Part shown: positions 1 to 41,797 of the stretch, piece after piece | How positions within the stretch are numbered: position 1 is the first letter of the stretch | Layout: the number at the start of each line of letters is the position of its first letter | Virus record (IMG/VR): IMGVR_UViG_3300011116_000325 | Coordinates: 1 to 41,797 of that record | Length of the DNA: 41,797 nucleotides | Direction: 5' to 3' (one strand) | DNA from: a virus | Translations under genes and position numbers: made by a program | The notes under the pieces: model-generated | What the model saw: only the letters and a program-made list of their open reading frames with translations | The model's database searches: none | What the model was told of the DNA's origin: nothing

Positions 1-193
1 GCGAATGTCAGAGTTTGCTGATGGTTCTATTGACCCAATCGTGGGTCAAGACTTGGCTTCTCGTATGGCGAACGCAGGTTCGCCAGAGGAACTAAGTAAC
101 CTACTCAAAGGCTGATACGTCCACAATCAACCCCAATTAGAAGGAAATCATGCCTACTACACCAGCAACGTCAACAACGACATCAACGATGTC
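1..193. repeat. Terminal direct repeat, left copy
   Basis: These 193 bases match 41605-41797 except at positions 18 (c/a), 38 (a/t) and 67 (g/t). The repeat spans the 3' end of the scaffold gene and the first 44 bases of the capsid gene, so the contig closes into a 41,604-bp circle. A gene-internal break is typical of an assembly overlap of a circular or permuted genome rather than of a packaged direct terminal repeat. Confidence 0.95.
2..115 (+). CDS. Scaffold-like protein, C-terminal fragment (cut by window edge)
   Basis: These are the last 37 codons of the gene that is complete at 41270-41719. The fragment aligns without gaps to the other copy but differs at three residues (Ala for Asp, Ile for Phe, Met for Ile). 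It is not a second gene; it is the same locus seen from the other side of the circular junction, from a slightly different sequence variant. Confidence 0.9.
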   Translation, partial: RMSEFADGSIDPIVGQDLASRMANAGSPEELSNLLKG

Positions 194-1127
194 GAACTTG
201 ATTCAGACGGCGTATGACAAGTACATTGAGTTTAACCTTCGTTCAGAACCAATGTTCCGCAAGTTTGCGGACAAGCGTCCTGTCGATGTAACAAACCCAG
301 GTAACACCGTCGTCTTCCAGGTCTATCAGGACCTATCACGTGCAACTACTGCACTAACACAAACACAAGACCCAGATGCTGTAACACTTAACAACACCAA
401 CAAGGTGAATGTTACTGTTGATGAATACGGCAATGCCGTAATCACAACTGAGCGTTTGGCTCTTGAGTCAATCTCAGCAATCGACCCAGCTGTTGCAGAC
501 ATGTTGTCATTCAACATGCGTGACTCACTTGACTCCCTAGTATGGAACAAGCTCACCTCTCTTGCAACAATGCGTTACACAGGAACTACTTCCGCTGATG
601 AATCAACCATCAACGGTGAGAACGTATCTTCAAGCACCACTGCTCCATACCTAACTGCAGCTCTTGCACGTAAGGGTGTTGCAAAGCTTCGTGGCGCAAA
701 CGTACAGCCACGTGACGGCGGACTCTACACAGCACTTATTCACCCAGACGTATCTTATGACCTTCGTTCAGAAGCTCAATCATCTGGTTCTGCTGTATGG
801 CAGTTGCCTCACACCTACACAGAGGCTGGCGTAGCCAACCTTTGGAATGGTGAAATCGGTATCTACGACCAGGTTCGTTATATCGAATCTCCACGCTGCG
901 AGTCAATCTCTGGCTCTGGCACTTCAAAGGTATACGCAACTGTTCTTCTCGGAAAGCAGGCTCTTCTTGAGGCTGTTTCTTACGAGCCAAAGACAGTTAT
1001 CGGTCCTGTCACAGATAAGTTGATGCGCTTCCGCCCAGCGGGTTGGAAGGGTCTACTCGGATGGAACATCTTCCGCAAGGAAGCACGTTACGTCATCCAG
1101 ACCAAGTCAAGCATCGCTACTGCGTAG
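150..1127 (+). CDS. Major capsid protein (HK97-fold, N4-gp56-like)
   Basis: A 325-residue protein directly downstream of the scaffold-like gene, the usual place for the coat protein. After a Thr/Ser-rich N-terminus (about residues 1-12) comes a pattern seen in N4-gp56-type coat proteins: an aromatic helix with LRSEPMFRKFADKRPV near 30-45, a strand with GNTVVFQVYQDL near 51-62, and VTVDEYGNAVITTERL near 88-103 (the conserved YG). The C-terminus is GWNIFRKEARYVIQTKS. The start has a good ribosome site (agaagga, 7 bases upstream). Fold and family come from pattern recognition and position, not from a profile search. It should be the most abundant virion protein. Confidence 0.85.
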   Translation: MPTTPATSTTTSTMSNLIQTAYDKYIEFNLRSEPMFRKFADKRPVDVTNPGNTVVFQVYQDLSRATTALTQTQDPDAVTLNNTNKVNVTVDEYGNAVITTERLALESISAIDPAVADMLSFNMRDSLDSLVWNKLTSLATMRYTGTTSADESTINGENVSSSTTAPYLTAALARKGVAKLRGANVQPRDGGLYTALIHPDVSYDLRSEAQSSGSAVWQLPHTYTEAGVANLWNGEIGIYDQVRYIESPRCESISGSGTSKVYATVLLGKQALLEAVSYEPKTVIGPVTDKLMRFRPAGWKGLLGWNIFRKEARYVIQTKSSIATA

Positions 1128-1139
1128 TTTACAAAGTGG

Positions 1140-1163
1140 GAGGGGCGGGCAACCGCCCCTCTT
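1140..1163 (+). terminator. Stable hairpin after capsid gene (attenuator or weak terminator)
   Basis: A perfect 9-bp stem, GAGGGGCGG (1140-1148) with CCGCCCCTC (1153-1161), closes a GCAA tetraloop of the GNRA class. Only TT follows, so it is a weak Rho-independent terminator. It lies 12 bases after the capsid stop and could lower expression of the downstream genes or protect the capsid mRNA 3' end. Confidence 0.65.
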
Positions 1164-1178
1164 CACGCAAGGGGAAAA

Positions 1179-1379
1179 ATGGCTAAAAAGAAAAAGGCTG
1201 AAGAACTACCACTAGATTTCTTTACGCCACTCCAAGAGTATGCACACCAAGCACACGAGTTATACAACTCGTTTGCTTCGGCTGGTTTTACAGAAGGTGA
1301 AGCGTGGGAACTAATGGTTCGTCACCTTCCTGATTGGGAATTAGAGTCACCAGATTTTACAGATAAGGATGAAGAATAA
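1179..1379 (+). CDS. Small acidic protein, unknown function
   Basis: 66 residues: a Lys-rich start (MAKKKKAEELP), then an amphipathic stretch with aromatic residues (LQEYAHQAHELYNSF) and an acidic end (SPDFTDKDEE). It is the first gene after the capsid and its stop overlaps the next start (TAATG). The motif GFTEGEAWELMVRHLP resembles small phage proteins found near capsid genes, but I cannot assign a function. Ribosome site aagggg upstream. Confidence 0.75.
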   Translation: MAKKKKAEELPLDFFTPLQEYAHQAHELYNSFASAGFTEGEAWELMVRHLPDWELESPDFTDKDEE

Positions 1380-1507
1380 TGTCTGCTAAAGGCGAAAAGT
1401 ATAAGTCTATGAAGGCTATGAAAAAGCACGAAACAATGGAAGGTGCTAAAGAACGCAAGATGGAATACGGCGTTAAGAAGCCTAAGCTAAAGAAGAAGGG
1501 TAAGTAA
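1379..1507 (+). CDS. Tiny Lys-rich protein, unknown function
   Basis: 42 residues with about 17 lysines; starts MSAKGEKYKSMKAMKKHE and ends KKPKLKKKGK. The start codon shares a base with the preceding stop (TAATG), the coupling used throughout this cluster. Strongly basic, so nucleic-acid binding or a virion-internal role is possible. No family recognised. Confidence 0.65.
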   Translation: MSAKGEKYKSMKAMKKHETMEGAKERKMEYGVKKPKLKKKGK

Positions 1508-1508
1508 C

Positions 1509-1562
1509 ATGCCAGCAAAAAAGTGCAAGAAGTGCGGTAAGGCAAAGTGTAACTGCCGATGA
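1509..1562 (+). CDS. 17-residue Cys-rich miniprotein (putative zinc-binding)
   Basis: The whole protein is MPAKKCKKCGKAKCNCR. It has four cysteines as C-x2-C-x4-C-x-C plus seven basic residues, enough for one Zn(II) or Fe site. The ATG lies one base after the preceding stop, and its stop overlaps the next gene's start (ATGA). Neighbours are all coupled tiny genes, which argues for real translation, but at 17 codons it could be a chance reading frame. Confidence 0.5.
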   Translation: MPAKKCKKCGKAKCNCR

Positions 1563-1732
1563 ATGCTAAAAAAGTTGGCGTAGTAATGCGCGAATTCAAA
1601 AAGGGCAAACTTCATTCAGGTAGCAAAAAGGGACCAAAGGTAACCTCTCGTAAACAGGCTGTAGCAATTGCTATGAGCGAAGCTGGGATGGCAAAGCCAG
1701 GAGTCAAGAAACCTAAAGTAAAGAAAAAGTAA
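1559..1732 (+). CDS. DUF6496-like small basic protein
   Basis: 57 residues. The core KKVGVVMREFKKGKLHSG followed by KKGPKVTSRKQAVAIAMSEA is the signature I associate with DUF6496 proteins, which are common in phages and environmental bacteria and have no known function. It ends in a Lys-rich tail (KKPKVKKK). The start overlaps the stop of the 17-codon gene by ATGA. Family name is from memory, not a search. Confidence 0.75.
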   Translation: MNAKKVGVVMREFKKGKLHSGSKKGPKVTSRKQAVAIAMSEAGMAKPGVKKPKVKKK

Positions 1733-1905
1733 TGTCATCGGGTAAGTACAAATCGAAACATAGTTTCAACCCAATACAGATTAAAGATGGAATGGTTGTT
1801 CGTCTTCGTAAAGATGGGCGTATCCAATCAATACTAGGAAAAGTCGGGGAGTATAAGAAGAATGGACCCAAGGCTAAAGAGAGCGGGCGTAGCGGGCTTC
1901 AATAA
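1732..1905 (+). CDS. Small basic protein, unknown function
   Basis: 57 residues, start shared with the previous stop (TAATG). The middle (FNPIQIKDGMVVRLRKDGRI) looks like a small beta-barrel or SH3-like strand pair; the rest is basic and Gly-rich. Its last 44 bases overlap the next gene in another frame, so the junction may be translationally coupled. Function unknown. Confidence 0.6.
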   Translation: MSSGKYKSKHSFNPIQIKDGMVVRLRKDGRIQSILGKVGEYKKNGPKAKESGRSGLQ

Positions 1906-2137
1906 GCCAAAGCGCACACCTAACCACCCAACCAAGTCACACGTTGTTGTAGCAAAATCTGGCTCACAGGTAAAGACAATTAGGTTTGGTCAGCAAGGTG
2001 TATCAGGCTCCCCTAAAAAGGCTGGAGAAACCAAAGCCTACCGTCAACGTCGCCAGTCATTCAAAGCTCGCCATGCTAAGAACATCAATAAGGGTGTTAT
2101 GTCAGCAGCATATTGGGCAGACAAGGTGAAGTGGTAA
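1862..2137 (+). CDS. Conserved small phage protein (DUF6321-like)
   Basis: 91 residues, strongly basic. It carries a pattern I recall from cyanophage and environmental phage proteins: GFNKPKRTPNHPTKSHVVV, then KTIRFGQQGVSGS, then RRQSFKARHAKNI and SAAYWADKVKW. I tentatively equate it with DUF6321; function unknown. It starts inside the preceding gene (44-bp overlap) and its stop overlaps the next start (TAATG). Confidence 0.75.
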   Translation: MDPRLKRAGVAGFNKPKRTPNHPTKSHVVVAKSGSQVKTIRFGQQGVSGSPKKAGETKAYRQRRQSFKARHAKNINKGVMSAAYWADKVKW

Positions 2138-2391
2138 TGGCAAAAATATTCCGTGGACCAACCATGAGAATCAAACTTGGTATGAGTAATGACCTTTGGT
2201 TTGTTTCTTATCCATGGGGCAAGACCGTTGTAAAGAAAAATGGAACTTGGTCAACCATAGTTTCACCACAAGATAGCAGCTTGGCAGATTATGACAAGGT
2301 GCTTCGTGGTGGTTATGACAATCCAATTACAGATGCAGAGGCAGCAGAGCTAACTGCTGCAGGATATGGTGAATACATTGTCGAAGTGTAG
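2137..2391 (+). CDS. Hypothetical protein
   Basis: 84 residues. I chose the ATG at 2137 because it overlaps the previous stop; an upstream in-frame ATG at 2113 lies inside the preceding gene. Beta-rich appearance (MRIKLGMSNDLWFVSYPWG, KTVVKKNGTWSTIV). The end (ITDAEAAELTAAGYGEYIVEV) resembles the turn-rich termini of small head-completion or decoration proteins, but that is weak. Function unknown. Confidence 0.65.
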   Translation: MAKIFRGPTMRIKLGMSNDLWFVSYPWGKTVVKKNGTWSTIVSPQDSSLADYDKVLRGGYDNPITDAEAAELTAAGYGEYIVEV

Positions 2392-2620
2392 AAGTGGATG
2401 TGCAACACAAGACCATGAGTCTTGGGGCGACTGCCTTCGTGCTGCTAATTTGAGTATTAGCAATGAACATGTATCAGCAGATATCAAAAATACAGATAAA
2501 GAATTGAGCGCATATCGTGACGCTCGCAAGCTAGGAATTCAACCTGCTTCAACAAAAATGAAAGATATTCAAAAAGCGGTCAGGGCATCTGACCTTATCG
2601 GAAGGGCAGCGCAAGCATAA
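2366..2620 (+). CDS. Conserved small Cys-containing protein
   Basis: 84 residues with three cysteines near the N-terminus, then CATQDHESWGDCLRAANLSI, a pattern that recurs in actinophage-type genomes next to structural genes. The rest is helical (DKELSAYRDARKLGIQP). Start ATG 2366 overlaps the previous gene by 26 bp; an in-frame TTG at 2378 is an alternative. Stop overlaps the next start. Function unknown. Confidence 0.7.
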   Translation: MVNTLSKCRSGCATQDHESWGDCLRAANLSISNEHVSADIKNTDKELSAYRDARKLGIQPASTKMKDIQKAVRASDLIGRAAQA

Positions 2621-3519
2621 TGGCAACACTAAACCAGCTGACCGAACAGACCCTTGGCGAAGTTAACTCTTATGTTAAGAACCAGGAATCAGTTACGGTT
2701 ATTACCAGCGCCACAACTGCTGGCGACCTAACTATGTTGGTTGATGATGCATCAGCAATCAGCAGAGGAATTGTTGAAATTGATGATGAGTTAATTTACG
2801 TAAAGAAAGCTATTCAAACCAGCGGTACTATCCAAGCGCTTGGTGTAGCTGGAAATCCTATTGGTCGTGGCTGGCGTGGAACTACAGCAACAAGCCATGT
2901 ATCTGGCTCGGTTGTAAGAAATAATCCAATTTTCCCTCGTAATCAAGTCAAGAGAGCAATCCTTGAAACTATTAAGGGAATGTCATTTCCTTGCATATCA
3001 AACTACACATTTACTTTTAATGGTTCTGATTACTCATACTTAATGCCTGATGCGTTGGTTGATATTACTGGCATCTCTTGGGATGTTCCAGATTCCACTG
3101 GCGTATGGCAACTTATTAAGGGTTGGAGATTAGATACCAACTATTATGATGAAAACACAGCCAGTATTAAACAAGCATTGATTCTAAAAGAATCACCAAT
3201 GCCTGGTCGTACAGTTAATGTTCAATATACAAAATACCCAACAACAATCACCGATAACCAAGAATTAACGGTTAGCGGTCTTCCTGCATCATGCGAAGAT
3301 GTTGTTCGCCTTGGTGCTATGTATCGTCTGCTTTCAACAGTAGACCCAGGAAAGGTTACCGCAACATCGGTATCTGCAGATGTTATTGACCAGCCAGTAC
3401 AAGCTGGAGCATCAACCAATGCTGCTAAGTACATATTCCAACTTTACACAGTTCGCCTAGCAGAAGAGATTGCTAAGCAACAAGCCAACTTCCTAAACAC
3501 AATCCAGTATACGAGGTAA
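2620..3519 (+). CDS. Head-tail connector/adaptor candidate
   Basis: 299 residues, between the capsid cluster and the tail-fibre genes. The N-terminal part shows VEIDDELIYV near residue 52 and GRGWRGTTATSH near 83-94, followed by NPIFPRNQVKRAILETI. The first two motifs recur in phage baseplate and fibre proteins and reappear in the next gene (EEIIDVTG, TRGVDGSTAKSH). The C-terminal half is a helical domain (CEDVVRLGAMYRLLS, AAKYIFQLYTVRLAEEI) as in tail-tubular or adaptor proteins. Adaptor versus tail protein cannot be decided from the sequence alone. Confidence 0.6.
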   Translation: MATLNQLTEQTLGEVNSYVKNQESVTVITSATTAGDLTMLVDDASAISRGIVEIDDELIYVKKAIQTSGTIQALGVAGNPIGRGWRGTTATSHVSGSVVRNNPIFPRNQVKRAILETIKGMSFPCISNYTFTFNGSDYSYLMPDALVDITGISWDVPDSTGVWQLIKGWRLDTNYYDENTASIKQALILKESPMPGRTVNVQYTKYPTTITDNQELTVSGLPASCEDVVRLGAMYRLLSTVDPGKVTATSVSADVIDQPVQAGASTNAAKYIFQLYTVRLAEEIAKQQANFLNTIQYTR

Positions 3520-3522
3520 TAA

Positions 3523-5373
3523 ATGCCATCAATTACACGCTATTACAGTTCGACTGCTGCTAAGACAACTCTGTCTAGTGCAATCGACTCAAGCTCTACG
3601 AGCTTGCAATTGGCTGCTGCTTCTGGTTTACCATCGCAGTATCCATTCGTTCTTATCTTAGAAAAAGATACAGCCAATGAAGAAATCATTGATGTCACTG
3701 GTCTTGTTGGTAGCGCATACACAGTAACTCGTGGTGTTGATGGCTCCACTGCTAAGTCACACTCTGTCGGTGCTACGGTTGAACACGGCGTATCTGGTCG
3801 TGACTATTCTGATTCTCGTACACATGAAGCTGCGACATCCGCACACGGTGTAACTGGAGATATTGTCGGAACTGGCGGAACGCAAACCCTTACTGGAAAA
3901 ACATTAACCACAGCAACACTTGGTTCAGATTTATCTGCTGGTGGATTTAAGATTACAAATCTTGCAACACCAACATCATCTTCTGATGCGGTACGTAAAG
4001 ACTTTGCTGATGGTGTTTTAACATCAGCAGCGGTATCAGCCACTGCTGCTGCCACAAGTGCAGCAAGTGCTGCAACCTCGGCAACTGCAGCTGCTACTTC
4101 AGCCAACTCTGCAGCAACTTCCGCAACAGCTGCTGCTACCAGTGCTAATTCTGCTTCTTCTAGCGCTACCGCTGCAGCAACTTCGGCTACTAGCGCATTA
4201 GCATCCCAAACCGCTGCAGCAACCTCCGCAGCGTCTGCGCTTGCAAGCCAAACTGCAGCTGCCACATCAGCATCTTCAGCATCTACGTCAGCAACCGCAG
4301 CAGCCACATCTGCAGCCTCCGCTGCTACAAGTGCTACTGCTGCTGCAACCAGCGCTACAAGCGCTGCTGCAAGTGCAACCACCGCTGCTGCATCTGTAGC
4401 CACAATTGCTGGCTATGCAACATCCGCAGCAAACTCTGCTTCTGCTGCTGCAACTTCGGCTACATCTGCTGCTGCCTCAGCTACCGCTGCTGCCACTTCA
4501 GCTACAAGCGCATCTGCTTCTGCAACAACAGTTGCTGGTCAGGTTGCATCTGGTCTTGTTAGAGATATGGGTGACATCACCACTGTAGATAACAGTACTG
4601 GAACTTGGATTTCTTTATCTTCGCTTGAGGCAAATACACAAGCCTATGCAAATGCAGCAAGTACATCTGCTACCTCTGCGTCTACAAGCGCAACCAGTGC
4701 AGCAGCATCAGCGTCGGCAGCTAGCGCTAGTGCAACCACCGCTTCTAACAGTGCTGCAACAGCAACCACCTCAGCATCTCAAGCAGCAACTTCTGCATCT
4801 TCGGCTGCGACTTCTGCAACCGCTGCTGCTACATCAGCTACTTCATCTGCAGCATCAGCGACAGCAGCAGCAACTTCTGCTACTAGTGCAGCAGCAAGTG
4901 CAACAACAGCATCAAACAGCGCAGCAACTGCAACTACTAGCGCAGCACAAGCTGCTACAAGCGCTACATCAGCTGCTGCTTCTGCTTCTAGTGCAGCGAC
5001 TTCTGCATCTTCAGCTGCTGCAAGTTATGATGAATTTGATGATAGATACCTCGGTTCAAAAGCATCAGCACCAACTTTAGATAATGATGGAAATGCTTTA
5101 CTAGAAGGTGCTTTATATTGGAATTCCACTAACAAGAACATGAACGTGTACAACGGTACAGCATGGGAAGTAGTTACCACATCTGGTGATATTACCGCTG
5201 TTACTGCTGGCACTGGTCTTTCTGGAGGTGGCGCAAGTGGTGCTGTAACGGTATCACTCAATACATCAAGTGTATATGTATTGCCAAGTCAAACTGGAAA
5301 TAATGGATATTTCTTAACCACAAACGGAACCTCCGCTTCGTGGACATCACTATCAGATTGGGGAACAATCTAA
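3523..5373 (+). CDS. Tail fibre with long Ala/Ser/Thr heptad-repeat shaft
   Basis: 616 residues in three parts. About 1-160 is a globular virion-attachment region containing EEIIDVTGLVGSAYTVTRGVDG and KITNLATPTSSSDAVRKDFAD. About 165-505 is almost pure Ala/Ser/Thr with a clear seven-residue period (units such as AATSAAS and AATSATA), broken once near 350-385 by a folded insert (VRDMGDITTVDNSTG). About 506-616 is a C-terminal domain with GALYWNSTNKNMNVYNGTAW, common in phage fibres. The period predicts a slender trimeric coiled-coil shaft with a small-residue core. Its stop overlaps the next fibre gene. Confidence 0.85.
   Translation: MPSITRYYSSTAAKTTLSSAIDSSSTSLQLAAASGLPSQYPFVLILEKDTANEEIIDVTGLVGSAYTVTRGVDGSTAKSHSVGATVEHGVSGRDYSDSRTHEAATSAHGVTGDIVGTGGTQTLTGKTLTTATLGSDLSAGGFKITNLATPTSSSDAVRKDFADGVLTSAAVSATAAATSAASAATSATAAATSANSAATSATAAATSANSASSSATAAATSATSALASQTAAATSAASALASQTAAATSASSASTSATAAATSAASAATSATAAATSATSAAASATTAAASVATIAGYATSAANSASAAATSATSAAASATAAATSATSASASATTVAGQVASGLVRDMGDITTVDNSTGTWISLSSLEANTQAYANAASTSATSASTSATSAAASASAASASATTASNSAATATTSASQAATSASSAATSATAAATSATSSAASATAAATSATSAAASATTASNSAATATTSAAQAATSATSAAASASSAATSASSAAASYDEFDDRYLGSKASAPTLDNDGNALLEGALYWNSTNKNMNVYNGTAWEVVTTSGDITAVTAGTGLSGGGASGAVTVSLNTSSVYVLPSQTGNNGYFLTTNGTSASWTSLSDWGTI
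4021..5022 (+). repeat. 21-bp-period repeats encoding Ala-rich heptads
   Basis: Degenerate tandem repeats in the fibre gene built from gctgct, gcaact and tcagca type blocks. The DNA varies at third positions while the encoded heptad is kept, so protein-level selection rather than recent slippage maintains it. The repeat is interrupted by non-repetitive coding sequence at about 4525-4660. Such arrays can expand or contract and alter fibre length. Confidence 0.75.
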
Positions 5374-5939
5374 TGCCATTTGCATTTCAACGCCGTAGAG
5401 GTACGACTGCACAGCATGCTTCTTTTACAGGATTGCTCGCTGAGCTGACAGTTGATACCGATAAGAAAACCGTAGTTGTACACGACGGTTCAACCGCAGG
5501 TGGAGTTCCACTTGCTAGAGCAGCAGGTGGAACACTTGCTGATACAATTACAAGAGGTTTAGAAGAAGATGTTAATATTGTTGCATCTGCTGCAACTGGA
5601 ACAATTAACATTGATTTTTCAACAGCTTCTGTTTGGTATTACACATCGAACGCAACAGCAAACCATACTCTTAACTTTAGGTATAGTAGCTCATCATCGC
5701 TAAATAATAATCTAGCAACTGGTGATGCTATTACTCTTGTTTGGTTGAATACCAATGGAGCTACTGCATATTATCCAAGCACTATTCAAATCGACAGCGG
5801 TACAGTAACCCCTAAGTGGCAAGGCGGAACAGCGCCAACCGCAGGCAATGCTTCAAGCATTGACGCATATGTGTTTACAATTATTAAAACAGCAAATGGA
5901 ACATTCACTGTACTTGCATCTCAAACTAAGTTTGCTTAG
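5373..5939 (+). CDS. Tail fibre protein with Mtd-N-like domain
   Basis: 188 residues; the ATG at 5373 overlaps the stop of the shaft gene (TAATG). Residues about 6-50 (RRGTTAQHASFTG, then ELTVDTDKKTVVVHDGSTAG and GVPLARA) match the N-terminal domain shared by major-tropism-determinant and phage hyaluronidase proteins, which attaches or folds fibres. The remainder is beta-rich with many Ser/Thr/Asn and no visible catalytic motif. Likely a fibre knob or collar. No reverse transcriptase or template repeat is present, so this is not an active diversity-generating retroelement. Confidence 0.8.
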   Translation: MPFAFQRRRGTTAQHASFTGLLAELTVDTDKKTVVVHDGSTAGGVPLARAAGGTLADTITRGLEEDVNIVASAATGTINIDFSTASVWYYTSNATANHTLNFRYSSSSSLNNNLATGDAITLVWLNTNGATAYYPSTIQIDSGTVTPKWQGGTAPTAGNASSIDAYVFTIIKTANGTFTVLASQTKFA

Positions 5940-5947
5940 GAGCAATC

Positions 5948-6538
5948 GTGCCATTATTGACATTACAGTCTGCTAAAGGTTATGGATTTGGCAATTTTGC
6001 TAGTGCTGGTGGTGCTGCTGCCTACTATCAAATAGCAACCGTAACACCAACAGGTGCTGCAAACTATACATTTAGCAGTATTCCACAAGGATATGACCAC
6101 CTCCAAATAAGAGTATGGGGTAAGGACACTCGTACTCCAGTTTACTCAAGTGTATCAATGCAGTTTAACGGAGATACTGGAACCAATTATTGGTATGCCT
6201 ATCCTGAAATTGACCAAAGAGCTGGAGCCCCATGGCTTTATTACGATGTTGCAACCACGGTTGCACAGATGCACCAAATCCCAGGTTCGTCAAACACAAC
6301 AAATTATTGGGGTAGTGGCTGGACAACTATCTACAACTACTCTTCAACAGATAGACATAAAAATGTAATTTCTGTTGGCGGTTATAGGTCTACTGGCGAT
6401 GGTTCTTATGAAGGATTTTCGGTTCAATCTGGAAGTCAATGGCGTAATTCCAACGCAATAACCTCAATAAGAATTGGTGGAAGTAACAACTGGGAGTCGG
6501 GAACACGGCTATCTTTATACGGAATAAAAGGTGCTTAA
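5948..6538 (+). CDS. Receptor-binding-type tail tip protein, paralog A
   Basis: 196 residues, GTG start 8 bases after the previous stop with aggagc upstream. Core features shared with the next two genes: a strand pair PQGYDHLQIRVWGKD near 50, FNGDTGTNYW near 75, and a C-terminal NAITSIRIGG with LSLYGIKGA. Rich in Tyr, Trp, Asn, Gly and Ser, as in carbohydrate-binding fibre tips. It has a longer N-terminal lead (LTLQSAKGYGFGNFASAGG) than its paralogs. Target unknown. Confidence 0.75.
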   Translation: MPLLTLQSAKGYGFGNFASAGGAAAYYQIATVTPTGAANYTFSSIPQGYDHLQIRVWGKDTRTPVYSSVSMQFNGDTGTNYWYAYPEIDQRAGAPWLYYDVATTVAQMHQIPGSSNTTNYWGSGWTTIYNYSSTDRHKNVISVGGYRSTGDGSYEGFSVQSGSQWRNSNAITSIRIGGSNNWESGTRLSLYGIKGA

Positions 6539-7063
6539 ATGGCAGCAACATATGAATTAATTTCAGGACAAACATTTACTGGCAATACCAATACCTGTAC
6601 CTTTAACTCTTTTAGTGGATATACAGATTTAGTTATACAAGCAAACTTTGCTGCTGCTGGTGCAACTACTTCTTGGGATTGTTTTGTAAGATTTAATGGA
6701 GATAGTGGTGCTAACTATTCTGGATTAGCAGCTAACAATACCCAAAGCAATACTTTTGATAATACTAGTTTTGGTGGAGCAAGTGGTGTACCAATTATTG
6801 GAACATACAATTCCCCAACAAGTGCTACTCACCCAGCTCATTTTGAATTTACAGTACCAGAATATACTGATTCAAGTAAGAGAAAACATGGGTCTGGAAC
6901 ATATTCCTATATTGCTGATGAGTCAAGCGGTCGTTCAAATACTGGATGGCTTGTTTGGAATTGGCAAAATACAAACGCTATAACAAGTATTACTGTATAT
7001 GTTACTAATGGAAACTTTAGAGGAACTATAAACCTATATGGAATTACGGCAGGTAACGCATAA
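6539..7063 (+). CDS. Receptor-binding-type tail tip protein, paralog B
   Basis: 174 residues, starting directly after paralog A's stop. Same plan as A: FSGYTDLVIQANF, then FVRFNGDSGANYS, then a variable aromatic middle, then NAITSITVYVTNGN and TINLYGITAGNA. Central residues differ strongly from A and C while the framing motifs persist. The stop overlaps paralog C's start. Probably assembles with or substitutes for its neighbours at the fibre tip. Confidence 0.75.
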   Translation: MAATYELISGQTFTGNTNTCTFNSFSGYTDLVIQANFAAAGATTSWDCFVRFNGDSGANYSGLAANNTQSNTFDNTSFGGASGVPIIGTYNSPTSATHPAHFEFTVPEYTDSSKRKHGSGTYSYIADESSGRSNTGWLVWNWQNTNAITSITVYVTNGNFRGTINLYGITAGNA

Positions 7064-7578
7064 TGGCATTTGAATTAATACAAAAGAAAACTCTTACAAG
7101 TTCTAGTGCATTGGTTGAATTTGATACATTGCCAACAACATATAAAGACCTCAAAGTAATTGTTAGTGGTAGAGGCACTACCTCACAAAATCGTGTTGTA
7201 ACCCTTATCAGACTCAACAATGACTCAACCAACGCAAACTACATACAGTTTGATTGGTATTTTGAAGATGGTGGTGCTGGTGGAGAGTGGAGTAACGGTG
7301 GGGCAAGAGCCAGAATTATGGGCATCTTTCCATGCGCCAGTGCAACCTCATCTAACTCTTTTGGTATAGCGGAAATTGCTATAAACAATTACAATAATAC
7401 AACAAACTATAAACAGATAAATAGTTTTTTGTGTAGCTATCAAACTACAGCAAGTTGGGATTTATGGAATGATGGAAATGTATGGAAAAATACAAGCGCC
7501 ATAACAAAAATTGGCATTGAAACCGAAGTAGGAAGTTTTGCATCAGGGTCAATTTTTTATCTTTACGGTCTAAAATAG
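7063..7578 (+). CDS. Receptor-binding-type tail tip protein, paralog C
   Basis: 171 residues. It shares TTYKDLKVIVSGRG, then LIRLNNDSTNANY, then SAITKIGIETE and a terminal IFYLYGLK with A and B. Unlike B it contains a segment with NSFGIAEIAINNYNN and two cysteines. It closes the three-gene array and is followed by a fibre-chaperone-like gene, the common order fibre-then-chaperone. Confidence 0.75.
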   Translation: MAFELIQKKTLTSSSALVEFDTLPTTYKDLKVIVSGRGTTSQNRVVTLIRLNNDSTNANYIQFDWYFEDGGAGGEWSNGGARARIMGIFPCASATSSNSFGIAEIAINNYNNTTNYKQINSFLCSYQTTASWDLWNDGNVWKNTSAITKIGIETEVGSFASGSIFYLYGLK

Positions 7579-7590
7579 GAGAGGAAAATC

Positions 7591-7821
7591 ATGACTGAAG
7601 AAATACCAATGAAGACAATCATTAATTGTGAAACTGGAGAAGTGCAAGTTTTGCCATTTACACAAGAAGAGATAGACCAAAGACTGGCTGACCAAGCAGA
7701 GTTTGAGGCTAGGAACCAAGCAAGAGATGCAGCAATTGCAGCACGAGCTGCTGCTAAAGCATCTGCCGAAGCAAAGCTTGCAGCTTTAGGGCTAACCCCT
7801 GAAGAAATTGCAGCACTATAA
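7591..7821 (+). CDS. Small coiled-coil protein, possible tail-fibre assembly chaperone
   Basis: 76 residues. It begins with a short beta segment (MKTIINCETGEVQVLPFT), then a long Ala/Glu/Arg helix (EEIDQRLADQAEFEARNQAR, continuing with AAA repeats) and ends LGLTPEEIAAL. Small proteins of this plan encoded just after fibre genes are often fibre-assembly chaperones. Ribosome site gagagg. Role inferred from position and composition. Confidence 0.65.
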   Translation: MTEEIPMKTIINCETGEVQVLPFTQEEIDQRLADQAEFEARNQARDAAIAARAAAKASAEAKLAALGLTPEEIAAL

Positions 7822-7834
7822 CAAGGAGAAATAA

Positions 7835-8044
7835 ATGAATGAAAAAACTTTTGCAGCTGTTAAAAGCTACGTCCGCCATTTTATCGGCGCTTGCCTTGCT
7901 GCCTTTACTGCTACTGGTGGGGATATCTTCACTCTTGACACAGCGGGACTCAAGGCTATCTTCACAGCAGGAATCGTGGCAGTGCTGCCCGTCGTGCTCC
8001 GTGCTTTAGATACATCAGATTCAGCGTTCGGTAAGACAGAATAA
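7835..8044 (+). CDS. Holin candidate (two membrane segments)
   Basis: 69 residues with two hydrophobic stretches: about 15-29 (FIGACLAAFTATGG) and about 40-56 (IFTAGIVAVLPVVLRAL), separated by a short polar loop (DIFTLDTAGLK). The C-terminus is charged (DTSDSAFGKTE). Size, topology and place two genes upstream of the endolysin fit a class II holin. Its stop overlaps the next start by one base (TAATG). Confidence 0.75.
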   Translation: MNEKTFAAVKSYVRHFIGACLAAFTATGGDIFTLDTAGLKAIFTAGIVAVLPVVLRALDTSDSAFGKTE

Positions 8045-8238
8045 TGAGCACCAACGAATGGGCTGGTATCGCAGTCGCGGTTACCACAATAGTCGCCAGC
8101 TTTGCTGGCTCTGTTCGTTGGTTAGTCAAGCACTACCTTGCTGAACTTAAGCCGAATTCTGGCACAAGTATGCGTGACTCTATCGACAGATTAGAGAAGC
8201 GCGTTGACAGTTTGTTTGAACTAATAGCGGGAAAGTGA
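8044..8238 (+). CDS. Small single-pass membrane protein (second holin or antiholin candidate)
   Basis: 64 residues: an N-terminal membrane segment at about 7-29 (AGIAVAVTTIVASFAGSVRW), then a soluble helix with heptad hydrophobics (SIDRLEKRVDSLFELIAG). One membrane span plus coiled coil is typical of the partner gene in actinophage lysis cassettes. It lies between the holin candidate and the endolysin, five bases before the latter. Confidence 0.7.
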   Translation: MSTNEWAGIAVAVTTIVASFAGSVRWLVKHYLAELKPNSGTSMRDSIDRLEKRVDSLFELIAGK

Positions 8239-8243
8239 AATGA

Positions 8244-8744
8244 ATGAAACCTGTAACCAAGAAAGCCACGCCTGCTGCTATTGCTGTGCTGCGCCAGGCG
8301 ACGGCATTGTCGCCGAAGCGAAAGAAGTTGTCGGACGGATTGTTGCCAAGTGCAGCTCACCTGAAGGCGAGTCCAACTTCGGACCACAATACTGGGCTAG
8401 CAGTCGACCTCACCCATGACCCTGCCAATGGCATTGACTGTACTGTCATCTTTGAAAAACTAAAAGAAGATGCACGAGTCAAGTACCTAATCTTTCAAGG
8501 AAAGATTTGGTCTAAAGAAAGAGCCAAGCAAGGCAACAGAAAATATACTGGTAGCAATCCGCACAATAAACATCTGCATATTTCTATCAATGATGGTCAT
8601 GGTAATGATACCAGTCCTTGGTTTTGGTGGATGAATCAACCTAAACTTATTAATCAAATCAAGGCTGTAGTTAAACCATTACCAGATAAAAAGATAATCA
8701 AGGAAGATACATCAAAGTGCTGTCAGCACTGCCCTAACAAGTAG
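8244..8744 (+). CDS. Endolysin, M15-type D-Ala-D-Ala peptidase fold
   Basis: 166 residues. Metal-site pattern of the M15/VanY-like family: SDHNTGLAVDLTHD (His48, Asp55) and NPHNKHLHIS (His112 in H-x-H), with the usual spacing of about 55 residues. It should cleave peptide cross-links in host peptidoglycan. There is no signal peptide, consistent with holin-dependent release. The last 30 residues are basic with two cysteines in a CCQHC cluster (KCCQHCPNK). An in-frame start is at 8244; an ATG at 8240 is out of frame. Confidence 0.85.
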   Translation: MKPVTKKATPAAIAVLRQATALSPKRKKLSDGLLPSAAHLKASPTSDHNTGLAVDLTHDPANGIDCTVIFEKLKEDARVKYLIFQGKIWSKERAKQGNRKYTGSNPHNKHLHISINDGHGNDTSPWFWWMNQPKLINQIKAVVKPLPDKKIIKEDTSKCCQHCPNK

Positions 8745-8754
8745 AGGATAAGAC

Positions 8755-10668
8755 GTGGCAACAAACAATAAAAAACTTGTTGGTGATTTACCTGTAATTC
8801 TTAGCCAGTCTATTCCAACGGCGCTGGTTAAATACCAACGAGAGGACTTTGCTGCTAGCTACGCTATTGGTAGTACACCTTGGCTTTCTGCTGCATCTGA
8901 CCAGAATCGGATTAGTCGTATTACTACGACATACCAGAAGGAACGTATTGACCAGGGCTCTACCGCTGGTGAAAACTCTCTATCCAACTGGTGGCTTAGG
9001 TCTGCAACATCTTGGCATCACGGTGCTGGAGAGCGTTATTATGACGCAGATTCATCTGACTTATATAGATACTATGAATCAAACAATATAGATGTATTCA
9101 GTAATACTGGTTCTATTAATTTACTTCCAGCTACAACGCAGTTTTCTACAACAGCTATCACCGCTAAACCAGCCACTGTAACTGGCGGTGCTTTTTATAT
9201 TCAAGGTGGTAATGTCTACTACTATAATGGTTCTACAAATACAGCTACATCTACATCCTTAGCAACATCTGTAACAGCGCATGTTTTAACAAGCGATGGT
9301 AACCATGCAATTGTTGGTGGAACAGATGCAATCTATACAGTAAGCACATCAATGGTTGTATCTAAAATTTGGAACAAACCAAATACTGTCAGCACTTGGA
9401 CTGTTCAAGCTATTGGTTTTGTTAAAGACAGAATAGTTATTGGCGTATTAGAAAACAACACCCAGTGTGTAGTGTATGAAATATCAAGATTCCCCTCTTC
9501 AGCACCATCGACTATTGGTAATACTGAAGAGCGTTATACATATAAAGACCCAGCGTTGGTATGGAATACTGTTGGTGAGCTTAATAGTGCAATCATAGTT
9601 GGTTATACACTTGGTGCAATTTCACGAGTATTATCATTTAGTATAAATGATACATCTCCATTGGCTGCAATCAATGACCCAATTGTCATTGCAGAATTAC
9701 CACGAGGTGAAACAATACATCAGATTCGTACATACCTAAATGAGTTTGTTGTTATGGCTACTACAGCTGGTGTGCGAGTCGGTAATCAATCTACTGATGG
9801 AGTTTCATTTACTTACGGACCACTTAATGTTACTGGTGATGTAAAAGATGTTGCATTTACTGGCAGGTTTGTATACGCAACTAGGTCACTTGCCATTAAT
9901 AACAAGAAGGGTCTATGGAAAATCGACCTTGGTCAGCCAATAGATAACGGCTATGCGTATGCTGCTGACTTAGAAACAGATTCATCAGACGTTATTGGAA
10001 TTTCATTTTTAGGAACATCGGCAAGAAAGTTTATGGTTGGTGCATCTGGAGTATGGACTGAGCATGCAACACAACTAGCCACATCTGGTGTTATTAAATC
10101 TGGATGGATTCGCTGGGGTACTGCAGAAAAGAAACAACCAGTATCTATTGCTGTCCGCTGCCAAGGTGGTGGTCGAGTAGGTTTCTCCGTTTACGACCAA
10201 GAACTTAACTCAACATTGATTGATGCTATCCCGCTTAATGGCTCAACAGAATTCCAATTGTCTGCTGGTCTTCAACCAGCTGACCACTTTGAGATTCAAT
10301 TAACTTTAACTAGAAGTACAAGCGATGCAACAGTTGGTCCAACAGTAGAAGAATGGCAGTGTCGTGCTCTACCAGCACCACTTCGTTCTCGTACAATTAC
10401 AGTTCCATTACTATGTTTCGAAGAGGAGCGCGATTCAAATGGAGTCACAAAAGTATCCAACCCATGGGAACGCATTAACTATTTGGAACGTATTGAACAA
10501 AATGGAGGCGCGGTACTCTTCCAGGACTTTTCTTCAGGAGAAGAAAGACTCTGTACTATCCGCGCTTTACAGTTCGAGCAAACTTCACCTCCCTCTTTTG
10601 CATCGGGATTTGGTGGAATAGTTACAGTTCAACTACAAACTATTGATACAGAAATTCCAATTGAGTAG
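8755..10668 (+). CDS. Large tail protein (tube/nozzle candidate)
   Basis: 637 residues with a GTG start preceded by agagga. It is beta-rich throughout, with repeating strand-turn units between about 150 and 450 (for example VLTSDGNHAIVGGTDAIYTV and WKIDLGQPIDNGYAYAADLE) that resemble a beta-propeller. The N-terminus has ENSLSNWWLRSATSW; the C-terminal 150 residues contain RSRTITVPLLCFEEERDSNG and NPWERINYLERI. Size and place (after lysis genes, end of the late module) suit a podovirus tail tube/nozzle protein; propellers are known in that role. Assignment is by plan and context. Confidence 0.6.
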   Translation: MATNNKKLVGDLPVILSQSIPTALVKYQREDFAASYAIGSTPWLSAASDQNRISRITTTYQKERIDQGSTAGENSLSNWWLRSATSWHHGAGERYYDADSSDLYRYYESNNIDVFSNTGSINLLPATTQFSTTAITAKPATVTGGAFYIQGGNVYYYNGSTNTATSTSLATSVTAHVLTSDGNHAIVGGTDAIYTVSTSMVVSKIWNKPNTVSTWTVQAIGFVKDRIVIGVLENNTQCVVYEISRFPSSAPSTIGNTEERYTYKDPALVWNTVGELNSAIIVGYTLGAISRVLSFSINDTSPLAAINDPIVIAELPRGETIHQIRTYLNEFVVMATTAGVRVGNQSTDGVSFTYGPLNVTGDVKDVAFTGRFVYATRSLAINNKKGLWKIDLGQPIDNGYAYAADLETDSSDVIGISFLGTSARKFMVGASGVWTEHATQLATSGVIKSGWIRWGTAEKKQPVSIAVRCQGGGRVGFSVYDQELNSTLIDAIPLNGSTEFQLSAGLQPADHFEIQLTLTRSTSDATVGPTVEEWQCRALPAPLRSRTITVPLLCFEEERDSNGVTKVSNPWERINYLERIEQNGGAVLFQDFSSGEERLCTIRALQFEQTSPPSFASGFGGIVTVQLQTIDTEIPIE

Positions 10669-10886
10669 TGGAACAGAACAAACTAATATCCCTGGTTAGT
10701 CCAGGTGAGCGTCACCCATTGGTAGAGAAAGTCCGAGTGGCGCTGAATATAGCTGGAGATGATGTGCTAGATGCTCCCCTGGCTGAAGTGCTTAAGGGTT
10801 TGCAGCATACGCTTTCCATTCCAGCAGTCGGGTGCATCAACTTAGCCACGCTGGATGCGCTCGCAGTTGCTCCGCCTGAATGGTAG
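10668..10886 (+). CDS. Small protein resembling a peptidoglycan-binding module
   Basis: 72 residues, GTG start sharing one base with the preceding TAG. The pattern GERHPLVEKVRVALNI followed by VLKGLQHTLSIPAVGCINLA and TLDAL resembles half-repeats of PG_binding_1 domains (helix, LQ, then Gly-x-hydrophobic-x-x-x-T-L). Last gene before the late terminator. It could help the tail protein dock on the wall. Similarity is modest. Confidence 0.6.
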   Translation: MEQNKLISLVSPGERHPLVEKVRVALNIAGDDVLDAPLAEVLKGLQHTLSIPAVGCINLATLDALAVAPPEW

Positions 10887-10901
10887 GGAGCCAAAGAGAT
10901 A

Positions 10902-10937
10902 GGGGGAACCATAACGGTTCCCCCTTCTTTTTGTTTT
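10902..10937 (+). terminator. Rho-independent terminator of the late operon
   Basis: Stem GGGGGAACC (10902-10910) with GGTTCCCCC (10916-10924), loop ATAAC, followed by a T-rich tract TTCTTTTTGTTTTT. This is the clearest terminator of the structural module. The same stem also lies just past the leftward gene stop at 10937, where read-out would be weaker. Confidence 0.92.
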
Positions 10938-11086
10938 TAATACGCGGATTTATCTTTGATTAAGATTCGTATTGCCCAATCTAAGCCAGCGTTAAACCCT
11001 TCCATCCATTCTTTATCTTTATGCCCATCAGGAAGATGCGTCTTCGCATCTTCTATTTTGTTTATGAATATATCTATATCTTTCAT
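10937..11086 (-). CDS. Small leftward gene, unknown function
   Basis: 49 residues from ATG 11086 (an in-frame GTG at 11122 would add 12). The pattern KDKEWMEGFNAGLDWAIRIL resembles small phage proteins with W/Y-x-x-G-x-N-x-G-x-x-x-A-I. It is transcribed against its neighbours, in the gap between late and early modules. A hairpin directly precedes the ATG (11088-11107). Function unknown. Confidence 0.6.
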   Translation of the reverse strand: MKDIDIFINKIEDAKTHLPDGHKDKEWMEGFNAGLDWAIRILIKDKSAY

Positions 11087-11087
11087 C

Positions 11088-11107
11088 GGCTCGCCCTGTG
11101 GCGAGCC
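11088..11107. promoter_or_regulatory. Perfect hairpin abutting the start of the leftward 49-codon gene
   Basis: GGCTCGCC (11088-11095) pairs with GGCGAGCC (11100-11107) over a 4-base loop. In leftward RNA the stem ends one base before the ATG, so any ribosome site is inside the stem. In rightward RNA it is followed by TTT and could act as a weak terminator. The rest of 10887-11205 shows no other gene. At 11194-11199 TACACT precedes the early ATG by 6 bases, a possible -10 box giving leaderless mRNA. Confidence 0.5.
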
Positions 11108-11205
11108 TTTCCCGCCCTCCACCCCTCAAACTTATCACGGATTTGGTTAAAAAACAAACGGCGTGTCTTACCCGATTTGTCCGTCTTGGAGATTACACTG
11201 GGCAT

Positions 11206-11400
11206 ATGAATCAACTACCCCCACATCGTTCCTATAGTCAGCTTTCTACTTGGCAATCCTGCCCGCAGAAATACTACCTCAGCAAAGTCGCAATGGTCCC
11301 AGAGAAACCAGCTGTTTATTTGGCTGCTGGCTCAGCAGTCCACTCGATGCTGGAATGGTTGAACCATGAGTTCTACAGAACCCAACAAGAATCTAATTGA
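11206..11400 (+). CDS. Cas4/RecB-like exonuclease, N-terminal half (split gene)
   Basis: 64 residues. RSYSQLSTWQSCPQKYYLSK supplies the conserved N-terminal helix and the first cysteine (Cys19) of the Fe-S cluster of Cas4/AddB-type nucleases. AAGSAVHSMLEWL supplies the motif-I His (His46). The frame then stops at TGA, exactly where intact phage homologs continue into the domain encoded at 11583-12254. No ribosome site is obvious; the start may be leaderless. It probably works together with the C-terminal half rather than being dead, because all conserved residues on both sides are kept. Confidence 0.8.
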   Translation: MNQLPPHRSYSQLSTWQSCPQKYYLSKVAMVPEKPAVYLAAGSAVHSMLEWLNHEFYRTQQESN

Positions 11401-11596
11401 CCAGCGGGGGATACCTAGCAATGAGTGTATCAACTGTGGTTCCAACATCCAAATTATTCGTGCCATCTTCCAAGACTATGAGCTTGTTATGTGGTTTACT
11501 GATTCCTTCTGTGCGACCTGTGGGTCGCCGATGACTACCCCAACCCCCATAGATAACCCAGACTACACTCCGAAGGATGATGATGAGTTTAACTGA
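11366..11596 (+). CDS. Zinc-ribbon protein inserted between the exonuclease halves
   Basis: 76 residues with two CxxC pairs, NECINCGSN and FCATCGSPM, about 28 residues apart, which is a zinc-ribbon pattern. The acidic C-terminus is TPKDDDEF. It overlaps the upstream half by 35 bp and the downstream half by up to 20 bp, each in a different frame, so all three are coupled. It lacks HNH or GIY-YIG motifs, so it is not a recognisable homing endonuclease. It could be a stabilising subunit; function unknown. Confidence 0.75.
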   Translation: MSSTEPNKNLIDQRGIPSNECINCGSNIQIIRAIFQDYELVMWFTDSFCATCGSPMTTPTPIDNPDYTPKDDDEFN

Positions 11597-12254
11597 AAAA
11601 TGGCTTGAAGTATTTAATGAATCTGTTAGAGTTACCGAAGAACAAACAGGTATTCCTAGTTCTGATTGGAAGACTAGCGGTCGCAAGACCGCAGCTCGCC
11701 CAGATGGGGAAGACCTAGCGTTCTGGCAGAGCGATGGACTCAAGCAGGTTGAGGCTTACCAGAAGTGGTATGCTCAGTCTGGGTGGAAAATTGCTACCCT
11801 GCCCGACGGTCGTCCTGGCATCGAATGGGATGCAAGTGTGCATTTCGGAGGCACACCTGTACGCTTTGTCGTTGATGTCATTTACCAAGTGGGGGAAGAC
11901 TTAGTAATAGTCGACTTCAAGACTGGTGCTAGGACACCGTTCGGTATGATTCAAGCTGGCTTGTATGCCAGCGGTATTGAAAAAATGTATGGCATTCGCC
12001 CAAAGTGGGGCGCATTTTTTATGACACGTCAAGGTCAACTCGATGACCTGTTTGACTTATCCCATCTCAGCATGGATTATTTTGATTATGTATTTAGCGC
12101 AATGAATGATTCAGTATCTAAAGGTTGGTTCCCACCATCTGTTGGTGAAAACTGTAAGATGTGTTCATTCCAAGAGAAGTGTCCAGCAATGGGCTCAAAA
12201 GAATTCCCTCTGCAAATACCTACAACAAAGGGAAAGAAAGGAAAAAGTAGATGA
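11583..12254 (+). CDS. Cas4/RecB-like exonuclease, C-terminal half (split gene)
   Basis: 223 residues. PD-(D/E)XK core: FVVDVI (Asp98), VIVDFKTG (Asp111, Lys113), then QAGLY (Gln124-Tyr128). The C-terminal ENCKMCSFQEKC provides Cys191, Cys194 and Cys200, the last three ligands of a 4Fe-4S cluster whose first ligand is in the upstream gene. It carries out 5'-3' or 3'-5' DNA resection in homologs. Three consecutive ATG codons (11577, 11580, 11583) follow gaagg; 11583 has the best spacing. Overlaps the next gene by 4 bp. Confidence 0.85.
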   Translation: MSLTEKWLEVFNESVRVTEEQTGIPSSDWKTSGRKTAARPDGEDLAFWQSDGLKQVEAYQKWYAQSGWKIATLPDGRPGIEWDASVHFGGTPVRFVVDVIYQVGEDLVIVDFKTGARTPFGMIQAGLYASGIEKMYGIRPKWGAFFMTRQGQLDDLFDLSHLSMDYFDYVFSAMNDSVSKGWFPPSVGENCKMCSFQEKCPAMGSKEFPLQIPTTKGKKGKSR

Positions 12255-12715
12255 CTGAGTCTACGTTTTCATATACTGGCAAGCTAAATGGGCAGGACTT
12301 ATTTACCGTTCGAGGTATGAGTATTGCTGAATTCAAAGCAAATCTAATTGCTGCAGTTGAGGCAATCAATGAAGCACAAGGTTTGCAATCAATGTTGGTC
12401 AATCGACCAACAGGTAACGCATACGCACCTAACATGGAGCAGGCTATCCAGGCTCTCCAAGATGCTGGCATGAATCCTCAGCCAGTGTCATCATCGCCTC
12501 AATCAATTGAGGTAGTCAAAGACAAGTACGGCAATGAGTGGACATACGGACACCCAGATGCCCCAGACCTACCAGATGGACGTGGCAAGTACGCCAAGAA
12601 GAAGGGCGTATCTAAAGCTGGTAAGTCTTACGTTGGTTGGTTTGACCCAGCCAAGGGACCAAAGCCATTTAAGCCAGGTGTTGCTGAAGCAGAAACAATC
12701 TGGACTAAAGGCTAA
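12251..12715 (+). CDS. Conserved actinophage replication-module protein
   Basis: 154 residues. The N-terminal part (FSYTGKLNGQDLFTVRGMSI) is beta-rich and followed by a helix; a linker with Pro/Ser leads to a C-terminal basic, aromatic region (YGNEWTYGHPDAPDLP, GRGKYAKKKGVSKAGKSYVG, WFDPAKGPKPF). This C-terminal pattern recurs next to Cas4-type exonucleases and RecA-like ATPases in actinophages. A single-strand-binding or recombination accessory role is plausible but unproven. ATGA overlap with the exonuclease. Confidence 0.75.
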   Translation: MTESTFSYTGKLNGQDLFTVRGMSIAEFKANLIAAVEAINEAQGLQSMLVNRPTGNAYAPNMEQAIQALQDAGMNPQPVSSSPQSIEVVKDKYGNEWTYGHPDAPDLPDGRGKYAKKKGVSKAGKSYVGWFDPAKGPKPFKPGVAEAETIWTKG

Positions 12716-12717
12716 CA

Positions 12718-13551
12718 ATGCGTTCACTACTACAAGTAGTCGGTGTGGAGTCACCTGCTGGTAAGCAATTACCAGAGGTGCTCCCTGCTCTTACCGCAAG
12801 TCAAGTTGCCTTCCGTCAGGCTCAACTGCATTTGATTGCAGGACAGCCAGGTGGCGGTAAGACACTGATTGCATTGTGGTACGCCATCGCCTCCAAAGTT
12901 CCAGCGTTATATATCTCAGCGGACTCTGATTCAAGAACAATAGCGACTCGTGCAGGCGCAATCATTATGGACAGAGAAGTGTCTGACGTTGAGAGAATCA
13001 TGGATACTGAAGCCAGTGTTCTTCTTGAAGATGCATTGGCTGAAGGTGCAGGACATGTTCGGTTTGCCTTCGACCCAGCGCCCTCGTTACAAGACATCGA
13101 GGAAGAAATCGAAGCGTGGATTGAACTGCACGGTGCTGCACCTGTGGCGGTGTATGTTGATAACTTAATGAACGTCGCTTCATCAAGCGACAACGAGTGG
13201 ACTGCATTGCGTGATGCAATGTCAGCGTTCCACTACATGGCTCGTGAATATGAAACAGCCTTCATCGTTCTTCACCATGTGTCGGAGAACGAGAAGATGT
13301 CTAAGCCAAACTACCCAGCGCCACGTAAAGCTCTGATGGGCAAGGTTGCAGCCCTACCAGAACTCGTCTTATCCGTGGCGCTGGATAGCGCAGCTAATGT
13401 TTATCGTGTGGCTGTCGTGAAGAATCGTCACGGTAAAGCTGACCCGAATGCTGAAGAGTACATAACGCTGGCAGCAGAAGCTAGCAAGATGACTCTGTAT
13501 AACTCATCGACAGAATTATTTAGAGCAAGGACGATGAGCCAATGGAAGTAA
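12718..13551 (+). CDS. RecA/DnaB-type P-loop ATPase
   Basis: 277 residues. Walker A GQPGGGKT at 42-49, Walker B VAVYVD at 143-148, and a sensor-like FIVLHHVSE near 182-190 place it in the RecA/DnaB/KaiC superfamily. There is no DnaB N-terminal primase-binding domain, and length fits phage RecA-like or short helicase ATPases. Given the neighbouring exonuclease, resolvase and split primase, it is either the recombinase or the replicative helicase; motifs alone do not decide. Overlaps the next gene by 10 bp. Confidence 0.85.
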   Translation: MRSLLQVVGVESPAGKQLPEVLPALTASQVAFRQAQLHLIAGQPGGGKTLIALWYAIASKVPALYISADSDSRTIATRAGAIIMDREVSDVERIMDTEASVLLEDALAEGAGHVRFAFDPAPSLQDIEEEIEAWIELHGAAPVAVYVDNLMNVASSSDNEWTALRDAMSAFHYMAREYETAFIVLHHVSENEKMSKPNYPAPRKALMGKVAALPELVLSVALDSAANVYRVAVVKNRHGKADPNAEEYITLAAEASKMTLYNSSTELFRARTMSQWK

Positions 13552-13970
13552 CTAAATCAAGTTTCGATTTAGATTTCTCATATGGTCGTGAAGGTGAGAA
13601 ACTAGTTGAACAACTTCTAACTAATGGTAAAACCGTTGAAGTAAAACGTGACCGTAAGTGGCATAAGACAAACAATGTTTACATTGAAGTTGAGTGCTGG
13701 TATCTTAAATCCCAATCTTGGGAACCATCTGGTTTATCAGTAACACAAGCTGATTACTGGGCATTCGTTCTAGAAGAAGGAATAATTATGGTTCCGACAG
13801 ATTATGTAAGATACGTAGTCAAGAACTGGGGTCATGAGATTACTTGTGAGATTCCCCCGAACCGAAGTAAAGGTTATTTGGTTACTATAGAAAACTTATT
13901 GTCCGCAATGAAGTTATTACGAAAGGGAAGTGTAGATGAAATTTCCAGACTTGACCAGGGGGTTGTGTAG
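13542..13970 (+). CDS. PD-(D/E)XK nuclease-like protein
   Basis: 142 residues. FSYGREGEKLVEQLL (conserved Gly and Glu in helix 1), then TVEVKRDRKW (E33-x-K35), then NNVYIEVEC and EPSGLSVTQADYWAFVL, the order of conserved elements in small PD-(D/E)XK nucleases. IIMVPTDYVRYVVKN follows. Probably acts on replication or recombination intermediates or host DNA. Overlaps the ATPase gene and the WhiB gene (35 bp). Confidence 0.75.
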   Translation: MEVTKSSFDLDFSYGREGEKLVEQLLTNGKTVEVKRDRKWHKTNNVYIEVECWYLKSQSWEPSGLSVTQADYWAFVLEEGIIMVPTDYVRYVVKNWGHEITCEIPPNRSKGYLVTIENLLSAMKLLRKGSVDEISRLDQGVV

Positions 13971-14202
13971 AGAGATTGGTATTGAGTTCTTCTTTCCAGA
14001 AGAAGGAGGAAGTGGTACTGATATATATACATACTCACGCAAGATATGTGGCAAGTGCGTGGTTAAGAATGAATGTCTGGAATGGGCTATAAGACATGAG
14101 GCTTATGGCATGTGGGGCGGGACAACCCCAATGGAGCGCAAGAAGATTAGGCGCAGTAGAAATATAATTATTCAAGAGATACTAGTAAAGGATTATGTAT
14201 GA
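13936..14202 (+). CDS. WhiB-family Fe-S transcription regulator
   Basis: 88 residues with the four cluster cysteines of Wbl proteins (Cys11, Cys38, Cys41, Cys47: GLCREIG and KICGKCVVKNEC), FFPEE near 19-23, and the signature turn GMWGG at 58-62 followed by a basic tail (ERKKIRRSR). Wbl proteins are confined to Actinobacteria and their phages, where phage copies can interfere with host WhiB/sigma control. The start at 13936 lies inside the preceding gene. Stop overlaps the next start (ATGA). Confidence 0.9.
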   Translation: MKFPDLTRGLCREIGIEFFFPEEGGSGTDIYTYSRKICGKCVVKNECLEWAIRHEAYGMWGGTTPMERKKIRRSRNIIIQEILVKDYV

Positions 14203-14348
14203 AAGCTTTTAATTCAGTAGAGATTAGAGTTGGCAAACTGTGGCTACATTTTGGATATAGCTTTAGTCGATTTGCAGTTGGGTTTTGTATTGATAGGTTC
14301 TCTGCGAACATAGACCTTGGACCATTCTGGATTTCGATTGAGTACTAA
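14199..14348 (+). CDS. Small hydrophobic/aromatic protein
   Basis: 49 residues, short of most ORF cut-offs but framed by ATGA and TAATG overlaps on both sides. Sequence is beta-like and aromatic: VEIRVGKLWLHFGYSFSRF and a terminal NIDLGPFWISIEY. LGPFWISI-type endings occur in many tiny phage proteins of unknown role. Not clearly membrane-spanning. Confidence 0.7.
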   Translation: MKAFNSVEIRVGKLWLHFGYSFSRFAVGFCIDRFSANIDLGPFWISIEY

Positions 14349-14701
14349 TGACAACACCATCCAAACGCAAGGGTTCGCAGTACGAACGTGACGTAGTTAA
14401 GTGGCTCATTAGTATGGGCTATCCGTGTGCTGAACGAGCTTATGGTGCTGGTCGTCATGATGACGTTGGCGATATTGATGGCATTGATGGTGTTGTTATA
14501 GAATGCAAGAATGAAAAACGCATCAACATCCCTGGTTATCTAAAAGAACTTGAGGATGAAATGATTCATGCGGATGCGGAAACAGGAGTTGTGCTAATAA
14601 AAAAGCGTGGCACATCTAATATCTCAGAGTCGTATGCAGTAATGCCTGCGGAACTCTGGGTGAATCTGCTAAAACAGGCAGGTTACAATGGACATCAGTG
14701 A
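14348..14701 (+). CDS. Hjc-like Holliday-junction resolvase
   Basis: 117 residues. RKGSQYERDVVKWLISMGY (Glu13), GAGRHDDVGDIDGI (Asp42) and GVVIECKNEKRINI (Glu52, Lys54) form the archaeal-Hjc-type PD-(D/E)XK active site with a basic N-terminus. It should resolve branched DNA before packaging, overlapping in role with endonuclease VII at 16938. Start overlaps the previous stop. Confidence 0.85.
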   Translation: MTTPSKRKGSQYERDVVKWLISMGYPCAERAYGAGRHDDVGDIDGIDGVVIECKNEKRINIPGYLKELEDEMIHADAETGVVLIKKRGTSNISESYAVMPAELWVNLLKQAGYNGHQ

Positions 14702-14739
14702 AGCTGTGACAGAGTTTCACAAAATGAAAAGAGGTAACT

Positions 14740-15120
14740 ATGCGGTTAGTGATAGTGACTATAGTTGGAATGATGCTGCCGATAGCAGCACCAGCCCAAG
14801 CATTATCGCCAGCACTTACATTCGAGAAGAAGTTGTCCGTAGTTACGGACAAAAAGGAACGAGTGGAGTTGGCGCTAACGCAAGTCACAACCAACAAACG
14901 CGAGGCTCAGTGTGCAATTCAGATTGCATACAAGGAGAGCCGATACAACGTGGACTCCTACAACAAATCGAGTGGAGCACGTGGAGTATGGCAATTACTC
15001 TGGGCAAAACCAGAGTGGTCATTACTCAAACAAACAGAGGAAGCACACAAGTATGTGCTACATCGATACGACACTTGGTGCGAAGCGTACAGGTTTCACC
15101 AGGAAAGGAATTGGTATTAG
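14740..15120 (+). CDS. Secreted transglycosylase-like protein
   Basis: 126 residues. Signal peptide at about 1-21 (RLVIVTIVGMMLPIAAPAQA, Ala-x-Ala cut site). The mature part has IAYKESRYN (catalytic-type Glu66) and SSGARGVWQLLWA (79-88), the Glu and GxxQ elements of SLT/lysozyme-like lytic transglycosylases. It is shorter than usual and lacks the later conserved Asn/Tyr region, so it may be minimal. It sits in the replication module, not with the holins, so it could act early or modify the wall. Ribosome site agaggt. Confidence 0.75.
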   Translation: MRLVIVTIVGMMLPIAAPAQALSPALTFEKKLSVVTDKKERVELALTQVTTNKREAQCAIQIAYKESRYNVDSYNKSSGARGVWQLLWAKPEWSLLKQTEEAHKYVLHRYDTWCEAYRFHQERNWY

Positions 15121-15123
15121 GTC

Positions 15124-15453
15124 ATGAACCAACCCGAATTTCTTGAAGCAGTCTTTCGTCATTATGGATTAGACCTACCGTTAGGTGGGGACAAATCCAT
15201 CTTTTGTCCTGTACATGATGACTCGCATAAGTCTGCTTCGGTTAATTCGGAGAAGGGTGTCTGGGTATGTTATGCATGCAGCGGACGTGGCGCTGGTATA
15301 CAGATTGTCATGGCTCGTGAAAACTTAACATACTCAGACGCTCGCAAATGGGCAGAGAAGAACATAGGTAAGGAGGCGAAGAGCGCAGCTCCGACTCGTG
15401 GACGCAAGTCCAGCAGTCGTTGGACTCCACCTAGATTGAGGTCAGTTAGATGA
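15124..15453 (+). CDS. Primase, zinc-finger domain only (split primase)
   Basis: 109 residues with the CHC2 pattern CPVH (28-31) and CYAC (49-52), plus RGAGIQIVMARENLTYSDA as in DnaG N-terminal domains. It ends in a basic tail (PTRGRKSSSRWTPPRLRSVR). The TOPRIM part is a separate gene at 15980; the intervening gene is an Ntn-hydrolase. It presumably reads primer start sites for the catalytic subunit. ATGA overlap with the next gene. Confidence 0.85.
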   Translation: MNQPEFLEAVFRHYGLDLPLGGDKSIFCPVHDDSHKSASVNSEKGVWVCYACSGRGAGIQIVMARENLTYSDARKWAEKNIGKEAKSAAPTRGRKSSSRWTPPRLRSVR

Positions 15454-15983
15454 CAACAATCATTGGTATTCAAGAACCAGACGGCTGCTTGATTGCAGCC
15501 GATAGTAGAACTACAACTGAGAAGGGTCGCCCTTACTCACATCCAATCGTAACTAAGATTACTAAACGCGGTAAGTTTCTAATCGCTGGTGCTGGCACAA
15601 CTCAGCCGTGTGACATTGTCCAACACATATGGAAACCACCAGCTATACCAGCTAATACAAAAGACATCTATCACTTTATGATTACAACTGTCATCCCAAG
15701 CATGCGTGAATGCTTACGTGATAACGGATTCGTTCACGATGAGAAGACAGATGAATATGAATTTTTATTTTTAATGGCTGTGAACGGAACCATCTATGAG
15801 GTAGATGATACGTACTCAGTCTTCCTACGCGATGATGGCATCTATGGCTTAGGTTCTGGGTCTTCCTACGCCATAGGTGCTATCGCATCTGGTGCAAACT
15901 GGAAGAAAGCGCTGCAGATTGCAGCAAAAAATGATGTGTATACTGCTCCTCCTTTCGTAGTGCATAGGCAGGAAAAGAAATGA
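15450..15983 (+). CDS. HslV/proteasome-beta-like Ntn-hydrolase
   Basis: 177 residues. The N-terminus MTTIIGI would expose a catalytic Thr after Met removal. Numbering from that Thr gives Asp17 in LIAADSRT and Lys35 in IVTKITK, matching Asp17/Lys33 of HslV; FLIAGAGTTQP and YGLGSGSSYAIGAI match the Gly-rich strands. The C-terminus (ALQIAAKNDVYTAPPF) corresponds to the last helix and strand. No unfoldase gene is seen, so it would act alone or with a host ATPase. It overlaps the primase genes by 4 bp on both sides. Confidence 0.85.
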   Translation: MTTIIGIQEPDGCLIAADSRTTTEKGRPYSHPIVTKITKRGKFLIAGAGTTQPCDIVQHIWKPPAIPANTKDIYHFMITTVIPSMRECLRDNGFVHDEKTDEYEFLFLMAVNGTIYEVDDTYSVFLRDDGIYGLGSGSSYAIGAIASGANWKKALQIAAKNDVYTAPPFVVHRQEKK

Positions 15984-16627
15984 AACCAAATCAAAAGCTT
16001 ATAGACCTTTGGACTAAGGCAGCCAACACATATCACGAAACCCTTGCTGGTTCACCAGCCGAGGCATACCTAGAGAAGCGTGGCATCCTTGACGGAGCCG
16101 AACGATTCAAGCTTGGGTATGTGGTTGACCCAGCACCTGGGCATGAGGATAGATTGAAGCATCACTTGTCTATCCCATACATAACCGAGTCTGGAGTTGT
16201 TGGGTTTAAGTTCCGCCGTATAGATGACGGTGACCCAAAGTATATGATTCCTACTGGTCAGAAGCACCACCTATATAACGTCAGTGCTATCCTTCATGCA
16301 GTCCATGAAGTACTGATTGTGGAAGGAGAGATTGATGCGATATCTGCTACCCTTGCTGGTCATCCTGCTGTCGCTGTGGCTGGTGTTAATGCTTGGAAGC
16401 CTCACTTTAGCCGTTGTTTTGACGGCATTGGTCGTGTGGTTATAGCCACCGATAATGATGTTAAAGAAGATGGGTCTAACCCAGGGCAGGAATTAGCCCG
16501 CCGTTTATCTGATGCAATACCTCAAGCCATCCGCGTGTCGCTACCGCCTGATAGCGACATCAACAGTATAATTGTCAGCCAAGGAGCTCAAGCGTTAACT
16601 AAGTTGATTAACGCACTGGATGAATAG
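15980..16627 (+). CDS. Primase, TOPRIM catalytic domain (split primase)
   Basis: 215 residues. N-terminal DnaG-type AEAYLEKRGI and FKLGYVVDP, a substrate region with GVVGFKFRRIDD, then TOPRIM motifs VLIVEGEIDAISA (Glu115) and VVIATDNDVKEDG (Asp158, Asp160). The C-terminus has VSLPPDSDINSII. It has no zinc finger of its own; that is encoded at 15124. Makes RNA primers for replication by a host polymerase, as no DNA polymerase gene is present. Confidence 0.88.
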   Translation: MKPNQKLIDLWTKAANTYHETLAGSPAEAYLEKRGILDGAERFKLGYVVDPAPGHEDRLKHHLSIPYITESGVVGFKFRRIDDGDPKYMIPTGQKHHLYNVSAILHAVHEVLIVEGEIDAISATLAGHPAVAVAGVNAWKPHFSRCFDGIGRVVIATDNDVKEDGSNPGQELARRLSDAIPQAIRVSLPPDSDINSIIVSQGAQALTKLINALDE

Positions 16628-16636
16628 AGGGGCTCG

Positions 16637-16957
16637 TTGTCTGAAGATACTACCATCCTGCAATTCGAAGAGGATGCACAAAAAATCTACGATGAATTGC
16701 TTGCGATTCTAGTAAAGAAACAAATTGATTATGGTCCATACAACATCTGGCATGCGCCAGGTGGCGCAACCAATGGGCTGATGGTACGCATGTCGGACAA
16801 GATAGAGAGATTAAAGAATCTTATCTATAGTCCTAAGTCAGATAAACCTAAGAACGAATCTCTTGAAGATTCGTTTGTTGACCTGGCTAACTATGCCATC
16901 ATCGCACTAATGGTACAGCGTGGAGTGTGGGCTAAGTATGCCGAGAAACAGAAATAA
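16637..16957 (+). CDS. DUF1599 / MazG-like all-alpha protein
   Basis: 106 residues, TTG start after gagggg. Helical pattern IYDELLAILVKKQIDYG, LMVRMSDKIERLKNLIY and ESLEDSFVDLANYAIIAL matches the nucleotide-modification-associated domain 1 (DUF1599), related to MazG pyrophosphohydrolases; the acidic ESLED/VDLANY residues would bind Mg. It could clean or alter the nucleotide pool. The 3' end overlaps the endonuclease VII gene by 20 bp. Confidence 0.75.
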   Translation: MSEDTTILQFEEDAQKIYDELLAILVKKQIDYGPYNIWHAPGGATNGLMVRMSDKIERLKNLIYSPKSDKPKNESLEDSFVDLANYAIIALMVQRGVWAKYAEKQK

Positions 16958-17228
16958 AACTTACGAAGAGCAGCGTATCTCCCGCATCCGTATGTACGGA
17001 ATCAGCGTGGAAGATTACGAACGTATGCTTGAAGAACAAGATGGTGGTTGCCACATCTGTGGCAAGAAGCCAGAAGGCAAGCGAGCTCTTGACATAGACC
17101 ACGACCATGCAACTGGCAAGGTGCGTGGCTTGCTTTGTTCCAATCATAATCGTGCTCTTGGTTTACTCAATGATGATATTAAATTAATGCTTAGGTCTGT
17201 TGAGTACTTGGTGAAATCCCTTGACTAA
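16938..17228 (+). CDS. Recombination endonuclease VII (HNH)
   Basis: 96 residues from ATG 16938. Zinc pairs CHICG (Cys38, Cys41) and CSNH (Cys67, His70) flank DIDHDHATGKVRGLL with the catalytic His, and NRALGLLNDD follows; this is the T4 gp49-type core. It cleaves four-way junctions during packaging or degrades host DNA. An in-frame ATG at 16920 would lengthen it by six residues and deepen the overlap. Confidence 0.88.
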   Translation: MPRNRNKTYEEQRISRIRMYGISVEDYERMLEEQDGGCHICGKKPEGKRALDIDHDHATGKVRGLLCSNHNRALGLLNDDIKLMLRSVEYLVKSLD

Positions 17229-17859
17229 CTTAGATAAAGACCACGAGATTTGGTCTGCAATCAATGACATAACAAGCACGATTGCTTGGGGTATCTCGAA
17301 GAGATATCACAGATTCGTTGAGCTTGAAGATGTCAAGCAGGCTATGAATGAATACGCTTGGAAACGTAAAGATAAAGTATCCGAGTACCTAATGCGTGAG
17401 GGTGAAGTCGAACGCAAACAAGGATACAAAGCGTTCAGTACGTTCATTCGTAGGGCAGGCGAGCGATACGCTCGCAAGGAGAAAGCTCGTGCGCTTGGCT
17501 ATGAGCTGGGCGATGAGTACTTCTACCGCCTGGCTATGATTGAAACTCTTATCAAGGTGCTTGGCTCAGATGATGCTCACCTATCTAACCAAGTGATGGA
17601 CCCAGATATCCATGGCGTGAAAGCTAAGCGTCAAGCTAGCGAAGGTAACAACCTACTGGCTATGCTGGCTGACGTAGACAGAGCAATGAAGAAGCTAGAC
17701 TTACGTACACATCAGATATTAAAAACTAAATATGCAACCGATGCACCTCTTGCTGAGATTGCAAAAGAGTGGGACATCTCTCCACAAAGAGTGGAGCAGA
17801 TTATCAACAAGGGACTAAGAGATATAACTGAGTATCTCGGAGGGGCAACACCATACTAA
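17221..17859 (+). CDS. Sigma-factor-like protein
   Basis: 212 residues, TTG start overlapping the previous stop region. The N-terminal half is helical with a region-2-like arrangement (IAWGISKRYHRFVELEDVKQ). The C-terminal part, KLDLRTHQILKTKYATDAPL followed by AEIAKEWDISPQRVEQIINK, is a clear sigma region-4 helix-turn-helix. Likely redirects host RNA polymerase to phage promoters, for example the late module, which has no phage RNA polymerase. Stop overlaps the next start. Confidence 0.75.
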   Translation: MTNLDKDHEIWSAINDITSTIAWGISKRYHRFVELEDVKQAMNEYAWKRKDKVSEYLMREGEVERKQGYKAFSTFIRRAGERYARKEKARALGYELGDEYFYRLAMIETLIKVLGSDDAHLSNQVMDPDIHGVKAKRQASEGNNLLAMLADVDRAMKKLDLRTHQILKTKYATDAPLAEIAKEWDISPQRVEQIINKGLRDITEYLGGATPY

Positions 17860-18026
17860 TGAAGAAGAAAGCATTTTGGAAAACAACTAACCCAAAGAAG
17901 ACATCGACACCATTGACACCAGAAGAGAAAGCTCAGGCACGTGCTCGTGCTAAAGCTGCTGGTCGTCCATACCCAAACCTAATAGACAACGCTGCAGTTG
18001 CGCGAAAGAAAAAGAAGAAGGGCTAA
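17859..18026 (+). CDS. Small basic protein, unknown function
   Basis: 55 residues between TAATG overlaps. It reads MKKKAFWKTTNPKKTSTPL, then TPEEKAQARARAKAAGRPYP and NLIDNAAVARKKKKK. The central AxARAKAAGRPYPNLIDN pattern recurs in small actinophage proteins; function unknown, possibly nucleic-acid binding. Confidence 0.7.
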   Translation: MKKKAFWKTTNPKKTSTPLTPEEKAQARARAKAAGRPYPNLIDNAAVARKKKKKG

Positions 18027-18196
18027 TGCCTACATACGAATACGAATGTAGAGAATGTTCGTTCAAGAAAGAATTCAATATACATTTCGAAGTTGGTCCT
18101 GACTGCGACCAGTGTCATCGAACTATGACACGTGTGTGGACAGCACCAGGTATCCAGTTCAAGGGAACTGGGTGGGGAGGAAATCACAATGGGTAA
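18026..18196 (+). CDS. FmdB-type zinc-ribbon protein
   Basis: 56 residues. MPTYEYECRECSFKKEF and GPDCDQCHRTMTRV carry two CxxC pairs in the FmdB/putative-regulator zinc-ribbon arrangement; the end GIQFKGTGWGG is also typical. Likely regulates transcription or translation, but family function is poorly known. It overlaps the glycosyltransferase gene by 8 bp. Confidence 0.85.
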   Translation: MPTYEYECRECSFKKEFNIHFEVGPDCDQCHRTMTRVWTAPGIQFKGTGWGGNHNG

Positions 18197-19004
18197 GTCG
18201 GGCAACCCTGCGAAGCGAGCTGTTACCAGCGAATCTAATGACCAGATAATGGTCTGTTGGTGTGATAATGGAACAGTCGATGGCAAGTTTATGGAAGGCG
18301 TGGTGTACACGCTATTAACTGCTGGGCTACCTATTACTAGCGCACAACGTGTGCAAGGTAATCAGATAGGCAGGCAACGTCAGACTGCATTCGATGTCTG
18401 GCATACCAAGACTAACTTTGATTGGTTACTCTGGGTTGATAGCGATATCGTTCTTACGAACGAAGCTCTCAAGTTAGTGTGGGACTCAGCTCATAAAGTC
18501 GAACGACCTGTTGTTAGCGGAACTTACTTCATCTCTAAGCAGATGGAGAGTTCAATCATGCAGCCATATCCTGCGCTGTTCATGGCACATGAGGATGACA
18601 AGTACCTAATGTCTTACGTCCATCCCCTGCCATTCAACCAGTTGTTGAAGGTTGATTACGCTGGGTTTGGATTCTTGCTTATGCATCGGTCAGTGGCTGA
18701 CAAGATGCGTCAATTCCATGGCGATGGTTCATTCTTTATTGAGTCAATGGATGAAGCGAACAAGGATAAGGATACATTTATCGGTGAGGACATCCAGTTC
18801 TTTATGAAGATGAGAGAGGCTGGCATTCCACTTCATGCACATACTGGTGCAACAGTAAAGCACATGAAGAGATTTGCATTCGATGAAGAGTTCTATAAGT
18901 TGTATTGGGCTACGATGCTGAACAGTATGCAGGCTCAGGCGCGTAAAGAAAAAGAGGCGGAGGCACAAGCCCCCGCCTCTTCGGATGGTACTAGTTCAAG
19001 CTGA
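18189..19004 (+). CDS. GT2-like glycosyltransferase
   Basis: 271 residues; ATG 18189 preceded by gggagg is chosen over an upstream in-frame ATG. GT-A motifs: DWLLWVDSDIVLT with DSD at 84-86 (metal/NDP-sugar site), YAGFGFLLMHRSV, and GEDIQFFMKMREAGIPLHAH with GED (acceptor base). The C-terminus is Ala/Glu-rich. It may glycosylate DNA, a virion protein or host wall. Its 3' end contains the leftward terminator and overlaps the convergent gene by 14 bp. Confidence 0.85.
   Translation: MGKSGNPAKRAVTSESNDQIMVCWCDNGTVDGKFMEGVVYTLLTAGLPITSAQRVQGNQIGRQRQTAFDVWHTKTNFDWLLWVDSDIVLTNEALKLVWDSAHKVERPVVSGTYFISKQMESSIMQPYPALFMAHEDDKYLMSYVHPLPFNQLLKVDYAGFGFLLMHRSVADKMRQFHGDGSFFIESMDEANKDKDTFIGEDIQFFMKMREAGIPLHAHTGATVKHMKRFAFDEEFYKLYWATMLNSMQAQARKEKEAEAQAPASSDGTSSS
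18952..18981 (-). terminator. Leftward terminator inside the glycosyltransferase 3' end
   Basis: AAGAGGCGG (18952-18960) pairs with CCGCCTCTT (18973-18981) over 12 bases. Read leftward, the stem is followed by TTTTTCTTTACG, a proper U-tract; read rightward, no T run follows. It therefore ends the leftward accessory operon within the coding sequence of the facing gene. Confidence 0.75.
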
Positions 19005-19134
19005 TGCGTGAGAAGAACTCACGCTGAACTTGGTCAGCGTTCTTGCATAACTGATACATCTCTTGCTCACCTTTACGTTTGCCTATGCGATAGGCAACGT
19101 ACGCAGTGATGGCGATGTAAGCAATCGTCCACAT
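18991..19134 (-). CDS. Small membrane protein, unknown function
   Basis: 47 residues. N-terminal hydrophobic helix MWTIAYIAITAYVAY, then RIGKRKGEQEMYQLCKN, giving one membrane span with a cytoplasmic basic tail. Start overlaps the upstream gene's stop (TAATG); last gene of the leftward operon. Its stop lies 14 bp inside the convergent glycosyltransferase gene. Confidence 0.7.
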   Translation of the reverse strand: MWTIAYIAITAYVAYRIGKRKGEQEMYQLCKNADQVQREFFSRISLN

Positions 19135-19454
19135 TATTTTGCTCCAATCCGTTCGAGTAGTTTGTCTGGTTGTTCAAGGTGAACAACGACTGCTCGTCCA
19201 CCTTCTGCATCTACACCTGATAAGTTCTTCATGAACTTTTCAACCTGTAGTTTTGTACTGAACTCACCCCACGCCTGGACTGGAGCCCAACGTGCTAGTT
19301 GTGCTACGAGTATGTAGGACTCACGTTTGAATCTGGATTCATCCAGAGCCTCGATGATTTCTACTGCTAGTTCCGCAGCACTTTCGGAGTTAGTGTTGTC
19401 AGGGTCAAGCAAGTTTGCAACCAACTTGATTTCCGTCGGACGTGGACGTGCCAT
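19134..19454 (-). CDS. Conserved hypothetical protein
   Basis: 106 residues from ATG 19454, which overlaps the preceding stop; an upstream in-frame ATG at 19472 is less likely. Begins MARPRPTEIKLVANLLDPD, then a helical ELAVEIIEALDESRF and QLARWAPVQAWGEF. The arrangement resembles conserved actinophage proteins of unknown role. Confidence 0.75.
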   Translation of the reverse strand: MARPRPTEIKLVANLLDPDNTNSESAAELAVEIIEALDESRFKRESYILVAQLARWAPVQAWGEFSTKLQVEKFMKNLSGVDAEGGRAVVVHLEQPDKLLERIGAK

Positions 19455-19585
19455 CAGTATTCCTTCATGCACTGCACGTACTTCTGATGAATCATCAGCG
19501 CTTCACGTGCTTCGGCTTCTGTGTGTCGTTCGATTTCTGCGTTGCAATAAGAGCAGATAAGAATGACACTAGTTAGATGTATCAT
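19454..19585 (-). CDS. Tiny Cys-containing protein
   Basis: 43 residues, MIHLTSVILICSYCNAEIE and then a charged helix with HTEAEAREALMIHQ and a final Cys. One CxxC pair. Bracketed by ATGA overlaps on both sides, the main support for it being real. Function unknown. Confidence 0.65.
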   Translation of the reverse strand: MIHLTSVILICSYCNAEIERHTEAEAREALMIHQKYVQCMKEY

Positions 19586-19812
19586 GCTTCTTTCCTTTCC
19601 TTGTGTTCCTTATAGTAAAGCTCGCACACATCACCATCAATCATATGGTAATGCATGTGAGCGCCAGACATGAAGAGGACTTCGTCCTCGTCATCTCCTA
19701 ATCCGTAGGAATCGTGATACCCACAGTACCAAGTCCAGCCCCCGACTGGAACAATCTTTAGTCGGGAGGCTTTGACTTCCAGCGTATTTTTATTCTTTAG
19801 TTTGCCCATCAT
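19582..19812 (-). CDS. Hypothetical protein
   Basis: 76 residues. Basic N-terminus (GKLKNKNTLEVKASRLKIV), then an aromatic/acidic middle (GGWTWYCGYHDSYGLGDDED) and MSGAHMHYHMIDGD; the four histidines and one Cys could bind metal. Overlaps both neighbours. No family recognised. Confidence 0.65.
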   Translation of the reverse strand: MMGKLKNKNTLEVKASRLKIVPVGGWTWYCGYHDSYGLGDDEDEVLFMSGAHMHYHMIDGDVCELYYKEHKERKEA

Positions 19813-20044
19813 TCTCCTCTGGTGCGTAGATGATTACGTCGGTGACAAGCGCCTCGGCATCATCATGCAATGGCTGCTCTATGAGAGCAGGTTCATTGTG
19901 TTTAGTTGAGTAGATGTGTAGATAGTCCAGCGCTTTGAGTATGTACTGCGCCACCCTTGGTGTGAGTTGTGGCTGTACATACTGCGGGTCTAGATGTTTC
20001 TGCAGAGGATTGGGATATTCCTTTGGTTCTTTCCATTGTTTCAC
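19790..20044 (-). CDS. Hypothetical protein
   Basis: 84 residues; starts MKQWKEPKEYPNPLQKHLD, central helix RVAQYILKALDYLHIYST, acidic C-terminus. The start overlaps the DUF932 gene's stop and the end overlaps the next gene by 23 bp. Unknown function. Confidence 0.7.
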   Translation of the reverse strand: MKQWKEPKEYPNPLQKHLDPQYVQPQLTPRVAQYILKALDYLHIYSTKHNEPALIEQPLHDDAEALVTDVIIYAPEENDGQTKE

Positions 20045-21009
20045 GCTACCTCCTGTGTTACTAGGTCAAGAGCTTTGCTCTTGAGTCGGTCATACTTGCC
20101 AGCGATTACACGTTCTGCACGAGTAGCCTCTGACTTGTGTGAGTTCCAGTCAAGGTACTCGACGATTGCTTGGAACGCACCGAACGCAGTACCTTTGATG
20201 TTCTCTTGTGTGCTGCTGTGCTGGTAGATATTGAGCGCTGTGTTACGAGCGTCAGTGATACGGTTGTATGTACGTCGTTCACCAGTGCTGAGTTTGAAGT
20301 ACGGTGTCTTCTCGACCAGTGCTGGCATAGTCCACATCTTCTTGAAGATGTCTTCTACTTGTTTGTCTGATACCTCTACGTTGAGTAACTTATCTGCGAT
20401 AAGTTCGTAAGTTTCGATACCTGTGTAGATAACCTGAAGCATGGTACGCATCTGCTCTACCTGCAGTTTGGCGTTGGTCGTATGGTGCAGTGAGTACTTG
20501 CAATCCTTACGGAAGATGCCACTGATTTGGTTGGAGCAGAAGAGTCGGTTGACTACTGGCGTTACACCTAGTGAGCATGAACCATCGTGTGAGGTACGTG
20601 CTAGTAGGTATGCAGCGTGTGGGTCACCTGCAATCTTGACTTCTTTTGGAAGTTCAAGAAGCATCCATACTTGAGCACCACCACGCAGCTCACCTGCGTT
20701 TGCATATCGTGCTTCGCCTGAATCGACCAGTGCATCCAGTGCGGAGAACATCTCTCCATTCTGAAACACCTTGTAACGTGTACCTACAGTACCGAGTGCA
20801 GTCTGTCCGCCATCCTTGTCGGTGCGGATAGTTGCGAATCGGTCAGGCACTTTGATTCGGCTAACGCCCTCGTCGTTTACGGCTAAGGCTTCGAGGTCAG
20901 CCAGTGATACGTGCCAGTCAAGACCAGCCTGTTGTGCTGCGTCTTGTGCGGATGTTGCTGTTACTGCTGAGCCAGCAATACTTGCTGACATTCTGCGTGT
21001 TGTTGTCAT
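20041..21009 (-). CDS. DUF932 / phage-plasmid-like protein
   Basis: 322 residues from ATG 21009 (aaagga upstream). Hallmarks of DUF932: RFATIRTDKDG, LGTVGTRYKVFQNGEMF, ELRGGAQVWMLLELP, LLARTSHDGSCSLGVTPV and VVNRLFCSNQI in that order. Members are common in actinophages and plasmids, without a settled biochemical role. It is the largest leftward gene. A possible promoter, TTGACT (21071-21076) with TACTCT (21046-21051) at 19-bp spacing on the minus strand, lies just upstream. Confidence 0.88.
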   Translation of the reverse strand: MTTTRRMSASIAGSAVTATSAQDAAQQAGLDWHVSLADLEALAVNDEGVSRIKVPDRFATIRTDKDGGQTALGTVGTRYKVFQNGEMFSALDALVDSGEARYANAGELRGGAQVWMLLELPKEVKIAGDPHAAYLLARTSHDGSCSLGVTPVVNRLFCSNQISGIFRKDCKYSLHHTTNAKLQVEQMRTMLQVIYTGIETYELIADKLLNVEVSDKQVEDIFKKMWTMPALVEKTPYFKLSTGERRTYNRITDARNTALNIYQHSSTQENIKGTAFGAFQAIVEYLDWNSHKSEATRAERVIAGKYDRLKSKALDLVTQEVA

Positions 21010-21053
21010 GTGTTTCCTTTCGTTAGTTGGTTGGTTGTATAGGGAAGAGTATC

Positions 21054-21305
21054 TCACGAACGACCAGCGAAGTCAACAATCGCCTGTGAGAGTTCATCAT
21101 GGTAGTGACCTTGCAGTGTGCGTAGCTCGCCTGTTTCAGACCAGAACGCCCACCATGTGACGAATGGGTGAAGGGGAGATTCATCTGCCCATAGGCAGAG
21201 GACTATCCATCCATCGCCGAATGTCCTCTTGATATCGAGGATGACTGCGCCATTGGCGCACTTGTCCCCCCTCTTGGGGGTGCTTTTGATTGCATTGGTT
21301 GTCAT
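21054..21305 (-). CDS. Hypothetical protein
   Basis: 83 residues with good ribosome site (aaagga). Small beta-rich fold suggested by GDKCANGAVILDIKRTFGDG and WIVLCLWADESPLHPFVTWW; ends with YHDELSQAIVDFAGRS. No family recognised. Followed by a 44-bp gap before the DUF932 start. Confidence 0.7.
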   Translation of the reverse strand: MTTNAIKSTPKRGDKCANGAVILDIKRTFGDGWIVLCLWADESPLHPFVTWWAFWSETGELRTLQGHYHDELSQAIVDFAGRS

Positions 21306-21317
21306 GTTGGTTCCTTT

Positions 21318-21767
21318 CTATTGTTCTTCTACGGATAGGACTCGTGTGTTTTCAACCCAGAACTCGCTGACTTCTGCGTCGCCATCGTAATTGACATCGC
21401 TTTCATCCATGTCTAATCCGATAGAGTCTGCAATTTCTTGTGCAGATTCTGCATTCTCTGACCTGTACTTGACGGTGGTCTTGACAGTGAACTCGACATA
21501 CGCTTCGTATTCCTTGGTGAATACGAGTTTGCTAGAGAACGCTGCTTCAAGGTAGTCGCTGACTTCCTTGAGTGTAATCGTGTCCTCTTCGCTCCATTCG
21601 TTTGACTCGATGTCATCGTTGATGGCAGTGAAGAGGTCACGTACATGAGCTCGCTCTCGGAAGAGTGAGTCACGCAATGTGTTGACCTGTGCTTCGAGTG
21701 TTGCTATCTGTTCCTTGATTTCGTCAACCAATACTTTGGGTGACTCTGTTGCTGTGATTGTTTCCAT
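21318..21767 (-). CDS. Coiled-coil protein with a DpnD/PcfM-like tail
   Basis: 149 residues from ATG 21767 (ggaggc upstream). Residues about 10-60 form a coiled coil (DEIKEQIATLEAQVNTLRDS). The C-terminal half holds YEAYVEFTVKTTVKYRSENA followed by ESAQEIADSIG, a beta-alpha-beta pattern like the short proteins at 23531 and 23682. Strongly acidic. The palindromic element at 21798 lies 31 bp upstream. Confidence 0.7.
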   Translation of the reverse strand: METITATESPKVLVDEIKEQIATLEAQVNTLRDSLFRERAHVRDLFTAINDDIESNEWSEEDTITLKEVSDYLEAAFSSKLVFTKEYEAYVEFTVKTTVKYRSENAESAQEIADSIGLDMDESDVNYDGDAEVSEFWVENTRVLSVEEQ

Positions 21768-21797
21768 TGTGTTGCCTCCTTTGGTTGGGTCTTGCTT

Positions 21798-21836
21798 CCT
21801 ATATATAAAGCACATCTAAAGATGTGCTATCAAGAT
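21798..21836 (-). promoter_or_regulatory. Palindromic element, copy 1
   Basis: Arms AGCACATC (21809-21816) and GATGTGCT (21821-21828). Thirty-four bases (21798-21831) are identical to copy 2. Read leftward: TTGATA, 18-base palindrome, TTTATATATAGG, a promoter-like layout with an operator in the spacer, ahead of the coiled-coil gene. Confidence 0.7.
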
Positions 21837-22159
21837 TACGCGTCTGCGTCCTCTTCATCTTCGGTTATGTCCTTCACTAACTTGTTGTTCTTGAGGTACT
21901 CAAGTACCAGTTCATCGACAGTTTCATAGTCGATGCCATAGAAATGGTCGCCCATATCTACGAACCAGTTGTCCTTGACCATACGGTCAAAGGCTTCTTC
22001 ACGTGTAGATGTGAGCACTAAGTCCCAGTCATCTGGTCGTGTGTAGTAACTGTCGAGCGATTGCCAGATAGCAAGGTCGCCCATGCCACTGCGATGCATC
22101 GCTTCTGTGTATTGTGTAAGTAGAAACTCTACTTGTGCTATGCGAAATGATGGTTCCAT
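21836..22159 (-). CDS. Acidic hypothetical protein
   Basis: 107 residues, ribosome site aggagg. Helical and acidic: VEFLLTQYTEAMHRSGMGDL, WDLVLTSTREEAFDRMVKDN, FYGIDYETVDELVLEYLKNN and a DEEDADA end. No family recognised; acidity could fit a DNA-mimic or protein inhibitor, which is speculation. Confidence 0.7.
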   Translation of the reverse strand: MEPSFRIAQVEFLLTQYTEAMHRSGMGDLAIWQSLDSYYTRPDDWDLVLTSTREEAFDRMVKDNWFVDMGDHFYGIDYETVDELVLEYLKNNKLVKDITEDEEDADA

Positions 22160-22167
22160 GTTTCCTC

Positions 22168-22875
22168 CTATCGTTTGCTGATACTGAATCGAATGTCGGA
22201 CTTACCGTCTATACATAGACGGCATACCGCACAGGCTCCACCCTTTTCGGAGATGAGTGGGATGCGCTTGAGTTGTTCGGGACAGGAAGCACCTGGCTTG
22301 CCTGTCATGGCTAGCATTGCTTGCTTGGCAGTACCGAAGGTGTCACCAAGATAGGCAATCTTCACACCTTGCGGTGCGAACTCCCAGTTCTCTGCATCTG
22401 CAGAGTAATACAGCGAGAGATTGGGAATGTCACGTAACGCACGAGCTGCGTCAGGGTTGCGTGTGTACACCCAGAACTGAGTGTCGGTGTTGTTCTCGAT
22501 GACTACCTTCCACGCCCAGATGTAATCGGCATTGAAGAAGTCACCATCCCAGTGGATGCGGAACAATTTCTTGACACCTTTGGTGTCGCAGTCTGATTTG
22601 AAATCGAGAATCATGGTGTCAAGCATTGCCCACATGTCATACTTGTCGGCGTTGCGTAACGCATTCCAGTTGTGAAGTAACACTTCACGAACTGAGGTGT
22701 ACATCTTTTCCAGTTTACCTGCGTAGCAAATCTTCTCGCAGATGCTGGTTGCATAGGGACATGAGTACTGCTTACCACTAGGCAGACCGAACGTATTGGC
22801 TAGCGCTGACCGCTTGCCATTCGGTGTTGCCATGTTGGTTACCTTGCGGTCGTTAGACCTTTTTAGTTTCGGCAT
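22168..22875 (-). CDS. Gp88-family protein (radical-SAM-like)
   Basis: 235 residues. N-terminal cysteine motif YSCPYATSICEKICYAG (Cys39, Cys46, Cys50), then LFRIHWDGDFFNADYIWAW and FWVYTRNPDAARAL, then a second Cys cluster GGACAVCRLCIDG. This order matches the mycobacteriophage gene-88 family, whose fold resembles radical-SAM barrels; activity is unknown. Ribosome site aaggag. It follows palindromic element copy 2, suggesting its own control. Confidence 0.85.
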   Translation of the reverse strand: MPKLKRSNDRKVTNMATPNGKRSALANTFGLPSGKQYSCPYATSICEKICYAGKLEKMYTSVREVLLHNWNALRNADKYDMWAMLDTMILDFKSDCDTKGVKKLFRIHWDGDFFNADYIWAWKVVIENNTDTQFWVYTRNPDAARALRDIPNLSLYYSADAENWEFAPQGVKIAYLGDTFGTAKQAMLAMTGKPGASCPEQLKRIPLISEKGGACAVCRLCIDGKSDIRFSISKR

Positions 22876-22898
22876 TGCTTCTCCTTTCGTTGAGTTGC

Positions 22899-22937
22899 CC
22901 TATATATAAAGCACATCTAAAGATGTGCTATCTTGAT
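22899..22937 (-). promoter_or_regulatory. Palindromic element, copy 2
   Basis: Arms 22910-22917 and 22922-22929, identical to copy 1, but the flank in leftward sense reads ATCAAGATAG instead of ATCTTGATAG. It sits between the stop at 22943 and the Gp88-type gene start at 22875. Confidence 0.7.
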
Positions 22938-22942
22938 ACACG

Positions 22943-23131
22943 CTATCCACAACATGCGCCATCGGTAGTATCGGCACAGCATTCTGAACAGAATGGTTCA
23001 TTGTCTTTCATGGAATTGCGACAGCCATACTCATCCATCGTGTTAGTGCATGGGTGTCCTTCGTATCCGAAGCAAGTGAGTTGAGCCAGTTCATCTGCGC
23101 TCATGTCCATGATGTGTTTGGTCATAGCCAT
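22943..23131 (-). CDS. Cys-rich small protein
   Basis: 62 residues with eight cysteines (CFGYEGHPC, GCRNSM, FCSECCADTTDGACCG), likely binding zinc or an Fe-S centre. The first 20 residues are helical (ADELAQLTC). Starts 10 bp inside the upstream gene. No family recognised. Confidence 0.7.
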   Translation of the reverse strand: MAMTKHIMDMSADELAQLTCFGYEGHPCTNTMDEYGCRNSMKDNEPFCSECCADTTDGACCG

Positions 23132-23379
23132 GGCTCCAAGTGATGACCCTCAACTATCGCCCATGCAGGCGCTGTCAACTTGCCACGCCAAGTCACTCCC
23201 TCTGGGAGTGTTATCTTCTTGTCGTAGTTCTCATCACTGCATGCATAGATGGCTTCGATGCATGGTTCCACCATGGTAAGTGGAACAGGGGGATAGTGAT
23301 TGCTTCGCAATTGGATTGCGATTGATTGCCGAATGTCAATGACATTCTCTGCTAGGTCTTGCGCTGTATTGTGTCCCAT
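23122..23379 (-). CDS. Hypothetical protein
   Basis: 85 residues: AQDLAENVIDIRQSIAIQLR, then HYPPVPLTMVEPCIEAIYAC and WRGKLTAPAWAIVEGHHLEP. Helical N-terminus, mixed C-terminus. Coupled at both ends. Function unknown. Confidence 0.7.
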   Translation of the reverse strand: MGHNTAQDLAENVIDIRQSIAIQLRSNHYPPVPLTMVEPCIEAIYACSDENYDKKITLPEGVTWRGKLTAPAWAIVEGHHLEPWL

Positions 23380-23528
23380 TAGATACGTCCTTCCACTAGT
23401 AGTCCATCCAAGAAATCGTGTATCCCTTGGAGTCTTTCTGCCACGTCATCCTTGCTTGGAGGCAAGTAGAATGTGGCAATGTTGAGTGCTACTTTCATAG
23501 CATCAACATCTTGCTCGGTATAACCCAT
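23379..23528 (-). CDS. Small hypothetical protein
   Basis: 49 residues: MGYTEQDVDAMKVALNIATF, then YLPPSKDDVAERLQGIHDFL. Two-helix protein predicted. TAATG overlap with the next gene and a 2-bp gap to the one before support translation. Unknown role. Confidence 0.7.
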   Translation of the reverse strand: MGYTEQDVDAMKVALNIATFYLPPSKDDVAERLQGIHDFLDGLLVEGRI

Positions 23529-23530
23529 CA

Positions 23531-23689
23531 TTAACGTGCCTCCAGTTCCCATTTGCCATTGACCTCGAACGGTTCGAAGTCATCTGCTATCCAGTCATCG
23601 AGTTTCTCGATGGCTTGTGCGGGGTCATTGGCTTCCACCTCGACCTCGTATTCCTTGGTCAGTGTTGCAAACACTGTGTATTTATCCAT
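23531..23689 (-). CDS. DpnD/PcfM-like small protein, paralog 1
   Basis: 52 residues from ATG 23689 (gaggag upstream). KYTVFATLTKEYEVEVEAND followed by PAQAIEKLDDW has the strand, then VEA-[DN]-x-x-x-A-I helix pattern seen in DpnD/PcfM-type proteins. Resembles the gene before it, suggesting tandem duplication. Function unknown. Confidence 0.7.
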   Translation of the reverse strand: MDKYTVFATLTKEYEVEVEANDPAQAIEKLDDWIADDFEPFEVNGKWELEAR

Positions 23690-23900
23690 TGCTTTCCTCC
23701 TCTGATTTGATGAGGTCGTCAACCTCTGGTTGTAGTTCGCTAGGCACGAGCTCGACTGTGTATTCATGCTCGGCATAGTTTTGGTCTTGCTCCCAATCAC
23801 CTTCTTCGAAGGCGATGTCTATTGCTTTTTCTTTTGAGTCCGCTTCTACCTCTTGGTAGAACATGAACTCGCGCTTCTGCCATACGAGATACTTAGGCAT
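23682..23900 (-). CDS. DpnD/PcfM-like small protein, paralog 2
   Basis: 72 residues from ATG 23900. KYLVWQKREFMFYQEVEADS followed by KEKAIDIAFEEGDWEQD aligns with paralog 1 over the strand and helix, with an added acidic C-terminus (ELQPEVDDLIKSEEES). Overlaps both neighbours by 8 bp. Confidence 0.7.
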   Translation of the reverse strand: MPKYLVWQKREFMFYQEVEADSKEKAIDIAFEEGDWEQDQNYAEHEYTVELVPSELQPEVDDLIKSEEESNG

Positions 23901-24294
23901 GTGTTTCCTCCTTATCGACGTAGTCGGGATGCCAACTTGACTCCCGAACATTTCTTCCGAACGCTACCTGTAATGCTTCAGCAACTTGGTTGCTGATGTC
24001 TAGGTAATCGCCGTTGTATAACTTGCTTACGTTTGGGATAGATGGCACGTCGCTATCTTCGGTGTAATCACCGACAATCATGACTCTATCGCCAGCCCAT
24101 CGCCCAGACACGCCAGTCAGTGGCAGGTCGCCACCTCCACGAGCAGGGCTAGTCATCACGAGCAGATACATTGCATCGGCAATCGTTCCTTTGAACGCGC
24201 CTAGTTGTTCAACTTGCTTTGCGCCAAGCCCTAATCCATAAGGCTCGACCACTTCTTTCTTGTCATAATTGACAAGGACATGGTATTGACCCAT
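23893..24294 (-). CDS. Conserved phage/actinobacterial hypothetical protein
   Basis: 133 residues. MGQYHVLVNYDKKEVVEPYG and LGLGAKQVEQLG, then SGRWAGDRVMIVGDYTEDSD and YLDISNQVAEAL. The MGQY start plus GRWAGDR-hydrophobic-GDY block recurs in phages and actinobacterial genomes as an uncharacterised family. Start overlaps the previous stop by one base. Confidence 0.75.
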   Translation of the reverse strand: MGQYHVLVNYDKKEVVEPYGLGLGAKQVEQLGAFKGTIADAMYLLVMTSPARGGGDLPLTGVSGRWAGDRVMIVGDYTEDSDVPSIPNVSKLYNGDYLDISNQVAEALQVAFGRNVRESSWHPDYVDKEETHA

Positions 24295-24527
24295 TAGTTT
24301 TTCTCCTTTGCTAGTCGTTGTTTTGCTTCGTCAATCGCTTGCTCTACTGCGTAGTGCATGTCGGGGAACTCGTAGTTGTTGAAGATTTCCATTGCTAGGT
24401 TCCACACTTCAGTGTTCATCTCGTCATCGCCATACGCGGTCATGTCCTCTTGGTCATACCATTGCGCTGCGATTTGAGCATTAGGGTCTAACTCCTTTAG
24501 GAGTTCGATTGCTGTTGATACTTTCAT
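24294..24527 (-). CDS. Acidic hypothetical protein
   Basis: 77 residues: STAIELLKELDPNAQIAAQW, then YDQEDMTAYGDD and a helical end (HYAVEQAIDEAKQRLAKEK). The beginning resembles the VxELIxxLxxxdPda pattern of small phage proteins. Overlaps the upstream gene by 4 bp. Confidence 0.7.
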   Translation of the reverse strand: MKVSTAIELLKELDPNAQIAAQWYDQEDMTAYGDDEMNTEVWNLAMEIFNNYEFPDMHYAVEQAIDEAKQRLAKEKN

Positions 24528-24856
24528 GCTTCCTCCTTGATTCGTTCGATTACATTGCGGGCTATCAACTCGAATGGGCGGTCGCCCATTGAGAGCATCT
24601 GTCGTAGCAATAAACCTGCCACGTCAGAAATCTTGGAAACATGTGTTTCCATTTGGTCAATCAACACATCCCACTCTTCGCGCAGGTATGCGGTGGTTGC
24701 TATCACGTTGTAGTCCAACTCCTTGACATCGTCAACTAGTTGAGTCCACATTTCATGGTCGTTCTCAACGACCAATAGCCAATCGTTTGCGAACTGCTCA
24801 GCGACTATGTCGCTGTTTGATTTGACGGCGGGAATCTCCCACCAGTTGCGTTCCAT
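24524..24856 (-). CDS. Helical hypothetical protein
   Basis: 110 residues from ATG 24856, which overlaps the upstream stop; a longer form would overlap a full gene. MERNWWEIPAVKSNSDIVAE, then several acidic helices (WTQLVDDVKELDYNVIATTA). No family recognised. Confidence 0.7.
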   Translation of the reverse strand: MERNWWEIPAVKSNSDIVAEQFANDWLLVVENDHEMWTQLVDDVKELDYNVIATTAYLREEWDVLIDQMETHVSKISDVAGLLLRQMLSMGDRPFELIARNVIERIKEEA

Positions 24857-25038
24857 TAGATTTCTCCCTTCGCTTGCAGCTCCGCGAGAGCGTCGCCCCA
24901 TGCGACACTCAAGGTGTGGTGCTTTGTTTCCACAATGACTGTATTCCAGTCATCGAGTTTCATTACCTCGACCCAATACATCGTGCCAGTGGGCGAGTTC
25001 TCATCTTCTTGCCAGTTGATTGCTACTTTGTAGTTCAT
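24856..25038 (-). CDS. Small beta-rich hypothetical protein
   Basis: 60 residues: MNYKVAINWQEDENSPTG, TMYWVEVMKLDDWNTVIVET, and an end helix VAWGDALAELQAKGEI. Strand-strand-helix plan similar to the DpnD/PcfM-like genes downstream. Coupled to both neighbours. Confidence 0.7.
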   Translation of the reverse strand: MNYKVAINWQEDENSPTGTMYWVEVMKLDDWNTVIVETKHHTLSVAWGDALAELQAKGEI

Positions 25039-25124
25039 CAGTATTCACATCCTTTGCAGTCGGGACGGAGGCAATCACCGCATGTGATGACTGCCTCCGA
25101 CGAGGTTTCATTTGGGCTACTCAC
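25038..25124 (-). CDS. 28-residue Cys-rich miniprotein
   Basis: GTG start; the second half is TCGDCLRPDCKGCEY with four cysteines (C-x2-C-x4-C-x2-C), a minimal zinc-knuckle pattern like the 17-residue protein at 1509. It overlaps the upstream gene by 8 bp and the next start by TGATG. The GTG start lacks a strong ribosome site, so coupling would be needed. Confidence 0.5.
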   Translation of the reverse strand: MSSPNETSSEAVITCGDCLRPDCKGCEY

Positions 25125-25293
25125 GAATTGCAGTTTCCCAGTGGCTATCTAAATCAGCAGACCTTTGGTCTGCTATCAAGAGATGCCTGCGCCACTCTGT
25201 GTCGCGACGCAACATGCCAGCGAGAGCCCCAATTCCGAGGCACATTCCTGTATAACAGATGAACAGGATGGAGAGGATTGTGTCGTTGCTCAT
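25117..25293 (-). CDS. Small membrane protein
   Basis: 58 residues: hydrophobic helix ILSILFICYTGMCLGIGALA (about 6-25), then a charged tail (MLRRDTEWRRHLLIADQRSA). Start overlaps the preceding stop (TAATG). Palindromic element copy 3 lies inside its last third, encoding part of the cytoplasmic tail. Confidence 0.65.
   Translation of the reverse strand: MSNDTILSILFICYTGMCLGIGALAGMLRRDTEWRRHLLIADQRSADLDSHWETAIRE
25150..25182 (-). promoter_or_regulatory. Palindromic element, copy 3 (inside coding sequence)
   Basis: Arms AGCAGACC (25156-25163) and GGTCTGCT (25167-25174), with TTGATA on its upstream leftward side. Three stem pairs differ from copies 1-2 yet remain paired. It would control genes from 25124 leftward. 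Confidence 0.6.
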
Positions 25294-25538
25294 TAGCGAG
25301 CACCGCCTTTCAGTGTTAGGTATGCGTTTGGTTCGACCTTGAGCACGGCTGCGAGAACCTTGTCAAAGTTTGGGTATTGACCCATTGCTGATAGAATCGC
25401 CTCAATCTTCTTCGAAGATTTGGCAGTGTTGGTGGTGATGCGAACCTTGGCGAAGACGCGCTTGTCGTCTGCCTTGGAGATGTGAACCATGCCGTTCTTC
25501 ACGACACCGCTCAGTGTTTCGGTTGCTACTTTTCTCAT
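25293..25538 (-). CDS. First gene of the leftward operon, unknown function
   Basis: 81 residues from ATG 25538 (aaagga upstream). TETLSGVVKNGMVHISKADD, then KRVFAKVRITTNTAKSSKKI, a helix with LSAMGQYPNFDKVLAAVLK and a basic end. Mixed, basic; could bind nucleic acid. Palindromic copy 4 lies 42 bp upstream. Confidence 0.75.
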   Translation of the reverse strand: MRKVATETLSGVVKNGMVHISKADDKRVFAKVRITTNTAKSSKKIEAILSAMGQYPNFDKVLAAVLKVEPNAYLTLKGGAR

Positions 25539-25580
25539 GGTGTTTCCTTTCTGCCGTCGGGATTTCCGACTGGCTCCCCA

Positions 25581-25613
25581 TAAATAAGCAGAACTACGTT
25601 CTGCTATCTTGAG
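25581..25613 (-). promoter_or_regulatory. Palindromic element, copy 4 (start of leftward operon)
   Basis: Arms AGCAGAAC (25587-25594) and GTTCTGCT (25598-25605). No leftward gene precedes it, so it is not an end-of-gene terminator; a promoter/operator is favoured. A short dyad, GTCGG/CCGAC at 25557-25571, follows before the ribosome site. Confidence 0.65.
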
Positions 25614-25712
25614 ATGCGTATACGCTGTGAATAGCCCATGCACGTGCGAGCTATTACCAACACATACGCTATGCGTGTAGACAGGCGCGTGATGTGGGTG
25701 TGGCGTGTATGT

Positions 25713-25747
25713 CATGTGCCATGTGTGTCGGGTCATGTGTCATGCCA
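25713..25747. repeat. Iteron-like CATGTG repeats in the divergent gap
   Basis: CATGTG begins at 25713, 25720 and 25734, and CATGCC at 25741, all in a 7-base register; the unit at 25727 is degenerate. The surrounding gap (25539-25875) has no gene, a perfect 10-bp dyad GCGTATACGC (25616-25625) and long alternating purine-pyrimidine runs. Candidate origin or operator. Confidence 0.5.
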
Positions 25748-25795
25748 TGGGCTACGTTAGACACGCCGTATTTACGCTCAGCCAGACAGCCAGAT

Positions 25796-25825
25796 TTGAC
25801 AGGTGTGGGGCTCATCGTGTAGTCT
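25796..25825 (+). promoter_or_regulatory. Rightward promoter of sigma-70/SigA type
   Basis: Perfect -35 TTGACA (25796-25801), 18-base spacer, -10 TAGTCT (25820-25825). Predicted start near 25832 leaves a leader of about 44 bases before the ATG at 25876. It is the best consensus promoter I see in the window. Confidence 0.65.
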
Positions 25826-25875
25826 GTATTCCATCGCCGAACGCTGGGTTCGGTGAATTAGCAAGGAGTTCAATC

Positions 25876-26145
25876 ATGGAAGCAACAGCATGGACACACG
25901 ATGACCTACTCGTAAACCTCACAGCGTATGTGCAGGATGCAAAGCGCGAGTATGGAATTCCCTCTCTAGATTGTGCGCCCGATTGTGAATTAGTTCCTGT
26001 TCGGTTCGCACAGATTGGCGACCTAGTTCCACTAGGTAAGGGTCGCGTAGGTGTAGTGTTCGACATCGCGGAGAATCGCGGGGTCGCGGAAGTCAGCATC
26101 GTTTCCTCTACGCTCCGCGTAGTATTGAAGCGAATCGCTCTATAG
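25876..26145 (+). CDS. Isolated rightward gene, unknown function
   Basis: 89 residues with a strong ribosome site (aaggagt). MEATAWTHDDLLVNLTAYVQ helix, then a beta region (FAQIGDLVPLGKGRVGVVFD, AEVSIVSSTLRVVLKRI). It is a single-gene unit with its own promoter and double terminator, separate from both operons, as expected for an immediate-early or highly expressed gene. Function unknown. Confidence 0.75.
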   Translation: MEATAWTHDDLLVNLTAYVQDAKREYGIPSLDCAPDCELVPVRFAQIGDLVPLGKGRVGVVFDIAENRGVAEVSIVSSTLRVVLKRIAL

Positions 26146-26159
26146 ATAGTCAGGTCAAG

Positions 26160-26193
26160 CCCCTCTCTCACTCACGGTGGGGGAGGGGTTTCT
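26160..26193 (+). terminator. Terminator 1 after the isolated gene
   Basis: Twelve-pair stem CCCCTCTCTCAC (26160-26171) with GTGGGGGAGGGG (26177-26188), two G-T wobbles, loop TCACG, then TTTCT. Fifteen bases past the stop codon. Confidence 0.75.
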
Positions 26194-26225
26194 CCTGTGC
26201 GGGCGACTGTTTTTGTGGGGACAAT

Positions 26226-26248
26226 GGGGGCGTTTGCCCCCTTTTTTT
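26226..26248 (+). terminator. Terminator 2, canonical
   Basis: GGGGGC (26226-26231), loop GTTT, GCCCCC (26236-26241), then seven T. Textbook Rho-independent terminator backing up terminator 1. Confidence 0.93.
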
Positions 26249-26548
26249 ATGCCCGCGCCCTTGACGACCCCAGGGTTTTTTAGGTCCACCCCCCGCCCGC
26301 CCCCCACTATCATCAAAAATATTTTCACCAGAAAACCAGCTCTGACCAGGACTTTTGTTATACCAAGAAAAAAAGTTTGATTTGCCCCTTGAAACACGCC
26401 GACGCTCTAGACCCCTATATAAGTGTAACGGCTGAGTTCCACGAAGCCGTAAACGCGGGCTTAACGCCCGCTTTAACTTGGTTAAAAACATATAGTGGGG
26501 ATACTTCTGTCTATACCCCTGTAGACCCCTACAGCTACTGGAGAAGAC
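26249..26548. other. Hairpin-rich noncoding region upstream of terminase
   Basis: No convincing gene. It contains C-rich then A/T-rich stretches, hairpins GCGGGC/GCCCGC (26455-26471) and CTGTAG/CTACAG (26519-26534), the direct repeat TAGACCCCTA at 26408-26417 and 26522-26531, and TATATA at 26416-26421 as a possible -10 box. Suited to a late promoter and packaging-initiation (pac/cos) site. Confidence 0.45.
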
Positions 26549-28438
26549 TTGGAAAGAAATCTAACCCCCGAAGAAGCCAGGAAAGAACTAATCAACTTGG
26601 TGCGCCAAGGGCGCACTATTGCCGATGCCCTCAAGGTTATTGGTCGTTCTCGTTCTTGGTATGACACCCAGAGGCGCGAAGCTGAAGGCTTCGCTGCCTA
26701 TATAGATAACGCTCGGTTAAGAACCTCCGACCTCGCCGACGAAGCTCGGTCTGGTCTATCTGACTTTGCGGAGTTTTCTGAGAAATACCTGGGAGCCAAA
26801 GTTTGGGACCACATGCTTAACGTGGTCGATATGTTGGAAGGTAAAGAACCTCGTTGGTTACATCCAGCGATGACTTACGAAAAAGGGTCGGCGGGTCTAT
26901 CCCGCCTCTTGGTAAATGTTCCACCAAACCATGCCAAGACTATGACCATCACGATTAACTACGTTACCTACCGCGTAGTCAAAAATCCCAACATCAACGT
27001 GATTGTTATTTCCAAAACCCAAGAGCAGGCTAAGAAGTTTCTTTATGCTATCAAGCAACGCCTGACTCATCCTCGGTATGCAGACCTACAAGCTGCCTTT
27101 GGTCCTACCGATGGTTACAAAGCTACCGCCGACATGTGGTCGGCTAACAAAGTTTATCTGGGCGCGGATGTCCGCGAATCAGATGCCAAAGACCCAACGA
27201 TTGAAGCAATCGGTATGGGCGGTCAAGTCTACGGCGCTCGCGCCGACTTAATCGTACTTGACGACGTGGTCACTCTCTCTAACGCGGGAGAGTGGGCTAA
27301 GCAACAAGAATGGATTCGACAAGAAGTTGCCTCTCGTCTACCACCAGGCGGGGGTCAGCTTCTTGTTGTCGGAACTCGCGTATCTGCAACCGACTTATAT
27401 AAAGAACTTCGCAACACTCAACATTACACGGACGGAATCGTACCGTGGTCATATTTGTCCATGCCTGCCGTATTAGAATACGCAGACGACCCGAAGGATT
27501 GGAAAACCCTTTGGGGCAAGTCAGAGCAACCGCTTACTGAGGATGATACCCCAGATGAGAATGGTTACTTTGACCGATGGACTGGACCGCGTCTTACTGC
27601 GGTCCGCAATGAGGCTGGTCCTTCCAAATGGTCTTTGGTTTACCAGAACCTCGATATCGCAGAGAATGCAATCTTCGACCCGATGTGCGTTAGAGGCGCA
27701 GTCAACGGAATGAGAAAATCGGGTGCGTTAGTTGCAGGCGCTGCGGGTCATCCTGAAAATGCACAGAACTTCTATCGCATTATTGGTATAGACCCAGCCA
27801 TGTCTGGTGACACGGCAGCAGTTGCTTACGCAGTCGACCGCAGAACACACAAGCGCTATGTCATGGACGTTCACGTCATGAGCAGCCCCACACCTGCAGC
27901 GATTCGGTCTTTGATTCGAGAATGGACAGATGCCTACAAGCCTCATACTGTCATCGTTGAATCCAACGCATTTCAGCTTTTCTTGACCCAAGACGAGGAG
28001 ATTAGAAACTTCTTGTCTACCCGCGGTATTAACTACCGCCCACACTACACAGGTAATAATAAACAAGACCCAGAGTTTGGTGTAGCTTCTCTGGCTCCGT
28101 TGTTCGGAACCGTTATTAAACGTGACGGTAACAATAACAACTTAAAGCATGCTGGCGATAACATGATTGAGTTACCAGATGCTTCACGTAATGAACATAT
28201 CAAAAAGTTAATAGAACAATTGGTTGTTTGGCAACCAGGAGTTCAAGGCAAGAGATTAAAGATGGACGCTGTAATGGCGCTCTGGTTTTGTGAAATCGTA
28301 GCCCGCGATGTTTTATTAACTTCAGCAAATGTACCAAACTTTTTGAAAAACGAATTTACACCTCAGAAGCAAATTGAAGATAGGTACATTGTAAACCTAG
28401 ATGATTTAGCTGCTGCACAGCGAATAGCGAGATTGTGA
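26549..28438 (+). CDS. terL: Terminase large subunit with fused N-terminal HTH
   Basis: 629 residues, TTG start directly after ggagaag. Residues about 6-50 form a helix-turn-helix with IADALKVIGRSRSWYDTQRR, as in terminase small subunits. The ATPase shows VPPNHAKTM (124-132, Walker A-like), DLIVLDDV (233-240, Walker B) and VVGTRVS (273-279, coupling motif). The RNase-H-type nuclease has IIGIDPAMSGD (Asp415), VIVESNAF (Glu471) and MDAVMALWF near the end. Packages DNA with the portal. No separate small subunit is seen. Stop overlaps the portal start region. Confidence 0.93.
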   Translation: MERNLTPEEARKELINLVRQGRTIADALKVIGRSRSWYDTQRREAEGFAAYIDNARLRTSDLADEARSGLSDFAEFSEKYLGAKVWDHMLNVVDMLEGKEPRWLHPAMTYEKGSAGLSRLLVNVPPNHAKTMTITINYVTYRVVKNPNINVIVISKTQEQAKKFLYAIKQRLTHPRYADLQAAFGPTDGYKATADMWSANKVYLGADVRESDAKDPTIEAIGMGGQVYGARADLIVLDDVVTLSNAGEWAKQQEWIRQEVASRLPPGGGQLLVVGTRVSATDLYKELRNTQHYTDGIVPWSYLSMPAVLEYADDPKDWKTLWGKSEQPLTEDDTPDENGYFDRWTGPRLTAVRNEAGPSKWSLVYQNLDIAENAIFDPMCVRGAVNGMRKSGALVAGAAGHPENAQNFYRIIGIDPAMSGDTAAVAYAVDRRTHKRYVMDVHVMSSPTPAAIRSLIREWTDAYKPHTVIVESNAFQLFLTQDEEIRNFLSTRGINYRPHYTGNNKQDPEFGVASLAPLFGTVIKRDGNNNNLKHAGDNMIELPDASRNEHIKKLIEQLVVWQPGVQGKRLKMDAVMALWFCEIVARDVLLTSANVPNFLKNEFTPQKQIEDRYIVNLDDLAAAQRIARL

Positions 28439-28440
28439 TA

Positions 28441-30204
28441 ATGAAAGAACTTGTACACGCATATGAGCAATTAAAAGCTCGTAATGCTGAGCGCGATAAG
28501 CGCATGCGCGAAGTCGCATTGGTCCGTTCAGGTAACGCCGACCAAGTGTTTCGCGGTTTGTTCCCAGAGGGAACATGGTCTAGACCTATCATCGCCAACC
28601 TTATTGACGTGGTTGCTCGTGATGTTTCTGAGCAGGCAGGTGTACTACCTACCATAACGGCTGCTGGAGATTCATCCCTTGATGATTCACAGCGTACCAA
28701 GGCTGATAAGAGAACTAAGATTGCAAATTATTATGTTGCTTCATCTCGTCTTGGAACAGAGCTACTGCGTGGCGCAGACCAGTTAGGAACTTATGGCTTC
28801 TGTATATTCAGAGTCGAACCTAACTTCAAGGAAAATAGACCGCATATCCATGTAGAAAACTCTATGGGTGCGTATTACGACATGGACAGGTTTGGGGAAG
28901 TATCTGTCTATTGCCGTTCGTATTATCGTAAGGCTGGCGATTTAGCAGCCAAGTTCCCAGAACTAGCAGACAAGATTTTGCAGACAACTGCGTTTGGTCG
29001 TACAGACAGTAATGAACTACTTGAGGTGGTTCGTTGGACTGACAAGAATCGCACCGTAATGTTTATTCCAAGTCGTGGAGGTGCAGTACTTGCCGAAACA
29101 TCAAATAAACTCGGTCGAGTCCCAGTTGCGATTGCTCAGCGTCCTTCGCTTGACGGCGAAGTCCGAGGCTCGTTCGACGACGTACTACCAGTATATGCAG
29201 CCAAGGCGCGTCTTGCTCTTCTTACTATGGAAGCTGTTCAAAAATCTGTTGAAGCTCCTCTTGCTTTGCCTACTGACGTTACTCAGCTATCCGTTGGTCC
29301 TGATTCAGTTATACGTTCTAACTCCCCTGAGAAGATTCGTCGTATCAATCTGGATGTACCTCAGTTCGCTTTTGCGGAGAACAATGTTCTAGCAGATGAA
29401 ATGAAACTAGGAACTCGCTTTCCTCAAGCACGTGCAGGACAAGCAGAAGGTTCTATTGTTACTGGTCAAGGTGTCAAGGCACTTATGGCTGGGTTCGATT
29501 CACAAATCAAAGTTATTCAATCAATCCTTGGCGAAGCAATTGGCGAAGCTATCTCTATCGCGTTTGCTACTGATGAGGCATACTTCCCAACGCTATCTCG
29601 TGAAGTATCTGCAACAGCCAATGGCGTTCCATACAAATTAAAATACAAACCATCAATCGATATCAACGGCAATTATGGCGTAACAGTTGAATACGGATTG
29701 ATGGCAGGACTTGACCCTAACCGAGCACTGGTATGGGGTCTGCAAGCACGTGGCGATAAACTCATTTCACGAGGAATGCTACGTCGTAATTTACCAATTT
29801 CGCTCAACGCTGGAGAAGAAGAGCGGGCAATTGACATCGAAGAGATGCGTGATTCATTGAAAGCATCTATTTCACAACTTGCTGCAGCGATTCCACAAAT
29901 GGTTTCGCAAGGTCAAGACCCAATGTCACTTGTTGAAAAGATGGCAACAGTTATCGATGAACGTAAGAAAGGCACACCACTTGAAGAAGCGGTAGCCAAA
30001 GCGTTCAAGCCAGAACCAGCACCACAAGCAACACAAGCACCACAAGCGCCAGAAATGGCGCAACCAGAACAGCCAATGGGCATAGGTGGCGAAATGCCAC
30101 AGATGCCACAAGGCAGACCAGCAATGCAAGAGTTGTTAGCAGGTCTAACTGGTTCAGGCAATCCAGTACTCGCAGGTCGAGTAACTCGACAAATACCAGC
30201 ATAA
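28441..30204 (+). CDS. Portal protein
   Basis: 587 residues from ATG 28441; a GTG at 28435 would add two. It follows terminase directly. The N-terminal helices (VHAYEQLKARNAERDKRM), LLRGADQLGTYGFCIFRVEP, a stem-like KLGTRFPQARAGQAEGSIVT with GQGVKALMAGFDSQI, and the helical crown region are typical of portal subunits. The C-terminus is Pro/Gln/Met-rich and low complexity. Forms the dodecameric DNA entry ring. Confidence 0.85.
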   Translation: MKELVHAYEQLKARNAERDKRMREVALVRSGNADQVFRGLFPEGTWSRPIIANLIDVVARDVSEQAGVLPTITAAGDSSLDDSQRTKADKRTKIANYYVASSRLGTELLRGADQLGTYGFCIFRVEPNFKENRPHIHVENSMGAYYDMDRFGEVSVYCRSYYRKAGDLAAKFPELADKILQTTAFGRTDSNELLEVVRWTDKNRTVMFIPSRGGAVLAETSNKLGRVPVAIAQRPSLDGEVRGSFDDVLPVYAAKARLALLTMEAVQKSVEAPLALPTDVTQLSVGPDSVIRSNSPEKIRRINLDVPQFAFAENNVLADEMKLGTRFPQARAGQAEGSIVTGQGVKALMAGFDSQIKVIQSILGEAIGEAISIAFATDEAYFPTLSREVSATANGVPYKLKYKPSIDINGNYGVTVEYGLMAGLDPNRALVWGLQARGDKLISRGMLRRNLPISLNAGEEERAIDIEEMRDSLKASISQLAAAIPQMVSQGQDPMSLVEKMATVIDERKKGTPLEEAVAKAFKPEPAPQATQAPQAPEMAQPEQPMGIGGEMPQMPQGRPAMQELLAGLTGSGNPVLAGRVTRQIPA

Positions 30205-30213
30205 GGAGAAAAA

Positions 30214-30363
30214 ATGTTTGGAAAGCAAGGTAAGCCAGCTAAGGCTCCAGTACACCCAGGACACTCAGGCAAGAAGTCTGGTGGCAAGGGCGTAGGACTT
30301 GGACAAAATGCAAAGCCTGCTGCTCTTAAGGGCATCAAAGGCAACAACAACAAGCTTAAGTAA
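30214..30363 (+). CDS. Tiny Lys/Gly-rich protein
   Basis: 49 residues with strong ribosome site (aaggag). MFGKQGKPAKAPVHPGHSG, then KKSGGKGVGLGQNAKPAALK. Highly basic and disordered; may pack with DNA in the virion. Lies between portal and the histone-like LysM gene. Confidence 0.7.
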   Translation: MFGKQGKPAKAPVHPGHSGKKSGGKGVGLGQNAKPAALKGIKGNNNKLK

Positions 30364-30371
30364 GGATAATC

Positions 30372-31880
30372 ATGGCGAAGAAACCATACAAATATCGCCA
30401 AGCCAGAAAAGACGCTAAGACTGCAGCAAAGAGAGCTTTTCCAGGAAAAGTAAAAGCTGTACGCAAAGACATCACAGGCAAAATTACTGCTGAAGATAGA
30501 CTAGCTCTTAAGGACATGGCTGATACTGCCAAGAAAGAACTTGGCAAGAAGGCTTATCTAAGCAGAGCTGAATACGATGCTATGCAACAGAAGGAACTTG
30601 ATAAGTTCCGTCAGTCTATGGCAGATGAATTTGGCGAATACGCTGGCAAGAAAGCAGGAGGCGACGAAGCACCTGCCAAGAAAGCCCCAGCAAAGAAAGC
30701 TGCTGTCAAAAAAGCTGCTGCTGCTATTGAAAAGAAAGCACCAGTAAAAAAGGCTGCAGTTAAAAAGGCTGCTGTCAAACCAACTAAGACTTTTGGTGAA
30801 ATATCCAAGTCAGTTACTGCAGCAAAAGAGCCAGTAAAGAAGGCTGCGCCTTCAAAGACCATGACTCGTGCAGAGAAGTCTGCTGCTAATAAGGCTGCAT
30901 GGAAGAACATGACTCCCGCAGAACGCAAGAACTGGTCAGCTACTAAGCCAGGCGCTAAAGGCGAAGTTCTTATTCAAGGTAAGAAATACGATGTTGCCAG
31001 CGGTGCTGCCGATAAGAAAATGAATGAACTTGCAAAAACGCAGACACCAAAAAATCCTTCTGCTACAAAGCGTCCAACACTTGCAGATTTGAAACGTAAT
31101 GAAGCCAAAGGTCTTGAAGAAGCTAAAAAGCGCGTAGCAGCTAAAGCTGCTGCAGCTAAGCCACGTACAAAAATTACTGTAGATTCAAAAGCACCATCTA
31201 CTGCTAAACCAACTGCTGGTCAAGCAGCTTTGAAAGACATGGAAGCAAAAGCTAAAGCTAAGGTTGCAGCTAAAAAAGCTACACCAAAGTTTAGACGAAT
31301 CAAAGGTGCAGGAAAAGCAGGTATTGTTGGAGCAGCCGTTGGTGAAGTAGTTAGCTTAGCTAAAGGTTCAACCAAAAAAGACTTTAATGAAATCAATCGT
31401 CTTGAGCAAAAGCTTGCTGACATTACTGGCAAGGGTAAAAGTAAGGTAACTGCAGGTCGCCAAGGAGCGCAACAGCAATTATCTCAACTTGCATCACTAG
31501 CATCAATGGGTATTGTAGGCAAGACTCGTCGTCAACGTATGGACGAACTTAATGCTCTTATTGCCAAGGCTGAAAAGAAGAACGCACCTAAAGAACTTCG
31601 CTATGGCAAGGATGGCTCATCACTTGTACCAGGAACTGCAGCATATAAGGCTGGTTCTAAGACAAGACCAACAGTAACTTCTACTGGCGGTGGTTCAACA
31701 ACTAAAGTTGATAGCCGATATACCGTGAAGAAGGGCGATACCTTGTCAGGTATTGCAAAGACTGCAGGATTATCTTTAGCAGAACTTCGTGCAGCAAACC
31801 CTGACATTATGAAGAAAAAGAAGTACAAGCAAGGCAACATGATTTGGTCAGGAACAAAGGTCAATATTCCAAAGAAGTAG
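30372..31880 (+). CDS. Histone-H1-like Lys/Ala-rich protein with C-terminal LysM
   Basis: 502 residues. Very basic; about 93-140 consists of PAKKA, AVKKA and APVKKA repeats like histone H1 tails or AlgP. A low-complexity Lys/Ala region continues to about 300. The last about 55 residues form a LysM domain: YTVKKGDTLSGIAKTAGLSL, ELRAANPDI, MIWSGTKVNIPKK. DNA-binding tail plus wall-binding module in a late gene suggests an internal protein ejected with DNA. Ribosome site aaggat. Confidence 0.8.
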   Translation: MAKKPYKYRQARKDAKTAAKRAFPGKVKAVRKDITGKITAEDRLALKDMADTAKKELGKKAYLSRAEYDAMQQKELDKFRQSMADEFGEYAGKKAGGDEAPAKKAPAKKAAVKKAAAAIEKKAPVKKAAVKKAAVKPTKTFGEISKSVTAAKEPVKKAAPSKTMTRAEKSAANKAAWKNMTPAERKNWSATKPGAKGEVLIQGKKYDVASGAADKKMNELAKTQTPKNPSATKRPTLADLKRNEAKGLEEAKKRVAAKAAAAKPRTKITVDSKAPSTAKPTAGQAALKDMEAKAKAKVAAKKATPKFRRIKGAGKAGIVGAAVGEVVSLAKGSTKKDFNEINRLEQKLADITGKGKSKVTAGRQGAQQQLSQLASLASMGIVGKTRRQRMDELNALIAKAEKKNAPKELRYGKDGSSLVPGTAAYKAGSKTRPTVTSTGGGSTTKVDSRYTVKKGDTLSGIAKTAGLSLAELRAANPDIMKKKKYKQGNMIWSGTKVNIPKK

Positions 31881-31888
31881 GTAAATAA

Positions 31889-32305
31889 ATGTCAATGATG
31901 CAACCTTCGGGTCCAGGTAAGTTCGCTAAGCGAACCGACCGCCAGGGCGCAAAACAACTTCCTAATGCTGCCTATGGCGAGCAAAGAGATTTTCAGGCTC
32001 AACAGGCTGCTGCACCAATGGCTAAAACACCTACACCGCAAATGCCACGTATTAATCCGATGGCAGGCGTAGTACCTTTGACAGCGCCCACCCAGCGTCC
32101 AGATGAACCTGTGACTGCTGGTGTGGACGTTGGTCCTGGTCCTGGTAGAGAAATGCTAGGACTAAAAAGTCCAATCGATAATCAATTAAAAGATTTATCA
32201 AAGTTGGCTAAATACATGCCATTGATGGCACAGTTTGCGGATTCTCCAGAATCTTCTGGAACTATGAAAGCTTTCGTTAAGTATTTACGGAGTCAAGCAG
32301 AATGA
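31889..32305 (+). CDS. Pro/Met-rich virion-module protein
   Basis: 138 residues, disordered N-terminal 100 with many Pro, Gln and Met (AQQAAAPMAKTPTPQMPRIN), then a helical end (LKDLSKLAKYMPLMAQFADS). Stop overlaps the next start (ATGA). Unknown role; position suggests an internal or assembly protein. Confidence 0.7.
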   Translation: MSMMQPSGPGKFAKRTDRQGAKQLPNAAYGEQRDFQAQQAAAPMAKTPTPQMPRINPMAGVVPLTAPTQRPDEPVTAGVDVGPGPGREMLGLKSPIDNQLKDLSKLAKYMPLMAQFADSPESSGTMKAFVKYLRSQAE

Positions 32306-32478
32306 AGATACTCAAGAAGTTCGAAGAGAACCTTGAATACCTTGGATTTGAAATGGCTCCAGTTGCTTGGGATTTAGCCAAGTTCCCCTTTGAATCCGAC
32401 GATGACCGAATTTCAGTATTAGAGGAACTAACGGCTAAGGAGGCTGCACCTAATGTCCCTAACAGAATGGTGGAGTGA
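32302..32478 (+). CDS. Small acidic protein
   Basis: 58 residues: MKILKKFEENLEYLGFEMAP, VAWDLAKFPFESDDDRISVL. Coupled by ATGA to the preceding gene, and its last 26 bp overlap the giant gene. No family recognised. Confidence 0.65.
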   Translation: MKILKKFEENLEYLGFEMAPVAWDLAKFPFESDDDRISVLEELTAKEAAPNVPNRMVE

Positions 32479-35400
32479 CCCATCTGTAGCCAGTGACCCT
32501 ACTAAAGAACCAAAACTTTCCAAGGTAGATAAGTTCAAAAAAGATACAACTAAAGTAGGAAAAGCAGAACAAGCAATTGTCCCTAAAGTAATGGGAGCAA
32601 TTGAAGCTGGTTCAAAAAAACCAATTCTTGGCAGGATTATTAATCCAGCTATGGCAGCACTTAGTTTTGTTGGCGAAAAAATTGTACAGCCAGTAACTCA
32701 AACTGTTTCTGCTGCTCTACTTACACCTCAAGCTATGGCTAAAGGCAAGGGTGGCATTACTGAAAGTTATCGTTTCTCAAAGAAACAAGCCGAAAAGATT
32801 TCTATGGGACAGGCAGCAGCTAGCGCTGTTGGTAAGATTACATCTCCTGTTCTTGGTGATGTAACTAATGCTACATTCCTTGACAAAGACTTTGATGTAT
32901 TTGATGAACGCCAACGTGATAAAGCATTCCGTGATGAATGGGCTGGAATTTTAGCCTCTGGTGTTACTGACTTAGCACTTGCTGCTCTTGGCAGCAAAGG
33001 TGCTGGCTTTGCCGTACGCGGTGCTGCAAAGAAAGTTGTAGGTCCAAAACGTCTTGCTACCACAGACGACATGGATGTATTTAGAAGCGAACTTGATGAG
33101 ATTGTTGCACAGAAGGCTTTGCCTGTAGAACAACAGACTAAGACTGGTCTATCCGTACTTGTAGATGACGCAGTCAATGAAACAGATTTAACTAAGCTTG
33201 CATCAAACCCACTTGTATCCGAAACATCTAATCCTTATAGAACAGCAACAATCCTATCTAGATTAGATAACCACCAGGATGTAGCAGATTATCTGCTTGC
33301 TGAACGTGGTGATACTGCTGCATTCCAACGATTCTTTGAACGTAATCCACTTGCAGCAGACCATCTTGATAACTATGGAATTACTGCTACAACACCGATT
33401 GATAATTTTGCAAACATCGGATTAGATGCACTAGACCCAGCTCTTACATCTAGATATCAAAAGATTATTGATGCTGTTAAAGTAGAAGACCCTAACTTTG
33501 CTCGCGCTTTAGATGACTTCATGGAAAAGGCGCAGATGGGTGTTATCGAAAGCTACCGCCCAGGACGCTATGCAGCGCTAGAGCAAATTGGTTTAGCCAA
33601 GAAGAAGATACAATCACAGGCTTTATACGGCGACCTTAAGATGTTTGGTCAAGATGCCGACGGTGGTTGGAAAACTCAGGTTTACCAAACAGGTGTCTAC
33701 GATAGAGCCGTACGTGTTATTGCATGGACTGGCTCAGGTCGTCCACAAGGGTACATTAATATTTCTAACCCACGTAAGTTTGAAGCAGCCAACGATTTAT
33801 TATCTGACCTAAACCGTCTTCAGTTCCTTAAGGGAGTAGAAGGCGCTCAGTACAAGCGTCGCATGGTCGAGATGTTCCTTGATGCACAAAGCGATACACA
33901 ACGTGCTATTGCACTTGGTCGCATTGAAGAAAGCGTCATGGGTCGTCTTGCCAAGCATTACGGCATTACAGATATGCAAGATATTGCCAGCACTAAAGAT
34001 GCTGTCAACCAGATTAAAAACTGGCATATCCGTATGAACCAAAGTCGTGATAGCATTAAAGAGTATGCTGTTAAGAATGGTTTTGTTCCAGACGAAAACG
34101 GCGGAATTAACGTACAAAACTTCTTGTCTGTATCTAATGAAGCACAGAATCTTCCAATGCTTGACTTCCGCAGACTTGAAACTGAAGTTATCTTCAACGC
34201 ACGTCGCGTTGCAGGCAAAGGTGCAAAGGTTACCCAAGGTCAGTTCTATGGCGCTGTAGCGTCTAGAACCGCTATGAATGTTGGTCAGTTCCTTGACTTA
34301 GCCAACATGGTATTCAGCAACTTGAACCTACTTCGTCTTGCATACATACCAAAAAACTCAATGGTAGACCCATTTGCTCGTGCAAGCATGGCTCTTGAGT
34401 CAATGGAACTTATTAAGAATGCAATCCCTGGCGTAGATAATGTTATCTACAATACTGGTCTTCTAAAAGAATCTGCTAAAAAATGGAAACCAGGCAGCCC
34501 AGCTGCCAATGCTCGTAAGCAAGCTAAGTCTGCACAGTTTCGTGTAGAAAAGTACCGAGCAGACCTAGAACCTAAGATTACAGACCACGCAAAAGCCGAA
34601 GCTCTTTATGATGACTTAGACAAGTCATTGACAAAACTTACTGCAGCTCGTGACAAAGCCAAAGCTAAGGCAATGAAAAGCAATGATGTCAATGTCCAAA
34701 ATAAGTATTATGAACTTGAAGATAAGGTAACAGAGTTACAGTCTAAGGTTGATGACGCATTTGATGAGATGAGTCGCCTTGCTGATTATATTAACGGCAC
34801 TGCAAAACTTATCCAACGTGAACGTAAAGACTGGGCAGAGTTTGCCAATGCTCAAGGAGATTTGAAACAAAAGAAACTTCTTGGTCAAGATGCTGAAGTT
34901 ATTGAAGTTAACGGTCAGACATACACACTTCAAGGATTAGCTGACCCTAACGTCCGTGGTGCTAGCGCATACATGTCAGAAATTGACACCGCTACAAACT
35001 TTTATGCAGCATCAATGCAGTCAGAAATCTCAAGAAGACTTCGTGCAGACGGTGCTCGCTTTGTAAAGATTCCTCGCAAGAATCGTGAAGAGTATATGAA
35101 TGCGTTGGCACATATTGCTAACCGTCAAATTCGTAACGAGCTTGATTTGCCAGTCGGATGGATGATGAAGGGCGAAAAGTCCAACGCTGAAATAGTACAA
35201 TGGTTATACAGTCCAGCTGGTAAAGAATACAGACTTCGTATTCAAGACCGTTTTGGTGATGATATGGAAGCTTGGGCAGCGCAGACAAGAGAAAAACTCT
35301 ATGCAATGTATCCAGACCCAGACCTTCGTAAAATTATTACAGAACGTCCAGTGACTTACCAAGAAGTAGATGCAATGCTTTATGGCAGAACAGACCTACT

Positions 35401-37414
35401 TAAAGAGATTGATGGACCAAGCCTTAAGCTTTCTGACCTAACTGGCGCTGAGCAAATCCTTGCTCGCGTAGGTGGAGCAACCAACGCAGCATGGAAAGTT
35501 CTTTCACTTGCTGAAACAAGATTGGTTCGTAACCCACTATTCTTGTCTTACGTCCGTGACGAAATGAAAACGCTGATTAATGCAGCACAACGGTCTGGTA
35601 TTGATGTATCAGAAGCCGTAGTAAACAATGAGATTCGTCAGGTTGCATACCGTAAGGCACTAGGTCGAGTTGAAGAAACGCTTTACTCATCACGTCGTCT
35701 TACCAATGGTATGTACACAGCACGTTATGCAATGAGCTTCCCCTTGGCTTTCTTCAACTCCCAAGCAGTTGCGCTTCGCCTATTGGCTCGCAACCCAATG
35801 AATGCCTACTGGTACAACAGTATCCAACAAGCATTTGACAAGTATGAAGCTTATGAGGACCAAGATGGAAACACTTACTCCTCAATCAAAGATGTTCCAG
35901 CTGGAGTATCAGTATCTGTTAAGTACCCACTTCCATATGGAGATAAGTTACCAAGTTGGGTTAAGACAGCACTTAAGCCATATACAGATGCTCGTGGCGG
36001 TGGAATTAAATTCAACCCTAAGCAAATGGAATTCATGGTTGCTGACCCATCTATCTCTTGGTTTGGCACAGCAACAATATCCGAAATCATTGATAACGGA
36101 TTTAGTGTTGGTCCATGGAAGCTTTACGGTGAGCAAGTAGCAACAGCGCTACGTGAAACACTTGGCGACGATGTTTATGAATCAAGCATTCTATATGGAG
36201 GATATCCAGTAGAAGGCAAGAACCTTGCCGAGAAGGTAAAGAACACAATGGTTCCAGCTTATGCTCAATCATTGATTGACTCAGGCAAGTTACCATACCC
36301 AATCCGTACAGCGTTTTCACTTATCGGACTTGAAAAGAGTGAACGATTTACCGACGAGGTTTACGCTCAATGGCGTAAAGGATTCTCTGAGTGGGTAGCA
36401 AACGGTCGTGTTGGTCAACCACCAACTATGGAATCTGCTGCTAAAGCAGCTGGCAATATGGCGTTTATCCGTGCTGTTGTTCAGTTCAACGCACCTATCT
36501 CAGCAACATTTGACCCAGTAACTCGTGCTGCCACCTCTTATTACGCAGACTTGGTAGAGATGGCTAATGGCGATTATGACATTGCACAGAAAGTGATGAT
36601 TGACGAGTGGGGAATGGATTCCTTAGCGCTTGTCGGGTCTAACCAAAAGAATATTGCAGGCGTAGCTGCAACACTAAATGATATTAAGGTTCTTCGTAAT
36701 AGCACAAAGTTGCTAGAAGAACTAGGTAATACCAATACAAAGTATGCTGGAATGTTGTCATCTGGTTATGGTGATATTGCAGGTACTGGTAGTGGACCAA
36801 ATGATTATTCGACAGAAGTAGCTTCTATCTACAAGAAGATGAAGTTTGCTGGAGGATTTAATAATCCTATTACTCAGAAGAAAACCGAAGACGAGTTAAA
36901 GAAGTCAGTTCAAGCTCGTGTTGGTTGGGCTGAGTATCAGAAAGCTGTTGATTGGCGCAACGCCATGATGAAGCAATATGGAATTGCCTCAACCTATGAA
37001 TCCAGGTATGAATACTCTGGCATCAAGCGTGTCTTCGATGACATGGTAGATGACATTGAAAAGGACTACAAGGGTTGGGTAGAGCAACGCGACGAAGAAC
37101 GCAAAGACTACTGGAATGGAACCATTGCAGCGGTTGAAACTATCTCCAACAATCTTGACTGGAGAACATACGCGTACTCGACTGGCAATACCAAGTGGGA
37201 AGAAATTGCTTTCTGGGCAGGTAAGGCTCGTAACTTTAAGAATGAGTATGACCGACCAAACAATAGTGATGAAAGGAAGTTGATGCTCAAACAACAGTTT
37301 GCTCAATTTCATTATGACTTCCTACAAACAGCATCTGATGAATTTGATGCATTTGCCACAAGATGGTTAAACAATATGCCAGAACTAGATAATGAATTCG
37401 TGGTGACAAAGTGA
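32453..37414 (+). CDS. Giant internal virion (ejection) protein
   Basis: 1653 residues, about 12% of the genome. N-terminal 150 residues include a hydrophobic, amphipathic stretch (AMAALSFVGEKIVQPVTQ). A long coiled coil lies at about 690-790 (LDKSLTKLTAARDKAKAKAM, YELEDKVTELQSKVDDAFDE). A conserved-looking middle is MYTARYAMSFPLAFFNSQAV. The C-terminus is helical and charged. Size, late position and absence of a tail tube/tape-measure pair fit a gp16-like inner-core protein. No lytic catalytic motif found. Ribosome site aaggagg. Confidence 0.65.
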   Translation: MSLTEWWSDPSVASDPTKEPKLSKVDKFKKDTTKVGKAEQAIVPKVMGAIEAGSKKPILGRIINPAMAALSFVGEKIVQPVTQTVSAALLTPQAMAKGKGGITESYRFSKKQAEKISMGQAAASAVGKITSPVLGDVTNATFLDKDFDVFDERQRDKAFRDEWAGILASGVTDLALAALGSKGAGFAVRGAAKKVVGPKRLATTDDMDVFRSELDEIVAQKALPVEQQTKTGLSVLVDDAVNETDLTKLASNPLVSETSNPYRTATILSRLDNHQDVADYLLAERGDTAAFQRFFERNPLAADHLDNYGITATTPIDNFANIGLDALDPALTSRYQKIIDAVKVEDPNFARALDDFMEKAQMGVIESYRPGRYAALEQIGLAKKKIQSQALYGDLKMFGQDADGGWKTQVYQTGVYDRAVRVIAWTGSGRPQGYINISNPRKFEAANDLLSDLNRLQFLKGVEGAQYKRRMVEMFLDAQSDTQRAIALGRIEESVMGRLAKHYGITDMQDIASTKDAVNQIKNWHIRMNQSRDSIKEYAVKNGFVPDENGGINVQNFLSVSNEAQNLPMLDFRRLETEVIFNARRVAGKGAKVTQGQFYGAVASRTAMNVGQFLDLANMVFSNLNLLRLAYIPKNSMVDPFARASMALESMELIKNAIPGVDNVIYNTGLLKESAKKWKPGSPAANARKQAKSAQFRVEKYRADLEPKITDHAKAEALYDDLDKSLTKLTAARDKAKAKAMKSNDVNVQNKYYELEDKVTELQSKVDDAFDEMSRLADYINGTAKLIQRERKDWAEFANAQGDLKQKKLLGQDAEVIEVNGQTYTLQGLADPNVRGASAYMSEIDTATNFYAASMQSEISRRLRADGARFVKIPRKNREEYMNALAHIANRQIRNELDLPVGWMMKGEKSNAEIVQWLYSPAGKEYRLRIQDRFGDDMEAWAAQTREKLYAMYPDPDLRKIITERPVTYQEVDAMLYGRTDLLKEIDGPSLKLSDLTGAEQILARVGGATNAAWKVLSLAETRLVRNPLFLSYVRDEMKTLINAAQRSGIDVSEAVVNNEIRQVAYRKALGRVEETLYSSRRLTNGMYTARYAMSFPLAFFNSQAVALRLLARNPMNAYWYNSIQQAFDKYEAYEDQDGNTYSSIKDVPAGVSVSVKYPLPYGDKLPSWVKTALKPYTDARGGGIKFNPKQMEFMVADPSISWFGTATISEIIDNGFSVGPWKLYGEQVATALRETLGDDVYESSILYGGYPVEGKNLAEKVKNTMVPAYAQSLIDSGKLPYPIRTAFSLIGLEKSERFTDEVYAQWRKGFSEWVANGRVGQPPTMESAAKAAGNMAFIRAVVQFNAPISATFDPVTRAATSYYADLVEMANGDYDIAQKVMIDEWGMDSLALVGSNQKNIAGVAATLNDIKVLRNSTKLLEELGNTNTKYAGMLSSGYGDIAGTGSGPNDYSTEVASIYKKMKFAGGFNNPITQKKTEDELKKSVQARVGWAEYQKAVDWRNAMMKQYGIASTYESRYEYSGIKRVFDDMVDDIEKDYKGWVEQRDEERKDYWNGTIAAVETISNNLDWRTYAYSTGNTKWEEIAFWAGKARNFKNEYDRPNNSDERKLMLKQQFAQFHYDFLQTASDEFDAFATRWLNNMPELDNEFVVTK

Positions 37415-38223
37415 AGAAACCAAAGCGTTCGGATTACCCAAAGGGTAAAACAGGAGATAAGCAATACGCGGAAGCGATGATTGCTTATGAAACATGGAAA
37501 AAGGAAGATGAAGCTAGCAAGAAGCTAAACATCTCTCCTATCAAACTTCCTGGAATTAATCCAGAGGCTGGCATCAATGATGTCCAGGCTAAGTCCTGGT
37601 TCAAGTACAGCGGAGCTACAGCCAAAAAAGGAACAGAAGCTCAAAAGTATTATGACCGATTTGTTGCGATTCTTAAGAAAGCTGGAATCCCACAAAGCAA
37701 GTGGCAGTCTGTATGGAATGATGCTGTTGACTGGGTAGGAACTCCTGGGTCTGGCGCTACTGGTGACCCATCTATGTATCTTAATGTATGGAATCCAGGC
37801 GACTATACAAAAGGTGACGGCACTACCAAGAAGTATGGAACTACAGCACAGCGAACTGAAACCACAACTCAGTACAGCGCATCTAATGCTGCTGATTATC
37901 TAAGCAAAACATTTGAATCAGAAATTGGTAGAACCGCTACCAAAGAAGAAATTGACGCTTATATTAAGGGTGTCAATGCTGCTGCTAAAAAAGAACCATC
38001 TATCTATGAGGGCAAGACAACAACTGCTCCAGGTAAAGGTGGTCTTCTAGAAACAAGTACTACTAAGGCAACCCAGACAACTGGCTTTGACCCATCTATC
38101 TACGCACAGAATTTTGCTAGAAGTCGTCCAGACTTTGCAGAATCCTTTGCAACCAAAAACTTTCTAAAGATTATTCAAGGGCTTCTCAAAGACCCTAATG
38201 CTATCGGAACGGTGGTTGACTAG
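37411..38223 (+). CDS. Virion-module protein, unknown function
   Basis: 270 residues, GTG start overlapping the giant gene's stop (GTGA). Lys/Thr-rich: KRSDYPKGKTGDKQYAEAMI, then FKYSGATAKKGTEAQKYYDR and a structured part (IPQSKWQSVWNDAVDWVG). C-terminal YAQNFARSRPDFAESFATKN. Probably works with the two following LysM proteins. Confidence 0.65.
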   Translation: MKKPKRSDYPKGKTGDKQYAEAMIAYETWKKEDEASKKLNISPIKLPGINPEAGINDVQAKSWFKYSGATAKKGTEAQKYYDRFVAILKKAGIPQSKWQSVWNDAVDWVGTPGSGATGDPSMYLNVWNPGDYTKGDGTTKKYGTTAQRTETTTQYSASNAADYLSKTFESEIGRTATKEEIDAYIKGVNAAAKKEPSIYEGKTTTAPGKGGLLETSTTKATQTTGFDPSIYAQNFARSRPDFAESFATKNFLKIIQGLLKDPNAIGTVVD

Positions 38224-39482
38224 TGGCTGACACAAAAGTAACGGTTAAATCTGGTCAGACTCTTAGCTCTATTGCTAAGGCAAACGGAACCACAGTTTCT
38301 GCAATCAAGAAAGCTAACCCTGCACTTACAACAAACCCTAAGTACAACGGTGGCAATACAATCTTTGCTGGCACTAAATTAGTAATTCCTGGTAAAACTA
38401 CTACCAAAAGTACATCCACGCCAGCAGTTACACCTAATCCAATTACGGTTACAAATACCTCAACAGCTAATCCATTTACAAGTAATACAGATGCATCTGC
38501 TGGGTCATCAACTACAGTCCCAATGACAACCGACAGGTTGTCTATGGCACAACTTCAATCACAATATGGAATCACAGCTGCTGTAATCAATAATGACCCA
38601 AGCCTATTGGCTGCGCTTAATAGGATTCTTGGTGTTGACGGTGGTCCAATGATTACAGACCCAGCGCTACAAGAAGCAATTGTCAAGGGTACATCTTGGT
38701 ATCGTGACCAGACAGATACTCAGCGTTCATATGATTACGCAAGAGCAACTAACCCAGGTCAGTTTGCTGCAGACCTACAGAAGAATGCAAGCAATATTGT
38801 TAAGCAATACGCTGCAATGGGTCTTACTATCTCAGCAAACCAGGCTATCGAATATGCCAACAATATGATGAAGCAAGCCATCATCAAGGATGGCAAGGTT
38901 GTTAGATTCGACCAAGATTATCTAAACAAGTTGATGGCTGACTCAATCAAGTTTGTTAAGACAAACTCTATTGATGGTCGTGTTGTCTACACTGGTCTAG
39001 CTGGAAAGCTAGAAACCATGGCTGGCAAGTTATACACCATGGCTCGTGATTATGGTTTTGAACAGACAACATCTAATGCAAACTTTGATAAATGGTTTGA
39101 AGCAAGCATGAAAGGTCTAGTTGCTGGAACTCTTAACCCAGAAGATGTTGATAATGACCTACAGGCTAGAGCAAAGTCCTTTGCTCCTGGCTTAGCTAAG
39201 TTTATTGACCAAGGTCAGACTCTGCGCGAAGCTGCAGACCCATGGCTTAAAGCTATTGCAGATACCTGGGAAATGGATATATCTGCAGTTGACCTTAATG
39301 ATGATTATGTACAAAGAGCTATAAATATGCAAGACAAGGATGGCAACTTCACAACAATGAATTTGTACGATACAAAGAAACTTGCACGTCGTAGCGCTAA
39401 GTGGGATACAACCCAAACAGCAAAAGAAGAGAAAACTTCTATTGCTTCACGTATTCTTAAAGACTTTGGATTCCTGGGGTAA
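38223..39482 (+). CDS. LysM-containing virion protein 2
   Basis: 419 residues, GTG start sharing a base with the preceding TAG. LysM at about 5-57: VTVKSGQTLSSIAKANGTTV, AIKKANPAL, TIFAGTKLVIPG. A Thr/Ser linker then leads to a helical domain of about 300 residues (MAQLQSQYGITAAVIN; TSWYRDQTDTQRSYDYARAT; AAMGLTISANQAIEYANNMM). Similar LysM modules occur at 30372 and 39485. Likely an ejected or core protein binding peptidoglycan. Confidence 0.8.
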   Translation: MADTKVTVKSGQTLSSIAKANGTTVSAIKKANPALTTNPKYNGGNTIFAGTKLVIPGKTTTKSTSTPAVTPNPITVTNTSTANPFTSNTDASAGSSTTVPMTTDRLSMAQLQSQYGITAAVINNDPSLLAALNRILGVDGGPMITDPALQEAIVKGTSWYRDQTDTQRSYDYARATNPGQFAADLQKNASNIVKQYAAMGLTISANQAIEYANNMMKQAIIKDGKVVRFDQDYLNKLMADSIKFVKTNSIDGRVVYTGLAGKLETMAGKLYTMARDYGFEQTTSNANFDKWFEASMKGLVAGTLNPEDVDNDLQARAKSFAPGLAKFIDQGQTLREAADPWLKAIADTWEMDISAVDLNDDYVQRAINMQDKDGNFTTMNLYDTKKLARRSAKWDTTQTAKEEKTSIASRILKDFGFLG

Positions 39483-39484
39483 AC

Positions 39485-41128
39485 ATGGCAGCCTATGATG
39501 ATTTTCGTGATTCGGTATTTTCTGTTCAAACTGCTGCACAGCAAGATGCTGCAGAGCGAGCTCGCTTTTCTCAAATGCAAGCTGCTAATGCTGCTTCTCA
39601 AGCTGCAACAAAACAAGTCCCAGTAACAGTAACCGTTAAACCTGGTGATACTCTTTCAGCAATTGCTGCTGCAAATGATTTATCATTAAAAGAACTTTAT
39701 GCGTTAAACCCTAAGTTTAAGACCAACCCTAAGTATGAGGGTGGCAATATGATTTGGTCTGGGACTACAGTTAAGGTTGGAACAACTGCTCAGCCAGTTA
39801 CAACTACAACTACTCCGCCAGCAACCACAACGCCAGCTACAACCACTCCAGCAACTACAACCCCAGCAACAACTACTCCAGCTACCACCGAACCAGCAAC
39901 AACCGAACCATCTACAACAACTCCAGCTACAACTGAACCATCTACAACTACTCCAGCCACTACAACACCTAGTACAACGGTAGTTGGCGGTGGTTTGATA
40001 CCTGGTGCTGGTGGAGCTGGTCCTGATGCTGCTGCTAACGCAGCCGTACTTGACCAGATTGCAGCGTTAACAGCACAGATTGCATCTATGCAGGCTGCTG
40101 CTGCAGCCGATGCTGCTAAGCCAAAGGTTGTTGGAACACGTACAGTTCGTAAAACTGGCGGTGTTGTTGAAGTCGTAGAAGTTATGTCCGATGGTTCGCA
40201 AGGCAAGGTTATTGAATCTTACAAGGACTTTGGTGCTCGTGACTCAGTCATGAAGATGTTTGAGAACACAGGACTTGGTGATGCATTTATTAAGTCGCTA
40301 ATGGATACCATAGATAAAGTCTATGAAGAAAACATTATGCCTACTGATGCACAAGTTCTTAATACTATTTATACCAGTGATGCATATAAGAATCGCTTTG
40401 CTGCTAACGAAGCTATACGTAAGCGTATAGCTGAAGGTAAGGGTCGCCCTGGCGATAAACTTCTTTCTCCAGCAGAATACATTGCTGCCGAAGATGGCTA
40501 TAGAGAAATCATGCAAGAAGCAGGATTGCCTACTAACTTTTATGACCAACCAGGAGATTTAAGCAATCTTATTGCTAACTCAATTAGCGTTGGTGAATTC
40601 ACTGCACGTGTCAACATTGCACAAAATGCGCTGCAAAAAGCAGACCAGCAGATTGTTCAATCACTTAAAGACTACTACGGTTTATCATCTGGTGACCTAG
40701 TTGCTTATCTTCTAGATAACGAAAAGGCATTTGATGCCCTCAACTCTCGTTACCAGTACTCAACAGAACAAGCCAAGTTAATGTATACCTCTGCTGAAGT
40801 TGGCGGAGCTGCTGCTCGTGCAGGATATGGCGAAGGTATCTCAAAGGGATTTGCTGAAGAGATTACCAAGGCTGGTAAGGCAGATGCTGCCGAACGAGCC
40901 TTTCAAGGTGCAGCACGTGAGCAACAAGATTATCGTCGATTGATGTCACTATATGGTGAAACCGCTGGCACTGAAGACTTAGCACGTGAGTCGCTTGGTC
41001 TTGCAGGTGGTGCTGAAGTTGGTATCAAGACTAAGAAGCTTGCATCTAAAGAACGCGCCAAGTTTATGCAACGAGGTGCTATTGAGAAAACATCGTTGGG
41101 TTCTCGTCTAAGAACACCTGACGTTTAA
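39485..41128 (+). CDS. LysM-containing virion protein 3 with Thr/Pro repeats
   Basis: 547 residues. N-terminal Ala/Gln helix, LysM at about 43-97 (VTVKPGDTLSAIAAANDLSL, ELYALNPKF, MIWSGTTVKVG), then an ATTTP/ATTEP/STTTP linker at about 100-165, and a helical domain with YKDFGARDSVMKMFENTGLG and LAGGAEVGIKTKK. The linker would hold the wall-binding module away from the core. Its helical domain resembles that of the preceding gene in length and style. Stop at 41126-41128. Confidence 0.8.
   Translation: MAAYDDFRDSVFSVQTAAQQDAAERARFSQMQAANAASQAATKQVPVTVTVKPGDTLSAIAAANDLSLKELYALNPKFKTNPKYEGGNMIWSGTTVKVGTTAQPVTTTTTPPATTTPATTTPATTTPATTTPATTEPATTEPSTTTPATTEPSTTTPATTTPSTTVVGGGLIPGAGGAGPDAAANAAVLDQIAALTAQIASMQAAAAADAAKPKVVGTRTVRKTGGVVEVVEVMSDGSQGKVIESYKDFGARDSVMKMFENTGLGDAFIKSLMDTIDKVYEENIMPTDAQVLNTIYTSDAYKNRFAANEAIRKRIAEGKGRPGDKLLSPAEYIAAEDGYREIMQEAGLPTNFYDQPGDLSNLIANSISVGEFTARVNIAQNALQKADQQIVQSLKDYYGLSSGDLVAYLLDNEKAFDALNSRYQYSTEQAKLMYTSAEVGGAAARAGYGEGISKGFAEEITKAGKADAAERAFQGAAREQQDYRRLMSLYGETAGTEDLARESLGLAGGAEVGIKTKKLASKERAKFMQRGAIEKTSLGSRLRTPDV
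39790..39980 (+). repeat. 15-bp-period Thr/Pro-encoding repeats
   Basis: Tandem units of about 15 bases (ccagcaacaacaact type) encoding ATTTP, ATTEP and STTTP pentapeptides. Third-position variation shows the protein repeat is kept by selection. Length change would alter linker length. Confidence 0.75.
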
Positions 41129-41228
41129 TAGATTCCGTCCCAGACCGTCCAGCCCTGGTGATGTGTATAAGTCTGGAAGTCATCACGTCTACGAATCAGT
41201 ACCCCTGCTGAGGAGTACGTGTGGTGCA

Positions 41229-41245
41229 AAACCCGATGAGGGTTT
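41229..41245 (+). terminator. Hairpin between LysM gene and scaffold (weak terminator or attenuator)
   Basis: AAACCC (41229-41234) with GGGTTT (41240-41245), loop GATGA. The 141-base gap (41129-41269) also has an 8-pair stem with one mismatch at about 41199-41218. No gene seen. It may shield or uncouple the highly expressed scaffold-capsid pair. Confidence 0.45.
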
Positions 41246-41269
41246 AACTACTAATAAAGGGAGAAAACA

Positions 41270-41719
41270 ATGGCAGAAGAATACCTAGAGTACGACTACG
41301 AAGATGAAGACAATGGCAGTGGAACTGACCTTGTAAAGAAACTTCGCAAACAGATTGATTCACTTTCCAAGCAAATTAAGGAACGCGATGAAATCCTTGC
41401 AGAGTTCACTACACAAAGTCACGAAGCATCTGTTGGTGAAATCCTAGAAAGTTTCGGACTTAATCCACGAATCGCAAAATTCATCCCAGATGAAGTTGAA
41501 GCGGACGAGGATGCTGTCGCACAATGGTTAAATGAATACGGCGATGCATTTGGTATCGAAGCCGTTGAAGAGGGGACTGAGTCCCCTGACGCTCAATCAT
41601 ATGAGCGAATGTCAGAGTTTGATGATGGTTCTATTGACCCATTCGTGGGTCAAGACTTGGCTTCTCGTATTGCGAACGCAGGTTCGCCAGAGGAACTAAG
41701 TAACCTACTCAAAGGCTGA
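41270..41719 (+). CDS. Capsid scaffold-like protein
   Basis: 149 residues, very acidic N-terminus (EEYLEYDYEDEDNG), coiled coil at about 20-50 (VKKLRKQIDSLSKQIKERDE), then an acidic helical C-terminus ending in FVGQDLASRIANAGSPEELS. Immediately upstream of the capsid gene with a strong ribosome site (aaggga). Position, acidity and coiled coil fit a scaffolding protein. The 3' end is duplicated at the window start with three amino-acid differences. Confidence 0.75.
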   Translation: MAEEYLEYDYEDEDNGSGTDLVKKLRKQIDSLSKQIKERDEILAEFTTQSHEASVGEILESFGLNPRIAKFIPDEVEADEDAVAQWLNEYGDAFGIEAVEEGTESPDAQSYERMSEFDDGSIDPFVGQDLASRIANAGSPEELSNLLKG

Positions 41720-41797
41720 TACGTCCACAATCAACCCCAATTAGAAGGAAATCATGCCTACTACACCAGCAACGTCAACAACGACATCAACGATGTC
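41605..41797. repeat. Terminal direct repeat, right copy
   Basis: Partner of 1-193, three mismatches, all within the scaffold gene; the 126 bases after the last mismatch are identical. Confidence 0.95.
41754..41797 (+). CDS. Major capsid protein start (cut by window edge)
   Basis: First 44 bases of the capsid gene, identical to 150-193; same locus seen across the circular junction. Confidence 0.9.
   Translation, partial: MPTTPATSTTTSTM

Follow-up and report, generated by a model that had tools for sequence, protein, structure and literature searches.

Results

The nuclease locus and its surroundings

The window, i.e., the complete stretch of 41,797 nucleotides analysed here (IMG/VR record IMGVR_UViG_3300011116_000325), contains three short overlapping genes, the outer two of which, the N half and the C half, carry different parts of one Fe-S nuclease, and the middle one of which encodes a zinc-ribbon-like protein that we refer to as Z (Table 1). 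Read from the sequence, the N half bears the motifs QSCPQKY and GSAVH, and Z bears CINC and CATC. The N half overlaps Z by 35 bases and Z overlaps the C half by 20 bases (14 with the start at 11583); in the loci near the window the reading frame of N is followed by that of Z at +1 and that of C at +2. A first-pass annotation made from the letters of the sequence alone had described this arrangement, and its description holds: the histidine of GSAVH and the cysteine of QSCPQKY are present in the first gene, Asp98, Asp111-x-Lys113, Gln124/Tyr128 and three cysteines in the last one, and the 76-residue protein with two CxxC pairs does overlap both halves in different frames. The residue numbers given there (Asp98, Asp111, Lys113) agree with a C half begun at ATG 11583, the third in-frame ATG, which, judged from the sequence, is the likelier start than 11577.

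Table 1. Features of the split nuclease gene and of its neighbourhood, with positions in the window.
Feature	Position	Strand	Remarks
Terminator-like hairpin	10901..10925		readable on both strands
N half, Fe-S PD-(D/E)XK nuclease	11206..11400	+	64 aa; first Fe-S Cys19, motif-I His46
Z, zinc-ribbon-like protein gene	11366..11596	+	76 aa; CxxC-x24-CxxC
Shine-Dalgarno-like GAAGGA	11572..11577	+	within Z 3' end, 5 bases 5' of ATG 11583
C half	11577..12254	+	225 aa; 223 aa from ATG 11583; Asp98, Asp111-x-Lys113, Gln124, Tyr128, Cys191/194/200
Primase, zinc-finger part	15124..15453		
HslV-peptidase-like gene	15450..15983		phrog_1040, E 3.6e-26
Primase, Toprim part	15980..16627		

Downstream of the split nuclease lie genes for a DnaB-like ATPase, a RusA-like resolvase, a primase and an endonuclease VII. 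The terminator-like hairpin precedes these replication genes, which start with the split nuclease itself. The primase, too, is encoded in two pieces, and the HslV-peptidase-like gene is located between them with 4-base overlaps. Both primase parts and the HslV-like gene occur together in 47 of 289 loci searched (46 with a split nuclease, one cut), and 30 further loci have both primase parts without the HslV-like gene; in all 30 of these the nuclease is unsplit.

Relationship of the two halves to known nuclease families

The notion of a nuclease divided in two with a gene in between receives support from profile searches, in which PDDEXK_1 and phrog_1870 match the two halves consecutively. The N half covers positions 3-50 of PDDEXK_1 (E 2.5e-7) and positions 11-68 of the 313 in phrog_1870 (E 3.9e-5), and the C half covers positions 113-247 (E 2.7e-6) and 73-297 (E 1.4e-61) of the same two profiles. 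As the parts of phrog_1870 covered are nearly adjacent, little has been lost between the halves. The N half also matches phrog_69 (E 1.4e-11). A comparison of the halves with phage exonucleases, as advised in the first-pass annotation, again led both of them to phrog_1870 and to gp76 of Mycobacteriophage PurpleHaze, the product of one CDS on the minus strand; here, the alignment extends up to N-half residue 64 and resumes with C-half residue 3, and the N-half match stops at 43686 and the C-half match starts at 43682, with 3 bases separating them. In one of our alignments (A3) the C half from the window starts at an MSL that is also present in two of the unsplit proteins, those of L175 and PurpleHaze.

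The motifs that characterize RecB nucleases (His; Asp; Asp-x-Lys or Glu-x-Lys, here the former; QxxxY) are all present across the two halves, as is the four-cysteine pattern, with one N-terminal cysteine in the N half and three C-terminal cysteines in the C half. In the Cas4 protein Pcal_0546 (PMC4176176), one N-terminal and three C-terminal cysteines (C-x2-C-x5-C) hold one cluster, and the same spacing is found in the halves from the window; according to the same article, the cluster cysteines of Pcal_0546 are dispensable for cleavage, and kept cysteines are therefore no proof of activity. When the three proteins of the locus were scanned with PADLOC, the C half matched Cas4 (E 3.4e-9). The neighbours that were scanned match phage replication families. 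All 1141 records from isolated phages that match the C half are less than 60% identical to it, with 31% for the best among the matches listed. The carriers of the split appear to be a virus family related to phages of actinobacteria.

Conservation of the split in near relatives

A scan of IMG/VR with the C half returned 138 relatives, 80 of which were taken. N, Z and C follow one another in this order in 77 of the 80 loci, and the other three (L027, L049 and L059) begin inside the region. Z as the query returned 166 relatives; 80 of these were taken, 73 of them new loci, and N and C flank Z in all 73. From two other scans for relatives, 80 of 480 and 80 of 318 were taken. A classifier combining an N profile with a C profile was applied to 405 sequences (404 loci and the window) and called 228 split, 154 unsplit and 23 as C only. 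The C half is at least 50% identical to that of the window in 217 records: 210 are split, seven are cut by the contig end before the N half, and none is unsplit. One intact gene in all close relatives, which the first-pass annotation had named as evidence against its reading, is thus the opposite of what was observed. No record among the 405 sequences has a C half with 35-50% identity to the window. Because many loci stem from the same contigs and the records are consequently not independent, we used counts of distinct sequences, and the 217 near records represent 90 distinct C-domain sequences, the window and its re-fetch included.

Both pieces are kept together with their active-site residues. 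Asp98, Lys113, Gln124 and the three cysteines occur in 92/92 distinct full-length C halves and Asp111 and Tyr128 in 91/92 each; among the distinct N halves with a complete start, the cysteine is present in 61/61 and the histidine in 60/61. Thirteen of the 228 split records with an incomplete C match were left out of the C count (eight of them form the L375 group and were checked by eye), and eight of the 228, including L029, were left out of the N count. The exceptions are few: an in-frame stop within the C half of L031, which is identical with L120, an N half without start and cysteine in L029, and an in-frame deletion through the motif-I His46 of the N half in L360, the C half being open in the latter two. 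These lesions are either sequencing or assembly errors or true losses. For the non-overlapping parts of the genes, 10 pairs of five sequences gave pN/pS values of 0.01-0.09 for N, 0.10-0.20 for Z and 0.11-0.25 for C, which are rough because pS is high (0.49-0.90). All three genes are under purifying selection, and this, together with the residue counts, upholds the earlier argument that the catalytic residues are kept and that the gene is not decaying.

Split nucleases in distant lineages

Distant split relatives, some of them in actinobacterial genomes, share only about 30% identity with the window and are divided at the same place. In the genome of Trebonia kvetii (L206, 30% identity), a 25-residue acidic ORF and a 44-residue cysteine-containing ORF lie between the halves at the same split site, and a gene for a DnaB-like ATPase is located downstream, as in the window. 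A survey of the class of Trebonia with phrog_1870 covered 394 genomes, 82 of which gave a match at E 1e-8; the five strongest matches were inspected closely, and two of them, in Trebonia and G020, consist of a C half alone in its ORF. The weaker matches are mostly in long ORFs. At the G020 locus (L323), the N half (7139-7339, 66 aa, E 1.6e-15) is situated about 1.9 kb upstream of the C half (9271-9915) with several ORFs in between, and about 1 kb separates the halves in L328, which is 52% identical to Trebonia. Small cysteine-containing ORFs occur between the halves here as well, at 7336-7482 (overlapping the N-half stop) and 8345-8488 in L323 and at 2646-2792 in L328; for those of L206, L323 and L328 the comparison with Z yielded nothing significant, and homology is not claimed. 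A viral scan found no relative of the Trebonia C half and a single one of the L323 C half (L324, 100% identical). When a profile of split C halves was run at E 1e-14 against 396 genomes across the phylum, Trebonia itself was the sole match; at E 1e-10, the matches among 22 genomes of G020's order were G020 itself and G165, the gene of the latter being unsplit.

Further arrangements are found among the viral loci. In L329-L332 (L329 nuclease 30% identical to the window) the order is N, a Z homologue, another ORF and C. L367 (56% identical), L383, L394 and L396 contain the Z region, and their N and C share one frame. In the eight records of the L375 group, N and C abut without an insert and are joined by an ATGA stop/start overlap in all eight, and L372 is unsplit. 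Altogether, three kinds of N/C frame relation exist among the 228 split records (217, 8 and 3), and there is therefore no fixed recoding. Two different nuclease loci (L139 and L350) were encountered about 42 kb apart on IMGVR_UViG_3300027754_000069 (82,688 bases); this 82.7-kb sequence looks as if two related phage genomes had been joined in one record.

Origin of the split

A tree based on the C region only was calculated for 69 rows; its bootstrap is not fully settled. All 18 split rows are located on one starred branch (99/94) together with the unsplit L372 and L292, and 49 unsplit rows stand apart. As it stands, the tree requires two changes of split state and not one, with L292 on a long branch and of uncertain placement. 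A constrained tree that keeps the 18 split rows together was not rejected (p-AU 0.524), and its likelihood was even slightly higher. One old split is the simplest reading of the tree and a single origin is possible, but the split may also have arisen several times. The window clade has the L375 group as its sister (support 91/84, not starred). As Z is present both in the window clade and in the L329 clade, we infer as the simplest reading that the L375 group lost Z.

Position of the split in the predicted structure

The fold was assessed with the unsplit relative L372 only. The L372 model (pLDDT 88, pTM 0.84) matches AdnA (Z-score 17.2; rmsd 3.4 over 221 residues), ACE1 (16.4), AddB (15.4), Dna2 (13.4) and Cas4 (13.0). 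His50 is placed on a helix spanning residues 42-57, the part homologous to the N half stops near residue 57, and the C half starts at about residue 67, just ahead of a helix formed by residues 68-83. In the model, the split is thus predicted to fall in a loop after the helix that carries the motif-I histidine. The N side contains this histidine and Cys23, one of the cluster cysteines, and the other ligands all belong to the C side.

The protein encoded between the halves

Z is strongly conserved and co-inherited with the split nuclease. It sits between the halves in 215 of the 228 split records. Both strands of the 405 sequences were searched, and 220 sequences (215 split and five cut) contain one copy each; Z is present in 0/154 unsplit records and was not found outside the split point in the stretches searched. 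We also searched 13 whole records. Seven have one copy each, and none was found in those of L388, L372, L382, L397, L375 and L328, which include fragments; the record of L388, a member of the L375 group, extends over 40.8 kb. The restriction of Z to the split point argues for a link between Z and the nuclease, and from the Z-less L375 group it follows that such a split gene can persist without Z. L367 (E 6.7e-13) and L329-L332 (E 4.5e-7 to 8.8e-7) likewise carry homologues of Z between their halves.

Among 17 Z proteins, Cys24, Cys49 and Cys52 are present in every one, Cys21 is absent from the L329 type, and there is no invariant histidine. L073 and L080 have neither ATG nor GTG near the usual start. 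In Pfam, neither Z from the window nor the 17 Z proteins gave a match above gathering, and zinc ribbons appeared below the cut-off. The Z model (pLDDT 64) has two strands in its core, and with it Foldseek returned nothing at E under 0.9, the weak matches being mostly proteins of the zinc-ribbon type. PADLOC gave no match for Z, and among isolated phages it matched only a single Erwinia phage, present with two records, at E 0.9.

Discussion

A nuclease probably assembled from two chains

The general picture that we derive from these data is that of a RecB/AdnA/Cas4-like Fe-S exonuclease with an old and selectively kept split, the two separately translated chains of which assemble without a covalent link (probability roughly 0.78). 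That no near relative is unsplit and that distant ones are split at the same place speaks against a sequencing error, decay, splicing and a fixed frameshift, and the same evidence argues for two separately made chains that assemble. With a split that is old and maintained by selection, the two pieces probably form a working enzyme. The N chain would supply the initial helices, the motif-I histidine and one of the cysteines for the cluster; the catalytic Asp/Asp/Lys, the QxxxY motif and the three cysteines still required would come from the C chain. Two polypeptides would thus contribute to the active site, and likewise to the Fe-S staple. The overlaps between cistrons (N/Z/C in the window and the N/C ATGA in the related clade) could couple their synthesis. 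Z, the gene of which is at the split point, is as a zinc-ribbon-like protein a candidate for zinc binding; it may work together with the nuclease or target the same DNA. To judge from its downstream neighbours, the genes for the DnaB-like ATPase, the RusA-like resolvase, the primase and endonuclease VII, the nuclease probably serves replication or recombination.

For Z, it is close to an even bet that the protein is a passenger with a function of its own, which entered or made the split, has been kept since because the overlaps hinder its loss, and has no contact with the nuclease. The L375 group, which is split without Z, and the 40.8-kb L388 record, in which Z was not found, fit such a history, as do the other ORFs between the halves in other lineages and the HslV-like gene between the two primase pieces of the same phage, which indicates that such insertions may be common in this phage. 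What a passenger does not readily account for is the strong conservation of Z, its occurrence in the stretches searched as one copy per record at the split point only and in 0/154 unsplit records, and the homologues at the same place in L367 and L329-L332 despite nuclease identities of 56% (L367) and 30% (L329). More tentatively, Z might be an obligatory third subunit of a three-chain Fe-S/zinc nuclease, made between the halves, bound at the split loop and controlling assembly or DNA entry; were this so, the order N-Z-C would serve as an assembly line during translation, with the ORFs found between the halves elsewhere as other assembly or control factors.

It is improbable that the C half acts alone, the N half being a mere leftover or serving some other purpose. 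The classical Asp/Asp/Lys set is indeed within the C half, and L029 and L360 combine a damaged N half with an open C half, but among N, Z and C conservation is highest in the N half (pN/pS 0.01-0.09), its cysteine and histidine are kept in nearly every distinct sequence, and it is retained in L323 even at a distance of 1.9 kb. Still less probable is Z as a cryptic or decayed homing endonuclease. Such enzymes have split phage genes including nrdA of Aeh1 (PMC2988022), and phage methylase genes can conceal an out-of-frame HNH gene that has zinc fingers (PMC11855218). However, Z has only 76 residues, the 17 Z proteins give no match to HNH, GIY-YIG, LAGLIDADG or any other nuclease family at E 0.1, in keeping with the first-pass annotation, which had noted no HNH or GIY-YIG motif, none of their histidines is invariant, and the distribution of Z in the near records is not patchy.

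Very little speaks for programmed frameshifting that would fuse N, Z and C into one polypeptide. The frame series N, +1, +2 in the loci near the window would suit it, but N and C share a frame in L367, L383, L394 and L396, the halves are 1-2 kb apart in L328 and L323, all eight L375-group records have the ATGA stop/start overlap, and the C half comes with a start and a GAAGGA site of its own. Removal of the insert by RNA or protein splicing is more doubtful again: beyond the position inside a gene, nothing in its favour was found, Rfam gave no match, either across the window with gathering scores or within 10900-12300 up to E 1, split forms without any insert exist, and an intein is excluded because stops interrupt the frame. 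The chance that a gene in decay, or a fault of sequencing or assembly, has been mistaken for a split is negligible, since the lesions in one half of three contigs are set against 0 unsplit genes among 90 distinct near C-domain sequences and against purifying selection on N, Z and C; the split relatives rule it out.

If the two chains do assemble, they constitute a naturally split Fe-S nuclease, with an active site and a metal cluster that are each common to two polypeptides, and this form has persisted in phages with a protein identity of only about 30%. Its lineages form a series, unsplit, split without an insert, split with Z and split with other genes, which allows one to ask how a gene cut through its active site survives, whether an Fe-S cluster can clamp two chains and what small genes at break points do. 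For the annotation of metagenomes, it follows that short "hypothetical" ORFs ahead of such exonuclease genes can be half the enzyme.

Comparison with known systems

The closest counterparts are the unsplit exonucleases of actinophages annotated as "Cas4 family" or "RecB-like" (PurpleHaze gp76; PHROG 1870), which have the same motifs as the nuclease from the window and, in the actinophages A10ZJ24, Ponzi and Success, likewise a DnaB-like helicase gene downstream. They differ in consisting of one chain, about 30% identical to the window, and Z is absent from all 154 unsplit records. The nuclease domains of AdnA and AddB and the stand-alone ACE1 and Cas4 (PDB 7sjr, 4cei, 9iac, 8d3l) have a fold like that of the unsplit relative L372, and they, too, keep the parts of the nuclease in one chain, unlike the split form in the window.

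Genes in pieces are known from T4-like phages, where, according to one article (PMC2988022), nrdA of Aeh1, the topoisomerase gene 60/39 and the DNA polymerase gene 43A/43B are divided, the NrdA pieces of Aeh1 are functional as separate chains, and the polymerase pieces co-purify with activity. There, as in the window, an enzyme has come to consist of separate chains through an insertion into a critical region. What was inserted is a homing endonuclease in the T4-like cases (an untranslated stretch in one 43A/43B case) and a zinc-ribbon-like protein or other ORFs in splits of the window type, which furthermore, unlike the former, are common to distant lineages and divide the set of Fe-S ligands. 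No description of a Cas4/RecB nuclease split in an actinophage is among the matches listed from open-licence PubMed Central, a collection with most of the subscription literature outside it. Phage genes in pieces being known already, the split of a RecB/Cas4-type Fe-S nuclease may perhaps count as a new variation on them.

A second parallel is offered by the hidden HNH elements of phage methylases (ShiLan domain), in which an out-of-frame zinc-finger ORF lies inside the gene for a DNA enzyme (PMC11855218), as Z does. In contrast to the situation in the window, the frame of the host gene stays open in these methylases, and what is inserted there encodes an HNH endonuclease, the distribution of which is disjoint.

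Follow-up and report, generated by a model that had tools for sequence, protein, structure and literature searches.

Why does a gene for a proteasome-like peptidase lie between the two genes of a phage primase, and does that position say what the peptidase does? The question is raised by a viral DNA of 41,797 nucleotides (IMG/VR record IMGVR_UViG_3300011116_000325, positions 1 to 41,797), which was analyzed over its whole length and is called the window here.

A hydrolase gene between two primase genes

The locus consists of three consecutive open reading frames on the + strand. The first (15124..15453) encodes the CHC2 zinc-finger half of a DnaG-type primase, 109 aa in length (PF01807, 1.9e-10; PHROG 360, 1.4e-22), the second (15450..15983) a proteasome-like Ntn hydrolase of the HslV/BPH type, 177 aa in length with a predicted N-terminal Thr in its mature form, and the third (15980..16627) the Toprim half of the primase, 215 aa in length (PF13362, 1.2e-9; PHROG 849, 4.2e-33). 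ATGA stop/start overlaps at 15450..15453 and 15980..15983 connect the hydrolase gene to both neighbors, bearing out the arrangement given in a preliminary description of this DNA, in which an Ntn hydrolase gene was placed, with 4-bp coupling, between separate CHC2 and Toprim genes. The same cluster contains + strand genes for a DnaB-like helicase (12718..13551; PHROG 243, 1e-73) and a RusA-like resolvase (14348..14701; PHROG 244, 4e-25). A 152-aa + strand reading frame (14688-15146) overlaps the transglycosylase gene in another frame, and similar reading frames form a family found in 67 loci; it may be coding or a by-product of the other frame.

The window also carries genes for an MCP (Phage_capsid_3), a portal, TerL and a WhiB-like regulator (13936..14202, + strand; PF02467, 4.9e-15), the last being a marker of an actinobacterial host. 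The best annotated relatives of TerL belong to the ct2KA10 records and to Streptomyces phages. Two public, unannotated records labelled 'Caudovirales sp. ct2KA10' (OX376640.1 and OX376641.1) appear to be the Planktophila phages LanE43AprE7 (E7) and F5, which were isolated on 'Ca. Planktophila' LanE-43 (PMC10202952), and a homologue of the hydrolase is present in both of these isolates. Based on the relatives of TerL, the WhiB gene, and the isolation of E7 and F5 on LanE-43, the host of the window phage is likely to be actinobacterial, and probably a member of the Nanopelagicales.

The hydrolase has the fold and the catalytic residues of Ntn threonine peptidases

The phage family PHROG 1040, annotated as 'peptidase HslV family', matched residues 1-176, nearly the whole protein, at 3.6e-26; Pfam Proteasome gave only E = 0.005, which is under Pfam's cut-off. 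When the PDB was searched with the single sequence, BPH (the beta-proteobacteria proteasome homologue) was found at 0.0044, and a profile of 20 homologues matched BPH at 1.7e-10 and HslV at 4.5e-7. An AF2 model, built from an alignment of 40 phage homologues, reached a pLDDT of 92.7 and a pTM of 0.88, with helices at residues 51-60, 73-91, 138-146 and 151-161 around a beta core. Its closest fold in the PDB was BPH (5ovt; VIA Z 18.6, rmsd 2.7, 163 residues aligned, 23% identity), followed by HslV (Z of about 17), 20S beta (about 17) and Anbu (16.7). The model therefore has the alpha-beta-beta-alpha Ntn fold (Z 16-18.6 to these four), and the comparison with HslV that had been proposed supports the expected class of structure.

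The structure alignment starts with residue 2 of the model, a Thr, on residue 1 of the BPH chain, so that as far as the model shows, the four layers are present and the Thr is N-terminal once Met is gone. Methionine preceding threonine is expected to be removed, no propeptide was apparent in the sequence or the model, and maturation would require Met removal only. The predicted nucleophile, Thr1 in mature numbering, is encoded at 15453..15455, Asp17 at 15501..15503, and the catalytic Lys, which aligns with the Lys of BPH and is equivalent to proteasome Lys33, at 15555..15557 (all + strand). The triad thus stands as first described, except that the Lys is at mature position 35 rather than 33. 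All 40 divergent phage homologues share Thr1, Asp17, Lys35 and the Gly47-region (oxyanion) glycines, and a Ser or Thr near the position of proteasome Ser169, assigned by alignment and by eye, is mostly retained. The equivalent of Asp166 varies among the 40, being Asn in one subclade and other residues elsewhere, and since it is not conserved, the efficiency of the hydrolase may differ.

Within the window clade, median dN/dS was about 0.041 for the hydrolase, compared to 0.098 for CHC2 and 0.064 for Toprim, over a set of about 48 mutually non-independent comparisons, each made against the window. The hydrolase gene is under strong purifying selection.

An unfoldase was not found, and a host partner is not favored

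No unfoldase was found among the reading frames of the window, in agreement with the preliminary description; the ones longer than about 300 aa were assigned otherwise or fell into uncharacterized phage families, and strict Walker A motifs occur only in the helicase and in one 154-aa reading frame. The failure to find a phage unfoldase in the window and the HslV-like fold would both fit a proteolytic core that a host AAA+ unfoldase (Clp or the proteasomal ATPase) recruits, or one that mixes with host PrcB; use of the host proteasomal ATPase or competition with host proteasome subunits had been suggested at the outset. However, the closest structures are BPH and HslV, and TIGR03690, the model for bacterial 20S beta, gave no match to the window hydrolase at E<=1 (the ct2KA10 homologue alone gave a weak match, 0.0067). 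Proteasomal ATPases dock on alpha rings, and the phage showed no sign of an alpha subunit. In addition, Table 1 of PMC8665760 has no mark for HslV in the Actinobacteria. Taking both sides together, we consider dependence on a host unfoldase or on PrcB to be quite unlikely.

The NCBIfam HslV model TIGR03692 scored the hydrolase at 18.1 bits, where the cut-off is 157.75, and these NCBIfam scores rule out the protein as PrcB or as HslV proper. PADLOC gave no match, and identity as a defense-system protein was set aside. Two scans of genome contigs for cellular relatives returned none in one case and, in the other, a single 29% match in a gammaproteobacterial MAG.

A different activity was also considered, in which the protein is a specific processing enzyme or a connectase-like protein ligase with one phage or host substrate. 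Connectase demonstrates that a ligase is possible for the same fold (PMC8665760), and the strong conservation of the hydrolase would be in keeping with such a role, but the two-helix S3/S4 insertion that is typical of connectase (PMC8665760) is not seen, the model having no helix before residue 51. This specialized role seems improbable to us.

The primase is split in relatives without an intervening hydrolase

The preliminary description regarded CHC2 and Toprim as normally one protein, a view that is not upheld by the relatives. The two are split, with no hydrolase gene between them, in ct2KA10/E7, G003, G004, G021, G034 and mycobacteriophage Leogania; among phages in which they stay separate, the hydrolase was not found in G034, and is located elsewhere in ct2KA10, G003, L052, L053 and L120. 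In ct2KA10, L052, L053, L062, L120, G003 and G004, the regions homologous to CHC2 and to Toprim lie in different frames and overlap, again with the hydrolase elsewhere. Of 1,455 phage records whose Toprim is related, 25 matches were listed, and most of these had two primase features; two-gene primases, adjacent or overlapping, are widespread in actinophages. Split primases in the relatives and in Leogania rule out the hydrolase as the cause of the split.

In L052, L053, L120, G003 (L206) and ct2KA10 (L201:34482-35307), homology was detected in both frames of the overlapping CHC2 and Toprim reading frames over about 100 nt, and it is possible, judging from these sequences, that a programmed frameshift joins the two products. 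Frameshifting over a short overlap cannot join CHC2 and Toprim in the window clade, where the two, if functional, must work in trans.

The most direct comparison is with G034, which trees of portal and MCP place as the sister of the window clade. Here the site is empty, reading CHC2...PPRLRKD-TAA-GGA-ATG-Toprim, with both ends homologous to those of the window. The hydrolase was not found in this 41.2-kb contig, which may be incomplete, using the A2 profile (the 40-homologue alignment), PHROG 1040 or the E7 protein, nor was it found in G035; both contigs retain related capsid and portal genes. The hydrolase gene may have been gained in the window clade rather than lost in G034.

The position of the hydrolase gene changes among relatives

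To place the locus in a wider setting, gene contexts were compared across 186 usable contigs and, after clustering at 90% identity, 34 clusters, and at least five were distinguished. The hydrolase lay between CHC2 and Toprim in 76 contigs (6 clusters), after an endolysin gene in 40 (1), after the portal gene in 23 (9), after Toprim in 15 (5), after the helicase gene in 8 (2), and in other contexts in 24 (11); the loci were collected via the hydrolase, and these numbers are therefore not frequencies, and they are approximate because the labels derive from single-linkage gene clusters, in which RusA appears to be pooled with CHC2, and DUF1599 with Toprim. Key gene orders were confirmed by phmmer or profile searches, among them portal-hydrolase-phrog_8200 in ct2KA10/E7, G001, G003 and G004, helicase-hydrolase in G008 and G009, and Toprim-hydrolase in G021. 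On the tree, the context label required 11 changes, compared to 19.6 in shuffles, which indicates that contexts are inherited, yet have changed repeatedly. The survey that had been proposed for the primase-hydrolase-primase order thus gave a divided answer, since the order is kept in the 76 contigs, but the hydrolase is elsewhere in other related phages. Conservation of the order in these contigs and the low dN/dS of the hydrolase argue that the arrangement is not due to chance.

Several loci differed in copy number or in their junctions. Two hydrolase copies were seen in L160, L162, L182, L184-L186, G017 and G018, adjacent to each other in some contigs of the endolysin type and widely separated in two larger phages. 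In G030 (82,688 bases), the hydrolase and Toprim genes each occur twice, with about 42 kb between copies; the contig corresponds to about two genome lengths and is a concatemer or a misassembly. In L086 (6534-6740) and other loci of the L085-L091 group, a small 68-aa reading frame lies between the hydrolase and Toprim genes, and this junction may have taken a second insert.

The conserved order also bears on whether the hydrolase is a functional partner of the primase, cleaving or regulating CHC2 or Toprim. Its retention in the 6 clusters and the ATGA overlaps on both sides of the gene in the window are consistent with such a partnership. On the other hand, the hydrolase is far from the primase in many relatives, and the empty site of G034 has the same conserved residues at the end of CHC2 and the start of Toprim, making a primase partner very improbable. 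The changes in position and the empty site suggest that the location of the gene says little about primase function.

Another recurrent location is in the head module. Near-complete contigs share a backbone of TerL, portal, a slot, phrog_8200, a giant protein, two LysM proteins and MCP. The hydrolase gene follows the portal gene in sister phages; in the window, the portal gene (28435..30204; PHROG 104, 8.5e-32) and the gene for the phrog_8200 protein (31889..32305; PHROG 8200, 1.6e-42), the right-hand neighbor of the hydrolase in the portal-type arrangement, flank a LysM protein gene (30372..31880; PF01476, 1.2e-8; all + strand) in the slot where ct2KA10/E7 and other phages have the hydrolase. 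A LysM protein also fills this slot in G011, G033 and G034. Further into the virion module of the window (32453-37414), a 1653-aa protein of the uncharacterized family PHROG 10618 has LysM proteins on either side.

The slot next to the portal is a frequent place of head maturation proteases, and the portal-adjacent order in 9 of the 34 clusters, including the divergent ct2KA10/E7, would agree with an assembly-stage enzyme for processing capsid proteins or internal proteins of the virion, with the portal/phrog_8200 slot as its original place. However, many relatives have the hydrolase among replication genes or elsewhere, and it was not found in G034 and G035 despite their related capsid and portal genes. 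Homologues are also present among small hypothetical genes of Microbacterium phage LeeroyJenkins, of DSL-LC01 and of Arthrobacter phage Pitbull, and LeeroyJenkins has a separate annotated capsid maturation protease alongside. A role in head maturation is, in our assessment, unlikely.

A probable accessory peptidase acting in trans

A peptidase that acts in trans and independently of the primase best accounts for the shifts in gene position, the empty site, the conservation of the triad, and the neighbors found in other actinophages. The reading we prefer, which we hold with confidence close to evenly balanced, is that the protein is a probably active, accessory Ntn threonine peptidase of the compact, HslV/BPH-like group I kind. 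When sampled by MCP rather than by the hydrolase itself, the gene was present in 9 of 9 contigs of at least 40 kb with a close MCP, so that it may be more than accessory within the clade.

For such a trans-acting peptidase, we propose that in the window clade the gene was placed between the CHC2 stop and the Toprim start, at a time when these genes were already separate, in what would be an early replication operon. Transcription together with the replication genes, and translational coupling to them, would then be probable. In sister phages, the place of the gene beside the portal gene points to expression late in infection and not early. The protein would probably self-assemble into a BPH- or HslV-like ring and, with no unfoldase dedicated to it, this ring may cleave peptides or unfolded proteins, probably independently of ATP. 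Its targets would be reached in trans, with host proteins being remodelled or cleared, or host defenses countered, and would not include the primase.

A broader and more tentative possibility is that these phages produce an unfoldase-free, proteasome-like particle that degrades host or defense proteins during actinophage infection, encoded with the replication genes in one branch and in the head module in another. If true, this would be the first time that a member of the superfamily is given a defined viral role. The literature searched contained no functional study of phage proteasome homologues and no reported function for them. A large freshwater actinophage branch keeps the peptidase under strong selection, in different modules, and offers a natural relative with an empty site. 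Homologues exist in cultivated phages, and what the peptidase cleaves and what it does can therefore be tested directly; these phages include Planktophila phages E7 and F5, Microbacterium phages and, as more distant cases, E. coli phages such as phAPEC8.

Comparison with known systems

The protein is of a kind already known, both as PHROG 1040 and as group I of Fuchs et al. It resembles the PHROG 1040 phage peptidases in its profile match and as a single phage gene, although the window branch forms a separate lineage of freshwater actinophages, and homologues in phage records are at most 37% identical. BPH, the top match in both the PDB profile search and the fold comparison, is of cellular origin, carries a long acidic pore loop and has no known dedicated unfoldase (PMC8665760). 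HslV is alike in fold, size and triad, but its partner HslU was not found among the reading frames of the window, and the hydrolase scores far under the HslV cut-off. Phages also carry PPH and AAH, two further proteasome homologues of group I (Fuchs et al., 2021; PMC8665760). PPH has about 140 residues and lacks helix H2 (PMC8665760), whereas the window protein has 177 residues and its model appears to have a helix at the H2 position (73-91, assigned by the order of elements), which sets it apart from PPH. Fuchs et al. (2021; PMC8665760) did not find AAH in any phage specific to Actinobacteria, and reported nothing in the genomic context of the new homologues that would suggest a function. The primase has its counterpart in mycobacteriophage Leogania, in which gp60 and gp59 are likewise separate CHC2 and Toprim genes, but these overlap each other directly, whereas in the window the hydrolase gene lies between them. 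As far as we have searched, what is new is the large freshwater actinophage branch, the shifting contexts of its hydrolase gene, and the comparison with an empty site.
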